DNA of 64,000 nt from a bacterium (GTDB lineage Bacteria; Verrucomicrobiota; Verrucomicrobiia; Limisphaerales; UBA11358). Of this stretch, positions 1 to 64,000 are shown in pieces. Numbering within the stretch: the stretch's first letter is position 1; each line of letters begins with the position of its first letter. The notes below the pieces were generated by a model. The model had not been told where the DNA came from. It searched no databases and was given only the letters and a program-made list of their open reading frames with translations. Location: assembly GCA_021813325.1 (NCBI GenBank), contig JAKALA010000004.1, positions 1-64,000 of the forward strand, read 5' to 3'. The translations under genes were made by a program, and so were the position numbers.

Positions 1-42
1 CGAAACGCTTCAATGGGGCCGCGCCCGCGCGGGCGCGGAAAT
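1..42 (-). CRISPR. Leader-proximal CRISPR repeat of a type I-G array running off the window
   Basis: Read on the minus strand, 42 to 7 is a 36-nt unit that ends in CCCCATTGAAGC, the kind of 3' end seen in type I repeats. Its centre (19-38) is a perfect 20-bp GC palindrome. Bases 6-1 would be the start of the newest spacer. Only one repeat is visible, so the array itself is inferred from the repeat-like structure and its place beside cas2. The array would be transcribed leftwards, away from the cas genes. Confidence 0.7.
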
Positions 43-246
43 AGTCTCTCTGTTACTCCTTCTGGCGCAAGCTCGCAATACTGCAATTGCGATTGCCTGC
101 ACTGTTCCAACTGTCTGCGTCCTTATGTTGTCTGTATGTCTTGTCATTAACTGTTTGCTTTGAAGTGGTTGCGTCGTGCGAGCGATGACGGGGTTTTTCG
201 CATCACCCCGCCGCTCGCGGGTTAAATTGTCAAAGAACTTGAAAGC
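43..246 (-). promoter_or_regulatory. CRISPR leader between cas2 and the first repeat
   Basis: This 204-nt non-coding stretch separates the cas2 stop from the terminal repeat. Leaders normally sit here; they carry the array promoter and the site where Cas1-Cas2 add new spacers. No clear -10/-35 pair could be picked by eye. A GC-rich hairpin (178-218) lies near its cas2 end. The assignment rests on position. Confidence 0.55.
178..218. terminator. Strong two-part hairpin downstream of cas2
   Basis: GCGAGCG (178-184) pairs with CGCTCGC (212-218), and CGGGG (189-193) pairs with CCCCG (206-210), around a 12-nt loop. It lies 29 nt past the cas2 stop and could end the cas transcript. There is no T-run on the minus-strand side, so it would be a weak intrinsic terminator. 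It may instead act as a structured leader element. Confidence 0.4.
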
Positions 247-537
247 CTAAAACACAAAACACGGTGCATCTATTTTAGTATAGGGCAGCCCCATTGATGT
301 AATCACACGGTCGCCGCGTCCTTCCGCCGGTCCAAGTGAGATGAACAGCACTTGATCTTCGTCTCGATTGATGATGTTGCTTAACGCCGTCTCCAATTCG
401 ATCTTTTCTGATGGATTCAAGTCGCACTCAAAAACCGAGAATTGCAGATGGTCGCCGAAACTGCGGCAGGCTTTGAACGTGCGTCGTAGCCGTTTGTCAT
501 CGGCAACATCGTAGCAAACCAAATAAGTCGTTCGCAT
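247..537 (-). CDS. cas2: CRISPR-associated endonuclease Cas2
   Basis: Cas2 forms the Cas1-Cas2 complex that inserts new spacers into the array. The 96-residue length is normal. The N-terminus TTYLVCYDVADDKR is the typical first strand, with the conserved metal-binding aspartate at residue 10 followed by a basic helix. It is the last gene of the cas operon: its ATG at 537 comes 3 nt after the cas4-cas1 stop, which implies co-translation. The array leader follows directly. Identification is firm. Confidence 0.95.
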   Translation of the reverse strand: MRTTYLVCYDVADDKRLRRTFKACRSFGDHLQFSVFECDLNPSEKIELETALSNIINRDEDQVLFISLGPAEGRGDRVITSMGLPYTKIDAPCFVF

Positions 538-540
538 AAA

Positions 541-2700
541 TCACCTCGTCATCAATGGAATGTATTCGGCAATTTCCCCTGTCAATGTTTTTGCCAGCAA
601 CCGCGCCTGCAATTCAAGCGCCCGCCGGTAGCTGACTTTGTAATCGAATAGCGGATGCGTGATGAGCGAACTCATCCGTTGCTCATACATCTGGAAAAAG
701 CGTTTGCGGCCCGGTGCGGTCAGGTTCACCGCCTGGCCGGCACGCACAAAATCTTTTTCCATGACCACGCGATTGTTGATGCAACTCAATACCGTGGATT
801 CGGCGATGAGCGGCCTCATTTCTTCCATCAAATCCAACGCCAGCGCCGGTCGTCCAAATCTTGGCTGGTGGAAAAAACCGATGTAAGGATCAAACCCCAC
901 TGCCAACGCCGCCAGCGTGCAATCCTTGCTCAACATGCTGTATGCCAGAGACAGCATCGCGTTGACCGGGTCAGTGGGCGGACGCCGGTTGCGATTGGTA
1001 AAATTGAAATTAAAAGCGAGTTGCTTTGAGTCTTTTGTTGGATTGTGTTCCGTCGCCAACTCGTCGGCAATTTTCACCATGCCGTTGAATTGCTGAAAAT
1101 ACAAGCTCGCGGCGGCACCTTCAATTCCGAGAAGTTCTTCAATGGAAGCGGCGTTCAGGGCATCTTCCGACGCCCGCTTGAGCTTCATAATCGCCGGTTC
1201 TGGCGGCTCCAGATGATTGCGCATAAGCATCGTCCGATGGTTGCGAATTTTTCCATGCACGAATTGCCTCGCCAACGACAGGCACGTTGCTTCGTCCCGC
1301 GCCAATCGAAATTGTTCCATGCGCAGAAACACATTTTTCAACGTGTGACCGCGCGTGATACCGTAAAACCAGCCGCCCATTGAAAAATAGGTGACGGGAA
1401 TTTCCATCTCGCAAAGCGACTGAACTGCTTGGGTCGAAATTTGAATGTTGCCGAACAAAGCGACGTGCGAAAGATCGCGCAAACGCACTTCGTCAATCAC
1501 CTTGTCCTTTTCTTTGACCTGCAACACTTCGTCTTTGCACCCGACACGAAAGCCTTGGGTATTGAGATAAAGAGGCCGAGTATCATCGCGTGCGGCAATC
1601 AATTTCCGGGGCGGTTCCAATTTCTTCGCCGACGAATCCGATTTTTCTGGCAAATCCTCAACCGGCGGCACAACGGCCAACATTCGCGTTTCATCCGGCA
1701 AACACACCGGCGCGAGCGAGCAACGCACGCACTTGGGCGAATTGACCAACGGCGGCGGAATCGGTCCGGTCACAATCCGTCTGGCCTCGGCGATGTTTTG
1801 CAAAATCCAGTTTTCCAATTCAGAAGTGATTGGCAGGCGAACTCGCTGCTTGGTGGCACGATAGTAAATGATGCCTTCGTTGCAGGTGTATCCGTTGTCA
1901 CGCAAAATGAGCGCCTGCAATCCAAGCTGCATCTTGTCCGTGTCCCACAATTCGTTGGCCTCTGAACCTTCTTTGGGTGCGCCCGCCTTGTAATCCACCG
2001 GGCAAACATCCAATGCACTGAACAGGTCGTCGCCTCCGCCGTCCGCTGAATCCGTTCGCGCTGCGCGAACTTCGACCAAATCCATTTTAGCGACAACGCC
2101 CAAACGATCCGAACCCATTTGCACGGAACGGGAATGAATTGTTTCAGGTTCCGCACTTGACGCTTCAGGTTCCGCGCTGGCAGATTCGGCATCAGCCGGT
2201 TTTTCCTCACCTTTCGATTTATCAGTGGTTGCCTTGCGCTTGGCCTTCGGCAATTCGCCATTCCCCGAATCAACGCGCTGATGAATTGCACCACCGCGTA
2301 ACGTGTCGGCGCTTTCGACAAACACGCCCTCAACAAATTCGTAATAGAACAGGCGTTGACAATAGACAAACTCGTTCAACATCCGGGCAGGAATTGGCTG
2401 TGGTTCCGAATCAGCACGTTGTCTGGCTTCTGACGCCTCTGGCGATTGCATCGGCTGGGATAACGGGGCAGTGACATCGGCTTCTGGCTGTGATTCGGCG
2501 GGCGTGACCCGCAGAACAATTTTCACCTGCTTTGCTTCCGGTGAAGATTGGCGTGGCGATTCGCGCCGTCCGGTATTGCTTAATCTTCCGCCAATTTCTT
2601 CAGGCGAAGCGCCCCTCGGCACCGGCGATGATTCCGATTCACTCAAACGATTTTCGGCGGAAGCCGGCAGATTTTGGTCATTCATAATATTTGGAGGCAT
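541..2700 (-). CDS. cas4-cas1: Cas4-Cas1 fusion protein (type I-G adaptation)
   Basis: The Cas4 half (about residues 104-335) selects and trims PAM-containing prespacers; the Cas1 half (about 375-719) is the integrase. Cas4 iron-sulphur cysteines are visible at 114 (NEFVYC) and at 324, 327 and 333 (CVRCSLAPVC). Cas1 active-site residues are E527 (LLGIEG), H611 (GFFHQPRFGR) and D623/E626 (LDLMEE). This fusion is characteristic of subtype I-G. Two things are odd: about 100 low-complexity, Ser/Pro/Glu-rich residues come before the Cas4 core, and a Lys- then Glu/Ala-rich insert lies at about 148-185. The start at 2700 has no clear Shine-Dalgarno; an ATG at 2685 is an alternative and would keep most of the extension. 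Confidence 0.94.
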   Translation of the reverse strand: MPPNIMNDQNLPASAENRLSESESSPVPRGASPEEIGGRLSNTGRRESPRQSSPEAKQVKIVLRVTPAESQPEADVTAPLSQPMQSPEASEARQRADSEPQPIPARMLNEFVYCQRLFYYEFVEGVFVESADTLRGGAIHQRVDSGNGELPKAKRKATTDKSKGEEKPADAESASAEPEASSAEPETIHSRSVQMGSDRLGVVAKMDLVEVRAARTDSADGGGDDLFSALDVCPVDYKAGAPKEGSEANELWDTDKMQLGLQALILRDNGYTCNEGIIYYRATKQRVRLPITSELENWILQNIAEARRIVTGPIPPPLVNSPKCVRCSLAPVCLPDETRMLAVVPPVEDLPEKSDSSAKKLEPPRKLIAARDDTRPLYLNTQGFRVGCKDEVLQVKEKDKVIDEVRLRDLSHVALFGNIQISTQAVQSLCEMEIPVTYFSMGGWFYGITRGHTLKNVFLRMEQFRLARDEATCLSLARQFVHGKIRNHRTMLMRNHLEPPEPAIMKLKRASEDALNAASIEELLGIEGAAASLYFQQFNGMVKIADELATEHNPTKDSKQLAFNFNFTNRNRRPPTDPVNAMLSLAYSMLSKDCTLAALAVGFDPYIGFFHQPRFGRPALALDLMEEMRPLIAESTVLSCINNRVVMEKDFVRAGQAVNLTAPGRKRFFQMYEQRMSSLITHPLFDYKVSYRRALELQARLLAKTLTGEIAEYIPLMTR

Positions 2701-2721
2701 TAAACAGCTATCTATATGCCA

Positions 2722-4356
2722 TTACGCACCAGAAATCGGTGCAAAAAGGCCCAAGCCAGAAAATTTTCCGCCCCCAATACAAACCGGGCCGGGAATTTTT
2801 ATAGGCTCGCCATAACTGTCCCGCCATGTGATTTGCACATGCAATCGGCGATAGCGCCTGTGTTGTTCCGGCACTGCGTAGCGCGATGCCAGTTCTGTGC
2901 CCGGCCAAAAACCAGTGTTGCGCCATTCTAGCTCGGCATGTTGCGTCAGCGCATCGGAAAAACCGGCTTGCCGGATAGCCTTTCGCAAAAGAAATTCGAT
3001 GCGCTTGTCCAGCTTGAGCAACAAGGTTTTCTTTTCATCGGCAGTCAGATTGTTGGCCTCGCCCGCCCGCATTCTTTGCCGAAGTTTTCGCGGGTCGTCG
3101 TAGCCGGGAAGAATAACGGGCGTGACCGTCGCCCAAGTCGCGGCGTGTTGAAAATACGCTTTGATCGCGCCGACGTTTTCCGGTTGCGGCTGCCGCGCCA
3201 ACAGCGCAATGGGATTTGATTTTTCCCCCGTTTTATCTTCCTCTTTGAGTTCCTGACCATCAAGTTGCCGGGTGAAACGGCGGAATAATTCGCGGTCGAA
3301 AGCACCGAACGCCGTCACCGCTACGCGCCGAATGCTGCCGACAACTTGCTTTTCGTCACCGCGAAATTCGATGCTTGGCAGTGGAAGAAACGCCAGCCGC
3401 GCGCCTTGCACCGGCTGATGCTGCTGGCCGTGCTCCTCGCCGTGCCCCTGAACCATCTGGCGAATTTCCTTCTCGCTCCAGCCGATACTTCGCGAAAAAT
3501 CCGAATCGTTTGCGATGTGACGAAGCATTCCCGCAACGTGTAATCCGCGCCGCGCGGTGTCGAAAGGGCGAAAGCCGCTGTCGTCCAGTTGGCGCAAAGC
3601 GAAAACCGCGCACGGCGAGCGCAATGGTTTGTTTTCCGAACGATAATTGGCAATACCATAGACGGCGAGCGGCGGCACGGGGGTAAAATTATCGCCGTTG
3701 ACACGGTTGAGAAAAGCCTTGTGGCGATTTTCCAAATCGTCCAGCGTGCCGGCCTGCGGCACTCGCAGCGGGTAATCGGTGTCTTCGTCCGTTGGGAAAT
3801 AGCGCTGACCTCTCAAGGCCGTGGTGTCGGTTTCATTGAGAATCGAAGCGTCGGCAACAACCAGATCAATTCCCCAACCGAGGCGAGACACAGAACGCAC
3901 AACAGCGAGAAGTGTTTTACTGTGTTTGACGAAATCGGCGGTGGCGTCGAGCGTCCAGAGGTAATGAACCGTGGCGCTGTCCGATAGCCGCAGCGGACGA
4001 ACTCGTTTTCCCGTGCGGTAACTGGAGATGTCTATGGGATGATTTTTGTTGTCGAAATACTTGCCCGCCGACCACTGTTTTGCCACGAGGTCGCCAACAT
4101 TATCAGGGACGTAGAGTTGGTAGCCGGATGTCGGCGTAACTTGGCCAGCAAGAATTTCCGGCGGCGGCAGTTGTTCAAACCAGTGTAGCGCAGCGACAGC
4201 ATTGTCTGGAATCTTTTCGTTTCCGGTGGCGGCGGCGTTGGTGATCGCTTGAAAGAGACGCAACGGCGACGGTGGCCATTCTGGTTCGCCGTAATCGGCG
4301 CGACCGTGAAATGTGCCGTCAAGAAAGTGGATGCTAATGCAAAGATGCTCTGGCAT
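2722..4356 (-). CDS. csb2: Csb2, Cas5-Cas6-type RAMP of the type I-G Cascade (GSU0054 family)
   Basis: Csb2 is the Cas5-like subunit that holds the crRNA 5' handle; in this family the C-terminal RAMP fold acts as the Cas6 repeat endonuclease. The start (residues 1-40) has the family signature: SIHFLDGTFHGR followed by EWPPSPLRLFQA. The C-terminus has a glycine-rich RAMP loop (GPVCIGGGKFSGLGLF, near 520-540). The length of 544 residues fits. It starts 9 nt after the csb1 stop and ends 21 nt before cas4-cas1, in one operon. No separate cas6 gene is seen, which fits Csb2 doing the repeat processing. Confidence 0.9.
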   Translation of the reverse strand: MPEHLCISIHFLDGTFHGRADYGEPEWPPSPLRLFQAITNAAATGNEKIPDNAVAALHWFEQLPPPEILAGQVTPTSGYQLYVPDNVGDLVAKQWSAGKYFDNKNHPIDISSYRTGKRVRPLRLSDSATVHYLWTLDATADFVKHSKTLLAVVRSVSRLGWGIDLVVADASILNETDTTALRGQRYFPTDEDTDYPLRVPQAGTLDDLENRHKAFLNRVNGDNFTPVPPLAVYGIANYRSENKPLRSPCAVFALRQLDDSGFRPFDTARRGLHVAGMLRHIANDSDFSRSIGWSEKEIRQMVQGHGEEHGQQHQPVQGARLAFLPLPSIEFRGDEKQVVGSIRRVAVTAFGAFDRELFRRFTRQLDGQELKEEDKTGEKSNPIALLARQPQPENVGAIKAYFQHAATWATVTPVILPGYDDPRKLRQRMRAGEANNLTADEKKTLLLKLDKRIEFLLRKAIRQAGFSDALTQHAELEWRNTGFWPGTELASRYAVPEQHRRYRRLHVQITWRDSYGEPIKIPGPVCIGGGKFSGLGLFAPISGA

Positions 4357-4365
4357 GACAAGTGA

Positions 4366-5481
4366 TTAGACGGTGGCGGCAGACTTCTTTTTCTTGGCCG
4401 TTTCGATGGCGGTCTTTGCCGCCTTCACGTCAAAAGGCACGGGGGCTTTTTCCCGCTTCTCTTTCTCGGCCTTAATGCCAAACGCCACCGCCGCCGCTTG
4501 CGCATATTTCAGCGCAGTTTCATGTGTGAGCGTGGCGTCGGTGCGTTTGCCGTTGACGGCGATTTCCTCAAATTTAGAGTCCCCATTGCCCACCAAAATC
4601 GTGCCTTGACGGAGGTAGCCGCCGGGAAGTTTGGTGAACGCAACCAGGGCAAGGCCGAGAATATAGCGGCGGAGATTCTTTGTCGCCTCACCGTTTTCGC
4701 CGTCGGAAGACTTCAACAGACGCAACGCCGCCAACGCAAGCGTGGCGGTGCGCACGATTCCTTTTTCCCCGGCGATAACGCCGCCGTGCGTGGCGGTTGC
4801 GGGAACATGAGTGAAACCACAGTTGGAACGCGCATCAGTTTCTTTTTTGCTTTCTTTGCCTTCGGGAATCGGGCCGAGAACTTTTTCATCGTCATACACG
4901 GTGACGGGGGCGGAGCTGCCGCCCGCCCAATATTGCGCCGAGCGTGTGAGACTTTTTACATCGTAAGCGCGGATGGTAGAGGCGATGAGGCGCGGTGCTT
5001 TGGCTTGCGTGTCGCGGGAATCCCAAACACCAAAGACCAGCGAGGTCGGAGCGATTTTGGCGAGCGGCGCGGCATTGCCGCCAAGCAGCGCCTTGAACGC
5101 CGCCTGTAGCTCGCTTTGCAACGACGAGTAACGCACAATCGCGTCACCGGCACGATGGCCGACATCAAGGAGGTTGATTTCTTTATCGCCGGCTTTGATA
5201 ATAATTTGAGGCACGAGCGCGGCATAATCGCCGGTTTTGAAAAGTGGCTCGATGCGATTGGCTTGCGAGCCAATGCTATCAACGAGCGTGACGTTCGCAC
5301 CATCGTCGAACTTATCAATATTGTAACCACCCTTAAAAGTCTTGTCTTCGGAGGCGGCATAGGTTGCGGGAAAGAAAACGCCGTCCGCGCCTTCCACAGG
5401 CATAAGATGTTCGCGCACGACAAGGGCGGCAGGGCCGTCGTCGGCAAGGTAGTGATCGAATTGTGTTAGGTTGTTGCTCAT
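4366..5481 (-). CDS. csb1: Csb1, Cas7 backbone subunit of type I-G Cascade (GSU0053 family)
   Basis: Cas7 subunits polymerise along the crRNA spacer. The protein has the Csb1 signature near its N-terminus: ALVVREHLMPVEG, then FFPATYA and a NRIEPLF motif at about residue 75. An earlier in-frame ATG exists at 5571, but it would run deep into cas8. The ATG at 5481 (MSNNLTQFDHYL) is 4 nt past the cas8 stop and gives a 371-residue protein of normal length, so it was chosen. The C-terminus is a Lys/Ala tail. Confidence 0.92.
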   Translation of the reverse strand: MSNNLTQFDHYLADDGPAALVVREHLMPVEGADGVFFPATYAASEDKTFKGGYNIDKFDDGANVTLVDSIGSQANRIEPLFKTGDYAALVPQIIIKAGDKEINLLDVGHRAGDAIVRYSSLQSELQAAFKALLGGNAAPLAKIAPTSLVFGVWDSRDTQAKAPRLIASTIRAYDVKSLTRSAQYWAGGSSAPVTVYDDEKVLGPIPEGKESKKETDARSNCGFTHVPATATHGGVIAGEKGIVRTATLALAALRLLKSSDGENGEATKNLRRYILGLALVAFTKLPGGYLRQGTILVGNGDSKFEEIAVNGKRTDATLTHETALKYAQAAAVAFGIKAEKEKREKAPVPFDVKAAKTAIETAKKKKSAATV

Positions 5482-5485
5482 AGTT

Positions 5486-6577
5486 TTACGATTGTGGTTT
5501 TGGTTTAGCGGAAATGAAAGCCTTGTGCTTACGTTGGCCGGTGCGAAACCAACTCTCAAAGCGATAACCATGCGGTGCTGAATCTGGCAGAAGCCCGACT
5601 ACCGCCGCCGAAACGAGTGCGATGGACAACGGCTTTGTCCAGACATGATAATCAAAAAGGCGAGTTGCATCTGGCACGGGCACAGGAATCGCACGCTGAA
5701 GACCAATGAGCGTGAGTAATTCAACGGCGGGTGCAGCAAATGTTTTCATTTTGAGGTCATTCGTCGCGAAGCCGACGTCGCGGGAGTGCGCGTTGGGGCC
5801 GCGATTGGCGTCGAAGTAGAATGGTTCTATTTTCTTTGCTTTAGTCGTAATGTTGGCGAGGTCTTGCTCGCGCTTTGCTTTCGCTTTCGCTACGTCTGCT
5901 TCAAACTTACTGGCGATTTTGCTTTTCTCTTTTTCGAGTTTTTCCCCCGACTTTTCTGCTTCTGCTTTTTTTAATGCCTCTGCCTGTTTTTCTCCTGCCC
6001 TATTCAGGGATGTCGCGCAAGTTTGCTCGATTTTTCCCCGCGCTTTTTCGATTTTTGCCAAGTCGTATGTTATCTGGAAATTGGTAAAAATACTTTCGCC
6101 AACATAGGCCGGATTGCAAAGCGACTGTTGAATCGCGAAGCTCATAGAACGGGCGATATTATGCACTTTCATTGAGCCAGCCCAAACTTTCAGCGCGGAG
6201 GTTTTAGCTGATGCTGTTATCCACCAATCAAGGCGAAGATTGAACGGTGAACCGAGAATGAGCGGCGGGGCGGAGGTATCTTTTTCTTCATTTTCACTTT
6301 CGTCCTCTTCGAGATCATCGCAGTCTTCATCTTTATCCACTTCCGATTTATCAATAACAGTAATTTCGGCGGCTGTAATTTTTTCGAGTAAGTCGGCGAG
6401 GAGCGAGGTGTTCGCAACAAGGAAATGCCATTGGCGCGAGGCTGAATCTTGCTCGAACCAGCCAATAGCTTCCGACGTCAAACGGCTGGCAAGTTCCAGC
6501 AATCCGCAGCAGGCAAAGCATTGGCCCGGATTGGTGACATCCACTCGGATTCGGAATGAAGGCGCGGGGATTGTCAT
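5486..6577 (-). CDS. cas8u2: Type I-G Cas8 (Csb3/Cas8u2, GSU0052-like)
   Basis: The position between cas3 and csb1, and the N-terminal motif PGQCFACCGLLELA, fit the subtype I-G large-subunit family, which recognises the PAM in Cascade. The protein is 363 residues long. It has an acidic segment (about 76-100, rich in D and E) and a long highly charged helix-forming segment (about 170-250, Lys/Glu/Ala-rich) that looks like an inserted coiled coil. Its ATG overlaps the cas3 stop by 4 nt (ATGA), showing translational coupling. The family call leans on context because Cas8 proteins diverge strongly. Confidence 0.8.
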   Translation of the reverse strand: MTIPAPSFRIRVDVTNPGQCFACCGLLELASRLTSEAIGWFEQDSASRQWHFLVANTSLLADLLEKITAAEITVIDKSEVDKDEDCDDLEEDESENEEKDTSAPPLILGSPFNLRLDWWITASAKTSALKVWAGSMKVHNIARSMSFAIQQSLCNPAYVGESIFTNFQITYDLAKIEKARGKIEQTCATSLNRAGEKQAEALKKAEAEKSGEKLEKEKSKIASKFEADVAKAKAKREQDLANITTKAKKIEPFYFDANRGPNAHSRDVGFATNDLKMKTFAAPAVELLTLIGLQRAIPVPVPDATRLFDYHVWTKPLSIALVSAAVVGLLPDSAPHGYRFESWFRTGQRKHKAFISAKPKPQS

Positions 6578-9159
6578 GATTTGGTCATTTTCGACGAAAT
6601 TCCGGCGCTGGCGGCATAATCGGCAGCGCGAAGTGACGATTCAAGATAGGCGAGTCCCCAACGGCCAAATCGCCGTTGTAATCGCGCAAATCGGCGCGGC
6701 ACTTCAATGGCAATCACCTCGCTGTCCGTCGGCGTGCTTTCAGGATCATGGGCTTCTTCAATCGGAAAATGCGGACGTGCTCTGCCGTGATGCGCCGCAA
6801 TCAGATGTAACACCAAATCACGCTCATCGGGTTCTAATTTCTGAAATTCCGTTTCTCGCCCAATATCCCGCAGCGAACCAAATTCATGACGATAGGGTTC
6901 GTCCATCATCCGCGGACGAAGTTTGCCTCCAGCTTTTGCCAGCCAGATATTTTCGTCGAGGTTGCCAATGCCGCGCTGCCAGTAACGTCGGCGTTTTCCG
7001 TAGTCGTGAAAGCGGGCGGCCAGCACAACGCAGCGTGACAAAGACTCAGGTAGGGCGAGTTTACGAACTATTTCAACCGCGTGGCCTTCGACATCGCGAG
7101 TGTGCTCGTCGAGAGAAACGGACTTCCCGGTTTTGCGAATGCCGCCCTTGTCAGTCAGAGCGGAAGTCTCCAGCCACAGCCAGTAACGATTTTTACCAGA
7201 ATTTTCGCCTTCTTCGTCATCTTCCCGATCACGCTGGAAGTCAATCAACCGAATGAGACGGAAGTCTGAAGCCGTATCCAAAATATCCGGGCTGGTTTGA
7301 AAAACTCGCAGGCGAACGCCTTTAATTTCCGCGACATCTTCCGAATCATCTCCGGCAGGCTCGGCCTTCCCGTCAAGTAGTCCTTTTGATAGACCACCCG
7401 CAGATGGCGGAAGCAAAATAGTCCGGCCATGCAAAAGTGATTCGGATTCCTTGTCGGCAAATCGGGATAACGGTTCAAATTCGACTCGCCCATCCTCCTG
7501 AATAATCCAGACCTGTTTTTCGCCGTTTCCATCGGAATCTTTTGCGAGTCGGTTCGCAATGTGTGCAAGGTGCTCGCGCACACGAAAAGAACGGTCGTGC
7601 AACAGTTCGTGTGGTTTGAGTGGAAAATCTTCAATGAGTTCTTTTGGCGGATAGCATCCACGCAAAGATTCGGTGATTTCGTCCACTTCGCGCCGCCACG
7701 CGACGTAAGTTTCCGGCAATTCCCATTCTGGTGGTTCACCATGCAAATACGGCGCGACTGGCGGACGCCCCGGCAACGCATCGCGGATGCTCGTCATCGC
7801 CCACGCATCGAAAAGAATGTCGGTGACTGGCCGGATTTCCGGGGCGGGACTAAACGCCGCGCTACGAGCCGCAGGATCGAGTTTGCGGAGTGCGTTGGGA
7901 CTGGCATCGCCCTTGAGGTGTTGCAGTAATTCGAGTGTCCGGGCGCGGGCGGCATCGAGAGCGTCGTCATTTTTGAAGTTCTCTGGATAAATCAATTCGA
8001 TGGTGCTGTCGCTTGTGTTGCCGAAACGATTCACCCGGCCAAACCGTTGGGCAATGCTTTCGTAAGTCGAAAGATCGCAAATCAAATCATCGGCAGAAAT
8101 GTTGACGCCTACTTCACCGGCGCTGGTGGCAATCAGATACACAGTGCCCTCACCGGGCGGAGGCGAATTTTCAGGACGACTCGATGGTGAAAGAAAGCGC
8201 AGAAATTGCGGGTTCTTTTGAGCGAGTTCATCGCGCTCCTTTCCGCGCATCGTTCCAGCAAGCACGACGGTGGCGAGCTTCTGTTTTTCCAACGCTTCCG
8301 CTACCCGTTGCGCGACATCCACCAAACGAGCAAACACCAACACCGCCCGGCCAGAATCCCGCCGCGCCGCAGCAAGTCTCGCAAGTTCTTCGGGAAGCTG
8401 TTTTTCATCGGCAATGGGATGAAGAATTAGGTGCTTTCGCGCCAAGAGGCGTTGTTTCACGCGCTCATCATTTTCATCATCAGCGGTAAGGCTAAACGGT
8501 GAACTTGCTTTGCGCGTGGTTGCGGAAAGTTCCAGCACGCGCAGCGGGCGAGCCTCTTTGCAACGGCTTTGCTCGGCAACGATGTCGGCAAGCAATTTCT
8601 GAAACGCCGGTTCAAGATGCGCTTCATCGTGGACGAGCAGCACGTCTTGGCCGAGCAACGCGGCATGATGCGGGCGTGTTTTGAAACCACAGGTGTAACG
8701 ACTGAAAAGCAATCCGCTGCCAATCATATCCACGGTGCCAACAATCACCGCTGGTCGCGCCGGGTCAGCGCACCATTCGCGGTTATCCGCGAATTGCCCG
8801 CGTAGCGTGCTGATGGCGAGCGGATTGTCAGCGGGAATTGCGCAAAGCTTTGCCAATGCGTTCCGCCATTCTGGAAATTCTTCAAGCCGTTTTCTAATAC
8901 GCTCCACCTCGGCGGTCGTTTGATCTACAACTGTGCGACGGTTGACGACATAAACCAACCGCCGAGGCATCTTGCCGGGATGGGTGATGAGCGCAATCAG
9001 CCAAATGGCAACAACAGATGTTTTTCCCAGGCCAGTTGGCAAATCCGCTGCTGGAGGAATTTCACCTTGGATGAATTTTTCATAAAGCGACTCCTGCCAC
9101 GGGAATGGATTGTTTTCCGTGAGCTTTTGAAAAAATGTGCTGAACGGAAGACGGTTCAT
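6574..9159 (-). CDS. cas3: Cas3 helicase-nuclease, type I-G (helicase N-terminal, HD C-terminal)
   Basis: Cas3 is recruited by Cascade to unwind and degrade target DNA. Helicase motifs are intact: Walker A LPTGLGKTS (40-48), DEAH box (178-181), SATTR (motif III), and QRFGRVNRFG (motif VI, about 371-380). The HD nuclease lies at the C-terminus: ARFHDYGKRR (about 715-724), RHEFGSL, and IAAHHGRARPHF. This helicase-then-HD order is the reverse of most Cas3 proteins and is typical of the GSU0051 type I-G group. It is the first gene of the operon and is coupled to cas8 by a 4-nt overlap. All key residues needed for activity appear present. Confidence 0.95.
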   Translation of the reverse strand: MNRLPFSTFFQKLTENNPFPWQESLYEKFIQGEIPPAADLPTGLGKTSVVAIWLIALITHPGKMPRRLVYVVNRRTVVDQTTAEVERIRKRLEEFPEWRNALAKLCAIPADNPLAISTLRGQFADNREWCADPARPAVIVGTVDMIGSGLLFSRYTCGFKTRPHHAALLGQDVLLVHDEAHLEPAFQKLLADIVAEQSRCKEARPLRVLELSATTRKASSPFSLTADDENDERVKQRLLARKHLILHPIADEKQLPEELARLAAARRDSGRAVLVFARLVDVAQRVAEALEKQKLATVVLAGTMRGKERDELAQKNPQFLRFLSPSSRPENSPPPGEGTVYLIATSAGEVGVNISADDLICDLSTYESIAQRFGRVNRFGNTSDSTIELIYPENFKNDDALDAARARTLELLQHLKGDASPNALRKLDPAARSAAFSPAPEIRPVTDILFDAWAMTSIRDALPGRPPVAPYLHGEPPEWELPETYVAWRREVDEITESLRGCYPPKELIEDFPLKPHELLHDRSFRVREHLAHIANRLAKDSDGNGEKQVWIIQEDGRVEFEPLSRFADKESESLLHGRTILLPPSAGGLSKGLLDGKAEPAGDDSEDVAEIKGVRLRVFQTSPDILDTASDFRLIRLIDFQRDREDDEEGENSGKNRYWLWLETSALTDKGGIRKTGKSVSLDEHTRDVEGHAVEIVRKLALPESLSRCVVLAARFHDYGKRRRYWQRGIGNLDENIWLAKAGGKLRPRMMDEPYRHEFGSLRDIGRETEFQKLEPDERDLVLHLIAAHHGRARPHFPIEEAHDPESTPTDSEVIAIEVPRRFARLQRRFGRWGLAYLESSLRAADYAASAGISSKMTKS

Positions 9160-9435
9160 GGTTCACCGCCTTCGCGACGTGATGCAGAATGGCTGCTCAT
9201 ATTACCCGTGCCAAAGCAAAAATCCGAGCTTCTCTGTCTTGGCGAGGTTCAAGCGTATCAAAAAGAGCCTCAACAGCGAACATGAAAATTATGTAAAACA
9301 GACCCAGAATAAGGTGGGGGTTTTGCTTCGGCCTGCGGTTCGGCGAATGGAAAAGTGAAGTTGCGTTTGCACAATGGAGCGTGATTCGCTTCATCGTGCA
9401 AACGCTTTTGTATCGGCTTCTAAATATCCACCGCC
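9160..9435 (-). promoter_or_regulatory. Intergenic region carrying the presumed cas operon promoter
   Basis: These 276 nt separate the integrase stop from cas3 on the same strand, so the cas promoter should lie here. The stretch just upstream of cas3 contains TAATAT (minus strand, about 9197-9202) as a possible -10, but no matching -35 was found. The only clear structure is the hairpin at 9363-9405. A 65-codon minus-strand ORF (9197-9394) has no recognisable features. Confidence 0.4.
9363..9405. terminator. Long hairpin after the integrase gene
   Basis: GCGTTTGCAC (9363-9372) pairs perfectly with GTGCAAACGC (9396-9405), and the inner bases extend the stem imperfectly. On the plus strand it is followed by TTTTGTAT. 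It lies 31 nt past the integrase stop, so it probably insulates cas transcription from the integrase. The T-run is on the plus side, so a bidirectional role or a protein-binding palindrome is also possible. Confidence 0.45.
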
Positions 9436-10857
9436 TTAATTCACCTGGTTGTCAGAAAACAGTGTGCTGACTGGCAGTATGGCTCGTTGGCGCGGGTCTG
9501 TATAATGATTTGCCGTCATCTGGATGGTGGTATGCCGCAGTTGCGCGCTGCCGGCGAAAATCCCGTTTTGTTTGACAATGGCATCGCCAAATAATTTCCG
9601 CAGTTCATGCACCTTCTTCCGAGCCGTAATGCCTTTTTCTTCAAGCCAATCCATCAGTGTCTTCCAGTGAGGTTCACAACGATAGAAAACATACCTGGTA
9701 TTTTTCCATTGTGTCTGGCTGGAAACGACAAATTCATTGGTCATGTCGGTGAGGCTCAATAATTCTTTCATTAACGCCGCATCAACATAAACAATCCCGC
9801 ACGAGTCATGCTTGGGCTGATGGTAGGCAGTTGATTCGATTCGGATGGAATTATCATCCTGTTGAAGCTGGTTACAGAGCAGCGTGTCCGCCTCGGCTCG
9901 CCGCAATCCCGCGCACAGGCAGAGAAGAAACAGCTTGTAGGCTTCAGAGTGTTCAGACCGGAGTTCTTCGCGCGCCGCCTTCAGGAGACCGGCGTAAGAT
10001 ATTCCTGGCGGGGCATGAAATTTCATCGAACCGTTCTTTTCAAATTTCAGCGGTTCAAACCAATAAACCTCCCGTTCTCCTTTCTGTCCGTCCCTGATTT
10101 TGAATTTGGGGACGACAATTGAAAAATTTGGTTGGTTGATGATGTTGGCGCTGAACAGACTTTTGCAATTTCGCAAAGCAGTATTAAACGAACGGCTCAC
10201 TTCCAGCCGACGTTTGGGATTGTTGTTGGCGCGCGACAGGTAAGCGATTTTCCAGTCCGCCGCCGCTGCCGGTGTAATAGTTCGTAGCGGCGTGGTTTCA
10301 ACCTTTTGCGCCCATGCCGCATATTTTCCGTGCCAGTGACAGTATTTGGCTTTGTCGTTTGCGAACCCTCGGATGTGCGCCGCCAGCGCCCGAAAATATA
10401 GCGCATATCGGTGGAAGGTTTTTGGTTTCAAGTTGCTGACACGCTCGACTTCCTTCAAGAATGCTCCCACGGTCGCTTCGCCATTAACGGCCACTGGAAT
10501 CGAGACGGGCAACGGCTGATTGAAACTTGCCAGGGTTGCATCCCACCCCTTGGCGACGAGCGAAAGATAAATGTCCCTCGCTTTGGTTGCGGCATCTTTC
10601 TTGTTCGCCGTGTCCAGATCAAAACTTCGGCGAATACCACGGTGTTTGATGCGAACTGACCATTCACCAGTTTTGCGGTGCTGGCCTTGATAAGAATAGG
10701 TCCGATGTTCAAGCCTCACTTTCCAGTATCCCACATGAGTTTTGGGGAAACGCTTTGGAAGTTTTATTCCCGAATCGGCCTGAGATTTGCCCACTAATTT
10801 CTTGGCCACTTCTTGGCCACTTTTTCTGTCTTCGACAGTAGCAATGAGTTGTTCCAT
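9436..10857 (-). CDS. Tyrosine recombinase / phage-type site-specific integrase
   Basis: The enzyme catalyses integration and excision of a mobile element by site-specific recombination. Catalytic residues can be picked out: R319 (GLRRAEAD), H417 and R420 (HELRK), H442 (LRHTT) and Y452 (HYTD). The N-terminal half holds an arm-type or SAM-like core-binding region with many basic residues. The length of 473 is normal for this class. Its start is only 93 bp from a truncated tRNA 3' end (10,951-10,995), the classic layout of int beside its attachment site. It reads in the same direction as the cas operon but is separated from it by a hairpin. Confidence 0.92.
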   Translation of the reverse strand: MEQLIATVEDRKSGQEVAKKLVGKSQADSGIKLPKRFPKTHVGYWKVRLEHRTYSYQGQHRKTGEWSVRIKHRGIRRSFDLDTANKKDAATKARDIYLSLVAKGWDATLASFNQPLPVSIPVAVNGEATVGAFLKEVERVSNLKPKTFHRYALYFRALAAHIRGFANDKAKYCHWHGKYAAWAQKVETTPLRTITPAAAADWKIAYLSRANNNPKRRLEVSRSFNTALRNCKSLFSANIINQPNFSIVVPKFKIRDGQKGEREVYWFEPLKFEKNGSMKFHAPPGISYAGLLKAAREELRSEHSEAYKLFLLCLCAGLRRAEADTLLCNQLQQDDNSIRIESTAYHQPKHDSCGIVYVDAALMKELLSLTDMTNEFVVSSQTQWKNTRYVFYRCEPHWKTLMDWLEEKGITARKKVHELRKLFGDAIVKQNGIFAGSAQLRHTTIQMTANHYTDPRQRAILPVSTLFSDNQVN

Positions 10858-10950
10858 AATACGAGTCTAATGCGCACATTGTTGATTTCACGTTAGTTAT
10901 GGCGACTTATTACGACTCGTCACTACTCTGGACAACTGCCTACCTAATTT

Positions 10951-10995
10951 CTCATAATCGCTTGGTCACAGGTTCAAATCCTGTTGGGCCCACCA
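10951..10995 (+). other. attR: 3' half of a CAT-anticodon tRNA (tRNA-Met/Ile2) at the end of the element
   Basis: The sequence matches a tRNA from the anticodon loop onward: CTCATAA (10,951-10,957, anticodon CAT), stem TCGCT, variable TGGTC, T-stem ACAGG, loop TTCAAAT, CCTGT, acceptor strand TGGGCCC, discriminator A and CCA. The bases to the left (AATTT) do not pair with TCGCT, and no D-arm or 5' acceptor (expected GGGCCCA) precedes it. It is therefore a 3' fragment, as left by an integrase that recombines in a tRNA anticodon loop. Since the fragment reads rightwards, the element lies to its left. A T-run follows at once. The non-GC anticodon stem argues against initiator tRNA. Confidence 0.85.
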
Positions 10996-11068
10996 TTTTT
11001 TCCAGAAGTTCCGCATACCTCCCCGGCAATTCAGCCAAAGCTCGCAGTTGCGCGGAGTGCCAGCCCAA

Positions 11069-11096
11069 TTTACACTGCCCCCATTCATTTTAATAA
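11069..11096 (+). promoter_or_regulatory. Possible promoter of metYXW
   Basis: TTTACA (11,069-11,074) and TAATAA (11,091-11,096) are spaced by 16 nt. The -10 ends only 3 nt before the metY ATG, so a transcript from it would be leaderless or nearly so. No riboswitch-like structure was recognised in the 104 nt upstream of metY. Confidence 0.3.
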
Positions 11097-11099
11097 AAC

Positions 11100-12395
11100 A
11101 TGACATCCAAGCATCTCGCCACGCAATCGTTGCATGCCGGTCAATCTCCCGACGGCGCCACGCTGTCCCGCGCCGTGCCGATTTACCAGACCACCTCCTA
11201 CGTGTTCAAGAGCACCGAACACGCCGCCAATCTGTTTGCGCTCAAGGAGTTTGGAAATATTTACACGCGCCTGATGAATCCCACCACCGACGTGCTGGAA
11301 CAACGCGTTGCGGCCATCGAAGGCGGCACCGGCGCGCTCGCTGTGGCTTCCGGGTCGTCCGCCATCACCTATGCCATTCTGGCCATTACCCGGCTGGGCG
11401 ACGAAATTGTTTCCGGCAACAACCTTTATGGCGGCACTTACCAGCTCTTCAACCACACCATGCCGAAACTGGGCCGCACGGTGAAGTTCGTCAATTCGCG
11501 TGATCCAGAGGCTTTCCGCCAGGCAATCACGCCGAAGACCCGGGCGATTTACGTAGAAACCATTGGCAACCCCAAGCTGGACGTGCCGGATTTTGAGGCC
11601 CTTTCCAAAATCGCCCACGAGAACGGCATCCCGCTCGTGGTGGACAATACCGTCGGCGTCGGCCTGGTTAAGCCCTTTGAGCACGGGGCGGATATCATTG
11701 TGACTTCGGCCACCAAATACATTGGCGGGCATGGCACCAGCATTGGCGGCGTCATCGTTGATTCCGGTAAATTCCAGTGGAACAACGGCAAATTCCCGGA
11801 ATTTACCGAACCCGATCCGAGTTATCACGGTCTGAAATATTGGGACGCGCTGGGCAACGTGCCTGGCATGGGCAATGTCGCTTTCATTTTGAAAATTCGC
11901 GTCACGTTACTGCGTGATACCGGCGCCTGCCTGAGTCCATTCAACGCGCACGAGTTGCTGCTGGGCTTGGAAACCCTGCCGTTGCGACAGAAACAACATT
12001 CCGCCAACGCCCTCGAAATAGCCCAATTTCTGAAAAATCATCCGCTGGTAAGCTGGGTCACTTATCCCGGCTTGCCGAGTGATCCCAGTTATGCCAATGC
12101 CGCGAAATATCTGAAGAACGGTTTTGGCGGCATCGTTGGCTTTGGCATCAAAGGCGGCCTCGAAGCGGGCAAAAAATTCATCAACTCCGTGAAGCTGTTT
12201 TCACATCTCGCGAACATTGGCGACGCCAAAAGCCTGGTCATTCATCCGGCTTCCACCACGCATCAGCAATTGACCCCGGAGCAACAGGAAACCACCGGCG
12301 TTAAGGCGGATTACATCCGCCTGTCAGTAGGGCTGGAAGACATTGCCGATATCAAAGCCGATATTGATCAGGCGTTGCGCGCGGCGGCTCAATAA
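11100..12395 (+). CDS. metY: O-acetylhomoserine sulfhydrylase
   Basis: This PLP enzyme makes homocysteine from O-acetylhomoserine and sulfide in the direct sulfhydrylation route of methionine synthesis. Family features: [19 protein letters not shown] near the N-terminus, IYTRLMNPT (about 54-62), the cofactor-binding lysine K206 in [11 protein letters not shown], and a C-terminal IRLSVGLED motif. The 431-residue length fits MetY rather than the shorter MetB/MetC. It is followed 1 nt later by metX, whose product is its substrate, which supports the assignment. Confidence 0.95.
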
Positions 12396-12396
12396 A

Positions 12397-13593
12397 ATGG
12401 CCGATCCGCAATCCAGCACCTTTCAGGGCGACCTGCAGGATCAGAAAGTGGCCGGTTACCAGTCCGTGCTGGGCGTCACGCACACCCAAATTGCAACCCT
12501 GCCCGGATTTTGCACGCAATCGGGCCATCAATTTGATCAGGTTGATGTCGCCTACCAGACGTTGGGCGCGCTTTCGCCGGCGCGGGACAATGCCATCCTG
12601 GTTTGTCACGGTCTTTCCGGCACGGCGCATGTCGCGGGAACCGATCCGCAAACCGGCCGGCCCGGCTGGTGGGATTATCACGTCGGTCCCGGGAAAGCCA
12701 TCGACACCGACAAGTTTTTTGTCATTGGCACCAACACGCTGGGTGGTTGCAACGGCACCACCGGCCCGAGCTCAATCGATCCGCGCACCGGCAAGCCTTA
12801 CGGCATGAGTTTCCCGCCGATCACCGTTCGGGACATGGCGACCGCGCAGGCCAAATTGATGGATCACCTCGGCATCGAAAAATTATTTGCCGTGGTCGGC
12901 GCCTCGATGGGCGGAATGCAGGCGTTGACCTGGGCGACCGAAATGCCCGAACGCGTGCGGGTCTGCGTTCCCATTGCCACCTGCACCGCCCATAATGCCA
13001 TGCAGATTGCGTTCAATGAAATTGGACGCCGAGCGATCATCACCGACCCGAATTGGAACAGCGGCAATTACTCGGAAAACTCGCTGCCCGCGCACGGACT
13101 GGCCGTGGCGCGCATGGTCGGACACGTCACTTACCTGAGCGAAGTGGCCATGGCCAAAAAATTCGGGCGCCGCCGGCAACCCATTGCCGAAGATCCGGAC
13201 CAGTTTTCCGTCGAAAGTTATTTGCACCATCAGGGAGAGGCTTTCGTCAAACGATTTGATCCCAATTCCTACCTTTACCTGACCCGGGCCATTGATGCCT
13301 TTGATTTGTTTCAAAACGCCGCGCCGGAAGAAGTCTTGCGCCGCGTGCATTCGCGTTTTCTGGTGGTGTCCTTTTCCTCGGACTGGTTGTATCCGCCGGT
13401 CCAATCGCGCGAACTGGTCCGGCTCTTGAAACGCTCCGGCATTGCCGCCACCTATATCAATCTGGAAGCCGATTACGGACACGATTCCTTCCTGATCCAC
13501 AACCCGCCGTTCGCCAACGTGCTCAAGCATTTTCTGGCCGGCGAATACGCGCCGAATCATGAGCCGCGGCTCGCCCACCTTGCCCCGGCTTGA
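12397..13593 (+). CDS. metX: Homoserine O-acetyltransferase
   Basis: MetX activates homoserine with acetyl-CoA. It is an alpha/beta hydrolase with the nucleophile S170 in VVGASMGGMQAL, the oxyanion region ILVCHGLSGTAH, and the late Asp/His pair (SSDWLYPP; YGHDSFL). The ATG at 12,397 was chosen over an upstream in-frame start because it follows the metY stop by 1 nt and gives 398 residues, close to the family norm. metY, metX and metW form one rightward operon. Whether it uses acetyl- or succinyl-CoA cannot be settled by eye, but MetY next door favours acetyl. Confidence 0.93.
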   Translation: MADPQSSTFQGDLQDQKVAGYQSVLGVTHTQIATLPGFCTQSGHQFDQVDVAYQTLGALSPARDNAILVCHGLSGTAHVAGTDPQTGRPGWWDYHVGPGKAIDTDKFFVIGTNTLGGCNGTTGPSSIDPRTGKPYGMSFPPITVRDMATAQAKLMDHLGIEKLFAVVGASMGGMQALTWATEMPERVRVCVPIATCTAHNAMQIAFNEIGRRAIITDPNWNSGNYSENSLPAHGLAVARMVGHVTYLSEVAMAKKFGRRRQPIAEDPDQFSVESYLHHQGEAFVKRFDPNSYLYLTRAIDAFDLFQNAAPEEVLRRVHSRFLVVSFSSDWLYPPVQSRELVRLLKRSGIAATYINLEADYGHDSFLIHNPPFANVLKHFLAGEYAPNHEPRLAHLAPA

Positions 13594-13599
13594 CGCATC

Positions 13600-14211
13600 A
13601 TGAACCCCGGCGTTTACGAAACCGTGGCCCAGTGGATTCCCGAAAAATCCCGCGTGCTGGACTTGGGCACCGGCGACGGCACATTTCTGGAGCGCCTCAT
13701 TCAAACCCGGCATGTCACCGGCGAGGGCGTGGAGAAAGACGCTGAACTGGTGGGGCGCTGCGTGCAACGCGGTCTGGTGGTGCATCAGGGCGACATTGCC
13801 GAAGGGCTGGATCAACACGCCGATGGCACCTTTGATTTTGTGCTGCTGCTGGGAACGTTTCAGGAGTTGATTCAACCGGCGGAAATCATCCACGAAGCCT
13901 TCCGGGTCGGCCGGCAGGTGGTGATCGCTTTTGACAATTTCGCGCATTACCGGGTGCGATTGCAGATTTTGATTAAAGGGCGCACGCCGATCACGCCCTC
14001 GCTTCCTGCCCAGTGGTATCGCACGCGCAACCTGCATTTTCTGTCCGTGGCCGATTTCGAAAGCTTTTGCCAGGAATCCGGCATTCGGGAAACCCGCCGC
14101 GCTTTCTTCAACATCCGCGGAGCCATTCATTTTTTTCCAAATCTGCGCGCCGAAGCCGCCGTCAGCCTGCTGCAAGCGGATTCGCAGCAAACCTTGCGCA
14201 AACCGGCTTAA
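13600..14211 (+). CDS. metW: MetW-like methyltransferase-fold protein
   Basis: MetW is a partner of MetX and is often required for its function. The protein has 203 residues and a class I SAM-binding motif, VLDLGTGDGTFL (about 20-31). The MetW pattern continues with GEGVEKD and, further on, FDFVLLLGTFQEL, then VVIAFDNFAHYRVR. It starts 7 nt after metX. The gene ends 28 nt from the convergent Nudix gene. The three-gene met cluster gives strong context. Confidence 0.9.
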   Translation: MNPGVYETVAQWIPEKSRVLDLGTGDGTFLERLIQTRHVTGEGVEKDAELVGRCVQRGLVVHQGDIAEGLDQHADGTFDFVLLLGTFQELIQPAEIIHEAFRVGRQVVIAFDNFAHYRVRLQILIKGRTPITPSLPAQWYRTRNLHFLSVADFESFCQESGIRETRRAFFNIRGAIHFFPNLRAEAAVSLLQADSQQTLRKPA

Positions 14212-14239
14212 ACGTGCCGGGCCAACTGGAACTCATCCG

Positions 14240-14653
14240 TCACCACTCCGGAAAATCAAATCCCTGCAGGCGTTCCAGCAACCGGGCATCAGCGGCGGGA
14301 AATTCATACCGGCCCAACCCGGCGCGGTTCACCCACTGAACGGCCGCGCAATCCAGGGCCTGGGGTTCCCCGGTCAGCAGACGGCAGATAAAGAACTTCA
14401 GATGCACGGATTTTTCGGGATAGTCGTGGGTGATTTCTTCGAACCGCTCGCCAACGGAAATTTCCACCCCCAACTCCTCCATGATTTCACGCGCGAGGCA
14501 TTGCTCAAAGGTTTCCTGCGGCTCACGCTTGCCTCCGGGAAATTCCCACAGACCGCCGAGGTGCGCATGGGCGTGTCGCTGGGTGATCAAAAGCTTTCCG
14601 CCGCGAAAGATCAACGCGGCGGAGACCTCGATAATCTTTTTAGCGGCCGACAC
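14240..14653 (-). CDS. Nudix hydrolase, MutT-like (8-oxo-dGTP diphosphatase type)
   Basis: The Nudix box is complete: G-x5-E-x7-REIMEELGV within GGKREPQETF...REIMEELGV. Such enzymes hydrolyse oxidised nucleotides such as 8-oxo-dGTP; the EVSAALIF start and the WEFPGGK context fit MutT. A GTG at 14,653 (VSAAKKIIEV) was chosen as start. It gives 137 residues and overlaps the 3' end of ugd by 14 nt; a longer reading from 14,710 would bury 70 nt in ugd. It is the last gene of the leftward ugd group. Confidence 0.82.
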   Translation of the reverse strand: MSAAKKIIEVSAALIFRGGKLLITQRHAHAHLGGLWEFPGGKREPQETFEQCLAREIMEELGVEISVGERFEEITHDYPEKSVHLKFFICRLLTGEPQALDCAAVQWVNRAGLGRYEFPAADARLLERLQGFDFPEW

Positions 14654-15929
14654 TCTTGTAAATCCAGCCAAGTTTTTCCATTTCCGCCGGATCGAACAGA
14701 TTGCGTCCATCGAAGAAAATGGGCGCGGTCATGATTTTCTTGGCGCGGGCAAGATCGATTTGCTTGAACTCATCCCATTCCGTGGCGATGACCAGCGCGT
14801 CGCAGCCTTCGGCCACGGCATTCATGTCAGCCACAAAGGTGGCGTTGGGGAGCAGCGGCCTGGCTTTTTCCATGGCTTTCGGATCATACACGCGCAAGGC
14901 CGCGCCGTCTTTGGCGAGACGCAGGCACAGGTCAATGGCCGGGGAGGAGCGGACGTCATCGGTGTTCTGCTTGAAAGCCAAACCCAGCACGCCGATTTTC
15001 TTGTCCTTCAACACCCAGAGCGTATCGGTGATCTTTTTGACAAAGCGCTCCATCTGGTCGGCATTGATGCGCTGGACTTCCTTGAGCAGCTTGAAGTCAT
15101 AGCCGATTTGCTCGGCAATCTTGATGAACGCGCTGAGGTCTTTGGGAAAACAACTGCCGCCGAACCCAATGCCGGCATTCAGGAAGCGGCGGCCAATGCG
15201 TTCGTCCAACCCGATGCCGTTGGCCACTTCCTGCACGTTGGCGCCAGCCGCCTCGCAGACGTTGGCAATGGCGTTGATGTAGGAAATCTTGAGGGCCAGA
15301 AACGAATTGGCCGCGTGTTTGATCAATTCGGCGGAATTGATGTCGGTGACGATGATGGGGGCGTTGAAGGGAGCGTAAACCTCGCGCATGGCGGCCGCCG
15401 GACGCGGCGAGGCCACACCAACCACCACGCGATCCGGCTTCATCAAATCGCCCACGGCAAAGCCTTCGCGCAGAAATTCCGGGTTGCTGACGACGTCGAA
15501 CTCAACCTTGGAGGTGCAATACCGTTTGATGGTCTCGGCCACTTTTTCCCCGGTTTTCACCGGCACGGTGCTCTTATCAACGATAATTTTGTAGCTGGTC
15601 AAGGCCGCGGCGATGTCCCGCGCCACGCGCTCGATATAACTCAGATCCACCGAACCATCCACCTGGGGCGGGGTCGGCACGGCAATGAAAACCACATCTG
15701 AATTCTGAACGCCTTCGGCAGTGCTGGAGGTGAACTTGAGCCGGCCGGCCGCCACGTTCTTCTGGACCAGATCTTCCAGACCAGGCTCGTAGATCGGAAT
15801 CCCACCCGCCTGCAACATTTTCACCTTGTTCGCATCATTATCGACACAGATCACCTGGTGCCCCACCTCGGCAAAACAGGTTCCGGTAACCAACCCGACG
15901 TAGCCGGTGCCAATAATGGAGAGTTGCAT
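14640..15929 (-). CDS. ugd: UDP-glucose 6-dehydrogenase
   Basis: It oxidises UDP-glucose to UDP-glucuronate using two NAD+, supplying exopolysaccharide synthesis. It has an N-terminal Rossmann motif IGTGYVGLVTG, K204 in ELIKHAANSFLALK, and the catalytic C260 in GFGGSCFPKD. The ATG at 15,929 gives 429 residues starting exactly at the Rossmann strand; an upstream ATG at 15,965 would overlap the previous gene. It starts 10 nt after the TPR-protein stop and is probably cotranscribed with it. Confidence 0.93.
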   Translation of the reverse strand: MQLSIIGTGYVGLVTGTCFAEVGHQVICVDNDANKVKMLQAGGIPIYEPGLEDLVQKNVAAGRLKFTSSTAEGVQNSDVVFIAVPTPPQVDGSVDLSYIERVARDIAAALTSYKIIVDKSTVPVKTGEKVAETIKRYCTSKVEFDVVSNPEFLREGFAVGDLMKPDRVVVGVASPRPAAAMREVYAPFNAPIIVTDINSAELIKHAANSFLALKISYINAIANVCEAAGANVQEVANGIGLDERIGRRFLNAGIGFGGSCFPKDLSAFIKIAEQIGYDFKLLKEVQRINADQMERFVKKITDTLWVLKDKKIGVLGLAFKQNTDDVRSSPAIDLCLRLAKDGAALRVYDPKAMEKARPLLPNATFVADMNAVAEGCDALVIATEWDEFKQIDLARAKKIMTAPIFFDGRNLFDPAEMEKLGWIYKSVGR

Positions 15930-15939
15930 TCGGTTCAGC

Positions 15940-16638
15940 CTATGATTTGGCGGCGGATTTGGCATCCGCCTTTTCGAGCGGTTTGGCCACGGCCAGCTTT
16001 GCCTGGATTATTGAAATGCGTTGCGCGGCTTCCGAAGCCAGCGAAGCGGCCATCGGCGACTGCACCACTTGCTGGTAAGAACTCAGCGCCCCGTTCAATT
16101 TGCCCTGGAGTTCCAAAACCCGGCCCTGGGAAAACTCGGCCAGGGTGGCTTCCGGCGAATTCTTGTTGCTGTCGGCGACTTTGCGATAGGCGGCCAGAGC
16201 GTCGTCCAGCTTGCCCTGGGCTTCCAAGCTGGCGGCCACCCCGGATTGTGCCTGCATGGTCAGCGAGCTGCCGCTGTGTTTGGCCAGAAAATCCTGAAAT
16301 TGTTTCAACGCATCCGCGTATTTGCCGTCGCTGAACAAAATCGTGGCGGCTTGGAGCTGGGCGCGCTGGCCGGAAATCGTGCCCGGATAATCATCGGCGA
16401 TCTTCAGGTAACCCGCGACCACTTGCTCGGCCGGAATTTTGGCGGGCTGATTGAACTGAAATTCGGTGTAGGCCAGGCCGGCCGCCGTTTCAGCCGAATC
16501 GTGCTGGGTGGCAACATAAAACCATACCACCCAGGCCACCACCGCCATCACTGCGCCGATAATCAGGCGTTTTTTGTTGGCGTCATACCATGACCAAAAC
16601 TTTAAAAGCAACTCTGCTGATGCGTCTTTTGTTTCCAT
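15940..16638 (-). CDS. TPR-repeat inner-membrane protein (YfgM/tetratricopeptide type)
   Basis: The 232-residue protein has a short cytoplasmic N-terminus, one transmembrane helix (about 24-45, GAVMAVVAWVVWFYV), then a periplasmic helical part with TPR-like pairs (YAEALKQF-type: GKYADALKQFQDF, GKLDDALAAYRKV, GKLNGALSSYQQV). This layout resembles YfgM, which associates with the SecYEG translocon. The ATG at 16,638 (METKDAS) removes a 19-residue leader with no features. Function is inferred from fold only. Confidence 0.75.
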   Translation of the reverse strand: METKDASAELLLKFWSWYDANKKRLIIGAVMAVVAWVVWFYVATQHDSAETAAGLAYTEFQFNQPAKIPAEQVVAGYLKIADDYPGTISGQRAQLQAATILFSDGKYADALKQFQDFLAKHSGSSLTMQAQSGVAASLEAQGKLDDALAAYRKVADSNKNSPEATLAEFSQGRVLELQGKLNGALSSYQQVVQSPMAASLASEAAQRISIIQAKLAVAKPLEKADAKSAAKS

Positions 16639-16862
16639 ATTGGGCGGGGATTTTTTCCTTCCTGCCGACGAAAGGCAAGCCGAAATCCTGGCCAAAAGCC
16701 GCCAAACAGGCTCGACAAGCTCGGAAATGGAAAATTACAGTCGTCCGCATGAAAGCATTCGGCCCCCCGCCAAGCCGCTGGCTGGATGGCAATGGGCCGC
16801 AGTCAGTCTTGGAACCCAAGGATCGCTGGCAGAAGCAATAACTGTCCGCAGATATGAAAAAT

Positions 16863-18149
16863 TCACGCCTTCCAGACCTTGCCCGGTTCCACCTTGAATC
16901 CCGCCATGACGTTTCGGGTATCAATGATTAAACCACTCCAATTCGCCAGTTGTCGGAAGTTCACCGCTTGATGGGCTGTGGCAATGATCACGGCATCGAA
17001 AACGGCCAGGTTCTGGCGGCTCCATTTGATGGATTTCATTCCCGCCCAGTGGGAATGTTCGCGGGTGGGTTTGATGACCGGCACGTGCGGATCATGATAC
17101 GCCACGGTGGCTCCGCGGGCTTGGAGCGAATCCAACAGGTGATAACTGGGCGACTCACGATCGTCGTCCACGTTGGCTTTGTAGGCCAAGCCCAGCACCA
17201 GCACGCGCGCCCGGCGCAGAGCTTTGTTTTGGGCTTTCAACGCTTGCGCGGCCCGCGCCACGACCCGTTGCGGCATGGCCCGATTAATTTCGCCGGCCAG
17301 TTCCACAAAACGCGTTTCCACCCCGGCCTGGCGCGCTTTCCACGCGAGATAAAACGGATCAATCGGAATGCAATGGCCGCCCAAGCCCGGACCGGGATAA
17401 AACGGCATGAACCCAAACGGCTTTGTCCGCGCCGCCGCGATCACGTCCCAGATATCAATGTCCAGCGCGGCATAAACCCCCTTGAGTTCGTTGACGAGCG
17501 CGATGTTGACCCCGCGGAAAACATTTTCCAGCAGCTTGGCCGCTTCCGCCGTCCGACAGTTGGCGACCGGAACCAGACGACGAATGGCCCGGCGGTAAAC
17601 TCTTTTCGCCGCCTCCAAACAGGCGGGCGTATAACCGCCAACCACTTTGGGAATTTCGGCAACGCGGCTTTGCGGATTGCCGGGATCTTCGCGTTCAGGG
17701 GAAAAGGCGAGGTGAAAATCAGCTCCAGCTTTCAGACCAGAACCGCGCTCCAAAACGGATCGCAGTTCATTTTCCGTGGTGCCGGGATAGGTGGTGGATT
17801 CGAGCACCACCAGTTGCCCTTTTTGCAGATGGGGCGCGACGCTTTTGCCCGTTTTTAGAACGAAGGAAAGATCGGGCGCGCGGTTCCGTTTAAGGGGCGT
17901 GGGGACGCATACAAGCACCGCCTCGACCGATCGGATTTCTCCGAAATCGGTGGTGGCGGCAAATTGGCCGCTCTGAACAAATCTTTTGATTTCGCCGGCG
18001 GAAATATGCTTGATGTAGCTGCGGCCGGAATTCAGCGCCGAAACTTTCCCGGCATCGACATCCAATCCCAGCACATGAATGCCGCTGCGTGCAAATTGCA
18101 AACACAGCGGCAAACCAACATAACCAAGGCCTATAACCGCGATTTTCAT
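16863..18149 (-). CDS. Nucleotide-sugar dehydrogenase (UDP-N-acetylhexosamine dehydrogenase type)
   Basis: A second UDP-sugar dehydrogenase of the WbpA/WecC branch: Rossmann VIGLGYVGLPLC, ESTTYPGTT, PEREDPG, and the catalytic C260 in GLGGHCIPIDPFYL. GGHC rather than GGSC, and the IPIDP motif, separate it from the Ugd at 14.6 kb and point to UDP-GlcNAc or UDP-ManNAc oxidation. The start at 18,149 begins at the Rossmann strand and gives 428 residues. Its product would feed a surface polysaccharide. The exact substrate is not decided by sequence alone. Confidence 0.87.
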   Translation of the reverse strand: MKIAVIGLGYVGLPLCLQFARSGIHVLGLDVDAGKVSALNSGRSYIKHISAGEIKRFVQSGQFAATTDFGEIRSVEAVLVCVPTPLKRNRAPDLSFVLKTGKSVAPHLQKGQLVVLESTTYPGTTENELRSVLERGSGLKAGADFHLAFSPEREDPGNPQSRVAEIPKVVGGYTPACLEAAKRVYRRAIRRLVPVANCRTAEAAKLLENVFRGVNIALVNELKGVYAALDIDIWDVIAAARTKPFGFMPFYPGPGLGGHCIPIDPFYLAWKARQAGVETRFVELAGEINRAMPQRVVARAAQALKAQNKALRRARVLVLGLAYKANVDDDRESPSYHLLDSLQARGATVAYHDPHVPVIKPTREHSHWAGMKSIKWSRQNLAVFDAVIIATAHQAVNFRQLANWSGLIIDTRNVMAGFKVEPGKVWKA

Positions 18150-18209
18150 GCCGTTCGCGCCAGCTTGCACCAACCGCGAGCGCGGCAAAAGCGTTTTCGC
18201 TGCGGGCGT

Positions 18210-18539
18210 TTACTTTTTAAACGTCCGGAGATAGGCGACGGATGCCTTGAGATCGTCCGCCGAAAGCTCGAACGCCCGCATCATGGTTTTCCCGTCCTTT
18301 TTCAAGCCTTCCCGGAGGGATTTCAAGGCCTGTTCGTCCGTGAAAGAGGCCTGAACCTTGGCGTCGGTGTAATCGCGGGCACCGAGTTTCTGGCCCATTT
18401 TGGTTGCGCCTTTGCCATCGTCACCGTGGCATTTGGCACAATTGTCCGTGTAAACCGCCTTGCCGTCAGCGGCCATGGCGTTGGTGGTAAAGGCAAGCGC
18501 GAGCGCCGCCGGAATAGCGAGGAGAGCAAGTTTTTTCAT
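18210..18539 (-). CDS. Small periplasmic class I cytochrome c
   Basis: It is a 109-residue monohaem c-type cytochrome with a Sec signal (LALLAIPAALALAFTTNAMA), the haem motif CAKCH and a likely distal methionine in KTMMRAFELSADD. The pattern NCAKCHGDDGKG and the closing VAYLRTF helix fit class I. A close paralog lies at 43,018-43,347. The electron partner is not known from context; the neighbours are sugar dehydrogenase and secA genes. Confidence 0.88.
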   Translation of the reverse strand: MKKLALLAIPAALALAFTTNAMAADGKAVYTDNCAKCHGDDGKGATKMGQKLGARDYTDAKVQASFTDEQALKSLREGLKKDGKTMMRAFELSADDLKASVAYLRTFKK

Positions 18540-18695
18540 AAGCTTCGAATCATTTATCCACCAAGCCGGATTTTAATTCCAAACTAATATTGTCAGAGAC
18601 TTTACTTGGATTGCGTATGATCAAGTGATTCTTATAACCAAAGAACCGGCACGAGGAGGCCTGCCGGCGCCCCCGTCAGCCGGAAACCGCCACTC

Positions 18696-21600
18696 TCACT
18701 TGCCGCAGCATTGCTTGTATTTTTTCCCGCTGCCACACGGACACGGATCGTTGCGGCCCACTTTGGGACCGGTGCGCACCGGTTTGGCCTTGGCGGCGGC
18801 TTCCACCGCCGAAGCGGCTTCGCTTACCACATCGCTCGCCTTGCTTGGGGCGCTCGTGCCGCCGTAGGCGCTGGAGGCTTGATGCAAGGTTTGCTGCGGC
18901 GCGTTGCGCAGGAAGTTTTCAAACGCGAGCAGACTGGACGCGCTGCGGAAAACGTTGTGACAAATTTCGGTCTTCACGTTGACCATCAGCTCGTCAAAAA
19001 TCTTGAACGCTTCCGCCTTGTATTCCAAGAGCGGATCGCGCTGGCCGTGGGCCCGCAACCCGATGCTGTGGCGCAGGCTGTCCATCTCGTAAAGGTGCTC
19101 CTGCCACAACTTGTCGATCGCCTGGAGAATGGTGTAACGCTCGACGATCGCCAGTTTGTCCGGCTCTTCAAAACTGACCTTCAGCTCGTAAGCCTTGCGA
19201 ATGGCCTCGCTGATGAAGGTGCAGATGGCAAATTGCGCCTCGTTCAAATTGCCGAAAAGCGAATCGGCCACGGGCTTTTCCTTGCCGGATTGCGCGGCCT
19301 TTAAAATTTCGCCTTCGGGCATCCCGAGCGGAAAATTCAAATTCACCCAATCCGCCAGCGCCCGCAGGCGCCACTCGGATGTTTCGGTGCCTGCGGTGGT
19401 GAATTCCTCGATCTTGAGGATGACCACTTCCTCGATGATGTCCATCAACCGGTCACGCACATCGTCGTTGTTGATGATCTCGTTGCGGAAGCCGTAAATG
19501 ACTTCGCGCTGTTTGTTCATCACGTCGTCGTATTCCAGCGTGCGTTTGCGAATCTGGAAATTGTGTTGTTCAACGCGCTTTTGCGCCTGCTGGATGGAAC
19601 GATTGAGCAAACCGTGCTTCAGTTCCTCGCCTTCTTCCAAGCCCATCTTTTCCATCAATTTTACGATGCGATCGGAGCCGAACAGGCGCATCAAATCGTC
19701 TTCCAGCGAGATGAAAAAGTGCGAGCTGCCGGGGTCGCCCTGGCGCGAGCAGCGGCCGCGCAACTGGCGGTCGATGCGGCGGGATTCGTGACGTTCGGTG
19801 CCGAGCACGTGCAGGCCGCCGGTCACCTTCGATTGCGGCGTCAGGTCGAACGCGCGCAGAACCGGATTCGTTTGGAAACCGCCGTTGCCAGTGCGGATTT
19901 CCGAATCAATTTCCTTCACTTCTCCCGTGGAAGGTTCGATTAATTTGTAACGGTAGCCCCGGCCTTCGGGATGCGGCTTGCCTTCCACATTCCACATCAC
20001 GCCCGCGCCCAACTTGATGTCGGTGCCGCGGCCCGCCATGTTGGTGGCGATGGTAATGGCGCCGCGTTGACCGGCGCGGGCGACGATTTCCGCCTCCTGC
20101 TGGTGATATTTGGCGTTCAGCACGGAATGGATCAGCCCTTCCTTCTTCAGCATGCGCGAGAGCATTTCGCTGGTTTCCACCGAAACGGTGCCCACCAGCA
20201 CGGGGCGGCCCTGGGTGTGGAGCAACTTGATTTCCTGGACCACGGCGTTGAATTTTTCCCGCCGCGTTTTGTAAACCGAATCGTCGGCGTCTTTGCGGAT
20301 GTTCGGCCGGTTGGTCGGAATGCTCAACACGCCGAGCTTGTAGATGTCCAGAAATTCCGACGCTTCGGTTTCGGCCGTGCCGGTCATGCCCGCCAGCTTG
20401 GCGTAAAGCCGGAAATAATTCTGAATGGTAATCGTTGCCAGCGTCTGGGTTTCGCGTTCGATGGCGACGCCTTCCTTGGCTTCGACCGCCTGGTGCAAGC
20501 CGTCGCTCCAGCGGCGGCCCGGCATGAGGCGCCCGGTGTGCTGGTCCACAATGATGACCTTGTTTTCCTGCACCACGTATTCCACATCGAGCTGGTAAAG
20601 CGAATACGCTTTGAGCAACTGCGAGATGGCGTGGATCTTTTGCGCCTTGGCTTCAAAATCCGTCTGCAACTTGGCTTTCAGCTCCATGCGCTTGCGGGCG
20701 TCGGTTTCCGGACCGGCGTCAATGTCGTGCAGCAGGGTGGTCAAATCCGGCAGGACGAAGGCGTCCGGATCCTGCGGGCTGATGAAATTGCGGCCTTTTT
20801 CGGTCAAGTCGGCGTCGTGGCTTTTCTCGTCAATCGCGAACAGCAATTCTTCCTTCTCGCGATAAAGATCGACTTTTTTCTGGTCCTTGTGCAGGTCCAG
20901 TTCGGCGCGGTTCATCAAGCCGGCGTTCTCGGGATTTTCCAGGAGACGCATCAACTCTTCCGACTTCGGCTGGCCGGTTTTCACGCGGAACAACAGCAAC
21001 CCGATTTGGTGTTCGAGCCCCGGCGCGTCGGTGACGTTGGAACCATCGGTCGGATGCAATTTTTTGATCAGGTCCATCGCTTCTTTCACAAAGCGATTGC
21101 ACAACTGTTGCTGGGCGCGGACCAGCGATTCCACCGTGGGCTTCCATTGCGCGTATTGCTCGTCAAAAGTGTGAACCGCCGGGCCGCTGATGATGAGCGG
21201 CGTGCGGGCTTCGTCGATCAAGATGGAGTCCACTTCGTCCACGATGGCGAAATAATGCCCGCGCTGCACCTGCTCTTCTTTGCGCAGGGCCATGCCATTG
21301 TCGCGGAGGTAGTCGAACCCAAATTCGGCGTTGGTGCCATAGGTGATGTCGCAGAAATACTGTTCCCGGCGCACCCGGGGCGGCTGATCGTGCAGAATCA
21401 CCCCGACCGTCAAGCCCAAAAAACGATAAATGGCCCCCATCCACTCGGCGTCGCGCGAGGCGAGATAATCGTTCACCGTCACCACGTGAACGCCGCGTCC
21501 GGTCAAGGCATTCAGGTAAACCGGCAGTGTCGCCACCAGGGTTTTGCCTTCACCCGTGGCCATTTCAGCGATGTGCCCGGTATGCAACGCGTAACCGCCG

Positions 21601-21920
21601 ATCAACTGCACATCAAACGGCACCATTTCCCAGCGAATGGGATGTTCGCGCACCATGATGTCCTGGCCGCAAAGCCGGCGGCAGGCGTTCTTTACCACCG
21701 CAAACGCTTCCGGCAAAATCTCGTCCACCCTGGCCGCCAGTTGATCTTTGTCTTGGATTTGAGAAAGCTCCTCCTTCCACGCCGTGGTTTTGGCACGCAA
21801 ATCATCATCCGTAAGGTTTTGCAGCCCGGCTTCAATTTCATTGATGCGGGCGACCACCGGACGAATCTTTTTAACGTCACGATCGTTCTTGGAAGGGAAA
21901 ATCGCTTTGAAAAAATTCAC
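18696..21920 (-). CDS. secA: Preprotein translocase ATPase SecA
   Basis: SecA drives post-translational export through SecYEG. Walker A is MATGEGKT (120-127), the DEAD-type box is in VDEVDSILIDEARTPLI, and motif VI is in ERHESRRIDRQLRGR. A C-terminal SEC-C zinc-binding tail (GRNDPCPCGSGKKYKQCC) follows a linker rich in Ala, Ser and Lys. With 1,074 residues it is longer than the usual ~900; an extended segment lies within the helicase half at about 270-440. A perfect hairpin lies 38 nt upstream of the ATG. The 156-nt gap to the cytochrome gene shows no clear terminator. Confidence 0.97.
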   Translation of the reverse strand: MNFFKAIFPSKNDRDVKKIRPVVARINEIEAGLQNLTDDDLRAKTTAWKEELSQIQDKDQLAARVDEILPEAFAVVKNACRRLCGQDIMVREHPIRWEMVPFDVQLIGGYALHTGHIAEMATGEGKTLVATLPVYLNALTGRGVHVVTVNDYLASRDAEWMGAIYRFLGLTVGVILHDQPPRVRREQYFCDITYGTNAEFGFDYLRDNGMALRKEEQVQRGHYFAIVDEVDSILIDEARTPLIISGPAVHTFDEQYAQWKPTVESLVRAQQQLCNRFVKEAMDLIKKLHPTDGSNVTDAPGLEHQIGLLLFRVKTGQPKSEELMRLLENPENAGLMNRAELDLHKDQKKVDLYREKEELLFAIDEKSHDADLTEKGRNFISPQDPDAFVLPDLTTLLHDIDAGPETDARKRMELKAKLQTDFEAKAQKIHAISQLLKAYSLYQLDVEYVVQENKVIIVDQHTGRLMPGRRWSDGLHQAVEAKEGVAIERETQTLATITIQNYFRLYAKLAGMTGTAETEASEFLDIYKLGVLSIPTNRPNIRKDADDSVYKTRREKFNAVVQEIKLLHTQGRPVLVGTVSVETSEMLSRMLKKEGLIHSVLNAKYHQQEAEIVARAGQRGAITIATNMAGRGTDIKLGAGVMWNVEGKPHPEGRGYRYKLIEPSTGEVKEIDSEIRTGNGGFQTNPVLRAFDLTPQSKVTGGLHVLGTERHESRRIDRQLRGRCSRQGDPGSSHFFISLEDDLMRLFGSDRIVKLMEKMGLEEGEELKHGLLNRSIQQAQKRVEQHNFQIRKRTLEYDDVMNKQREVIYGFRNEIINNDDVRDRLMDIIEEVVILKIEEFTTAGTETSEWRLRALADWVNLNFPLGMPEGEILKAAQSGKEKPVADSLFGNLNEAQFAICTFISEAIRKAYELKVSFEEPDKLAIVERYTILQAIDKLWQEHLYEMDSLRHSIGLRAHGQRDPLLEYKAEAFKIFDELMVNVKTEICHNVFRSASSLLAFENFLRNAPQQTLHQASSAYGGTSAPSKASDVVSEAASAVEAAAKAKPVRTGPKVGRNDPCPCGSGKKYKQCCGK

Positions 21921-21957
21921 AGTAATCTTTCTGTAATCAGGTTAAAAATGAACAAAT

Positions 21958-21983
21958 ACGCTACGCGACCAAACGCGTAGCGT
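21958..21983 (-). promoter_or_regulatory. Perfect hairpin in the secA 5' leader
   Basis: ACGCTACGCG (21,958-21,967) pairs perfectly with CGCGTAGCGT (21,974-21,983) around a 6-nt loop. On the minus strand it is followed by a T-rich run (ATTTGTTCATTTTT) before the secA ATG, the arrangement of an intrinsic terminator. Since no minus-strand gene ends just upstream, it could attenuate secA. It may also be the terminator of the vanished transposase region. Confidence 0.45.
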
Positions 21984-22099
21984 CAAAGCGAAACCAATCA
22001 AGGCTTGGGCAGCGGGCGCAACTTGGCACCGTCCTTAAGAAAGAGGGTAACGGTTCCTCACCGACAAAAAGCAAACCACAACGCAATACGTGTCAACTC

Positions 22100-22705
22100 A
22101 TGGAACCACCCACCCAGCGATTGCCCAGTCTTGCGGACATCGAACGTGAAGTTGCGGACGAAGGCCGCGAATGGATGCAGCCACGGCTGCAAGAACGACG
22201 CCAGCGACTTGCCAACGGACAGGGCGAGGTTTTTCCCTCTCCAGCACCGCCGGCGACGAAGGCTCACCCGCCAGAGCGAATTCGGCGAGGTCAGTCTGAC
22301 CGTTGATTACGGGCAAGATCCCCCAAGCCGGGAATGGGGTTGGCCGGTCCAACGGGCGTGGGAACTGAAGCCGCATCAAAAATTGATGCCCGGCTTGGCC
22401 GAGCAGTTGTGTTTTACGGTCGCGGCCACCGGCAGTTACGAGGCGGCGGCGGGGGGCAGCAAATGGGGCGTGCCCGTGGACGATTCAAAGTTGCGCGTCT
22501 TGGGGCAACGCATCGGAGCACAGGCCGAGGGCCAGGCCCGGGAACGGCTGGCCACGCCGGCCCAAGAACGGGAACCGCAACGGACCGCCACGCCCTTGGA
22601 CGTATTGATGGTGGATGGCTGGCAGGTGCGGCAGCGCGGCGAAGGCTGGGGGAAAAGGAAAACGTCCAAATCCCGCGTGGAATGGCACGAACTAAAGTTT
22701 GAATT
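22100..22705 (+). pseudogene. Truncated, frameshifted ISKra4-like transposase remnant
   Basis: An N-terminal part is read in one frame (ATG 22,100: MEPPTQRLPSLADIEREVAD) and continues in a second frame from about 22,245, giving GEVSLTVDYGQD, LMPGLAEQLCFTVA, DVLMVDGWQVRQRG and ending at KSRVEWHELK. These blocks resemble the N-terminal half of ISKra4-type transposases found in Planctomycetes and Verrucomicrobia. The catalytic part is missing after about 22,700, where the next gene begins. A frameshift plus the 3' truncation make it dead. No terminal inverted repeats were found. Confidence 0.7.
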
Positions 22706-22833
22706 TTCATGCCCTACCTTGTGACAGGACCCAAACCCGCAAGCCAACCATTTTTTATCCCTCACACCTCACACCTCATACCCACGGGACTCCTGTGTTT
22801 CCAAATCAATCTTTTCCGCGTAATGTGCGGGAA

Positions 22834-25116
22834 ATGACTTCCCGTTCCGCAAGTTTTTGCCGATTGCTCGCCATCGTGAATCTGGCGCTGTCGGTTCGGC
22901 TCCGCGCCGAGGTGTTATCCGTCAGCATTCCCAGGCCACCCGCGCCGGAGACGGGCTATTTCAAATTGGGCACCATTACCAATCCCGCAGGACAGGAAAT
23001 CTCGGTGAACAGCCGCAGTCTGCTGCTCAACGGCCAGCCGTGGTTTCCGGTGATGGGCGAAATCCACTATGCCCGCGTGCCGCAAGCCGAATGGCGCGAC
23101 GAGTTGCTCAAGATGAAAGCTGGTGGCATTGACATTGTGGCCACTTACGTTTTCTGGATTCACCACGAGGAAGTTGAAGGCCAGTGGGATTGGCGCGGTC
23201 GTCGCGATTTGCATCAATTCATCGAAACCTGCCGCGCATTGGAATTGAAAGTCATCGTGCGCTGCGGTCCGTGGTGCCACGGTGAAGTGCGCAACGGCGG
23301 CTTTCCAGACTGGGTCATGGCGCATCAGGATTGGAAGCTATGTTCCACCGATACCAATTTTCTCGGAGCCGTAAAGCGGCTTTACGCTCAGATCAGCCAA
23401 CAACTTCATGGCGAACTGTGGAAAGACGGTGGGCCCGTCATCGGCATTCAGGTGGACAACGAATTCGGCGGTTCACCGAAATACTTGCTCGCCCTCAAAC
23501 AAATCGCAGTGGAAGCCGGGATTGACGTGCCGTTCTACATTAAAACCGGCTGGCCGGCCATGAAAACGCCGGTGCCATTGGGCGAACTCATCCCGCTGTT
23601 TGGCGCCTACGCCGATGGTTTTTGGGATCGCACCCTGCGGCCCATGAACGGCAACAGTTGGGAAAATTTCACCTTCAGGCACACGCGCACGGATACCGGC
23701 GTGGGCAATGACACGCTGGGCAATCGCCAGGCACGCGATACCGCCGGCACGGAAAAATATCCGTATCTGACCTGCGAAATCGGCGGCGGCATGCCGGCCT
23801 CCTATCATCGGCGGATGAATTATGATCCGCGCGATGTCGAAGCGGTGGCGCTTTGCCAACTCGGCAGCGGCAGCTCGCTGATGGGTTATTACATGTATCA
23901 CGGCGGCCAGAATCCGGATGGCAAACTCACCACGCTTCAGGAAAGTCAGGCCACCGGCTACCCCAACGATCTGCCGGTGAAGTCTTACGATTTCAACGCG
24001 CCGATTGGCGAATTCGGTCAGATCAATCCGCAATATTACTGGCTACGGCGCCTGCACCTTTTCCTGCACACGTTCGGCAATGCGCTGGCACCGATGCCAA
24101 CCACGTTTCCAGAAATGCATCCGACGAACAAGAACAACCTCGCCACGTTGCGTTGGGCCGTTCGCTCAGATGGCCATTCAGGCTACGTTTTTGTGAACAA
24201 TTACGAACGGCTCCGTCCGCTGCCTGCGAAGCCGGAGGTGCAGTTCAAACTGAATTTGCCCGGAGGCGAACTGGTTTTCCCGCCCAAGCCGGTCACCATT
24301 CCCACTGACGCTTTTTTCTTCTGGCCTTTCAATCTTTACGTCAGCGGCACGCGGCTGATCTACGCCACGGCCCAGCCCATTGGCAAAACCGAAATAGGCG
24401 ACGTTCAGATATATTACTTCGCCGAAACGCCCGGCATAAAGGCTGACTTTGCTTTTGATCCCGCCGGTTTGTTAGGAGAAGCCAAAGGCAATTCGCAAGG
24501 ACCGCAAGCCGTTTTTGAAAACGTCCGGCCCAGCCGGGAACCGGCCTTCACCGTGACCAATAAACTCGGTGAACCCATTCAAATTGTTCTGCTCAGTGAC
24601 GCCGATTCACTGGCGCTGCGAAAAACGGCTGACGGCAAAATCTTTTTTGATCCGCCTGCCAGATTCAAATCCGTCGCACCAAAGACTGAACTTATCATGT
24701 CAGCCGGCCCCGCCCGCGAAATTCCGCTAAACAGCAAAACGCACCTTGCCCTTGCGCCGACGGATGCTGATTTCACCAACGCCGCTGTTTGGAAAATCCG
24801 CTTGCCCGCCCGGCTGGACATGGCCACCGATCCCCTGCTCCGCATTCGCTACCTTGGAGACGTCGCCCGCCTGACCTTAAACGGCAAATTGATCGCCGAT
24901 AATTTTTACTCCGGACGCGAATTCGACCTGGGTTTGAAGCGTTACGCACCGGAAATTCTAGCCGGCGATCTGCGACTTGAAATTTTGCCGCTCCGCAAAG
25001 ATGCGCCGGTTTTCTTTGAGCCGAAGGACAAGCCGGATTTCGACACCAATGAAACGTTGTTGAAACTTCAATCGGCGAACATTCTCCAGCGTTCCGGGGT
25101 TGAAACGGCAAAGTAA
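22834..25116 (+). CDS. Secreted glycoside hydrolase family 35-like beta-galactosidase
   Basis: GH35 enzymes remove terminal beta-galactose with retention. The catalytic barrel begins with LLLNGQPWFPVMGEIHYARV and continues with GGIDIVATYVFW, KVIVRCGPWCHGE, IGIQVDNEFGG (likely acid/base Glu) and YPYLTCEIGGG (likely nucleophile Glu). The ATG at 22,834 gives 760 residues and a plausible signal sequence (CRLLAIVNLALSVRLRAE); an upstream frame start at 22,699 would enter the transposase remnant. C-terminal jelly-roll domains are expected but not defined. It is first of three adjacent carbohydrate-active genes, with a 22-nt gap to GH95. Confidence 0.85.
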   Translation: MTSRSASFCRLLAIVNLALSVRLRAEVLSVSIPRPPAPETGYFKLGTITNPAGQEISVNSRSLLLNGQPWFPVMGEIHYARVPQAEWRDELLKMKAGGIDIVATYVFWIHHEEVEGQWDWRGRRDLHQFIETCRALELKVIVRCGPWCHGEVRNGGFPDWVMAHQDWKLCSTDTNFLGAVKRLYAQISQQLHGELWKDGGPVIGIQVDNEFGGSPKYLLALKQIAVEAGIDVPFYIKTGWPAMKTPVPLGELIPLFGAYADGFWDRTLRPMNGNSWENFTFRHTRTDTGVGNDTLGNRQARDTAGTEKYPYLTCEIGGGMPASYHRRMNYDPRDVEAVALCQLGSGSSLMGYYMYHGGQNPDGKLTTLQESQATGYPNDLPVKSYDFNAPIGEFGQINPQYYWLRRLHLFLHTFGNALAPMPTTFPEMHPTNKNNLATLRWAVRSDGHSGYVFVNNYERLRPLPAKPEVQFKLNLPGGELVFPPKPVTIPTDAFFFWPFNLYVSGTRLIYATAQPIGKTEIGDVQIYYFAETPGIKADFAFDPAGLLGEAKGNSQGPQAVFENVRPSREPAFTVTNKLGEPIQIVLLSDADSLALRKTADGKIFFDPPARFKSVAPKTELIMSAGPAREIPLNSKTHLALAPTDADFTNAAVWKIRLPARLDMATDPLLRIRYLGDVARLTLNGKLIADNFYSGREFDLGLKRYAPEILAGDLRLEILPLRKDAPVFFEPKDKPDFDTNETLLKLQSANILQRSGVETAK

Positions 25117-25138
25117 ATCTGTTCCCATCCTTATTCGC

Positions 25139-27391
25139 ATGAAATTCAAACTGGTGATCTCACTGTTCGCCGTCCTCGCCTACGTGGCACAACTGTCCGC
25201 CGCTGATTTGACGCTCTGGTATCAACAGCCGGCCTCCGACAAAAAGCCCATGGATGAAGCATTGCCCATTGGCAACGGCCGCATGGGCGGATTGATCTTC
25301 GGCGCCCCTGAACGCGAGCGCATCATCGTCAACGAAGACAGTCTTTGGACCGGCGGCGAAAATCCGTCCGGCAATTACGACACCATGGGCGCTTACCAAG
25401 TGCTGGGTAATGTCTTTGTGAAATTCGAAGGAACGACAAACGTGACCGATTATCGGCGCGATCTGGATCTGGCCACGGCGCTGGCGCACGTCAGCTACAT
25501 TGCGAACGGAACTCAATTTGAACGCGAGTTTCTGTGCAGTCATCCGGCAGGCGTGCTGGCAGCCCGGTTCACGGCCAATAAAAAGGCGGCTTGCACCGGC
25601 AGCATTGAACTACAAGATACCCATGACGCAAAAATTTCCGCGGATGGCCAGGGGCTGGTTGCTTCGGGGACATTGAGTAACGGAATGAAGTTTGAATGGC
25701 AGTTGCGCGTGCTGAACCAGGGTGGCTCGGTGAAATTGACTCCCGGCATCGCCGGGCAGGCCGACGCCGCGCAAATCAAATTTGCCGGGTGCAACTCGCT
25801 CACGCTGCTCATCGTCGCCGGCACGGATTACGCGTTTGATTATGCCAGCCATTTTCACGGAACTGATCCGCATGCTGTATTGACGAAACGGATGGACGCC
25901 GCCGCGAAGAAAAGTTTTGCCGTGCTCAAGCGGGATCACATCAAAGATTATCAGGCCATGTTCAATCGCATGGCGGTGGATTTCAGCAAATCCACCACGG
26001 CGCAGACGAAGTTGCCCACCGATCAACGCAAGCTGAAAGCCTTCAAAACCGTCGATCCCGGCCTTGAAGCGCTGCTGTTTCAATACGGTCGTTATCTCTT
26101 GATCGCGTGTTCCCGGCCGGGCGGGCTGCCGGCCAATTTGCAGGGATTGTGGAACGACAACAATTCGCCCGCGTGGCATTCCGATTACCACGCCAACATC
26201 AACATCCAGATGAATTACTGGCCGGCCGAACCCGCCAATTTAACCGAATGCGCCGAGCCATTCTTCGACTTGGTGAACAGCCAACTTCCCGCGTGGCGCA
26301 AAGCGACCGCAAAGGCCAAGGAATTCAAAACCGCCGATGGACAATTCGCAAAACGCGGATTTGCCATTCGCACCTCGCACAACATTACCGGCGGCATGGG
26401 CTGGCGATGGGATAACACCGCGAACGCGTGGTATTGCCTGCATTACTGGGAGCATTTTGCGTTTGACCGCGACACGAACTTCCTGCGCCAGACCGCTTAT
26501 CCCATCATGAAAGAAACGTGCGAATTTTGGCAGGATCAGCTCAAAACGCTCCCGGATGGAAAACTCGTCGTGCCCGACGCCTGGTCGCCGGAACATGGGC
26601 CCAGCGAAGATGGCGTGAGTTACAGCCAGGAAATTGTCTGGAACCTGTTCAACAACTTCGTTCAAGCCGCCGATGTGCTTGGCACCGATCAGGAATATCG
26701 CGGGCAAGTCGCCGCCATGCGTGATCACCTGGCCACGCCCGGCATCGGCAGTTGGGGGCAATTGCTGGAATGGATGCATGAACAGCACAATCCAAAATAT
26801 CCGGAGCTCGACACGCCCAACGATCATCACCGACACACGTCGCATTTGTTTGCGGTTTATCCCGGCGACCAAATTAGCGTGACCAAGACGCCGGCGCTGG
26901 CGGCTGCCGCGAAAGTGACGCTCGACGCGCGCGGCATTGCCGCCGACAGCGACGTGCGTGAATGGTCCTTTGCCTGGCGCACGGCGCTTTACGCCCGATT
27001 GCATGATGCCGAAAAAGCGCACCTGATGTTGCAGCAGCTTTTTTCCGCGCGTAACACCTGCCCCAATTTGTTTGGACTGCATCCGCCTATGCAGATAGAT
27101 GGGAATTTCGGCATCACCGCCGGCATCGCCGAAATGCTGCTGCAATCGCAGACGGGTGAAATTGAGTTGCTGCCCGCGCTGCCGACTGAATGGCCTGCCG
27201 GAGCCGTTTCAGGTTTGCGGGCGCGGGGTGATTATGAAGTAAACCTGTCGTGGACGGATGGAAAACTCAGCTCCGTCACCGTGAAAAACATCAACGGCAG
27301 CGGTCATGTGAAATTGCGCTATGGCGATCTAACTACGGAAATCGAGTTGAAACGCGGAGACCAGCGCACGCTCAACGCCCACCTGCAATAA
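25139..27391 (+). CDS. Secreted GH95 alpha-L-fucosidase/galactosidase
   Basis: Family GH95 inverts alpha-1,2-linked fucose or galactose. Motifs: ALPIGNGRMGGLIFG and NEDSLWTGG at the N-terminus, NINIQMNYWPAEPANL, WSPEHGPSEDG, HHRHTSHLFAVYPGDQ, and GLHPPMQIDGNFG near the C-terminus. The ATG at 25,139 begins a signal peptide (FKLVISLFAVLAYVAQLSA) and gives 750 residues. It is followed 5 nt later by the heparinase-like gene, so the three form one transcript. Fucose against galactose specificity is not decided here. Confidence 0.92.
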   Translation: MKFKLVISLFAVLAYVAQLSAADLTLWYQQPASDKKPMDEALPIGNGRMGGLIFGAPERERIIVNEDSLWTGGENPSGNYDTMGAYQVLGNVFVKFEGTTNVTDYRRDLDLATALAHVSYIANGTQFEREFLCSHPAGVLAARFTANKKAACTGSIELQDTHDAKISADGQGLVASGTLSNGMKFEWQLRVLNQGGSVKLTPGIAGQADAAQIKFAGCNSLTLLIVAGTDYAFDYASHFHGTDPHAVLTKRMDAAAKKSFAVLKRDHIKDYQAMFNRMAVDFSKSTTAQTKLPTDQRKLKAFKTVDPGLEALLFQYGRYLLIACSRPGGLPANLQGLWNDNNSPAWHSDYHANINIQMNYWPAEPANLTECAEPFFDLVNSQLPAWRKATAKAKEFKTADGQFAKRGFAIRTSHNITGGMGWRWDNTANAWYCLHYWEHFAFDRDTNFLRQTAYPIMKETCEFWQDQLKTLPDGKLVVPDAWSPEHGPSEDGVSYSQEIVWNLFNNFVQAADVLGTDQEYRGQVAAMRDHLATPGIGSWGQLLEWMHEQHNPKYPELDTPNDHHRHTSHLFAVYPGDQISVTKTPALAAAAKVTLDARGIAADSDVREWSFAWRTALYARLHDAEKAHLMLQQLFSARNTCPNLFGLHPPMQIDGNFGITAGIAEMLLQSQTGEIELLPALPTEWPAGAVSGLRARGDYEVNLSWTDGKLSSVTVKNINGSGHVKLRYGDLTTEIELKRGDQRTLNAHLQ

Positions 27392-27396
27392 TTCCA

Positions 27397-29223
27397 ATGA
27401 AACCGAAATGGCTCGTATTCGTCGGTTGCTTGATTTGTCTTTCGAGTGAGATGGCATTCTCATCGGAGCCGGATATTATGAGCGGCCTCCGACCAGAACA
27501 CCCGCGGCTGATCATCACCAGCGAACGTTGGACCGAGTTGCGAGCCAGTTGCACCAACCATCCCGAGGTCGCGGCCATCGTGGCTCAATGCGTGGCGCGC
27601 GCCCGCAACGTGCTGAATGCGCCACCGCTGGTTTACAAGAAGGAGGGAAAACGGCTGCTGTCGGTTTCGCGCGAAGCCGTGCGCCGGATTGTGCTTACCA
27701 GTTTTGCCTACCGCATGACCGGCGAAAAGGTGTTTTTCGACCGCTCCCGTCAGGACATGCTGGCCGCCGCGAATTTCTCCGATTGGAATCCATCGCATTT
27801 TCTCGACGTCGGCGAAATGACCGCCGCCCTGGCCATCGGCTACGACTGGCTGTTTGCCGATTTACCGGCTGCCGATCGCGCGACCATAGAAAAAGCCATC
27901 GAAGAAAAAGGCGTTCAGCCCGGTTTGTCAGCCACCAATTCCGAGAATTGGTGGCATCGGGCGGAAAACAATTGGAACCAAGTCTGTTTTGGCGGCTTAA
28001 CGCTCGGCGCACTGGCCATTGCCGACAAATCACCAAACACCGCCCGCGAGTTACTCACGCTTGCTCGCAAAGATAATTTGAACGGCCTCAAGCCATATGC
28101 GCCGGATGGCATTTATCCCGAAGGCCCGAGCTACTGGGGCTACGGCACGTCGTATGAGGTGCTGATGCTTTCGGCACTCCAGACCGCCTTGGGCACGGAT
28201 TGGGACTTGGCCACGCAACCCGGCTTTCTAGCCAGCGCCGGCGCACTGCTGGAACAAATTGGACCGACCGGACGACCGTTCAATTTTTCCGACAGTCACG
28301 ATGGGGTGCTTTTTGATTCATCGCTGTTTTGGTTTGCGCAAACGCTGCATCAACCGGGCCTCGTGTATTTTCAGAATCAGCAATTGCTCCAAAAACTAAA
28401 CGGCGCCCGATCCGATGGCGGATTCGATCGTTTTTTCCCGCTCGTGGCGCTTTGGGTTGATCATTTACCTGCGCCCATTCCACAGCCTGATTTGCCGCTC
28501 GCCTGGCACGGTGAAGGACGAAATCCCATCGGCGTTTTCCGCAGTTCATGGACCGATACCAACGCGCTTTTTCTCGCCTTCAAAGGCGGTTCCGCCAGCA
28601 ACAATCACGGGCACATGGACGCCGGCTCCTTCGTGCTCGATGCCAAGGGGGTTCGCTGGGCCAGCGATCTTGGCGCGCAGGATTATCTCTCGATCGAATC
28701 CAAAGGCTGGAATCTCTGGAACAGCAGCCAACAAAGTGATCGTTGGCGGGTTTATCGGCTGAATAATTTCAGTCACAACACGCTCACGCTCGGCGGCCAA
28801 CTGCACGCGGTCAAAGGTTTTGCCCGCATCACGGCTTTTACCACGAACGCGGCGACGGTTGATCTTTCGCCAATTTTCGCCGGCCAGGCCAAACACGTTT
28901 TGCGCCAGTTCTCCGTTGGCAAAAACGAGCGCGTCACCATTCGCGATGACATTGCCGAAGCCAAACCCGGATTGAGCGTCCGCTGGCAAATGCTCACCCA
29001 CGCCGACATCCAGACCGATCATCAACGCGCCACGCTCCGCTTGAATGGTCAGGAATTGCGCGCGAAAATCATCTCTCCGGCGAATGCTGAATTTGAAATC
29101 GCCAGCGCGCAGCCGCCGGATGACGGAGTAAACCAAGCCAACCCCAGTGCCCGCATTCTGGCCGTCAATGCCAGCGTGCCTGAAACCGGAAAACTCACTG
29201 TCGAAGTTGAACTTCAGCCGTAA
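27397..29223 (+). CDS. Secreted heparinase II/III-like polysaccharide lyase
   Basis: The 608-residue protein has a signal peptide (LVFVGCLICLSSEMAFSS), an alpha-barrel region (HPRLIITSERWTELR; YDWLFADLPAADR; NNWNQVCFGGL) and a C-terminal heparinase II/III-type beta-sandwich with SNNHGHMDAGSFVLDAKG. Members of this fold cleave uronate polymers such as alginate, heparin or ulvan by beta-elimination. The ATG at 27,397 lies 5 nt after the GH95 stop. Substrate is unknown; with GH95 and GH35 beside it, a fucose- and uronate-containing polymer is a fair guess. Confidence 0.85.
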   Translation: MKPKWLVFVGCLICLSSEMAFSSEPDIMSGLRPEHPRLIITSERWTELRASCTNHPEVAAIVAQCVARARNVLNAPPLVYKKEGKRLLSVSREAVRRIVLTSFAYRMTGEKVFFDRSRQDMLAAANFSDWNPSHFLDVGEMTAALAIGYDWLFADLPAADRATIEKAIEEKGVQPGLSATNSENWWHRAENNWNQVCFGGLTLGALAIADKSPNTARELLTLARKDNLNGLKPYAPDGIYPEGPSYWGYGTSYEVLMLSALQTALGTDWDLATQPGFLASAGALLEQIGPTGRPFNFSDSHDGVLFDSSLFWFAQTLHQPGLVYFQNQQLLQKLNGARSDGGFDRFFPLVALWVDHLPAPIPQPDLPLAWHGEGRNPIGVFRSSWTDTNALFLAFKGGSASNNHGHMDAGSFVLDAKGVRWASDLGAQDYLSIESKGWNLWNSSQQSDRWRVYRLNNFSHNTLTLGGQLHAVKGFARITAFTTNAATVDLSPIFAGQAKHVLRQFSVGKNERVTIRDDIAEAKPGLSVRWQMLTHADIQTDHQRATLRLNGQELRAKIISPANAEFEIASAQPPDDGVNQANPSARILAVNASVPETGKLTVEVELQP

Positions 29224-29286
29224 GGTGGAACAAAACCAATTGAAATTGATTCCATCTGTCCGCAGTTCCTGTTTCAATTTCCGCCC

Positions 29287-30573
29287 ATGAAAATTTTGGT
29301 CATCGGTTCGGGCGGACGCGAACACGCCCTCGTCTGGAAACTCGCGCAGTCACCGCACGCCACGCAGGTGTGGTGCGCGCCCGGCAACGCCGGCATCGCT
29401 CAGGAACGCCTCGCCCAAAAGGGCAACGCTGTCGAATGTGTGAGCATTGGCGCGGAAGATTTGCCCAAACTGCTGGCCTTCGCGCAGGAGAAGAAGGTGG
29501 ATTTCACCGTCGTCGGCCCGGACAACCCGCTGGCGCTCGGCATCGTGGATTTGTTTCAGCAGAATGGCCTCAAGATTTGGGGCGTGAACCAGAAAGCCGC
29601 GCAATTCGAGTCTTCCAAAGTTTTCTCGCAGAAATTCATGGAGAAATACGGCATCCCGACCGCGGCTGCCGAAACGTTCTCTGATGTCGTCGCTGCCAAG
29701 AAATTCGCCGCCAGCCTTGGAAAATGCGTCGTGAAAGCTGACGGCCTCGCGCTCGGCAAAGGGGTTTTGATTTGCCACAACCAAACCGAAGCCGAAAAGG
29801 CCGTGGACGAAATCATGGTCAGCAAGGCGTTTGGGGCAGCGGGCGCCAATGTCGTCATCCAGGAATTTCTCGAAGGCATCGAAGTGTCGCTCCACGCGTT
29901 GTGCGATGGCACCACAGCCAAGATTTTCCCCACGTCGCAGGATCACAAGCGCGCCCTCGAAAACGATGAAGGCCTCAACACCGGCGGCATGGGCGCGTAT
30001 TCGCCCACGCCGTTCCTCAACGACGCGCAGCTCGCCGGCGTCGCCGCCAAAGTGCTTGAACCTTTCATGCGCGGCTGTGTGGCCGAGGGTATTGATTATC
30101 GCGGCCTGCTCTATCCCGGCGTGATGCTCACAAAAAGCGGCCCGAAGATTCTGGAATTCAACGCCCGCTTCGGCGATCCCGAAACACAGGTGTATTTGAC
30201 CCGGTTGGAAAATGATTTGGTGGAACTGCTCGACGCCAGCGCGAGCGGCACGTTGGCAAAACAGGAATTGAAATGGAAACCCGAAGCCAGCGTATGCGTC
30301 ATCCTGGCCAGCGGCGGTTATCCTGAAAATTATCCCAAGGGCAAAATCATCACCGGCTTGGATGTCGCGAACAAATTGCCCGGCGTAAAAATTTTCCACG
30401 CGGGCACGGCATTGAAGGATGGGCAGATCGTCACGAGCGGCGGCCGCGTCCTTGGCGTGACCGCGCTCGGCAAGGATTTAAAAACCGCGCAAGCCGCTGC
30501 GTATGCCGCCGTGGCAAGCATCCAGTTCGAAGGCGCGCGCTTCCGCCGCGACATTGCCAGCAAAGCTTTGTAG
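29287..30573 (+). CDS. purD: Phosphoribosylamine-glycine ligase
   Basis: PurD catalyses the second step of purine synthesis, ATP-dependent joining of glycine to phosphoribosylamine. The 428 residues show the N-terminal GSGGREHALVWKLAQSP, the ATP-grasp part KADGLALGKGV and FNARFGDPETQV, and QDHKRALENDEGLNTGGMG. It has normal length and no oddities. It stands alone between the carbohydrate genes and the sigma-factor region, probably with its own promoter in the 63-nt gap. Confidence 0.97.
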   Translation: MKILVIGSGGREHALVWKLAQSPHATQVWCAPGNAGIAQERLAQKGNAVECVSIGAEDLPKLLAFAQEKKVDFTVVGPDNPLALGIVDLFQQNGLKIWGVNQKAAQFESSKVFSQKFMEKYGIPTAAAETFSDVVAAKKFAASLGKCVVKADGLALGKGVLICHNQTEAEKAVDEIMVSKAFGAAGANVVIQEFLEGIEVSLHALCDGTTAKIFPTSQDHKRALENDEGLNTGGMGAYSPTPFLNDAQLAGVAAKVLEPFMRGCVAEGIDYRGLLYPGVMLTKSGPKILEFNARFGDPETQVYLTRLENDLVELLDASASGTLAKQELKWKPEASVCVILASGGYPENYPKGKIITGLDVANKLPGVKIFHAGTALKDGQIVTSGGRVLGVTALGKDLKTAQAAAYAAVASIQFEGARFRRDIASKAL

Positions 30574-30642
30574 GCGTTGAGGTGACGAGGTGACGAGGCT
30601 CAAACTTTTCTGACCGAGACTGGCGCTAACCGCACGAATAGG

Positions 30643-30999
30643 TTGTCACCGCCACCGTCATTGCCCCGGCCGGCCAGCGGGTGCATGAAGACGGTAGTCA
30701 TACCAACATTCCACCGCAACCGGTCAGCCAGCGAACTTTCCTTTCGGCGGTCAAATCGTCAGCAATGCGATGTCGCCGCGGATTCAGGTGCCGGGAATCA
30801 TTTCGTTATTCTTGTCCGGTTTTTACTTCGCCGTTGAAATTTCCTGAATGAAAAGCCCGGTCAGGTTTTGGAACTGTGGCCATTTTTTACGGCTTGAATT
30901 GGCACAATTGCCCCCTGATTTTGGCACGCTTCTCACTTTGCCGGTGATCTTCAGTGTCTGTATGCTGTTAGCTCAAAAACAACCCGATCAACTTGCCTT
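30643..30999 (+). repeat. Direct repeat copy A: decayed tail of a sigma-secretin paralog plus 3' flank
   Basis: This ~357-nt block matches 32,972-33,330 along its length with scattered substitutions. It encodes VVTATVIAPAGQRVHEDG, against FVTATIIDPAGNRVHEDG at the end of the sigma-secretin gene downstream. The TGA stop of the intact copy is CGA here. More than 250 nt of non-coding flank are also shared, ending at ACTTGCCTT in both. No start or sigma domain precedes it, so it is the remnant of an earlier tandem copy. Confidence 0.85.
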
Positions 31000-31033
31000 C
31001 AATCTTCATCACGATGAGGACGTCCAGATTTAA

Positions 31034-31282
31034 ATCAACGGATTGCCGGCCGATTATCAGGCCGTGCCGATATTGAATTTTGCCAACATCGCCTCGGAAG
31101 CGCAGGCCAATCAGAGCTTGGATCTTTTGGACAAGATTTTTGCCAGCGTGGCGGCCAAAAGCAGTGGTTTTCTCAATGCCGACGAAATCGCCAATTTTCA
31201 AACTTTCCGAACCAACGCCATCAATACCAGCCGGATGATGCTGACCATGAACCGCAATTTGATGGCGCCCATCGGGAAATGA
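31034..31282 (+). pseudogene. Orphan C-terminal fragment resembling an LTxxQ-type sigma tail
   Basis: An in-frame stretch after a TAA at 31,031 encodes about 82 residues, with LDLLDKIFASVAAKSSGFL, NADEIANFQTF and ending MMLTMNRNLMAP. The FLNADEIANFQTFR pattern resembles the ILTPDQLKSYQKSQ end of the sigma-LTxxQ protein at 36-37.7 kb, and it ends similarly in Met-rich helix. No start codon other than TTG and no ribosome site were seen. It is best read as the tail of a second lost paralog, but a small real gene is not excluded. Confidence 0.5.
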
Positions 31283-31320
31283 ACTGGATTAGCCGTGCAT
31301 CACTTGCATTCGTAAAAAAC

Positions 31321-31353
31321 TTTGTCGGATTTGCGGGCGGACGGTTGTTTAAT
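31321..31353 (+). promoter_or_regulatory. Shared sigma-gene upstream block (copy 1)
   Basis: TTTGTCGGATTT (31,321-31,332), 9 nt, then CGGTTGTTTAA (from 31,342), then TGGGTGAG running into the GTG start at 31,360. The same block with the same 9-nt spacing precedes the other fused sigma gene (35,980-36,020). Such conservation in otherwise unlike flanks suggests a promoter read by an ECF sigma factor, perhaps autoregulatory. Confidence 0.55.
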
Positions 31354-31359
31354 GGGTGA

Positions 31360-33063
31360 GTGAACGAAGAATCTGACATCCAATTGCTGCGGGCCTATGC
31401 GAAACATCGCGACGAAAACGCGTTTCGCCAGTTGATTCTGCGTCACACCGACTTCGTTTATTCCGCTGCCTTGCGGCAGGTCAATTCCGCGGCCATGGCG
31501 GCCGATCTGGCCCAGCAGGTTTTCACCGATCTCGCCACCAAATCACCCGAAGTGGCCAGCAAAAATAACGGGAGTTCACTGGCCGGTTGGCTGCACCGGG
31601 CCACGCGCTACGCGATTCTGAATCATCTGCGCGACGACCGTCGCCGCCGCGATCATGAAAGGCAGGCCATGGAACAACTCATCACCAACTCTGATCCGGC
31701 GGCGGATTGGGAGCAGATTCGTCCGGTTTTGGACGAAGCGCTTGATCTGCTGACCGATGACGACCGCGAAGCCCTGTTGTTGCGCTATTTTAAAAACCAG
31801 GATTTGCGCACCGTTGGAACTGCGCTCGGCGTGAGCGACGATGCCGCGCAAAAACGGGTAAGCCGGGCGTTGGAAAAGCTGCGCGACTTCTTTAGCAAAC
31901 GGAAAATCACCGTCGGGGCGGGCAGCCTGGGCATTTTGCTATCTGCCAACGCCGTTCAATTCGCGCCGGTGGGGTTGAGCGCAAAAATTTTAGTCGCAAC
32001 TTCTGGGATAACCGCAACCGCTGGAATGACCATGATTCATAAAATTCTCATCGCCGGATTCGCCGCCGCCGCGATTGGCAGTGGCATTTTTTCGTTTCAT
32101 TTGCAGAAACAAATTGGCGCCATGCAACAACGACATGCTGCATTGAGCCAACAAATCACGCAACTGAGTCAGGAGCGTGACGATGCGAAAAATCAATTGG
32201 CGGCGGCGCAGCAGGCATATGAGCGGCGACAAACTAATCAGGATGAACTTTTGCGGTTGCGCGGGGAAATCGGCGTGCTGCGGCGGCAGTTGGATGAAGC
32301 GACTGAAAAGAATCGCGCGTTGCCGGCCGCAGTTTTGGCAATGAGCACCAATTCGCCGCCGCAAATCCACCTCAAAGCCAGATTTTTCACGATGCCGAAA
32401 GACGTATTTGCCGGCATGGGCGGTGCAGTTACCGCCAGCGGCATTTTGACCGATCCAAATTTTCGCGTCGCATTGCATGCCTTGGAACAGCATAGCGACG
32501 TTGAATTCCTCGCCGAGCCGGAAGTGACGACAACCAGCGGACGTGAAATACAAATGCGGGCAACACAGGCAAATTCTGTTGTGACCAATTATTGCCTTCT
32601 AGAAACCAACGGCACTTCCATCATTTTTCCTCAAGTCGGAAGCATTGAAACGGGACCGGTTCTCGACGCAACGCCGCGCGTTTTGTCTGACGGTTATACC
32701 ATCGAATTACCCGTTGTCGCTTCGCTGGTGGATTTTTTGGGTTACGCAAAATCTACCAACACGACTCAGGCGTATGATTCAACCGGGCAGGAAATTGATT
32801 TGCCAACGGTTTCGCCCCAATTTCGGGTGCAATCAATCACCAATTGGGTGAACCTCTATGACAATCAGACGATGGTGTTTGGGCTGAAGGATAATCAAGC
32901 TCAACTGGAAACCGCGCTGGCAGCACTGGATGGCAGCAAGTCCAACATTCTTGACCGGCACACGCTCGTGTTTGTCACCGCCACCATCATTGACCCTGCC
33001 GGCAATCGGGTGCATGAAGACGGAACTTATACCAACGTTCCGCCGCAACCGGTCGGCCAGTGA
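31360..33063 (+). CDS. ECF sigma factor fused to a membrane helix, coiled coil and secretin-like domain
   Basis: The 567-residue protein starts with an ECF sigma: region 2 (about 8-100, RHTDFVYSAALRQV, AGWLHRATRYAILNHLR) and region 4 (about 125-180, REALLLRYFKNQDL, HTH ALGVSDDAAQKRVSRALEKL). A hydrophobic segment (190-225) and a transmembrane helix (about 227-247) come next, then a coiled coil (248-320). Residues 335-550 resemble the secretin core fold: VEFLAEPEVTTTSGREIQM, GPVLDATPRVLSDGYTIEL, and a LYDNQTMVFGL stretch. The GTG start follows the shared upstream block. I infer a sigma factor anchored in the inner membrane with an extracytoplasmic domain; release or signalling is unproven. Its tail and 3' flank are duplicated at 30.6 kb. 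Confidence 0.85.
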   Translation: MNEESDIQLLRAYAKHRDENAFRQLILRHTDFVYSAALRQVNSAAMAADLAQQVFTDLATKSPEVASKNNGSSLAGWLHRATRYAILNHLRDDRRRRDHERQAMEQLITNSDPAADWEQIRPVLDEALDLLTDDDREALLLRYFKNQDLRTVGTALGVSDDAAQKRVSRALEKLRDFFSKRKITVGAGSLGILLSANAVQFAPVGLSAKILVATSGITATAGMTMIHKILIAGFAAAAIGSGIFSFHLQKQIGAMQQRHAALSQQITQLSQERDDAKNQLAAAQQAYERRQTNQDELLRLRGEIGVLRRQLDEATEKNRALPAAVLAMSTNSPPQIHLKARFFTMPKDVFAGMGGAVTASGILTDPNFRVALHALEQHSDVEFLAEPEVTTTSGREIQMRATQANSVVTNYCLLETNGTSIIFPQVGSIETGPVLDATPRVLSDGYTIELPVVASLVDFLGYAKSTNTTQAYDSTGQEIDLPTVSPQFRVQSITNWVNLYDNQTMVFGLKDNQAQLETALAALDGSKSNILDRHTLVFVTATIIDPAGNRVHEDGTYTNVPPQPVGQ

Positions 33064-33330
33064 TTTTAATTTTCGGAGGTCAAATCGGTTTCAATGTGAG
33101 GTCGCCGCAGATTTAGGTGCCGGGAATTATTTCACTTTTCTCGTCCGGTGTTACTTCGGCACTTAAAGTTTCCTGAATGAACTGCCCGGTCTGGTTTTGG
33201 AACTGTGGCCATTTGTTTGCGGCTTGAAGTTGGCACAATTACCCCCCGATTTTGGCACACTTCTCACTTTGTCGGTGATCTTTAGTGTCTATATTCTGTT
33301 GGCTCAAAAACAACTCAACCAACTTGCCTT
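32972..33330 (+). repeat. Direct repeat copy B: intact sigma-secretin 3' end and flank
   Basis: The counterpart of 30,643-30,999. The first 92 nt are the coding end of the fused sigma gene; the rest is non-coding and leads to the GH92 gene 57 nt later. The non-coding part keeps several short blocks identical between copies (GGAACTGTGGCCATTT, TTCTCACTTTG, GCTCAAAAACAAC), which hints at a functional element and not only recent duplication. Confidence 0.85.
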
Positions 33331-33387
33331 GAATAATACCTCGCATGCAACCATGAACGCTGATCTCACCTGAACCATCCGTTTCCA

Positions 33388-35640
33388 ATGAAAACCAAAC
33401 GCATCATTCTCACGAACATTTTAATGCTGCTCGCCCTGCTGGGTTCCAGTTCCATTGGCTGGTCGGCGGCGTTGCTGACGGGCGATCCCGTGGACTGTGT
33501 CAATCCACTCTCCGGCGCGAATGGCGACGCCCAGTTCTCCCGTGGCAATACCGTGGTGGCGATTGTCGCTCCGTTTGGCATGACCACCTGGGCGCCGCAG
33601 ACCGATGGCAATGACAGTCCGTTTTATCAGGTGAAAGCCACGCAGTTCGAGGGCATCCGCGCCACGCACCAGCCAAGCATCTGGATCCGCGACTACGGCG
33701 ATTTTCTCATCATGCCGATGGTCGGCCCGTGGGCCGGCTTGCAGAAGGACCGCGCCTCAAAGTTCAGCCACGCGAATGAAATCGCCCGACCGTATTACTA
33801 CTCGGTGGATCTCGATCGCTACCAGACTCGACTTGAACTGACGCCTACCGCGCGTTGCTCGATGATGCGTTTCACCTTTCCCGACACCAATGAAGCCACC
33901 ATTGTGTTCAACTACGAAGGTGCCATCGAAACAACTTACGATGCCACCAAGCACCAAATCCGCGGCAAGGCGACGCATGTGACCTTTGGCGCTCCCGGCA
34001 ATTTTGGGAATTATTTCGTCGCCGAGTTCGACCAGCCTTTTGAATCGGTTGACGTGAAACAGGACGGCAAGATGGTCACCGCTGCCATTCACTTCAGTAA
34101 CGTTCACGCGGACAAGCCGGTGGCCATGCGCATCGGCACCTCGTTCATCGGCTATGAGCAGGCGGCTCTGAATCTGCGCACGGAGATTCCAACCTGGGAT
34201 TTTGCGGCCACAAAAGAAAAGTCGAAAGCCGCCTGGACGAAGGAGCTGGGCCGCGTGGACATTAAGGGCGCGTCGCCTGAACAGAAATCCACCTTCTACA
34301 CCGCGCTCTATCGTTCGCTGCAATTTCCCCGCATGATTTATGAGTTCGACGAGAGCGGAAAACGGGTGCATTACAGTCCGTTCGACAATGGCAAAATTCA
34401 CGACGGTCCGCTCTACACCGACGATGGCCTGTGGGACACGTTCCGCGCGGCGTTTCCATTCTTCGTGCTCTACGCGCCGGATCGCGGGGGCGATATTCTT
34501 GAAGGCTGGCTGAATGCTTATCGCGAGGGCGGCAGCCTGCCCGAATGGCCGAGCCCGGGCAATCGCCCGTGCATGATCGGTTCGCATGCCGATTCAATCT
34601 TCGCTGATGCATGGGTAAAAGGCCTGCGCACGTTCAACCTTCAGGACGCCCACGCCGCGACGCTTCAGGACGCCATGAAAGACAACCCGTGGGCAGGGCG
34701 CGATCACGTGGATGACTACATCAAGCTGGGCTACGTCCCGGCGGGCAAGCGCAGCGATGGCGCGGCTTCCTGCACGCTCGAATACGCCTACGACGATTTT
34801 TGCGTTGGCATCGTGGCGCAGGCTGACGGCAAGGAGGACATCGCGAAGGAGATGTTCCAACGCGCCAAGAACTACCAGAACATTTGGGATCCGAAGACCG
34901 GGTTCATGCGTGGCAAACTGGCCGACGGCAGTTGGCAGGAGCCGTTTGATCCGCTCGCCTGGGGCGGTCCCTACGTCGAGGGCAACGCGTGGCAGTGGTT
35001 GTGGTCGGTCCAGCAAGATCCCTACGGTCTGATGAAATTACTTGGCGGCCGCAAGGGCATGGCCGCAAAATTGGATGAACTGCTGACGATGCCCAGCACC
35101 ACCGTGGTTGGTGGCTACGGCCATGTGATTCACGAAATGCGCGAGGTGGAATACGCCAAGATGGGGCAGTATGCGCACATCAACGAACCCGATCATCACG
35201 TGCTGTATTTCTACGATTACGCCGGCCAGCCATGGAAAGCGCAGCACGCCGTCCGCCGCGTCATGAACGAGCTTTACAACGAGGACGGGATGGTTGGTGA
35301 CGAGGACACCGGCGAGATGTCGGCGTGGTATGTGTTCAGCGCGGCCGGGTTTTATCCGTTCTGTCCCGGCACGCCGTGTTATCTCATCGGCAGTCCGCTG
35401 TTCAAAGAAACCGTCATTCATCTCCAAAACGGCAAGACCTTCACCGTCCGCGCCGACAACAACAGCCCTGAAAATCAATACATCCAGTCCGCGCGTCTCA
35501 ACGGTAAGCGTTTTACCAAGACCTGGATTGCGCACGACACCATTACCGCCGGCGGCGTGCTCGAATTTAAAATGGGGCCAAAGCCGAATTTAAAATGGGG
35601 CAGCGCCAAGGACGATGCCCCGCCGAATTTTTTCCCGTGA
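33388..35640 (+). CDS. Secreted GH92 alpha-mannosidase
   Basis: GH92 enzymes are calcium-dependent exo-alpha-mannosidases acting on N-glycans or mannans. The 750-residue protein has a signal peptide (IILTNILMLLALLGSSSIGWSA) and family blocks: DPVDCVNPLSGANG, NTVVAIVAPFGMTTWAPQ, DDGLWDTFRAAFPF, EGNAWQWLWSVQQDPYGL, GDEDTGEMSAWYVFSAAGFYP and YLIGSPLFKE. It lies between the two fused sigma genes, and this order makes it a candidate target of either. The hairpin at 35,678-35,762 follows it. Confidence 0.94.
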   Translation: MKTKRIILTNILMLLALLGSSSIGWSAALLTGDPVDCVNPLSGANGDAQFSRGNTVVAIVAPFGMTTWAPQTDGNDSPFYQVKATQFEGIRATHQPSIWIRDYGDFLIMPMVGPWAGLQKDRASKFSHANEIARPYYYSVDLDRYQTRLELTPTARCSMMRFTFPDTNEATIVFNYEGAIETTYDATKHQIRGKATHVTFGAPGNFGNYFVAEFDQPFESVDVKQDGKMVTAAIHFSNVHADKPVAMRIGTSFIGYEQAALNLRTEIPTWDFAATKEKSKAAWTKELGRVDIKGASPEQKSTFYTALYRSLQFPRMIYEFDESGKRVHYSPFDNGKIHDGPLYTDDGLWDTFRAAFPFFVLYAPDRGGDILEGWLNAYREGGSLPEWPSPGNRPCMIGSHADSIFADAWVKGLRTFNLQDAHAATLQDAMKDNPWAGRDHVDDYIKLGYVPAGKRSDGAASCTLEYAYDDFCVGIVAQADGKEDIAKEMFQRAKNYQNIWDPKTGFMRGKLADGSWQEPFDPLAWGGPYVEGNAWQWLWSVQQDPYGLMKLLGGRKGMAAKLDELLTMPSTTVVGGYGHVIHEMREVEYAKMGQYAHINEPDHHVLYFYDYAGQPWKAQHAVRRVMNELYNEDGMVGDEDTGEMSAWYVFSAAGFYPFCPGTPCYLIGSPLFKETVIHLQNGKTFTVRADNNSPENQYIQSARLNGKRFTKTWIAHDTITAGGVLEFKMGPKPNLKWGSAKDDAPPNFFP

Positions 35641-35677
35641 TCGGGTCATGCGCGTAATCGAAGGCCGCAAACCCTCA

Positions 35678-35762
35678 AGAAATCTCTGCGAAATGCCGTT
35701 CTGGGGTTGGAGCGCGGAGCAATGCTCCGCGTTCCGGGCTTGCCACGTTTGCAGAGATTTCT
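35678..35762. repeat. Nested inverted-repeat element after GH92
   Basis: Outer arms AGAAATCTCTGC (35,678-35,689) and GCAGAGATTTCT (35,751-35,762) are perfect complements. Inner arms GGAGCGCGGAGCA (35,709-35,721) and TGCTCCGCGTTCC (35,723-35,735) pair at 12 of 13. The whole forms an 85-nt hairpin 38 nt after the GH92 stop. It could be a terminator, but there is no T-run; the two-level symmetry looks like a small dispersed palindromic element. The rest of 35,641-36,019 holds no gene. Confidence 0.6.
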
Positions 35763-35979
35763 GAAAAGGTTGAGATGATGTCCGGACGCGGCCCGAGGCT
35801 GAATGCTGGATTTGTTCCCAAACGGAATCATCCTGACATAATGGTTCAATTCTCCTTCGCGGGGGGCGTGGTTTACGTTATTCAATCAAAACGACGTCGC
35901 GGCGGGAGGGGCGTCCGCAAAAAAATGCCCGGGACGGAGTTGGGAACGACTGGAACGGCGCGTAAAACAAATGAAAATC

Positions 35980-36018
35980 TTTGTCGGATTTTCCTCCGCT
36001 CGGTTATTACTTGGGTGA
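35980..36018 (+). promoter_or_regulatory. Shared sigma-gene upstream block (copy 2)
   Basis: TTTGTCGGATTT (35,980-35,991), 9 nt, CGGTTATTAC (from 36,001), TTGGGTGAG, then the ATG at 36,020. It matches the block before the sigma-secretin gene at 31,321 in sequence and spacing. CGTAAAA also lies a little upstream of both. The short distance to the start codon means a very short or absent 5' leader. Confidence 0.55.
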
Positions 36019-36019
36019 G

Positions 36020-37723
36020 ATGCAGTCAAAAACCGACGCCCAACTCCTGCGCGATTACGCCGAACTCGGTGTGGAAGCCGCTTTCACCGAACTCGTCCAG
36101 CGTCACACCAATCTCATTTACTCCGCCGCGTTTCGGCAGGTCGAATCCGCGGACGTCGCGGCGGAACTGACGCAAAATGTCTTTGTCAGCCTGGCCCGCG
36201 ACGCGAAGGCCCACGCCCCGAGATTTTCCCCGGAAGCTTCGCTCGCCGGCTGGCTGTGCCGGGCCGCCCGCAATTTGTCCCTGAATCATCGGCGTGACGA
36301 GTTTCGCCGCCAAACCCGCGAACAACAAGCCATGGAACAGCTCTTGCCAATTTCGGAAGACGCGCCGGACTGGGGAAAACTCCGCCGGGTGCTCGATGAC
36401 GCCATGGCTGAGCTGAACGAGTCGGATTACGATGCCATCGTGCTCCGTTTCTTTCAAAACCAGGATTTTCGCGCGGTGGGCGCCGCGATTGGCGTGAGCG
36501 ATGACACGGCGCAGAAACGCGTTGCCCGGGCGCTGGACAAGCTGCGCGACCTGCTGGCGCAACGCGGCATTCGCACCACGGCGGGGGCGTTGGGCATCGC
36601 GCTGACCGCCAATGCCGTCCAAGCCGCGCCCCTCGGACTCGCCGCGACCATTTCCGGCGCCGCCCTCGCGGGAGCTACCACCACTACTTCCACCCTTGTT
36701 GCTGCTACCACCAAAACCATTGCCATGACCTTACTCCAAAAAACCATTATTACCGCCGCGTTTGTCGCGGCCGCCGGCGCGGGCATTTACCAAGCCCGCC
36801 AGGCCGCGCACCTCCGTGATCAGGTTCAGACGCTTCAGCAAAGCCAGACGGCGTTGAACCATCAACTGGCCACCGCCATGGCGGAAAATGCCCGGCTGAC
36901 CAATCGCTTGGCGCAGGTAAAGGAAGACAAAGGCCTTTCCCAGGCGCAATTTGCTGAATTGTTGAAACTGCGCGGACAGAAGGGGCAAAACCAAACCGCC
37001 TTGAGCGAGCTGGAAAAAATGCAGGCGGCCAGCCGACAGACGCGCGCAATGTCCACGGTGTTTACCAATGCCATGCAGAGAGGCATGGAGTATGCCGAAA
37101 AATGGCAGCAAAAGCGCGCCCAGGAAAAACTCCTCCGCATGATCGAACAGTTGCATCTGACCGATGGCCAGGCTCAGTCGGTGAGCAACATCTTGATGCG
37201 GCAAATTGAAGAAAACACGCAACGATCCCTGGCCGCCGTCTCCGGTCAGCCGGTCGTCACCAGCCAGGGTGAACCCAGCGAGGATTCCCAAATCCAGGCC
37301 TTGCTCACGCCGGACCAACTGGCGGCCTACCCGGAGTTTGAACAGTCGGAAAAGGAGGTTTTGGCCCGCAACACGGCCAATTCGCAGGTGGCCCTCATGC
37401 AAAGCAGCATGGATTTGACGCCCGACCAGCAAAGCCAGTTGAAATCCGCGCTTTATCAGTATGAATTGAACCAGTCCTCCAGCCTCACCAATCAAATGGA
37501 CATGATGACCAAAGCCCGCGCAAACGGCGATATTGCCGACGCCACGACCCTGGCCATGGAAATTCAAAAACAACAACTGGCGGACAAATTAAAATTGTTC
37601 ACCGGTATTCTTACGCCGGACCAGTTGAAATCTTACCAGAAAAGCCAGACCGACATGATGGAGATGCAAATGTCCGCATTGAAAATGTTTTTGCCGCAGA
37701 CCAATGATGTGAGCAATCCATGA
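36020..37723 (+). CDS. ECF sigma factor fused to a membrane helix, coiled coil and LTxxQ (Spy/CpxP-like) repeats
   Basis: Also 567 residues. Sigma region 2 (8-100, RHTNLIYSAAFRQV) and region 4 (about 125-182, IGVSDDTAQKRVARALDKL) are intact. Ala/Thr-rich hydrophobic segments follow (190-228), then a transmembrane helix (about 238-257) and a coiled coil (260-335). The C-terminal half has four LTxxQ-type motifs: LHLTDGQ (379), LLTPDQL (428), DLTPDQQ (465) and ILTPDQL (530), each starting a helix, as in the periplasmic chaperones Spy and CpxP. ATG at 36,020 (MQSKTDAQLL) was preferred to the TTG at 35,981 because the latter falls inside the conserved upstream block. I infer a membrane-tethered sigma factor with an envelope-stress-like sensor domain. 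Confidence 0.84.
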   Translation: MQSKTDAQLLRDYAELGVEAAFTELVQRHTNLIYSAAFRQVESADVAAELTQNVFVSLARDAKAHAPRFSPEASLAGWLCRAARNLSLNHRRDEFRRQTREQQAMEQLLPISEDAPDWGKLRRVLDDAMAELNESDYDAIVLRFFQNQDFRAVGAAIGVSDDTAQKRVARALDKLRDLLAQRGIRTTAGALGIALTANAVQAAPLGLAATISGAALAGATTTTSTLVAATTKTIAMTLLQKTIITAAFVAAAGAGIYQARQAAHLRDQVQTLQQSQTALNHQLATAMAENARLTNRLAQVKEDKGLSQAQFAELLKLRGQKGQNQTALSELEKMQAASRQTRAMSTVFTNAMQRGMEYAEKWQQKRAQEKLLRMIEQLHLTDGQAQSVSNILMRQIEENTQRSLAAVSGQPVVTSQGEPSEDSQIQALLTPDQLAAYPEFEQSEKEVLARNTANSQVALMQSSMDLTPDQQSQLKSALYQYELNQSSSLTNQMDMMTKARANGDIADATTLAMEIQKQQLADKLKLFTGILTPDQLKSYQKSQTDMMEMQMSALKMFLPQTNDVSNP

Positions 37724-38132
37724 GCAGACGCACGGCGGACGCGGCCTGGCCGCCGGGACATGTTCGGAAACTGAAATTTTGGGGTGCATCCGCGCTCCGC
37801 GTAAGTGGGAAGGCGCCACGTCGGTTATGGCCAGCCAAACCTTGACGCGGGGCGCGGATTTTTGTGGTGGTGCCAGAAACTTCAGGCGCCACTTGACTCG
37901 CGCCCCCAGCCGGAGCGCCGACGTCCCCGTTGGCTTCGGCCAACGCGAGATCAAGCCGGTCGGCGATTTCGACTTTGGCAGAGACTTCTGGCCTTTCACC
38001 GTCGTTTTTTTGACGGGCAATCTTGGCCAACTGGCCGGAGGTCAAGCGCAGATGTTCGGGGGTGGCATTTGCCAAACCGGGTGTAATGGTTAACCGCAAC
38101 TACGAACGCAAAAGGTGCGTCAGTTTTATCAC
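37724..38132. other. 409-nt intergenic region without a recognised gene
   Basis: The region lies between the tail of the fused sigma gene and the parA stop, so the flanking genes converge. A minus-strand reading frame from 38,099 (VSAKVEIADRLDLALAEANG) crosses most of it but runs into the sigma gene and matches nothing I know. No parB or parS-like palindrome was recognised. It could hold a decayed gene. Confidence 0.35.
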
Positions 38133-38909
38133 TTAAATTTCCAGCCGGTTGAGCACTTCCTCGGCAAGCAGTTGATAGGCGGCGGAGCCGCTGCTGTATT
38201 TGTCGTAATGATTGATGGGTTTGCCAAAACTGGGAGCTTCCGCCAAGCGCGTGGTGCGCGGGATGACGGTGTCGAAAACTTTGGTTCCCAGCAGTTGGCG
38301 AACTTCGCCCACCACTTCTTGGGACAGCCGGGTGCGTCCGTCGAACATTGTCATCACGACGCCCAAAATATCCAAATTGGGATTGATGCCGGCGGCTTTG
38401 AGCTGCTCCAGAACGCGGTTCATCATGGAAATGCCTTCGAGTGCGTAGTATTCACATTGCAGCGGCACCAGCACCTGATCGCAGGCGGCAAAGGCATTCA
38501 GCGAAAGAATTCCCAGCGATGGCGGGCAATCGATTAACACGACGTCAAACTGGCCAGCATCGCGCACGGGTTGCACGGCAATGGCAACCCGTCGCAGGTG
38601 GTCGGGCAAGCCTGCCAGTTCGAGATCCGCCGCGCACAAATCCACTTCGCTGGGCACAATTTCCAGTCGCTCGAAGTGGGTGGGCTTGATTTTCTCAACG
38701 AGCGAGCCTTCGCCGATGAGCACACGGTAAGCGCTGGCGCCTTCACATTTTTCGACGCCCACGCCGCTGGTGGCGTTGGCTTGCGGGTCCAAATCAAACA
38801 GCAGGATTTTCTTTCCCAGAGCGGCCAGGCAGGCGGCAAGATTGACAGCGGTGGTGGTTTTTCCCACGCCACCCTTCTGATTGGCGACGGCGATGACTTT
38901 GGTTGGCAC
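38133..38909 (-). CDS. parA: ParA/Soj-type chromosome-partitioning ATPase
   Basis: The deviant Walker A motif is VANQKGGVGKTTTAVNLA, followed by LLFDLDPQANATSG (A') and VLIDCPPSLGILSLNAF (Walker B). Residue layout and 258-residue length fit ParA/Soj proteins, which move ParB-DNA complexes or cellular cargo. The GTG at 38,909 starts right before the first strand; the longer frame to 38,960 adds a basic leader not seen in the family. No parB lies within reach, although they are often adjacent. It is the last gene of the leftward group beginning with the polyprenyl synthase, 66 nt past the membrane-protein gene. Confidence 0.92.
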   Translation of the reverse strand: MPTKVIAVANQKGGVGKTTTAVNLAACLAALGKKILLFDLDPQANATSGVGVEKCEGASAYRVLIGEGSLVEKIKPTHFERLEIVPSEVDLCAADLELAGLPDHLRRVAIAVQPVRDAGQFDVVLIDCPPSLGILSLNAFAACDQVLVPLQCEYYALEGISMMNRVLEQLKAAGINPNLDILGVVMTMFDGRTRLSQEVVGEVRQLLGTKVFDTVIPRTTRLAEAPSFGKPINHYDKYSSGSAAYQLLAEEVLNRLEI

Positions 38910-38975
38910 GGCCAAAATTAAAAGAAAAGCGCGGTGGCGTTTCAAGCGCACACCGCGCAACGGGTGAAAATATTT

Positions 38976-39488
38976 TTACTGGATCGCCGGAGCAAAACTG
39001 GCTGGTTGAACTTGAAACAGCGAGCCGGAATTAGGCTGGCCAAATAAATTGGCCACAGGTTGCAAGCTGGTAACTGGCGTGGGTTTGGCCACAATGCCGA
39101 TGCCGGCAGGCGCGGGGGCCAGCGCGGGTGAACTGATGGATGCCAGGTCACTGGTTTGCGGTTGCGGAGTTGGCACTGAAACCGTTAAGAAATTATTGGC
39201 CACCGGCTCGGATTGTTCCGCGAAAATCGCTCCCAATATCAAAAGCCCGCACAAACTCGCGGCCAAGCCGCCAATGACGGCGGGGCGCGCCGTGAACATT
39301 TCAAAGAAACGAACCAACCAAGGCGCGTCTGCCTTGGGTGATCGGGATGGCTCATCAGCCTCGCCCGCTTGGATTTTGGCGATGATCTGGGCGGAAAAGT
39401 TGCTGAAATAGCCGACGGGCGGCACTTCATGCCGCTTGAGTTTCAACAATGTTTTCAACTCGCCGAAGTCTTGATCTTTTTTATTCAT
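38976..39488 (-). CDS. Single-pass membrane protein coupled to the ECF sigma factor (possible anti-sigma factor)
   Basis: The 170-residue protein has a cytoplasmic N-terminus (GELKTLLKLKRHEVPPVGYF), one transmembrane helix (about 80-97, GLAASLCGLLILGAIFA) and a Pro/Ala/Ser-rich outer part. ATG at 39,488 overlaps the sigma stop by 4 nt (ATGA), the arrangement typical of sigma/anti-sigma pairs. There is no zinc-binding HxxxCxxC motif, so it is not a ZAS-type anti-sigma by sight. The role is inferred from coupling and topology. Confidence 0.65.
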   Translation of the reverse strand: MNKKDQDFGELKTLLKLKRHEVPPVGYFSNFSAQIIAKIQAGEADEPSRSPKADAPWLVRFFEMFTARPAVIGGLAASLCGLLILGAIFAEQSEPVANNFLTVSVPTPQPQTSDLASISSPALAPAPAGIGIVAKPTPVTSLQPVANLFGQPNSGSLFQVQPASFAPAIQ

Positions 39489-40108
39489 GATGACTTTATG
39501 TATTCGGCCAAAAAGCCCTGCAATTGCTGACGGGCGTAAAACAATCGTGACCGCACCGTCCCGATGTTGCAATCCATAATGTCGGCAATTTCCTCGTGTG
39601 ACAGGCCTTGCACGTCATGTAAAATCACAACCATTCTGTGAGGTTCAGACAATTTCATAAGTGCCTCGTTCAATTTTTTTTGCAACTCGGTCAAACCGGC
39701 GTTGCGAAACGGTGTTTTGTCCGAAATCAACGCGATCAAATCCGGGTTGTTTTCCGTGTTGAAATCCAGATCGTTGAGGCTGTAATGATGTTTGTTTTTG
39801 CGCTGCTTGAGAAAATTGATGGCCTTGTTGACAGCAATCCGGTAGAGCCAGGTGTAAAAACTCGATCCGCCCTTGAAGGACTTTAATGCCTGGTAGGCTT
39901 TGATGAAGGCCTCCTGAGCAATGTCATTGGCGTCTTCATGATTTGCTGTCATGTGGTAAATCGTGGCGTAAATGCGTTCTTGATAACGCTTTACAAGTTC
40001 ATCGTAAGCCTCCAAATCGCCCTGGCGGGCGAGGCTCACCAAATCTCCCTCCAGCCTTCCGGCAAAAGAACTTGCGTCGGTCATGGGGGTTGTTTCTGAC
40101 ATAATCAT
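39485..40108 (-). CDS. RpoE-like ECF sigma factor
   Basis: A plain ECF sigma of 207 residues: region 2 with YQERIYATIYHMTANHEDA, DIAQEAFIKAYQAL and SSFYTWLYRIAVNKAIN; region 4 with EPHRMVVILHDVQGLSHE and EIADIMDCNIGTVRSRL. There is no C-terminal extension, unlike the two fused sigmas at 31 and 36 kb. The ATG at 40,108 overlaps the polyprenyl synthase stop by 4 nt; a second ATG (MSETTP) at 40,102 is also possible. The chain of overlaps makes synthase, sigma and membrane protein one translational unit. Confidence 0.92.
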   Translation of the reverse strand: MIMSETTPMTDASSFAGRLEGDLVSLARQGDLEAYDELVKRYQERIYATIYHMTANHEDANDIAQEAFIKAYQALKSFKGGSSFYTWLYRIAVNKAINFLKQRKNKHHYSLNDLDFNTENNPDLIALISDKTPFRNAGLTELQKKLNEALMKLSEPHRMVVILHDVQGLSHEEIADIMDCNIGTVRSRLFYARQQLQGFLAEYIKSS

Positions 40109-41196
40109 TGAACTTCCAAGGCGGCCGTTTGTTGCGCGAGAAAATTGGTCAGTTCCAATAACCCGGTTTGTCCCGGCGATGCGGGCAACACGAGCAGGGC
40201 GCGTCGGGCCACCTGCAAATGGCGTTCAATTTCCTGAATGGAAGGCGCCAGCGTCTGATACTTTTTAAGCAAACGATTCACGCTTTCCAGGTTTTCTGGA
40301 TGCCACTTGACGATCAGGTTTTCCAGCAAGTCCCGGTCGGATGAGCTGGCGCGCTCCCAAGCCAGCAGCAGCGGCCAGGTTAATTTTCCTTTGGCCAGGT
40401 CCGTGCCCAGCGATTTGCCGGCCTCGGCTTCACGGCCAAACAGGTCAACACAGTCGTCATACATTTGGTAGGCGGTGCCCACAGCGGCTCCAAATTCGCG
40501 CAGCGCGGAACGTTGCTCAGGGGTGGCATGGCTTAAAAAGGCGGCGAGATCGCAGGATAAAGTGAACAGCTCGCCGGTTTTCATGCCGATCACGCGGAAG
40601 TAATCGCGCCGGGCGGCCTCGAATTGGCGCCGTTGCTGGGTTTGCAGGATTTCGCCGGAGCAAACCGTATTGGTGGCCAGGGAAACGGCCCGACAGACTT
40701 CTGTGGTGGGAAAACCGGAGGCCAGTTTCAAAGCTTGCGCAAACAGACAATCGCCAAATAAAACGGCGATTTCGTTGCCCCATTTGGCAGCCAGGGTGGG
40801 GCAGCCACGACGAATATCGGCTTCGTCCATCACGTCGTCATGCGCCAACGTGGCCAGATGCACCATTTCAATGATGACGGCGGCAGTGACGTGCGATTCA
40901 GTGGGTTGGTCAAAACAGCTGGCCGCGAGGGCTACCAGGGTCGGTCGCAGGTTTTTGCCGCCATTATTGAGCGCATGTTCCGCGTAGGGAATGATTTGCG
41001 GGTCGAAATCACGAGCCTGGCGGATGAGTTGGCCGGTAACCGCAACGAGAAACGGCTCCACCGGTTCCACTATGGTTTTCCAAGAACGAGCGGAGTCTGA
41101 AGCTCGTTCGAGTCGGGAAGTCCCCAGTTTGGTTTCAGCAGCCAGCATTGGGCTGAATTTACTTTTGCGGTGCGGGCTAGTCAAACTTGTTGTCAT
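40105..41196 (-). CDS. Polyprenyl diphosphate synthase
   Basis: It is an IspB/HepT-type trans-prenyltransferase that builds long isoprenoid chains for quinones or lipid carriers. Both aspartate motifs are present: LAHDDVMDEADIRRG (first, with GGKNLRPTLVAL before it) and YQMYDDCVDLFG (second). The 363 residues include a basic, probably disordered leader of ~35 residues; an ATG at 41,148 (MLAAET) could be the true start. It is the first gene of the leftward unit with the RpoE-like sigma and its partner. Chain length cannot be told by eye. Confidence 0.92.
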   Translation of the reverse strand: MTTSLTSPHRKSKFSPMLAAETKLGTSRLERASDSARSWKTIVEPVEPFLVAVTGQLIRQARDFDPQIIPYAEHALNNGGKNLRPTLVALAASCFDQPTESHVTAAVIIEMVHLATLAHDDVMDEADIRRGCPTLAAKWGNEIAVLFGDCLFAQALKLASGFPTTEVCRAVSLATNTVCSGEILQTQQRRQFEAARRDYFRVIGMKTGELFTLSCDLAAFLSHATPEQRSALREFGAAVGTAYQMYDDCVDLFGREAEAGKSLGTDLAKGKLTWPLLLAWERASSSDRDLLENLIVKWHPENLESVNRLLKKYQTLAPSIQEIERHLQVARRALLVLPASPGQTGLLELTNFLAQQTAALEVQ

Positions 41197-41375
41197 TTAC
41201 AGGCCAATATCTGGTGGTCCGAGGTTGCTGATTATGCCGGTTATAGTGCGGCGTGATAAGCATTATTTGCCGGTAGAATCAGAAAACATTGAGTTTAATC
41301 GATGAATTGTCCAATACACGTCGAATTCGCCGGGAAATGCTGATGAATTCCGCATTCGCCGGGTCTTATTAAGAA

Positions 41376-41400
41376 AGAGGCCGGAAATAATCCGGCCTCT
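41376..41400 (-). terminator. Intrinsic terminator of the multihaem cytochrome gene
   Basis: AGAGGCCGGA (41,376-41,385) and TCCGGCCTCT (41,391-41,400) form a 10-bp perfect stem with loop AATAA, 29 nt past the cytochrome stop at 41,430. On the minus strand it is followed by TTTCTTAAT. This is a good rho-independent terminator. Confidence 0.85.
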
Positions 41401-41429
41401 CCGTTTGGAAAAATGTCAAAGGGTGCTGG

Positions 41430-42902
41430 CTACCACGGGCCGCCATTGTGACAGTCAGTGCAGGAAGAATCGTAATCTCCGCCGGGATGTTTGAATTTCT
41501 GCCCGGCAGGCGCCAGCATGTTTAGTTCAGCGCCCGTTCCCTGAGCCAGGATGGTATGGCAGGTATTGCAATCGTTGGCTTTGATGCTGGTTTTGCGGTC
41601 TTCGGTCTTATGTTCGCCATCATGGCAACGAAAACATCCGGGCCAGATCATGTGCCCCACATTGTCCGGATAGCTGGCCCAACTGGCTTTCATTTCCGGG
41701 AAGAAGTTCTCGGAGTAAATTTGTTGCAAGACCGGGATGGAGGCCTTGACCCGTTGGTCCCCGGGGTATTTTTCGGCCAAGGTTTTGGCGATGGCGTTGG
41801 TGGCCTCCAGTTCTGTTTTGTAGGGGCGGGTCAAAACGAACATCGCGTTGGTCTTGATCCAGGGAATGCTGGGATCAATTCGGTTTAAAGCCATGGCTTG
41901 GTTGACGGCTTTTTCGGGAGAAAGATACCGGTGGGATGGGCGGTTATGGCAGTCCATGCAATCCATCGTGCGCACGTCCATTTTGGTCACATCGTTGGTG
42001 AAATTCTTGGTTTTGAACACGGTCACATGGCCGGCGGAATCGGTCACCCGCACCCAGGGAATGGTCTGACGCGCTTCATCGGTGGCGACATACTCGACCT
42101 TGTTGCCCGGGAGATTGTGCCAGTGAATTCCGCCTACCGGACCGTGCTTTGGATCCGAGCCGCCTATCTTCAGCAGCAGGCGGATGGAATATGGCGAGTT
42201 GGACTCGTCACTCTGGAAATAGTTGAAGGTGCGGTCCAAGTTGCCGACAAACGACTGGGGCCAGTGGCATTCTTCGCAGGTTTCACGCGCCGGGCGCAGA
42301 TTTTTGATGGGGGTGGGAATCGGCCGGGGATACTTGTTAAAGGCCACCGCGTATAACTGGTAAGAACCCGAAATTTTGGATTTAACAAACCACGAAACCC
42401 CTTTGCCTACATGGCATTCCACGCACGCCACGCGTGCATGAGGCCCGTGGTTATGGGTGACCAGTTCGGGTTTCATGACCGAGTGGCAGGTCTCGCCACA
42501 AAACGTCACCGATTCGGTGAAGTTAAACGCATTGTATGACCCAATGGCGGAAAGCAGCAAAAAAACAATGGTGCCGGCAACAAAGGTGATCAACACCCGC
42601 CGATCCCGGGGTTTGCTCAAGTCAATTTGCAAAGACGCCGGTCCCGCCCCATGCGCCCGGCGGCGGCGCTCCAGCCAAGCCCCCAAAAATGCCAGGATAA
42701 TTCCCGCGATGAGAAAAAACGGCACCACCATGTAAGTCGTGAGACTGACATAGGGGTTGGAAAATTTTGAGATCGCATCCAGCGTGAACAGCAGCAAAAA
42801 AGAAAACAACGCCCCCAACCCAACCACGGCGCCGATAAAACTGATCCAATTCCTGAACAGGGAAATGCGTGAGCGTTGGGGAGGCGTGTCGGCGGAATTC
42901 AT
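41430..42902 (-). CDS. Membrane-anchored multihaem cytochrome c (NapC/NirT-like)
   Basis: Two N-terminal membrane helices (residues 15-42, WISFIGAVVGLGALFSFLLL; 58-75, VVPFFLIAGIILAFLGAWL) and a third (about 105-121) come before a periplasmic part with seven haem sites: CGETCH, CVECH, CEECH, CMDCH, CFRCH, CNTCH and CTDCH. Six are canonical CxxCH; the first is CxxxCH. The length is 490 residues. Such proteins pass electrons from quinol to periplasmic reductases or extracellular acceptors. No reductase gene lies beside it; the small cytochrome gene upstream (43,018) is read in the same direction but has its own terminator. Precise electron acceptor is unknown. Confidence 0.88.
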   Translation of the reverse strand: MNSADTPPQRSRISLFRNWISFIGAVVGLGALFSFLLLFTLDAISKFSNPYVSLTTYMVVPFFLIAGIILAFLGAWLERRRRAHGAGPASLQIDLSKPRDRRVLITFVAGTIVFLLLSAIGSYNAFNFTESVTFCGETCHSVMKPELVTHNHGPHARVACVECHVGKGVSWFVKSKISGSYQLYAVAFNKYPRPIPTPIKNLRPARETCEECHWPQSFVGNLDRTFNYFQSDESNSPYSIRLLLKIGGSDPKHGPVGGIHWHNLPGNKVEYVATDEARQTIPWVRVTDSAGHVTVFKTKNFTNDVTKMDVRTMDCMDCHNRPSHRYLSPEKAVNQAMALNRIDPSIPWIKTNAMFVLTRPYKTELEATNAIAKTLAEKYPGDQRVKASIPVLQQIYSENFFPEMKASWASYPDNVGHMIWPGCFRCHDGEHKTEDRKTSIKANDCNTCHTILAQGTGAELNMLAPAGQKFKHPGGDYDSSCTDCHNGGPW

Positions 42903-42958
42903 GAAACGACAGGTAATTTAAAATTAAAATGATCTATGAACTTTGACTCCAAAAACAC

Positions 42959-43007
42959 GCTGGCTGGAAGGCATCCCGGCTTTGCCGGTGAAAACCATCC
43001 AGCCAGC
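42959..43007 (-). terminator. Intrinsic terminator of the small cytochrome gene
   Basis: GCTGGCTGGA (42,959-42,968) pairs with TCCAGCCAGC (42,998-43,007). A second small stem, CCGGCTTTGCCGG, sits within the loop. On the minus strand it ends in GTGTTTTT. It lies 11 nt past the stop of the cytochrome gene at 43,018. Confidence 0.8.
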
Positions 43008-43017
43008 CAGCAATCAA

Positions 43018-43347
43018 CTATTTCTTCAAACCGCGAATATAGGTTACAAGGGCCTTGATTTCATCGTCGGACAAATTGTCAAACGGCTTCATCAGATGTT
43101 TGCCGGAGTCCGATTTCAAGCCTTCCTTGATGGCTTTGGTCGCGGCGGCATCTTTCATGTCGGCCTGCACCTTCGCGTCGCTAAAATCTTTGCAGCCCAG
43201 CTTTTCACCAATTTTCGTGTCGCCTTTGCCTTCGGCCCCGTGACATTTGGCGCAAAGTGAATGCCAGTTTTCCTTGGCATCCGCAGCCTTGAGAGACAAA
43301 GCGGCCGAGACGCCGAGCATGGTCGCAATAAGAATAATTTTTTTCAT
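43018..43347 (-). CDS. Small periplasmic class I cytochrome c
   Basis: It is 109 residues long, with a Sec signal (KIILIATMLGVSAALSLKA), one haem motif (CAKCH), a likely axial methionine in HLMKPFDNLSDDE and the closing helix LVTYIRGLK. It is a clear paralog of the protein at 18,210-18,539: same length, same CAKCHG core and EGLK block. It probably accepts or donates electrons in the periplasm, perhaps with the multihaem protein next door. A promoter candidate lies at 43,406-43,433 and a terminator just after the stop. Confidence 0.9.
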   Translation of the reverse strand: MKKIILIATMLGVSAALSLKAADAKENWHSLCAKCHGAEGKGDTKIGEKLGCKDFSDAKVQADMKDAAATKAIKEGLKSDSGKHLMKPFDNLSDDEIKALVTYIRGLKK

Positions 43348-43405
43348 CGTCTTAATTTCCGGTTGGTTATGTGATTTTCGATGTCAACGCATCGTTTCAG
43401 TAGTC

Positions 43406-43433
43406 ATAATAAACCGTAATCTGCTCCGGTCAA
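43406..43433 (-). promoter_or_regulatory. Sigma-70-like promoter of the small cytochrome gene
   Basis: On the minus strand TTGACC (43,433-43,428) and TATTAT (43,411-43,406) are spaced by 16 nt, 58 nt before the ATG at 43,347. No other ORF is needed to explain this stretch. Confidence 0.45.
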
Positions 43434-43665
43434 CCAACCTTGTTTTGTTAAATGTCTAACAATTTTTGGGTGTGGTTTGGCTTAAGTAAGCTATCGGCTT
43501 TCCTATCTTTAAAATCAATAATCTTATGTATCGCAAAACCTCCGCCGGTTGGGGATGGAAAGCGCGGCATTCATTTCCGGGGGGGCGGATCGGGCGGTTG
43601 CCAAATTGATGACCTTGCCAGCAAGCTCTCGTTGACATCTGAGATTCCCCGCCAACAATAGCGGC

Positions 43666-45471
43666 ATGAAATTTTTACCTCTTGGCTTGGCGCTGTTGCC
43701 GGCCCTGGCCAGTTTGAATGTCCCAGCCCAATCCCAGCCGGCATTCTGGCAGTTTGCCCCCACACCTCCAATGGGCTGGAATAGCTGGGATTGTTTCGGC
43801 ACCACCCTCACCGAGGCGGAGGCCAAGACGGAGGCTGATGCCATGGCCGCGCAATTGAAACCGTATGGCTGGAAATATTTTACCGTGGATATTCAATGGT
43901 ATGAGGGCCATTCCAAAGGCCATGTGTATCAGGCCGGCGCGCAACTTGCCATGGATGACTTCAGCCGTTTGGTGCCCGCAATTCAAAAATTTCCCTCGGC
44001 CGCCAACGGAGCTGGATTCAAGCCGTTGGCGGATTACGTCCATTCCAAGGGACTTAAATTTGGCATCCACATCATGCGAGGCATCCCCAAACAAGCGGTG
44101 TGGCAGAACACCCCAATTTGGGGCGCCAAAGTTCACGCGGCTGACATTGCCAACACCAACAGCACCTGCGCCTGGAATCCCGACATGTTTGGGGTGGACA
44201 TGGCCAAGCCGGGGGCGCAGGCGTATTATGATTCGCTGTTCCAACTCTACGCTTCCTGGGGGGTTGATTTGGTGAAATGCGATGACATTTCGCGTCCCTA
44301 CGATGCCGGCCAAAAAGCGGAAATCGAGGCCATTCGCAAAGCGATCGACAAAACCGGCCGGGCCATCGTTCTCAGCCTTTCGCCCGGCGACACGCCGATT
44401 GCGCGCGGCGAACACGTCATGCACCACGCCAATATGTGGCGCATTTCCGATGACTTCTGGGATCGCTGGGCTCCGTTGCATGGCATGTTTGGCCGGCTGG
44501 ATCGCTGGACCCCATACCGGACGGACGGCGCGTGGCCGGACGCGGACATGCTGCCGTTTGGCATTATTGAATTCAATCGGCCCACCAAGTTTACCCACGA
44601 TGAACAAGTGCTGTGCATGACGCTTTGGTGCATTGCCCGCTCCCCGTTAATTCTCGGCGCGGACATGACGAAACTGGATGATTTTACCCTTCATTTGCTG
44701 ACCAATCCGGAAGTGCTGGCGGTGAATCAGGCAAGCACGGCCAATCACCAGCTTTCGCGCCAAAATGATCTCGTCGTTTGGACGGCCGAGGTGCTAGGAA
44801 GCCGTGATCGTTACGTGGCGTTTTTCAACGCGCAGGGCAATGACGATCCCGTTGACTTGTCCCAAGCCGCGTATCAAAGCCCGGTTTTGCGGGGGGCGCC
44901 GGGAAAAGAGGTGGCGGATATTTCTGTCCCGATCCACGGAGCGCGCCATCTGGTGCTGGCGGTGGGGGACGGTGGCGACGGCAATTTTTATGATCATGCG
45001 GCCTGGATCGAACCCAAGCTCATTGGCGCCAAAGGAACTTTGAAGCTGACGGATCTAAAATGGAAACTGGCCAAGGCGGGATGGCGCGAAGTGCAATTGA
45101 ACCGCACGGTGGAGGGGCAGCCGCTCACCTTCCATGGCCAGCCGGTGGAAGGGATCGGCACCCACGCCGTGTCCACTATTGAATACGACTTGCCGGCGGG
45201 ATACGACACGTTCACCGCCCGTGGTGTCATCACTGCAGGCAGCCAGGGCAAGGGATCTTTGCAATTCGCTGTTTTGTTGGACCCGGACACTAAAGCAATG
45301 CCGGAACGCAGCAAAGTGTCGGTGTCTTTTACCGCTCTGGGCATTACCGGCAAAGCCAGGGTGCGTGATCTCTGGAACCGGCGGGACTTGGGTGAATTTG
45401 ACCGCGAATTCGATTGCGAACTTCCCCTGCACGGCGCTGGACTTTACCGCGTGACTCCGGTGAACCAGTAG
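43666..45471 (+). CDS. Secreted GH27 alpha-galactosidase-like enzyme with C-terminal NPCBM-like domain
   Basis: GH27 enzymes remove alpha-galactose (or N-acetylgalactosamine) with retention. The 601-residue protein has a signal peptide (1-22), the barrel start TPPMGWNSWDCFG, the likely nucleophile D206 in DLVKCDD, and the acid/base D262 or D263 in WRISDDFWD. After the barrel and a beta-domain, residues ~480-600 (EGIGTHAVSTIEYDLP...YDTFTA) resemble an NPCBM sugar-binding domain. It stands alone, upstream of a divergent-strand small gene. Substrate detail is unknown. Confidence 0.88.
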   Translation: MKFLPLGLALLPALASLNVPAQSQPAFWQFAPTPPMGWNSWDCFGTTLTEAEAKTEADAMAAQLKPYGWKYFTVDIQWYEGHSKGHVYQAGAQLAMDDFSRLVPAIQKFPSAANGAGFKPLADYVHSKGLKFGIHIMRGIPKQAVWQNTPIWGAKVHAADIANTNSTCAWNPDMFGVDMAKPGAQAYYDSLFQLYASWGVDLVKCDDISRPYDAGQKAEIEAIRKAIDKTGRAIVLSLSPGDTPIARGEHVMHHANMWRISDDFWDRWAPLHGMFGRLDRWTPYRTDGAWPDADMLPFGIIEFNRPTKFTHDEQVLCMTLWCIARSPLILGADMTKLDDFTLHLLTNPEVLAVNQASTANHQLSRQNDLVVWTAEVLGSRDRYVAFFNAQGNDDPVDLSQAAYQSPVLRGAPGKEVADISVPIHGARHLVLAVGDGGDGNFYDHAAWIEPKLIGAKGTLKLTDLKWKLAKAGWREVQLNRTVEGQPLTFHGQPVEGIGTHAVSTIEYDLPAGYDTFTARGVITAGSQGKGSLQFAVLLDPDTKAMPERSKVSVSFTALGITGKARVRDLWNRRDLGEFDREFDCELPLHGAGLYRVTPVNQ

Positions 45472-45523
45472 TCGGCCAAAAGAGTGGCGGCAAACCCAAT
45501 CTGTTGAAGCGGCTGGAGGCAAG

Positions 45524-45745
45524 CTAAGGATTCACCGTGGCTGCCGCGGCATTTTCTGAAGCCGCGTGGCGTGTTTTTTTGAGGTGATTGATTTCGACAA
45601 AAAGGAACACCACGATGGCCGCCGTTGTAAGCAATACGAGCAGCATGTTTCGCATCCGCTTTTTGCGTTTGGAGCGGCGAACACCGGGGAAGAGCCATTC
45701 ACTGAAGCGTGAGTTCAGACTGCGAATTTCACGGTGGTCATTCAT
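45524..45745 (-). CDS. Small single-pass membrane protein, unknown function
   Basis: The 73-residue protein has a basic N-terminus (PGVRRSKRKKRMRN), a transmembrane helix (about 34-51, MLLVLLTTAAIVVFLFVEI) and a short polar tail rich in Ala. The ATG at 45,745 was preferred to an earlier one at 45,916 because the added part has no features. It converges with GH27 (52-nt gap). Its topology follows the positive-inside rule. I do not recognise the family. Confidence 0.5.
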   Translation of the reverse strand: MNDHREIRSLNSRFSEWLFPGVRRSKRKKRMRNMLLVLLTTAAIVVFLFVEINHLKKTRHAASENAAAATVNP

Positions 45746-46030
45746 GACAATTGGGATTGCTGACGGCTGATTGATTGCAATTTGCTGATCGATGTCCGTG
45801 TTGACAAGCTGAAAAATGCTCGGTTTTCCGGTAAAAATGATCCGTGGACGCAAATTCAAGGCGGGCGGACTGCGCGGTCGGCCGTCTCCGACGAGAATAT
45901 TCTTCCGTGTTGGCAAACGCTATTTGACTTGCTGTCAGGCCGCGATTTTTATCACAGTTCTTCAAGATGATTTGGCGTGCCGTCAAATCTTGCCGTGGTG
46001 ATTTGGCAAAATTTTACAAAGGTCTGTCAC

Positions 46031-46912
46031 ATGCACCAGCCACCTGAGATCATACTGTTTGTCGGACGACTGCACCCGCTCCTCGTGCATCTGCCCATCG
46101 GCATGTTATGCCTGCTGGCGGCGTTGGAACTGGCGGCTTGGATGCCGCGTTTTCAAAAGGCCAACGCCAGTGCCGGCTACATCATCGCTTTGGCCGCGCC
46201 GCTCGCGGTGGTCACCGCCGGCTGCGGTTGGTTGCTGTCGCTGTCCGGCGGATACGATCCCAGCCTGCTGGCCTGGCATAAATGGCTGGGAACTATTACG
46301 GCGATCGGCGCGGTTGCAACGGCTCTGTTGTATCGCTGGCGGAAATTCAATTCATATCGCGTCAGCTTGTTCGTCACGGCGGCCATCTTGGCGGCAACAG
46401 GCCATCTGGGCGGCTCGCTCACTCACGGCAGCGATTACTTGTCGCGTTACGCGCCCGGTCCATTGAAATGGATGCTGGGCGGATCCCCCCAGGTTCTGCC
46501 TGGCAAAGTCCAATCGACGAAAAATATCAAGCAGTCTCCTGTGTTTGCTGGAATCGTGCTGCCGATTTTCCAAAACAAATGTATCAATTGTCACGGTCCG
46601 GCTAAATCCAAAGGCGGCTTGCGGCTGGATTCCTATTCTGCTGTGATGCAGGGCGGCGACGATGGGTTGGCGGTCAAACCCGTGGATTTGGCCGATTCTC
46701 CGCTTTGGCAGCGGATTCAACTGCCCGTCGATGCTGATGATCACATGCCGCCCGGTGGCAAGCCGCAGTTAACTGCCGCCGAAGCCGCCGCGATAAAATG
46801 GTGGATCGAAACCGGCACCCGGGACACCAATACCGTGGCCGAATTGAAACCTTCGCCAAACATTTCCCAGGTGCTTTCAGAGTTGGAAGGCCAGGCGGCG
46901 AAAGCGAATTGA
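46031..46912 (+). CDS. DUF2231-type membrane protein with C-terminal planctomycete-type cytochrome c domain
   Basis: The 293-residue protein has four predicted transmembrane helices in its first half (FVGRLHPLLVHLPIGMLCLL, YIIALAAPLAVVTAGCGWLL, etc.), in the DUF2231 layout with conserved HPLLVHLPIG. The second half has one haem site, CINCHG, followed by SKGGLRLDSY, MPPGGKPQLTAAE and IKWWIETG, the PSCyt1 pattern. Proteins of this composition are common in Planctomycetes and Verrucomicrobia. The ATG at 46,031 (MHQPPEII) was taken over an upstream GTG at 45,977. Electron-transfer role is inferred. Confidence 0.82.
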   Translation: MHQPPEIILFVGRLHPLLVHLPIGMLCLLAALELAAWMPRFQKANASAGYIIALAAPLAVVTAGCGWLLSLSGGYDPSLLAWHKWLGTITAIGAVATALLYRWRKFNSYRVSLFVTAAILAATGHLGGSLTHGSDYLSRYAPGPLKWMLGGSPQVLPGKVQSTKNIKQSPVFAGIVLPIFQNKCINCHGPAKSKGGLRLDSYSAVMQGGDDGLAVKPVDLADSPLWQRIQLPVDADDHMPPGGKPQLTAAEAAAIKWWIETGTRDTNTVAELKPSPNISQVLSELEGQAAKAN

Positions 46913-46961
46913 GCTTCTTTTCTGAATTGAATTGCTTTCCTGTGCTCTTCAGTATGTTGGC

Positions 46962-48698
46962 GTGAACCTTCGCATCCAATTTGCATTTTCGGTGCTGATC
47001 CTGGGCTGGGCGTTGAAAACTTCGGCTCAAGGGACGGCTTTTAACTATCAGGGACAGCTGAATGACGCGGGTTCGCCTGCCAACGGGATTTATGATTTCC
47101 GTTTTGCCGTTTATAACTCGGCGACGAACGTCACGCCCGTTACCCTCTGGCAGACCAACTCCGCCGTTCCCGTAAGCAACGGGCTGTTTAATGTGACGCT
47201 CGACTTTGGGAGCGCCATTTTTACGGGAACGAATTACTGGCTGGCAATCGGCGTGCAGGGCAGCGCGGAAACCAACTTTACCACGCTCCAGCCGCGTCAA
47301 CCCATTTTGCCCGTGCCGTATGCGATTTTTGCCAATTCCGCCAGCAATGTGCTGGGAACAGTTCTGGCAACCCAATTAACCGGCACCGTGCCCTCCAGCC
47401 AGATTGCCGGGACGTATTCAAATCCCGTTGGCTTTACCAACACCGGCAACTCGTTCGCCGGTTCGTTTAATGGAACCGTCAGCGGCAACGGTTCCGGCCT
47501 GACTGGGCTCAATGCCTCGCAATTGACCACGGGCACGGTGGCCGACACCCGGTTGTCAGCCAATGTGGCGCTACTGGATCACAGCCAGACTTACTCCGGA
47601 AATAATCAATTTAGCGGGGCCAACAATTTCACGAATTGGAACAACAATTTCACGGGAAATTTCTTTGGCAACGGCCTGATCGGCTGGGTGCCGACCAATG
47701 CGTTGGCCATTCAGGCGGAACGCGATCATGGCTATCTGCTGGGAAGTCCGTATCTTTCAGTGGTCACGCTCCCGCCCAATTTCGGCCTGCAGGTCGGCGA
47801 TATTGTGCGCGTGTCCGGATCGGGCGGCGGCGGCTGGTTGGTGGCGGAAAATTCCGGTCAAAGCATCATCGGCAATCTGGCCAGCTATCAAAACGCTGTT
47901 GCTGGCACCTTGCCGGTCTCGGGTGATTTTCGCGACGTGGCTGCCTCCTCCAGCCGCAGCGTGATGTATGCCGTGGGCCAGACGTTTTACGGAGTTCAAC
48001 GCTCCACCGACGGCGGCAGAACGTGGAATGCCCTGACTCAGCCCACGGTTTCGGGCTATTACAATTCCGTGGCGTGCTCCGCCGATGGATCAATCGTCTA
48101 TGCCGTTCCTGCTTCGGGAAATATTCAAAAATCCACCAACGGAGGATATTTCTGGACCGCGACCACCTATTCGGCCGGGGGGGCTTTTATCCGTTGCAGC
48201 GCCGATGGCTCCAAGCTGTTTGCCTCCATTGCCTGCTCCGGCGACGGAACGTATCAGGCGGCACTCTCCGGTGGATCCGTTTACATTTCAACCAACTCGG
48301 GCACGACTTGGTCAGCCAAGCTTGCTGCCGCTCCAGCTAATATCGCGTGTCTGGCGGCGTCCAGTGATTGCACCCGGCTCCTGGTCGGGGTCACCAATGG
48401 TTTGCTGTATGCCTCGGCCAATCAAGGAGTCACTTGGAAATCATTGCTCTCAACCAATCAATACTGGTCTGGCGCCTGGATGTCACCGGACGGCAGTAAA
48501 ATTGCCGTCAGTTCCAAGGCCAAGCAGAATGGTGGAACCGATGGTTCAATTTATACCTGCGATCTTGGGCTGCTGCCCAACACCACCAGCACCAACAGCA
48601 CGATCTGCGGTAGTCAGGGAGCGGCGGTGGAATTGCAATACGTTGGCAACGGAATGTTCATGCCGATCAGTTCGTCAGGCGTGATTTGGGCCAATTAA
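46962..48698 (+). CDS. Secreted protein with N-terminal fibre-like repeats and C-terminal BNR/sialidase-type propeller
   Basis: GTG at 46,962 begins a signal peptide (FAFSVLILGWALKTSAQG) and a 578-residue protein. Residues ~20-130 (TAFNYQGQLNDAGSPANG, YDFRFAVYNS) look like a trimerising or fibre-type domain common in Verrucomicrobia exported proteins. Gly/Asn/Thr-rich linkers follow (GNGSGLTGLNASQL, FTNWNNNFTGNFFGNG), then repeated blades such as STDGGRTWNALTQP, STNGGYFWTATTY, STNSGTTWSAKL and ANQGVTWKSLL, which are BNR/Asp-box-like. No catalytic residues were identified. It is probably a surface or secreted binding protein. Confidence 0.72.
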   Translation: MNLRIQFAFSVLILGWALKTSAQGTAFNYQGQLNDAGSPANGIYDFRFAVYNSATNVTPVTLWQTNSAVPVSNGLFNVTLDFGSAIFTGTNYWLAIGVQGSAETNFTTLQPRQPILPVPYAIFANSASNVLGTVLATQLTGTVPSSQIAGTYSNPVGFTNTGNSFAGSFNGTVSGNGSGLTGLNASQLTTGTVADTRLSANVALLDHSQTYSGNNQFSGANNFTNWNNNFTGNFFGNGLIGWVPTNALAIQAERDHGYLLGSPYLSVVTLPPNFGLQVGDIVRVSGSGGGGWLVAENSGQSIIGNLASYQNAVAGTLPVSGDFRDVAASSSRSVMYAVGQTFYGVQRSTDGGRTWNALTQPTVSGYYNSVACSADGSIVYAVPASGNIQKSTNGGYFWTATTYSAGGAFIRCSADGSKLFASIACSGDGTYQAALSGGSVYISTNSGTTWSAKLAAAPANIACLAASSDCTRLLVGVTNGLLYASANQGVTWKSLLSTNQYWSGAWMSPDGSKIAVSSKAKQNGGTDGSIYTCDLGLLPNTTSTNSTICGSQGAAVELQYVGNGMFMPISSSGVIWAN

Positions 48699-48782
48699 AC
48701 CGCTGCCAATTCGTCGTTAACTTCATTCCTGGTTTCACGATCCACTTGAACGGCGCCGCCGTGGCCACGCATACTGTTGCCG

Positions 48783-51700
48783 ATGTCGGTTGAACTCACA
48801 GAAAAACTACTCATCAACGCCGCTGGCTGGGATGTTGTGAAACGCGCCCGCGCTTATCTTGAACAACGCCAGGTGTTGAGCTCCTATTGGGGGCCGCCGC
48901 TGCTTCGGGGCGTGGTGCAAGTGGACGGTGCTTCGTTTCGCGCTTCCATGGTGATTCACAACGGCGTGGATATTGAAAATCGTTGCAACTGCCGCGACGC
49001 GCGGGAATGGGGCAAAATCTGTGCGCACGGTGTGGCGGTCGGATTGCACTGGCTGAATGCGCAAAAAGGCGAATCCGCGCCGCCGGCAAACAAAGCTCAG
49101 GCGTCCGCGTCGCCCTCCAAATCTGAAACGCCAGCTCGCAAGGCGTCTTCTTTGCGGCGTGATAACTCCGGAGAGCCGGCGGAACTTTATTTGATTTTCC
49201 CACCCAATCTCGACCAGGCCATTTCACGCGGCAAAATCATGCTGGTGTTTGAGGCGCGTTGGGACGGGGGACGTTGCCCGTTGAATGCCTTGCCGAAAGG
49301 TCGAACTTTCGCTTTCAGTGCGTCGGACAGCGCCATCATTGATCATGTGGAAAACCTGACCAACGGTGAAACACCGGCGATGATGCAAATAGAGACGAAA
49401 GACTTTGCCTCACTTCTACCGTTGTTGGTTGGGCACGAAAATCTCATGGTTGGCAAATCCAATCCGGTAACCGTCACCAAAACGCCGCTGACCTTGCCCG
49501 CGCGCGCCACGTTGGAAGCCAATGGCGAAATCGTTTTATCGCTGGCCGGCAAATCGGCGTTGCTGGTGCGTGTGGGAGATTGGGTTTGGCAGAAGCAGAC
49601 TTTTCAGCCGCTGGGATTGCCTCCGCTGGCGCAAAATATTCTTCAAGGTCCCGTTCGCGTCTCGCGCTCGCAGGTGCCGCTGTTTCTGAGCCAGCAATGG
49701 CCGCAGTTGGCAGCCGGCGGAAACGTCGAGGCCGATTTTCAACTGTCGGACTTCGCCCTCGAACCGCAGGCGCCGCGGTTTCTGCTCGAGCTCAAAGGCG
49801 GCTTGTCGCAGTTGTCCGCAAGGGTTCAATGCGCCTACGGCACGCGCATCATGACGCTCGGGGTGACGGCTGCCGATGAAAATGTCTGGTTGCCCGATCC
49901 GGATGTGCCCACTCGCTATTCCACCCGCGATTTTACGGCTGAACGCGGTGCTTTAGCCCGGTTGCAACGCTGCGGATTTGCCGGCCCGGACGCGCAGGGC
50001 AAGCTGCAGTTGCAGGGCCAAAACAGCGTGCTGAATTTTTTGTCACGCGAGTTTGTCACGTTGCAGCGCGAGTGGAGCGTGACGCTCGACGAGCAACTCG
50101 AAAACCGCGCGTTGAGAAACATTGAGCGGGTCGAGCCTCAATTCCAAATCACCTCGTCTGGTGTGCAATGGTTTGATTTCAGCGTGGTTTTTGCGGCGGG
50201 CAGCGGTGAAACTTTTTCGGCGGCGGACATTCAACGGTTGATTTTATCCGGGCAAAATCATACCCGGCTGAAGAACGGCAAAATGGCGGTGATCGACACC
50301 GGCGCCGTGGAAGAATTGCAGGAAGTGCTGCTGGATTGCGCGCCACAACAGAACGCATCGGGCTACCGCATTAGCAATCAGCAGGTTGGATTTTTGGAGG
50401 CAACACTGCGGCAACATGCCGGTTGGAAAGTTCAAGCTCCGTCCGCCTGGCGCGACCGCGCTTCCAAGCAGAGCGGCGAAGCAAAACTGGTTTGTCCGCC
50501 CCTCGGCGAACTGGATGCCGTTTTACGCCCGTATCAAAAACAGGGCGTGGCCTGGCTGCAATTTCTGCGCGAAAACGGTTTTGGCGGCATTCTCGCGGAT
50601 GAAATGGGCTTGGGCAAAACGCTGCAAACATTGGCGTTCCTGCGTTTCATCCGACGCCAAAATCCTGCAAGCCCGCCAATGCTGATTGTTTGTCCCACCA
50701 GCCTGGTTTTCAACTGGCTGGCGGAAGTCCGAAAGTTTACGCCGGAGCTGCGAGCCATTGCCATTCATGGTCCCAACCGGCATGCGCAGTTTGCGGAGCT
50801 TAAAACCAGCGATCTGGTGGTCACGAGTTACGCGCTGATTCGCCGGGATTTTGAGCGGTATCGCGAGCTGGAGTTCGACACGGTCGTTTTGGACGAGGCG
50901 CAACACATCAAGAATCGTCAGACGCAAAATGCCCAGGCGGTGAAGGCGGTGAAATCAAAGCACCGGATCGTCCTCACGGGCACGCCGCTGGAAAATTCCG
51001 TGCTCGATCTGTGGTCCATTTTCGATTTTCTCATGCCGGGTTATCTTGGCACGGCGAAGGATTTTCGTGAGCGATATGAGCTTTCCATTGCCAAAGAGAA
51101 AAACTCCGATGCTCAGGCCAGACTGGCGCGTCGATTGCGCCCGTTCCTGTTGCGCCGGCTCAAACAGGAAGTGGCGGCGGATTTGCCGGAAAAGCTGGAA
51201 CAAGTCTCGTTCTGCGAGCTCACCGACGATCAGCGCAGCGTGTATCAGCAAGTCATCGAGGCCAGCCGCAAGGAAGTTCTGGAGGCCGTCGGCGCGCAGA
51301 GTCTCGCCAAGAGTCGCATGGTGGTTTTGACCGCTTTACTCCGCTTGCGTCAGGTTTGTTGCGATCTTCGTTTGCTGAATCTGGAAAACGTCAATCCGGC
51401 CAATGCGTCTGGCAAATTGGATTTGTTCGGCGAATTGCTGGAGGAAGTCGTCGATGGCGGCCATCGCGTCCTGGTGTTCAGCCAGTTCACGAGCATGCTT
51501 GCGCTGTTGAAAGACAGGCTCGCCGAGGAGAAAATTAAGTTCTGTTATCTCGACGGTTCAACCACCAATCGCGGCGCGGTGGTGGAAGAGTTTCAGCGGA
51601 ATACTGCTATCCCGGTTTTTCTCATCAGCCTGAAAGCCGGCGGGGTGGGCCTGAACCTGACGGGCGCGGATACGGTGATTCATTTCGACCCGTGGTGGAA

Positions 51701-51914
51701 TCCGGCGGTGGAAGATCAGGCCACGGGCCGCGCGCATCGTATCGGCCAGACGAAGGTCGTGACCAGTTACAAACTCATTACGCGCGACACCGTGGAGGAA
51801 AAAATCCTGCTGCTGCAAAACAAGAAGCGCGAGATCATTCAAGCCACGCTTGGCGGCGAGGAGGCATTCACCGAATCGCTCAGTTGGGAGGAGATTCAGG
51901 AGTTGCTGGCGTAG
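48783..51914 (+). CDS. SNF2-family helicase with N-terminal SWIM zinc finger
   Basis: The 1,043-residue protein begins with a SWIM domain: CNCRDAREWGKICAHG (about 66-81). The SNF2 ATPase occupies about 575-1040: motif I DEMGLGKT, motif II DEAQHIKN, LTGTPLENSVLDLWSIF (motif III), and in the second lobe VFSQFTSMLALL, SLKAGGVGLNLTGAD and DQATGRAHRIGQ. Such HepA/RapA-like ATPases remodel nucleic acid-protein complexes, e.g. at stalled RNA polymerase. The ATG at 48,783 was used; TTG at 48,777 is 2 codons earlier. It stands alone. Confidence 0.92.
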   Translation: MSVELTEKLLINAAGWDVVKRARAYLEQRQVLSSYWGPPLLRGVVQVDGASFRASMVIHNGVDIENRCNCRDAREWGKICAHGVAVGLHWLNAQKGESAPPANKAQASASPSKSETPARKASSLRRDNSGEPAELYLIFPPNLDQAISRGKIMLVFEARWDGGRCPLNALPKGRTFAFSASDSAIIDHVENLTNGETPAMMQIETKDFASLLPLLVGHENLMVGKSNPVTVTKTPLTLPARATLEANGEIVLSLAGKSALLVRVGDWVWQKQTFQPLGLPPLAQNILQGPVRVSRSQVPLFLSQQWPQLAAGGNVEADFQLSDFALEPQAPRFLLELKGGLSQLSARVQCAYGTRIMTLGVTAADENVWLPDPDVPTRYSTRDFTAERGALARLQRCGFAGPDAQGKLQLQGQNSVLNFLSREFVTLQREWSVTLDEQLENRALRNIERVEPQFQITSSGVQWFDFSVVFAAGSGETFSAADIQRLILSGQNHTRLKNGKMAVIDTGAVEELQEVLLDCAPQQNASGYRISNQQVGFLEATLRQHAGWKVQAPSAWRDRASKQSGEAKLVCPPLGELDAVLRPYQKQGVAWLQFLRENGFGGILADEMGLGKTLQTLAFLRFIRRQNPASPPMLIVCPTSLVFNWLAEVRKFTPELRAIAIHGPNRHAQFAELKTSDLVVTSYALIRRDFERYRELEFDTVVLDEAQHIKNRQTQNAQAVKAVKSKHRIVLTGTPLENSVLDLWSIFDFLMPGYLGTAKDFRERYELSIAKEKNSDAQARLARRLRPFLLRRLKQEVAADLPEKLEQVSFCELTDDQRSVYQQVIEASRKEVLEAVGAQSLAKSRMVVLTALLRLRQVCCDLRLLNLENVNPANASGKLDLFGELLEEVVDGGHRVLVFSQFTSMLALLKDRLAEEKIKFCYLDGSTTNRGAVVEEFQRNTAIPVFLISLKAGGVGLNLTGADTVIHFDPWWNPAVEDQATGRAHRIGQTKVVTSYKLITRDTVEEKILLLQNKKREIIQATLGGEEAFTESLSWEEIQELLA

Positions 51915-52222
51915 AATCCCCGTGGTTGTGAGACATCCAACCTCAGGTGTGATTTTTTCCCGCATTGGGAGAAGCAACCGGTGATGCGCGCCTCGTCTAG
52001 TGCGGTCGATCGTTCTGCAAGCGCGGCTGTTGGTTTTTCCAAAATGGGGAAAACAGGAAAGTGAGCTTCGCGTAAAGAGAGGATTCTTGCTGGGAATTGG
52101 CGTATTTAACCGCTGAAATCTTATGGGTTTCAGCCTGTCGATATTTGGACGACGGGGGGCCAGAAGTTAATAATTGGTTGGACCCGCGGCGGGGAATATG
52201 AGCCAATTGAAGTCATTCGAAT
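51915..52222. other. 308-nt intergenic region, nothing recognised
   Basis: No hairpin with a T-run, RNA gene or reading frame with features was seen. It presumably holds the promoter of the LRR protein. Confidence 0.4.
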
Positions 52223-53545
52223 ATGAAAGCCCGATGGAACCTGCATAAAATCTGTCTGCTGAGTGCGATGTGGCTGTTGCCCGCGGCGGCGCAGGCGCAA
52301 TTCACCTTCATCACCAACGCCGACAACACCATTGCCATTACCGGCTACACCGGCTCGGGAGGCGATGTGACCATTCCCGGCTCCATTGGTCAATTTCCCG
52401 TCACCAGCATTGGAAAAATGGCGTTTGCCTACAGTTATCTGGGGAGTGTTACGATTCCAGACAGCGTCACAAACATCGGATACAGTGCGTTTTCTCTTTG
52501 TAGGAACTTGACTAACGTCACATTTGGTCAAGCTGTAGCCAGCATCGGAAGTTATGGATTCTCCGGCTGCTCCGCCCTGACGAGTGTTACGCTTCCCAAC
52601 AGCGTCACCACCATTGCTGGCAGTGCCTTCGCTAACTGCCACAGCCTGACCAGCGTCACGATGGGCAACCGCGTGGCCAGCCTTGGAGACGATGCGTTTT
52701 ATTACTGTCAAAGCCTGACCAACCTCATGATTCCCGATAGCGTGACTAGCATCGGATACGGTGCGTTTGCCGGCTGTGGCTCCCTGGCCAAAGTTCAGAT
52801 CCCCCACCGCGTGACCAGCCTTGGAGACAGTGCGTTTGCTGACTGCGGCTCCCTCGTCACCGTCCAGATTTCCGATAGCGTGACCAGCATTGGATATGAC
52901 TCGTTCGATAGGTGTGGGAGCCTGACGGCGATAAACGTGGATACCAACAATCCCGCCTATAGCTCCAGTCAGGGAGTATTTTTCGACAAGCGCCAAACGA
53001 CCCTCATCCATTACCCGGCAGGCAATGGCGCCACCAGCTATACAATTCCTAACAGCGTCACGAGCATCAATTTTTTTGCTTTCCAGGGCTGCCTCAATCT
53101 GACGAATCTGTTCATCCCCGAAAGCGTCGCTTATATCGGAGACCAGGCCTTCGCAGGCTGCTCCAACTTGACGGCGGCCTATTTCCAAGGCAATGCTCCA
53201 AGCCTTGGTTCCACTGCCATCTTCAGCGATAACGGCGCCGTGTATTACCTGCCGGGCACGCTTGGTTGGAGCACGACATTCGATGGTCGCCCGACTGCGC
53301 CATGGACACTGCCGTATCCTGTGATCCTGAATCACCAATCCGGCTTTGGATTACTGGCCGGCCGATTCCACTTCACCATCTCTTGGGCGACAAACCTCTC
53401 CGTGGTCGTGGAAGCCTCCACCAATCTATTCGCCCCCGTGTGGCTTGCGGTCCAAACCAATACGCTGACCGGCGGCTCATCCTATTTCGGCGACCCGCAA
53501 TGGACAAATTATCCCCAGCGCTACTATCGCCTCCGCTCGCCGTGA
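52223..53545 (+). CDS. Secreted BspA-like leucine-rich repeat (LRR_5) protein
   Basis: A 440-residue protein with a signal peptide (CLLSAMWLLPAAAQAQ) and about ten ~23-residue LRR_5 units, such as DSVTSIGYGAFAGCGSL, HRVTSLGDSAFADCGSL and DSVTSIGYDSFDRCGSL, from residue ~60 to 330. A C-terminal segment (GRFHFTISWATNLSVVVEA...YRLRSP) resembles a short fibronectin-like or sorting domain. Surface LRR_5 proteins often bind host or matrix components. The unit is also visible as a repeated DNA pattern. Confidence 0.87.
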   Translation: MKARWNLHKICLLSAMWLLPAAAQAQFTFITNADNTIAITGYTGSGGDVTIPGSIGQFPVTSIGKMAFAYSYLGSVTIPDSVTNIGYSAFSLCRNLTNVTFGQAVASIGSYGFSGCSALTSVTLPNSVTTIAGSAFANCHSLTSVTMGNRVASLGDDAFYYCQSLTNLMIPDSVTSIGYGAFAGCGSLAKVQIPHRVTSLGDSAFADCGSLVTVQISDSVTSIGYDSFDRCGSLTAINVDTNNPAYSSSQGVFFDKRQTTLIHYPAGNGATSYTIPNSVTSINFFAFQGCLNLTNLFIPESVAYIGDQAFAGCSNLTAAYFQGNAPSLGSTAIFSDNGAVYYLPGTLGWSTTFDGRPTAPWTLPYPVILNHQSGFGLLAGRFHFTISWATNLSVVVEASTNLFAPVWLAVQTNTLTGGSSYFGDPQWTNYPQRYYRLRSP

Positions 53546-53584
53546 CGAAAACAGCCATATCAACAGGTGTGAATCCAGCCGGCT

Positions 53585-56191
53585 TCACGTCAGGCGGCCG
53601 AGGCGGAGCAATTTTAAACTGGGCGCGCCCTGTTTCCGGGATGCGGCCAGGTCCACTGCAAATTCGGCGACCCAGTCGTTGAATTCTTCCGGATCCACCA
53701 GCATTTGCTGCACGCGCCAGGTTTTCTTGTCTTCGGACGGCAGCACATACGTGTGCCTCAAATTGCGGGCGTTGGGATCGAGGCAGATGTATTTGTGTTC
53801 GGCGTGATAGTTGTCCAGCGTGGCTTTAAACCGATCGGCGGTCCACGCCTGACCTTCTGCGTCTTGCGGCGATGCAAATGGTGCGATGGCCGCCGCGAAA
53901 TCGCCAATCACCAGGCCGCGCAGGAAAGTGAAAATGCGCTGGCGGATCGCTGCGGTGAACGCCTTGGCATCGCGCGTGACGTCTTTGTCGGCTTCTTCCG
54001 CGCCGGGTGGACTAATTTCTTTTGACTCAGCGCGGACATAATTCGGATCGCGTAATTTTTCCCATTCATCCAGCAGGCTGGAATCGACCTGGCGAATCAT
54101 GGCGTCCAGATACAACTCCATTTCCCGCACGGTATCGTTCTTGGCACTGTCGGGAACCGTTTGCGAAAGGACTTTAAAAACACGGTTCAAGTAACGCAAC
54201 AAAACGCCTTCGGCCCGTTGTAATTCGTAGTCGCGAATATAATCCGAGAACGAGCGAAACTGTTCGAACATTTCGCGGGCGATGGATTTGGGCCGGATGT
54301 TTTCCTGGCCCACCCACGGATGCCGGTCGGCAAACGCGTTAAAGGTGGAATAAACAAACTCGCGGTTCGGCTTGGGATATTCGCATTTCTCAAGTTCTTC
54401 CATGCGCGCATCGTATTCGATGCCTTCCATTTTCAGCTCGGCCATCTTCTGATCCTTTACGCGGTCGAGTTGCTTGCGGAGAATGATGTCCGGATCTTCC
54501 ACAATGGATTCAACCAGCGTCAGCAGCACCAGCGCATAATCTGGCGCTTGTGGATCCATGAGCGGGATCGTTTCCAGCAGATACAACGACAGCACCTGGT
54601 CCATCGAAAAATCATCCTGCAACTCCACATTCACGCGCAGATAAGAGCCGTCGGCGCTTTTGGGAATGAACTCAATAATCTTCCGGTTTACGAGCGAGCG
54701 AAACAATTGCCACGCGCGGTCCCGGTGCGCCTGCTTTTGGCGCGGTGAATCATGGCAATCGCGGATGAGTTTTTGCATGGCGTGACAGCCATCGCCTTTG
54801 CGACTGAGCACGTTCAACAACATGCCGTGCGAAACCTGGAAGCGCGAAGCGAGGCGTTCCGGCGGCGCGACAATCAATCGGGCGTAAGTGTTTTTGTCCC
54901 AATTGACGAAGTTCTTTTCCGGCGGCTGCCGCTTTACGACTTTCTTCCCATCACGCCCTGATTTTTCCGCGAGTTTAAGATTTTCGATGACGTGCTCCGG
55001 CGCTTGCGCCACCACCCAGCCTTGATCGTCAAAGCCTTTGCGTCCGGCACGTCCGGCAATCTGATGAAAATCGCGCGCGCTCAAAATGCCGGTCTTCTGG
55101 CCATCGAATTTGCAGAGCCGCGTGAATAGCACGGTGCGGATGGGCACATTGACGCCGACACCCAAAGTGTCCGTGCCGCAAATGATCTTGAGCAAGCCTT
55201 TCTGGGCCAGTTGCTCGGTCAGGACGCGATATTTTGGCAGCAAACCCGCGTGATGCAATCCGATGCCGTGCCGCAGCCATTTCTTAATTTCCGGGCCATA
55301 CGGGCTTGTGAATTTAATCCCTTCCAACGCGCTGGCGATGGCGGCCTTTTCCTCGCGGGTGCAGACGTTGATGCTCGTGAAATCCTGTGCGCTCTGAGCG
55401 GCCTCAAGTTGCGTGAAATGGACCACGTAAACCGGCGCGCGTCCAGAGGCAGCCAAACTTTCCAGAGTCTTGGCCAGCGGCAGTTCCGAATATTCATGAG
55501 TCAACGGCACGGGCCGAACCGCCGATGTGACCGTAGCGGTGGGGCGTCCGTTAAGCCGCGTCAGTTCTGTTTCAAAAAAGGTCGTATCGCCCAGCGTGGC
55601 GGACATTAAGAGAAATCTTGTTTGCGGCAAAGCCAGCAACGGCACCTGCCAGGCGACGCCGCGTTCGCGATCAGCGTAGTAATGGAACTCGTCCATGACC
55701 ACGTCCTGCACATTGGCGGCACCGCCTTCGCGCAGCGCAATGTTGGCGAGAATTTCCGCAGTGCAACACAGAATCGGCGCATCACGATTCACCGAGGCGT
55801 CGCCAGTGCTGAGACCCACGTTGTCCGGTCCAAATTCATGACACAGCGCCATGAACTTTTCATTCACCAGCGCCTTGATCGGACAGGTGTAGATGGAACG
55901 TCGGCCTTGGGCCAGGGCTTTGAAATGTAGCGCGGTGGCGACGAGCGATTTGCCGGAACCGGTGGGCGTGTTCAGGATGACATTCTTTTCCTCGAACACT
56001 TCCAGCACCGCTTCTTCTTGCGCGGGGTAGAGTTGCAAATTCCGTTTTTGAACATAGTCCAGAAACCGGCCCAGCAATAAATCATTATCCGGTCGTTCGT
56101 TGCGCGGGATCAAGTCGTAGAGTTGAATGGCCACGTTCCTAGTGTTGCCGAGAGCCGCGCGCGTTTCAATGTCTTGGTGTGGCTCGGGCAA
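53585..56191 (-). CDS. Superfamily 2 DEAD/DEAH-like RNA helicase with DUF3516 C-terminal domain
   Basis: Motifs: Walker [15 protein letters not shown] (near residue 77), the box MDEFHYYAD (motif II, DEFH), MSATLG, and [10 protein letters not shown] with [10 protein letters not shown] (motif VI). After the helicase lobes comes a C-terminal helical domain of ~380 residues matching the DUF3516-type layout of Ski2/Dob10-like bacterial helicases. The frame opens with TTG at 56,191; a GTG at 56,131 with AGGA just upstream is another start, so the N-terminus is uncertain. Likely RNA processing. The region upstream (56,192-56,897) holds no clear gene. Confidence 0.86.
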
Positions 56192-56897
56192 AACCGCGTG
56201 ATGCGGGTGAACCCGAACTCAGCGGTCCCCGTTCGCAACGTCAACGCCGGATGAAGTTTTGGTGACGCGCTCGCGCGAGTTTTTGGATGGCTTTGGGCCA
56301 AATGCAACCGGGTCCTTTTGGCAGGATTTTCCACCGTGCAATGGACAGTTGGCAGCCGTGCGTGGAAAGCCGATTTTCCCTCCGTTTCGCGGAAAATTGA
56401 TAACTGTTCCAACGGCAGATGATTGCAGTATTCGGAGAGCCTTGGCGTCGATCCTGGAACCGCTTTTTAAGTGGTTGGCAAGGGGATTGCTTGAGATGGT
56501 TTATGATTCATTACACTGAAAAAAAACGGAGTCCGCTGTGCCACTTGATCACCAACTTCAACTCCGCCCGGCAGCGGAAGGTCGCGCGTTTTGATTTATT
56601 TGGCGTCGCAGTTTCCGGCCTGATGGCGATGACGTTGGTGGGGATTGTGCGCTTGCTGGTTTCGCACTGAGCCGGGATTTTGTGGGATGCCAGACGGCGT
56701 GAAGATCCAGCTTGTGAGCTTCAAACCAAACTGGTTGATTTGGGGACAGTCTTCGGCAAAGCCGTTTTCTTCCTTGCTGTTCAAGATGATGTGGCCAAAC
56801 GGTTGGCTGGTCAGCATTTCATTCCGGGTCTGAGGTTAACCGGGGCAATCTGTCCAAGGCATGGATCAGATCTGTCAGAAGAACACCTTCAACGGGT
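56192..56897. other. 706-nt region with no intact gene; weak coding traces
   Basis: On the plus strand near 56,550-56,670 a frame reads RFDLFGVAVSGLMAMTLVG, which looks like a membrane helix, and a second frame near 56,700-56,800 reads QTKLVDLGTVFG, weakly like the DLGTxFG motif of FecR-type anti-sigma proteins. The two lie in different frames and are not joined to a start. A decayed FecR-like gene is possible but weakly supported. Confidence 0.25.
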
Positions 56898-57356
56898 TCA
56901 GTTGTCGGAAACAATGTGGGGCACGAACGAAAGATTCAGATCGCCAACGGCAACTTCCATCGGCTTGTCCGGGGTTCCGGTGACTTGGCAGACGGAAAAG
57001 TTATGGGTTTCGCCGTAATCATTTTTGGATTCCAGGGCGATGGTGATGCGCACATTATTACGATCGATCATTTTCGGTGTCATCGTGCAGCTTTGACCAT
57101 CCGCGAACAGCAGACAAGTATCCGTGCGGTTGGTCAGATTGATTTTACCCAGATCACCCGTGAAGGTCACTGCGACCGGAGCATTGCTCGCCGTTGGAAC
57201 GGCACTATTTGTGAAGGTTGCGGCCATCGATTTCGTGCCGACGACAACCGGCGCCTGGGGATTTGGCTTCTGAGCGGAAGCATTCTTATGGCAACTCGCC
57301 GGCACTAATCCGGCGAGAAATACCATGACGGCTGAAGCTGTCTGACTGATTCCCAT
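56898..57356 (-). CDS. Putative small exported protein, unknown function
   Basis: The 152-residue protein has an N-terminal hydrophobic segment (SAVMVFLAGLVPASC) ending in a cysteine, a poor lipoprotein signal since Pro precedes the -2 Ala. The rest is mostly beta-strand-like: APVAVTFTGDLGKI and KNDYGETHNFSVCQV; the last part ends NLSFVPHIVSDN. It starts 98 nt after the CvpA-family gene on the same strand. I do not recognise the family. The start at 57,356 was chosen over 57,458, which lies in the CvpA-gene end. Confidence 0.5.
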   Translation of the reverse strand: MGISQTASAVMVFLAGLVPASCHKNASAQKPNPQAPVVVGTKSMAATFTNSAVPTASNAPVAVTFTGDLGKINLTNRTDTCLLFADGQSCTMTPKMIDRNNVRITIALESKNDYGETHNFSVCQVTGTPDKPMEVAVGDLNLSFVPHIVSDN

Positions 57357-57454
57357 GCGCCCGAACCAGCAGGAATCAGGCCGGGCGGAAAAAACCGGGG
57401 AAACGGGCTGCTTTCCCTCAAGCACTGTCCAAAATTCGGAACTCGCGCCTAAAA

Positions 57455-58687
57455 TCAATATGCCCGGTCGAAAATCATGATGCTCTTGCCGTCCTTGATG
57501 GTCAGACGCAATTGCTCGGCGGAAGCCGTCATGAATTTTTCGTCGCTGCCAAAAACCAGGTGCAAATCGTAGTTGGTGCCGTTGGCCGCCCAGTCGCCTT
57601 TCCAGTCGTTGTGCTCGATGTTTGGCCCTTGGTTGGCCTCGACCTTAACTCGGGGCATGCCTTTGACAAACAATTGATTGTCGCCGGTCGCCAGCACATG
57701 GGTTTGGGCGAATGCTTGAATGAACCACGCGCGCAGGTTGCGCATTTCACTGGCAGGCATCTTGGGGTTGGCTTGACGCATCCAAGCCAGCGACACCGCC
57801 GGGTTAAAATCCCAGCGGCCGATGATTTTTTGTCCGTCGTATTTCGCTGACTTGCCGGTTTCAAGGTAAGTCGTCAAATCGTCCATGTTGGTTGCCAGCG
57901 CGTCCAAAACCAACTTGGTTTGGTCCTTGTTGCCCAGAAAGGTCTTCACATTCACATCATCCAGAATCTCACCCAGGCTGGCACCCGCAGCCGGAGCATT
58001 CGTCAGCATGGGATCCTGCACCAAAGGCTGGAGTTCCTCGCGTTCCCACAGCGAGGTCAGCCCGGGATAATCCGCAAACCGCTGGCCGGCTTTCGGGTTT
58101 TGCATCAGGAAACCGGCCAGATCAGCGCATTGATAATACATCGGCGCCAACGAGCCCACGGCACAAGCGGTGCGGGAAAGACCGCTGCTTTGCAAATCCT
58201 CGCCCAGCCGGTTGACGCCGCGGATCAATGCCGGCTGGTTTGGGGTGTTGGCCGCCTGCGTGGTCAGATAAGCAAAATTATAAACCAGAAAGATAATCAG
58301 AATGAAATAAATCCCGCCATTCAACAAACCGATGCAGATGCCGACCCGCGAATTCATGCGTTCCCAAAGGGCCTGACGCAGATCGCCGGCGTTGTAACGG
58401 TAAAAATGCTCCACCTTTTTGTGCAGCGGCTGCCCGGCCAGCGCCAGCGCGGTGTTGATAATGATGAAGGCAATCACCGGCGCCAGCGCCCATGCCGTGA
58501 GCGGATTATGCACTCCCATGTGCAGCAGCAAGGGATGAACGAGTTTGCCGACCGGCACCGCCAAAAGGGCGCCCAATAAAATGCCGAAGAACGAAAAACC
58601 CGCGCGAATGGCCCCCTGTCGCCAGCCGGCCAGCGCTGCCACCGCCAACACAAAAATTGCTAGAATCCAAATGGTCATGGCAGACAT
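57455..58687 (-). CDS. CvpA-family membrane protein with long C-terminal domain
   Basis: The first ~170 residues contain four hydrophobic helices (MTIWILAIFVLAVAALAG, GFSFFGILLGALLAVPVG, ALAPVIAFIIINTALALAG and GLLNGGIYFILIIFLVYNF), the layout of CvpA/colicin V production proteins. About 240 further residues are mostly soluble and unlike typical CvpA: a helix-rich part and a C-terminal beta-rich end (HLVFGSDEKFM, MIFDRAY). At 410 residues it is twice the usual size. ATG 58,687 or 58,678 are both possible. Function unknown; upstream of a divergent glycosyltransferase. Confidence 0.75.
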   Translation of the reverse strand: MSAMTIWILAIFVLAVAALAGWRQGAIRAGFSFFGILLGALLAVPVGKLVHPLLLHMGVHNPLTAWALAPVIAFIIINTALALAGQPLHKKVEHFYRYNAGDLRQALWERMNSRVGICIGLLNGGIYFILIIFLVYNFAYLTTQAANTPNQPALIRGVNRLGEDLQSSGLSRTACAVGSLAPMYYQCADLAGFLMQNPKAGQRFADYPGLTSLWEREELQPLVQDPMLTNAPAAGASLGEILDDVNVKTFLGNKDQTKLVLDALATNMDDLTTYLETGKSAKYDGQKIIGRWDFNPAVSLAWMRQANPKMPASEMRNLRAWFIQAFAQTHVLATGDNQLFVKGMPRVKVEANQGPNIEHNDWKGDWAANGTNYDLHLVFGSDEKFMTASAEQLRLTIKDGKSIMIFDRAY

Positions 58688-58738
58688 TAAAAAACATCCC
58701 GCCGAAAATGCACGACGAAAATAAGCCGGTGATTGGAA

Positions 58739-59494
58739 ATGGCGCCCGTTGCGATTATCTTTTGCGGCGTGCTTGTTTCCCTCATCGTGCCGGCCTTCAA
58801 CGAGGAAAAACTCCTCGGGGCATCGCTGGCTGAAATGAATTCAGCCGCCAAGGCTTTCACCGGGCGCGGCTGGCAGGTTGAACTCATCGTCTGCGACAAT
58901 AATTCCACCGATCGCACCGCCGAAATTGCCCGCGCCGCCGGGGCGAACGTGGTTTTTGAGCCGGTCAACCAAATCGGCCGGGCCCGCAATACCGGCGCGT
59001 CCGTTGCCAAAGGCGACTGGTTTGTCTTTGTGGACGCGGATTCCCATCCGAGCGAAAGGTTGTTTGCGGATGTGGCCGGACAGATTGCTTCTGGACGTTG
59101 CCTCGCGGGCGGCGCCACGGTGCGGATGGATGAATCCGGCTTTTGGAGCCAGTCCATGACGCAGTTGTGGGTCTGCATCAGTCGCTGGGGCAAGCTTATG
59201 GCTGGTTCATTCATTTTCGTGGAAGCGGCGGCCTTTCGCGAAATTGGCGGTTTCAGCCAAGTGCTGTTCGCCGGCGAGGAAATTGATTTAAGCAAACGCT
59301 TGAAACGGCTCGCGCGTCAACGGGACAAAAAAATCATCATTTTGCATCGCCATCCGCTGAAGACCTCCGCCCGCAAGTTGAAACTTTATTCGGCTCGGGA
59401 AATCCTCGTCTTCTTTGTGCGCGCCGCCTTTAACCAGCGCAAAATGCTCACCAGCCGTGAAAAAGCGCACATTTGGTATGACGGGCGGCGGTGA
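58739..59494 (+). CDS. Family 2 glycosyltransferase
   Basis: A GT-A fold enzyme with SLIVPAFNEEKLLG at the N-terminus, ELIVCDNNSTDRTAEIA, the metal-binding motif DAD (FVFVDADSHP) and the catalytic region GGFSQVLFAGEEIDLSKRL. The length is 251 residues from ATG 58,739. A TTG at 58,733 or a GTG at 58,769 (VLVSLIVPAF) could be the real start. It probably transfers a sugar to a lipid or polysaccharide; donor and acceptor unknown. The gene diverges from the CvpA-family gene. Confidence 0.85.
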   Translation: MAPVAIIFCGVLVSLIVPAFNEEKLLGASLAEMNSAAKAFTGRGWQVELIVCDNNSTDRTAEIARAAGANVVFEPVNQIGRARNTGASVAKGDWFVFVDADSHPSERLFADVAGQIASGRCLAGGATVRMDESGFWSQSMTQLWVCISRWGKLMAGSFIFVEAAAFREIGGFSQVLFAGEEIDLSKRLKRLARQRDKKIIILHRHPLKTSARKLKLYSAREILVFFVRAAFNQRKMLTSREKAHIWYDGRR

Positions 59495-59666
59495 CGGCAA
59501 AACTAGGCTGTTCAAAATGGCCTGGCCCGTTTGGCTGGCGGGTGGGGCGAGCGTCCCCGCGAGCCGCTCCTTGCGGAGGGTTACCATTTTCCAAAACGGC
59601 TTGCGTGGACGCTCGGATCACCGAGGGTTTTTTCACCGTATGGCCAGGGATGCCAACGGATCGACT
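59495..59666. repeat. Intergenic palindrome-rich element
   Basis: The 172-nt space between two converging genes contains GGGGCGAGCGTCCCC (59,544-59,558) and CCGCTCCTTGCGG (59,564-59,576), two small hairpins in tandem. Weak inverted copies of a TTCAAAATGG-like segment lie on either side (59,513; 59,585). It looks like a dispersed non-coding element or a bidirectional terminator without a T-run. Confidence 0.4.
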
Positions 59667-61691
59667 TTACTCCGAAACGGCGGATCGCATGGCGGCGAAC
59701 AGGGTTTTCCCTGATGCCTGGCCGACCGGCGTTTTGGATTTGGCGTCGGAATGTTCCACCAGCTCCGCCGGCAGTTCTTTTAAAAATGGCGATGGATGGC
59801 AGGGCAACACCTGGCCATATTTTTTGCGTCCGCCGCAATGGCTGATGGCCAGCGTTTGCATGGCGCGGGTGACGGCCACATAAAACAATCGGCGCTCTTC
59901 ATCCATCGTGCCTTCGACTTTGGAGCGGGAATGCGGCAGCAGGCCATCCTCCAGCCCGACCACAAACACATGCGGGAATTCCAGCCCTTTGCACGAGTGC
60001 ATGGTGATGAGGGTAACGGCGTCCTGCGTGTTCTCCTTCTCTTCCTCGCGTTCGTTGTCGAGCGTGATGCTTTCCAGAAAATTTTCCAGCCGTTCGGTCG
60101 GCGCGTTGCCCGCGCCATCCATGGTGGCCATCAACTCGCGCAGATTGCGGATGCGGGCTTCGGCGTTTTCGGGATTCTTTTCCAGCCGCTTGAGTTCGCC
60201 GAAATAGCCGGTTTCGTTTAAAAAGTTTTCCGCCCATGTCTGCAGACGAAAGCTGTTTTCAGTCGTCTGCAATTGGTTTTGCTCGCATTCCACGAACGCC
60301 ACGAACGCTTCGATGCATTCGCGGGTATGCTTTTGAAATTGCGTGGTCACCAGCGGATTTTTCATGGCGGCAAAGACGGAACATTTCCGCTCGTGGCTGG
60401 CGCCCAGCAGCCGCTCCATCGTCACGTCGCTCAAGCCGCGGGCCGGCACGTTGGCAATGCGCAACAGGCTGATGTCGTCGTTTGGATTGATGAAAGTCTT
60501 GAGAAAGGCCAGGAAATCCTTGATCTCGCGCCGGTCAAAAAAACTTTGACCACCAATCAAATGATAGCGCACGCCCGCCGTGCGCAGGGCGGTTTCCAGC
60601 GGACGCGACTGCTGGTTGGTGCGGAAGAGAATGGCGCAGTCTTTCCAAGGAATGCGGTGGGCCAGGCGCTTGAACTCAATTTGCGAGACGACTTCGCGCG
60701 CTTCGTCTTCGTCGCTGCCGTAGGTGTTCAGTTGAATCTTGGCGCCGGCGCCTTTGCCGGACCACAGCGTTTTGCCGCGGCGGCGGGCGTTGTTTTTGAT
60801 GATGGCATTGGCGGCGTTGAGAATCGTGCTGGTGCTGCGGTAATTCTGCTCCAGCTTGATGACTTTGACCTCGGGGAAATGTTCTTCCAGGTTCAGCAGA
60901 TTGGCGATTTCCGCGCCGCGCCAGCCATAGATGCTTTGATCATCATCGCCCACCACGCAAAAATTCCGGTGTTCCTTGGTCAGCGCGTGGACCAGTTCAA
61001 ATTGCGAAGCGTTGGTGTCTTGATACTCGTCCACCATCACAAAACGATACTGGTCGCGACAGGCTTGCAGCGCATCGGGATGTTCCTTGAACAACCGCAG
61101 CGTCAGCAAAATCAAGTCGTCAAAATCCACCGCGTTGCACGCGTGCAAGGCGGATTCGTAACGTTTGGCCACGTGCGTGGCGAGCGCCCGCAAATTAGGA
61201 TCCACAAACATCCTGGAATTTTCACCGCCGTTTTTGAATTTACTCAACAGCCCCAAGACGGCGCCGGGATCGACCTTTTCGCCTTTGATGGAAATGGCGG
61301 AGAGGATTTTTTTGACGGCGGCGAGCTGTTCCGATTCGTCGTAAATGACAAAGTTTTTTTTGTAGCCGAGCTTTTCAATGTGCTGCCGCAAAATCTTCAC
61401 GCACAGCGAATGGAAGGTGCAAATCGTCGGGCGTTCCGGCTTTTTGCCGTCCCCGGTTCTGCGTTTGGGCAGCAACTTGGACACGCGTTCCTGCATTTCG
61501 CGGGCGGCCTTGTTGGTGAAGGTCACGCCCAGGATGTTTCCGGGCGCGATGCCGTGGCGGACCATGTGGGCGATGCGGAACGTGATGACGCGGGTTTTGC
61601 CCGTGCCCGCGCCCGCCAGAATGAGCACCGGGCCGCGAATGGTTTCGACGGCCTGGCGCTGCTGCGGGTTGAGCGTGGACAAATCCAACAT
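59667..61691 (-). CDS. uvrD: UvrD/Rep/PcrA-type DNA helicase
   Basis: A superfamily 1A helicase used in excision repair and replication. Motifs: Walker A LILAGAGTGKTRVITFR (about 22-38), VTFTNKAAREMQER (Ia), FVMVDEYQDTNASQ (II), VGDDDQSIYGWRGAEI (III), KLEQNYRST (IV) and VALTRAM-type VAVTRAMQTL (VI). The 674 residues are at the short end of the family; the C-terminal Tudor-like tail of PcrA is missing. Rep and PcrA cannot be told apart here. Confidence 0.95.
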   Translation of the reverse strand: MLDLSTLNPQQRQAVETIRGPVLILAGAGTGKTRVITFRIAHMVRHGIAPGNILGVTFTNKAAREMQERVSKLLPKRRTGDGKKPERPTICTFHSLCVKILRQHIEKLGYKKNFVIYDESEQLAAVKKILSAISIKGEKVDPGAVLGLLSKFKNGGENSRMFVDPNLRALATHVAKRYESALHACNAVDFDDLILLTLRLFKEHPDALQACRDQYRFVMVDEYQDTNASQFELVHALTKEHRNFCVVGDDDQSIYGWRGAEIANLLNLEEHFPEVKVIKLEQNYRSTSTILNAANAIIKNNARRRGKTLWSGKGAGAKIQLNTYGSDEDEAREVVSQIEFKRLAHRIPWKDCAILFRTNQQSRPLETALRTAGVRYHLIGGQSFFDRREIKDFLAFLKTFINPNDDISLLRIANVPARGLSDVTMERLLGASHERKCSVFAAMKNPLVTTQFQKHTRECIEAFVAFVECEQNQLQTTENSFRLQTWAENFLNETGYFGELKRLEKNPENAEARIRNLRELMATMDGAGNAPTERLENFLESITLDNEREEEKENTQDAVTLITMHSCKGLEFPHVFVVGLEDGLLPHSRSKVEGTMDEERRLFYVAVTRAMQTLAISHCGGRKKYGQVLPCHPSPFLKELPAELVEHSDAKSKTPVGQASGKTLFAAMRSAVSE

Positions 61692-61829
61692 GGGCTGCGG
61701 ATTTTAATTCGCCACGACTCGAACGCAAGCGAACAGGAGAAATTTGGCGGGCAAATTTATAATCCCCGTTTTAAAGGAATGTGAATCTTGCCAATTTGAA
61801 GATATTTGTGGGTTTTTGCGCCCGGGAAA

Positions 61830-63773
61830 TTATTGCGTTGGGGCCGGAATAAATTCATCCAGACACTCGCGAACGGTCCGGGCCAGGCTGTCGATGGCAT
61901 AAGGCTTTTGGAGAAACCGAGTGCCCGGCTCGCGGTGCAGGTTGCGGCCGGCCAGTTCCGGGCTGTAACCGCTGGAGTAGATGACGCGAAGTTGCGGGGC
62001 ATCCGCACGCAGTTGGCGGGCGAGTTCGCGCCCGGTCATGCCGTCGGGCATGACCAGATCCGTGAGCATGAGGTGGATGTCGCGTTTGTGCTCGGACCAG
62101 ACCAGCAAGGCTTCCGGGCCGGATTGCGCTGTCAGCACCCGGTATCCGGAAAGTTGCAACAGCTTGCTCACTACCAGGCAAACCGGCAATTCGTCCTCGA
62201 CCACCAGAATGAGCTCGTTGTTCGTCCGACGGACGGATTGGGTGACGGCGGCGGGACGGCTTTGCCCGGCGCTGTCGATGGCCGGGAAGGTAATCTGAAA
62301 CGTGGTGCCCTGGCCAAGCTCGCTGGTCACGTCAATGGTGCCGTTGTGTTGTTGAACGATGCCATAGACCGTGGCGAGTCCCAGGCCGGTGCCTTTGCCG
62401 GCTTCCTTGGTGGTGAAAAACGGTTCGAATATGTGGGACAAATGGTCGGGAGAAATGCCGCATCCCGTGTCGCTGATTTTCAGGCACACGAATTTAGTGC
62501 GCGAGCTGGTCCCCTTTTCCTCGTGATTTGAGCAGGTCAACGTCTGGATTTTTAAACGGCCACCGCCGGGCATGGCGTCCCGGGCGTTCACCGCCAGATT
62601 GAGAATGACCTGATCGATCATGCCGACATCGCCGCGAATCGAAGGCAGTTCGCCCGGGCAATCCACTTCCAGGGCAATGTCCTCGCCGAGGATGCGCTGC
62701 AACATCTTGAGCATTTGCCGCACGGCTTCATTGAGGTCCAGATCCACGAGTTGAAACGCCTGTTTGCGGCTGAAAAGCAGCAGTTGCCGCGTCAGGCCCG
62801 AGGCGCGTTCCGCGGCTTCCAAAATTTCATTGGTCAGCTCAACGTGCTCGTCCGGCAAGTCTTCCTCGTGCCGGAGCAGGGAGGCGTTGCCCATGATGGT
62901 GGTGAGGATGTTGTTGAAATCGTGGGCGACCCCGCTGGACAACTGGCCGATGGCTTCCATCTTTTGCGCCTGGCGCAACTGTGCTTCGATCCGCTGGCTT
63001 TCGGTGACATCCCGCGAGTTGACCACCACCGAGGGCGGTTCCTCGCCGACCAAACGTTTCCCCACGCTTTCAATAAACCGCCAGGAGCCGTTCGCATGGC
63101 GGATGCGGTATTCAATGTTGTCGGCGCGCTGGGTGTTGGAAACGGTCCGTTGAAAGGCCTCGTAACAGCGCTGCCGGTCCTCGGGATGAATGAAGTCAAA
63201 GACGTTGTGGTTGACGAATTCAGTCACCGGATAGCCCAGCACCCGCTGCACCGACGGGCTTTGATAATGAATCATTCCCCGCGCATCGATCACCGTGATG
63301 AGATCCTGCGCGTTTTCAATCAGCGAACGGAAATAGCGCTCATTGCGAATCAGCGCCTGGGCGGCCGCGTGATTTTCCCGGCGCAGCCGCGCCTCCTCCA
63401 GCGCCCGGATGACGGATTGCCCCAGCCGTTTGATTTGCTCCTTGATCACGTAGTTGGACGCGCCCGCCTTCATGCAACTGACGGCGGTGTCCTCGTTCAT
63501 TGAGCCGGTGAGAATGATCAGCGGGGTCAACGGCGCGTGTTCCTGCGCCAGGCGCAGGGCGGTCAGGCCGTTGAAGCGCGGCAAATTGTAATCGGAAATG
63601 ATGAGGTCCGGCAGAAAATCGGTCAGGGCTGCGAGAAACGTCTCGCTGGTTTCCACACAGCGAAAGACGCAATTTTTCAGTTCGCGGGAAATTTCGCGTT
63701 TAGCCAGGTCGGCATCGCTGGGTGTGTCTTCCACCAGCAGAATGCGGATTTCACCAGGGCTTGGCATGTTCAT
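61830..63773 (-). CDS. Hybrid sensor histidine kinase: REC-PAS-HisKA-HATPase-REC
   Basis: A soluble hybrid kinase of 647 residues. Order: N-terminal receiver ([14 protein letters not shown], phospho-acceptor Asp in DLIISDYNL), PAS domain (about 150-270, [16 protein letters not shown]), HisKA with the phospho-His in [15 protein letters not shown], HATPase with [21 protein letters not shown] and [11 protein letters not shown], and a C-terminal receiver ([23 protein letters not shown]). No membrane segment is visible. The ATG at 63,773 (MNMPSPGE) was chosen since the longer reading overlaps the upstream kinase; it overlaps that gene's stop by 23 nt, so the two are cotranscribed. Confidence 0.9.
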
Positions 63774-64000
63774 CAGCGACAAGGCTTGCTTGTTTGACCG
63801 GCTTAGGTTGATCAGATTCCATGGCGCTTGGCAAGGCGAAGTAAAAAGTGGCGCCCGCCTCCGGCTTGCCCTCGGCCCAGACGCGGCCGCCATGCCGGTG
63901 CACCACGCGCTGCACGATGGCCAGGCCGACCCCGGTGCCTTCAAATTCCGACGCGCTGTGCAGGCGCTGGAAAACGCCGAACAATTTCCCGGCGTATTGC
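63751..64000 (-). CDS. Histidine kinase, C-terminal part (cut by window edge)
   Basis: Only the last ~83 residues are in the window. They show the end of a HATPase domain: [17 protein letters not shown] (F box), [17 protein letters not shown] (G2) and [16 protein letters not shown]. This variant ([14 protein letters not shown]) is typical of phytochrome-like or PAS-containing kinases. The stop at 63,751 overlaps the start of the hybrid kinase. Upstream domains lie beyond 64,000. Confidence 0.9.

Follow-up and report, generated by a model that had tools for sequence, protein, structure and literature searches.

As a rule, ECF sigma factors receive signals from outside the cell through a separate anti-sigma protein. 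In metal sensing of the CnrYXH type, the task is divided between three proteins, an ECF sigma, an anti-sigma and a periplasmic sensor; CnrX, which controls an ECF sigma, has a fold related to those of ZraP and Spy. Spy and CpxP, members of the LTXXQ family (PF07813), are free periplasmic proteins of one module, and CpxP is an inhibitor of CpxA. Membrane-anchored ECF fusions are known as well, namely IutY (ECF243) and ECF48, ECF52 and ECF53, including SCO4117 (PMC8999054). These carry an anti-sigma/zinc-finger part before the membrane, and IutY is activated via its release by Prc and RseP (PMC8999054). In the cirYZ-spy operons of Bacteroidales, Spy-like proteins are genetically tied to ECF sigmas; the genes are separate, and Spy, co-transcribed with the sigma/anti-sigma genes, behaves as an induced output (PMC13114119). 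ECF sigmas that bear large C-terminal domains have also expanded within particular lineages, as in the planctomycete WD40-repeat ECF sigmas (PMC8567305) and in ECF57 (PMC8999054).

The gene at 36020-37723 of the window (the whole stretch of 64,000 nucleotides that was analysed; Table 1) can be compared with each of these systems. Like IutY, ECF48, ECF52 and ECF53, it is predicted to encode a single protein in which a sigma factor continues through a C-terminal membrane helix into an extracytoplasmic domain, and for which a separate anti-sigma would be unneeded. Unlike them, it has an uncharged linker before the membrane, and its tail is a predicted Spy/CpxP tandem, the place of which is taken in sibling proteins by any of about 30 other types. 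With CnrYXH it shares a sigma part resembling CnrH and, as proposed here, a helical periplasmic sensor for an ECF sigma, but these are parts of a single chain with no recognised equivalent of the anti-sigma. Both modules of the tail match the LTXXQ family by profile and carry paired LTxxQ motifs; in contrast to free Spy and CpxP, they stand in tandem, apparently tethered to the membrane and fused to the sigma. The Bacteroidales link between Spy-like proteins and ECF sigmas is found here as a fusion, and a free-standing version is also present in the genome (C78). The expansion resembles those of the WD40-repeat sigmas and ECF57, whereas the domains are others and are attached through a transmembrane (TM)-coiled coil unit with an ELLKLRG motif. 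Since ECF48, 52, 53 and 243 with their C-terminal extensions are known, a membrane-anchored ECF sigma is not new as a kind. Neither a sigma-LTXXQ fusion nor Pedosphaera ECF sigmas were found in a literature search. Three features could cautiously be regarded as new: input through a Spy/CpxP tandem, the lack of any anti-sigma part that can be recognised, and a large-scale exchange of sensors in which the promoter boxes stay linked to the sigma.

Table 1. Positions of the fused gene, its sibling and their parts in the window
Feature	Position	Strand	Remark
Sibling platform gene, secretin-type tail	31360..33063	+	PF00263 29.2 bits, cut-off 27.5
Sigma-TM-coiled coil-(LTxxQ module)x2 gene (putative modules)	36020..37723	+	ATG start, 567 aa; same architecture in relatives
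Sigma-70 region 2 (residues 25-94)	36092..36301	+	Pfam PF04542
Sigma-70 region 4 (residues 128-176)	36401..36547	+	Pfam PF04545
Linker motif ANAVQAAPLGL (residues 197-207), uncharged	36608..36640	+	conserved in family members of any tail
Single transmembrane helix (residues ~242-258), after conserved MTxLQK	36743..36793	+	
Coiled coil (residues 259-312)	36794..36955	+	
ELLKLRG junction motif (residues 313-319)	36956..36976	+	83-100% conserved per residue
Putative LTxxQ module 1 (residues 368-446), Spy-like	37121..37357	+	profile comparison
Putative LTxxQ module 2 (residues 452-554), CpxP-like	37373..37681	+	profile comparison
LTxxQ motif 1, LTDGQ (residue 380)	37157..37171	+	
LTxxQ motif 2, LTPDQ (residue 429)	37304..37318	+	
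LTxxQ motif 3, LTPDQ (residue 466)	37415..37429	+	
LTxxQ motif 4, LTPDQ (residue 531)	37610..37624	+	
-35-like box TTTGTCGGATTT of bipartite promoter-like element	35980..35991	+	conserved upstream
-10-like box CGGTTATTACTT	36001..36012	+	7 bases before ATG, near-leaderless
-35-like box of sibling gene	31321..31332	+	same TTTGTCGGATTT
-10-like box CGGTTGTTTAAT of sibling gene	31342-31353	+	

The best explanation, which we consider probable, is a one-protein transmembrane device composed of an LTXXQ sensor in the periplasm and a membrane-held ECF sigma. Its computed support comprises the identity of the sigma part, the LTXXQ homology of both modules, the exchange of tails, a likely outward topology and a promoter that follows the sigma; we infer its ligand, proteolytic release and regulon.

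In the sigma part, regions 2 and 4 are recognised above the curated Pfam cut-offs (PF04542, 31.8 bits against 24; PF04545, 27.9 bits against 24.1) and region 3 is absent, which is the arrangement of an ECF sigma. The TIGR02937 sigma70-ECF model gives a score of 73.6 (cut-off 42.9), and with TIGR02989, the Rhodopirellula/Verrucomicrobium sigma subfamily, the protein reaches 47 bits, below the cut-off of 124.55. The predicted model of this part is similar to solved ECF sigmas, CnrH among them; for the linker and membrane helix the model confidence is low (pLDDT ~30). Charged residues are absent from residues 186-231, and no anti-sigma or zinc-finger domain is recognised by Pfam or NCBIfam between the sigma and the membrane helix. 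The position of the ATG is conserved in close relatives. An assembly chimaera or a frameshift as the source of the fusion was rejected, because the architecture is found again in many genomes and in several families of the order.

The tail contains four LTxxQ motifs where 0.25 are expected (P(>=4)=3e-5, 200,000 shuffles). They are paired, two per module, and are kept in relatives with some LT-to-LS changes. The Pfam model PF07813 gives 17.4 bits on this tail, below its cut-off of 24.3; the match spans 37382-37636 and ranks second in the genome. The same model matches 11 of 22 related tails (best E 7.9e-8), one of which, L025, passes the cut-off with 33.4 bits over two stretches. When a profile built from the 22 related tails was searched against 177,635 PDB sequences, the six best matches were Spy, then CpxP, with Spy (3oeo) aligned to module 1 (E 2.4e-5) and CpxP (3qzc) to module 2 (E 0.005). 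In hhalign comparisons with 15 free-standing LTXXQ proteins of bacterial genomes, to which Spy and CpxP of E. coli were added, module 1 scored 97.7% (E 1.5e-12), module 2 95.1% (E 3.4e-8) and the whole tail 96.9%; the controls, eight different domains from this protein family, gave 0.1-2.9%. The two modules also match each other (96.2%, E 2.4e-9); with E. coli Spy and CpxP only as the target, module 1 retained its match (94.1%) and module 2 lost it (17.7%). AlphaFold models the tail confidently as helical (pLDDT 85.8, pTM 0.77), and a helix begins at or beside each of the four motifs. Lack of a usable Foldseek match is common for long-helix bundles, and since none of the PDB matches of this model was significant (best E 0.88), the assignment to LTXXQ rests on sequence profiles.

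Because both halves match LTXXQ profiles and the controls do not, the four motifs are read as two tandem modules, and the tail is thus predicted to be a Spy/CpxP (LTXXQ) tandem. The first-pass annotation had described an ECF sigma fused to LTxxQ repeats, with four such motifs beyond the membrane helix and coiled coil. Both statements agree with the sigma regions, the profile homology and the motif positions given here, and the membership of the tail in the LTXXQ family, for which an HMM comparison had been proposed, is borne out by the PDB profile matches, the controlled hhalign comparison and the PF07813 matches in relatives. Another candidate, DUF3658 (PF12395), gave 24.6 bits on the full protein and was rejected: the tail alone reaches E 0.011-0.016, and no family-wide match was found. 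A second, more divergent LTxxQ-like subtype of tail occurs on the same platform (L028, L035, L041, L063:4918-7008, L107, L120, L121).

Alternatively, the modules could sense metal or redox state, as CnrX and ZraP do, rather than unfolded protein. The related folds of CnrX, ZraP and Spy and the control of an ECF sigma by CnrX would allow this, and a methionine-rich pattern, DMIDMQxSAMKMF, is kept in the C-terminal helix of close relatives. However, the tail has no Cys and a single His, and the sequences that match best are those of Spy and CpxP, CnrX and ZraP being absent from the PDB matches of the 22-tail profile; metal or redox sensing is therefore quite improbable in our estimate.

The side of the membrane on which the tail is located bears directly on the best explanation. 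Direct topology prediction is weak, because two more hydrophobic stretches (residues 186-230) precede the main helix and a second membrane pass is possible. With two passes, the C-terminus would be cytoplasmic and the tail would be an intracellular interaction domain, comparable to the extensions of soluble ECF42-type sigmas. We consider this arrangement very unlikely, given the siblings on the same platform, the tails of which are of extracytoplasmic type: secretin, SecDF_P1_head (9e-27) and CarboxypepD_reg (3e-32), plus Ig-like domains. It is also at odds with the net charge around the helix (+2.1 on the sigma side vs. +0.8 on the tail side, 105 family members) and with sigma-less proteins that open with the TM-coiled coil-ELLKLRG unit, as a signal anchor would. 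Since the sibling tails, the charge bias and the signal-anchored sigma-less versions agree, the tail most likely faces the periplasm, and the earlier placement of it outside the cytoplasm is retained on this basis. The sigma-less protein of locus L036 starts at the conserved MTTxQK, so that an internal start at Met236 is conceivable in the fused genes. Other sigma-less proteins of this kind are encoded at L200:2037-2906, L201:15377-16252, L202:2241-3014, L204:905-1663 and L205:35-763; of the whole set, several adjoin sigma-bearing siblings.

The platform itself was studied in 131 distinct matches to a profile of the sigma, linker, transmembrane helix and coiled coil, a small number of which are ECF sigmas that are plain or truncated. 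The tails in this sample group into about 34 sequence clusters, and secretin, SecDF-P1 head, carboxypeptidase-regulatory, TPR, HEAT and RCC1 types are represented among the siblings. The ANAVQAAPxGL linker and the ELLKLRG junction are strongly conserved regardless of the tail, and divergence begins past ELLKLRG. Swapping shows directly in individual pairs: L020 and L021 are 46% identical in the sigma part and 88% in the tail, while for L020 and L073 the values are 90% and 34%. Of 97 members, 69 have a different tail type from that of their nearest sigma neighbour. Exchangeability of sensor parts on a common sigma-TM-coiled coil platform, suggested in the first-pass annotation, is well supported by these comparisons of predicted proteins. 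The same annotation had taken the equal length of the fused gene and its secretin-tailed sibling (31360-33063) as a sign of a common plan. Both proteins are indeed of 567 aa, but this equality is a coincidence, because tail length varies across the family, mostly between ~90 and 360 aa, and reaches 847 aa in one member.

Within the order, 91 of 293 genomes, belonging to 48 of 118 genera, contain matches to an alignment of the TM-coiled coil-tail part; none was found in 288 genomes sampled from the rest of the phylum. The named relatives are metagenome-assembled genomes of Limisphaerales / Verrucomicrobia subdivision 3. Intact-frame sigma-LTxxQ fusions are present in members of six of its families (f1, f9, f16, f23, f26 and f52 of the order). 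At L064:3946-5591 (the L229 locus), the sigma and TM-LTxxQ parts lie in two overlapping frames, due to a frameshift or an assembly error. At L063:3671-5116 (+), the tail is a SecDF P1-head (E 9e-27), the sigma being apparently fused to a piece of protein-export machinery. Platform genes form arrays of three to six within ~15 kb in several genomes; such arrays would favour tail exchange. At L200-L203 and L206, as many as six lie within ~15 kb in a single genome.

The diversity of tails bears on another possible role of the LTxxQ part. It could be an effector, i.e., a tethered periplasmic chaperone, or a CpxP-like autoinhibitor released by titration, and not a direct sensor. The inhibition of CpxA by CpxP provides a precedent for the latter, and the Spy of Bacteroidales, an output of sigma/anti-sigma operons (PMC13114119), for the former. 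The non-chaperone tails found on the platform (secretin, TPR, HEAT, RCC1) fit input domains better, and an effector or autoinhibitor role is accordingly given a low probability.

Upstream of the family genes a bipartite element is found, with the consensus TTTGTCGGATTT, a gap of ~8-9 bases and a GG(Y)RTTTAAT-like box, which in most of them ends right before the start codon. The first box is matched in at least 8 of 12 positions in 102 of 121 family genes, and its exact 12-mer is present in 25 of them and in none of the shuffles. In the 64 kb of the window, exact copies of TTTGTCGGATTT are limited to the two sites listed in Table 1. With increasing identity of the sigma parts, similarity of the -10 box climbs from 0.50 to 0.82 and that of the -35 box from 0.68 to ~0.85, and flank similarity stays flat at ~0.42; a common tail type has no effect on box similarity. 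The boxes thus vary with the sigma subgroup, whatever the tail, which suggests autoregulation by each sigma. In a genome search for further targets, the full bipartite element was found, among nine exact 12-mers, at the two window genes only, and the genome yielded no target gene outside the family.

The best explanation could be realized through the following steps. The ECF sigma would be anchored at the inner membrane through its own C-terminal membrane helix, and the periplasmic coiled coil would present the two tandem LTXXQ modules as the input domain. These modules would bind a ligand, most likely an unfolded envelope protein, although metal is possible. The signal would travel along the coiled coil and activate the sigma part, which would be freed from the membrane, most likely by regulated (intramembrane) proteolysis. 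The freed sigma could then drive transcription of the gene that encodes it, using the TTTGTCGGATTT-N9-CGGTTATT promoter, and of other genes. Proteolytic release is proposed because IutY is released in a similar way (PMC8999054) and because an M50 site-2 protease is encoded in the genome. The sensing of unfolded envelope proteins and the signal-driven transcription are drawn from homology and should be read as presumptive.

The lack of an anti-sigma domain before the membrane makes the off-state of the sigma a point against the best explanation. CadC and ToxR-type regulators work while tethered to the membrane, and the sigma could likewise be active without proteolysis, with the LTxxQ tail and coiled coil governing dimerisation or access to RNA polymerase. 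A direct conformational switch of this kind is possible, because no anti-sigma domain is recognised and because the linker, which is long and uncharged, shows strong conservation. We nevertheless regard it as unlikely, though the least so of the alternatives discussed, in view of the Prc/RseP-dependent release of IutY (PMC8999054) and the M50 protease encoded here.

Functions united in the fused gene also occur side by side in genes of their own. Of 24 free-standing LTXXQ genes in the same genus, 15 have an ECF sigma gene no more than 1.5 kb away, and in many cases it follows directly downstream. Since free-standing LTXXQ genes mostly adjoin ECF sigma genes, the fusion appears to unite two functions that already travel together. 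An apparent operon in the genome under study (G000:C78, ~54.6-56.3 kb; L167) encodes a secreted LTXXQ protein, an ECF sigma, a small membrane protein, which could be an anti-sigma, and an LTxxQ-like protein anchored in the membrane. An LTXXQ-sigma pair resembling this one is seen repeatedly in the genus. Beside the fused gene, on the minus strand at 38976-40108 of the window, a plain ECF sigma (39485-40108) precedes a protein of 198 aa, which has a single likely membrane helix and does not match Pfam; this pair is probably a classical sigma/anti-sigma one.

A broader proposal, for and against which we see equal weight, is that the order possesses plug-and-play one-component sigmas with a self-recognised promoter, an invariable linker-TM-coiled coil, a sensor recombined past ELLKLRG and no anti-sigma, the Spy/CpxP version of which would read folding stress directly. 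Sensor and sigma would then be joined in one chain, with dozens of sensor types and with promoter boxes that follow the sigma. The family may serve as a natural series for how a membrane-tethered sigma stays off and gets released, and it could allow outside domains to be paired with defined promoters. To our knowledge, few envelope-stress pathways are known in Verrucomicrobiota, and the protein encoded at 36020-37723 may offer a reading of envelope stress for this phylum.
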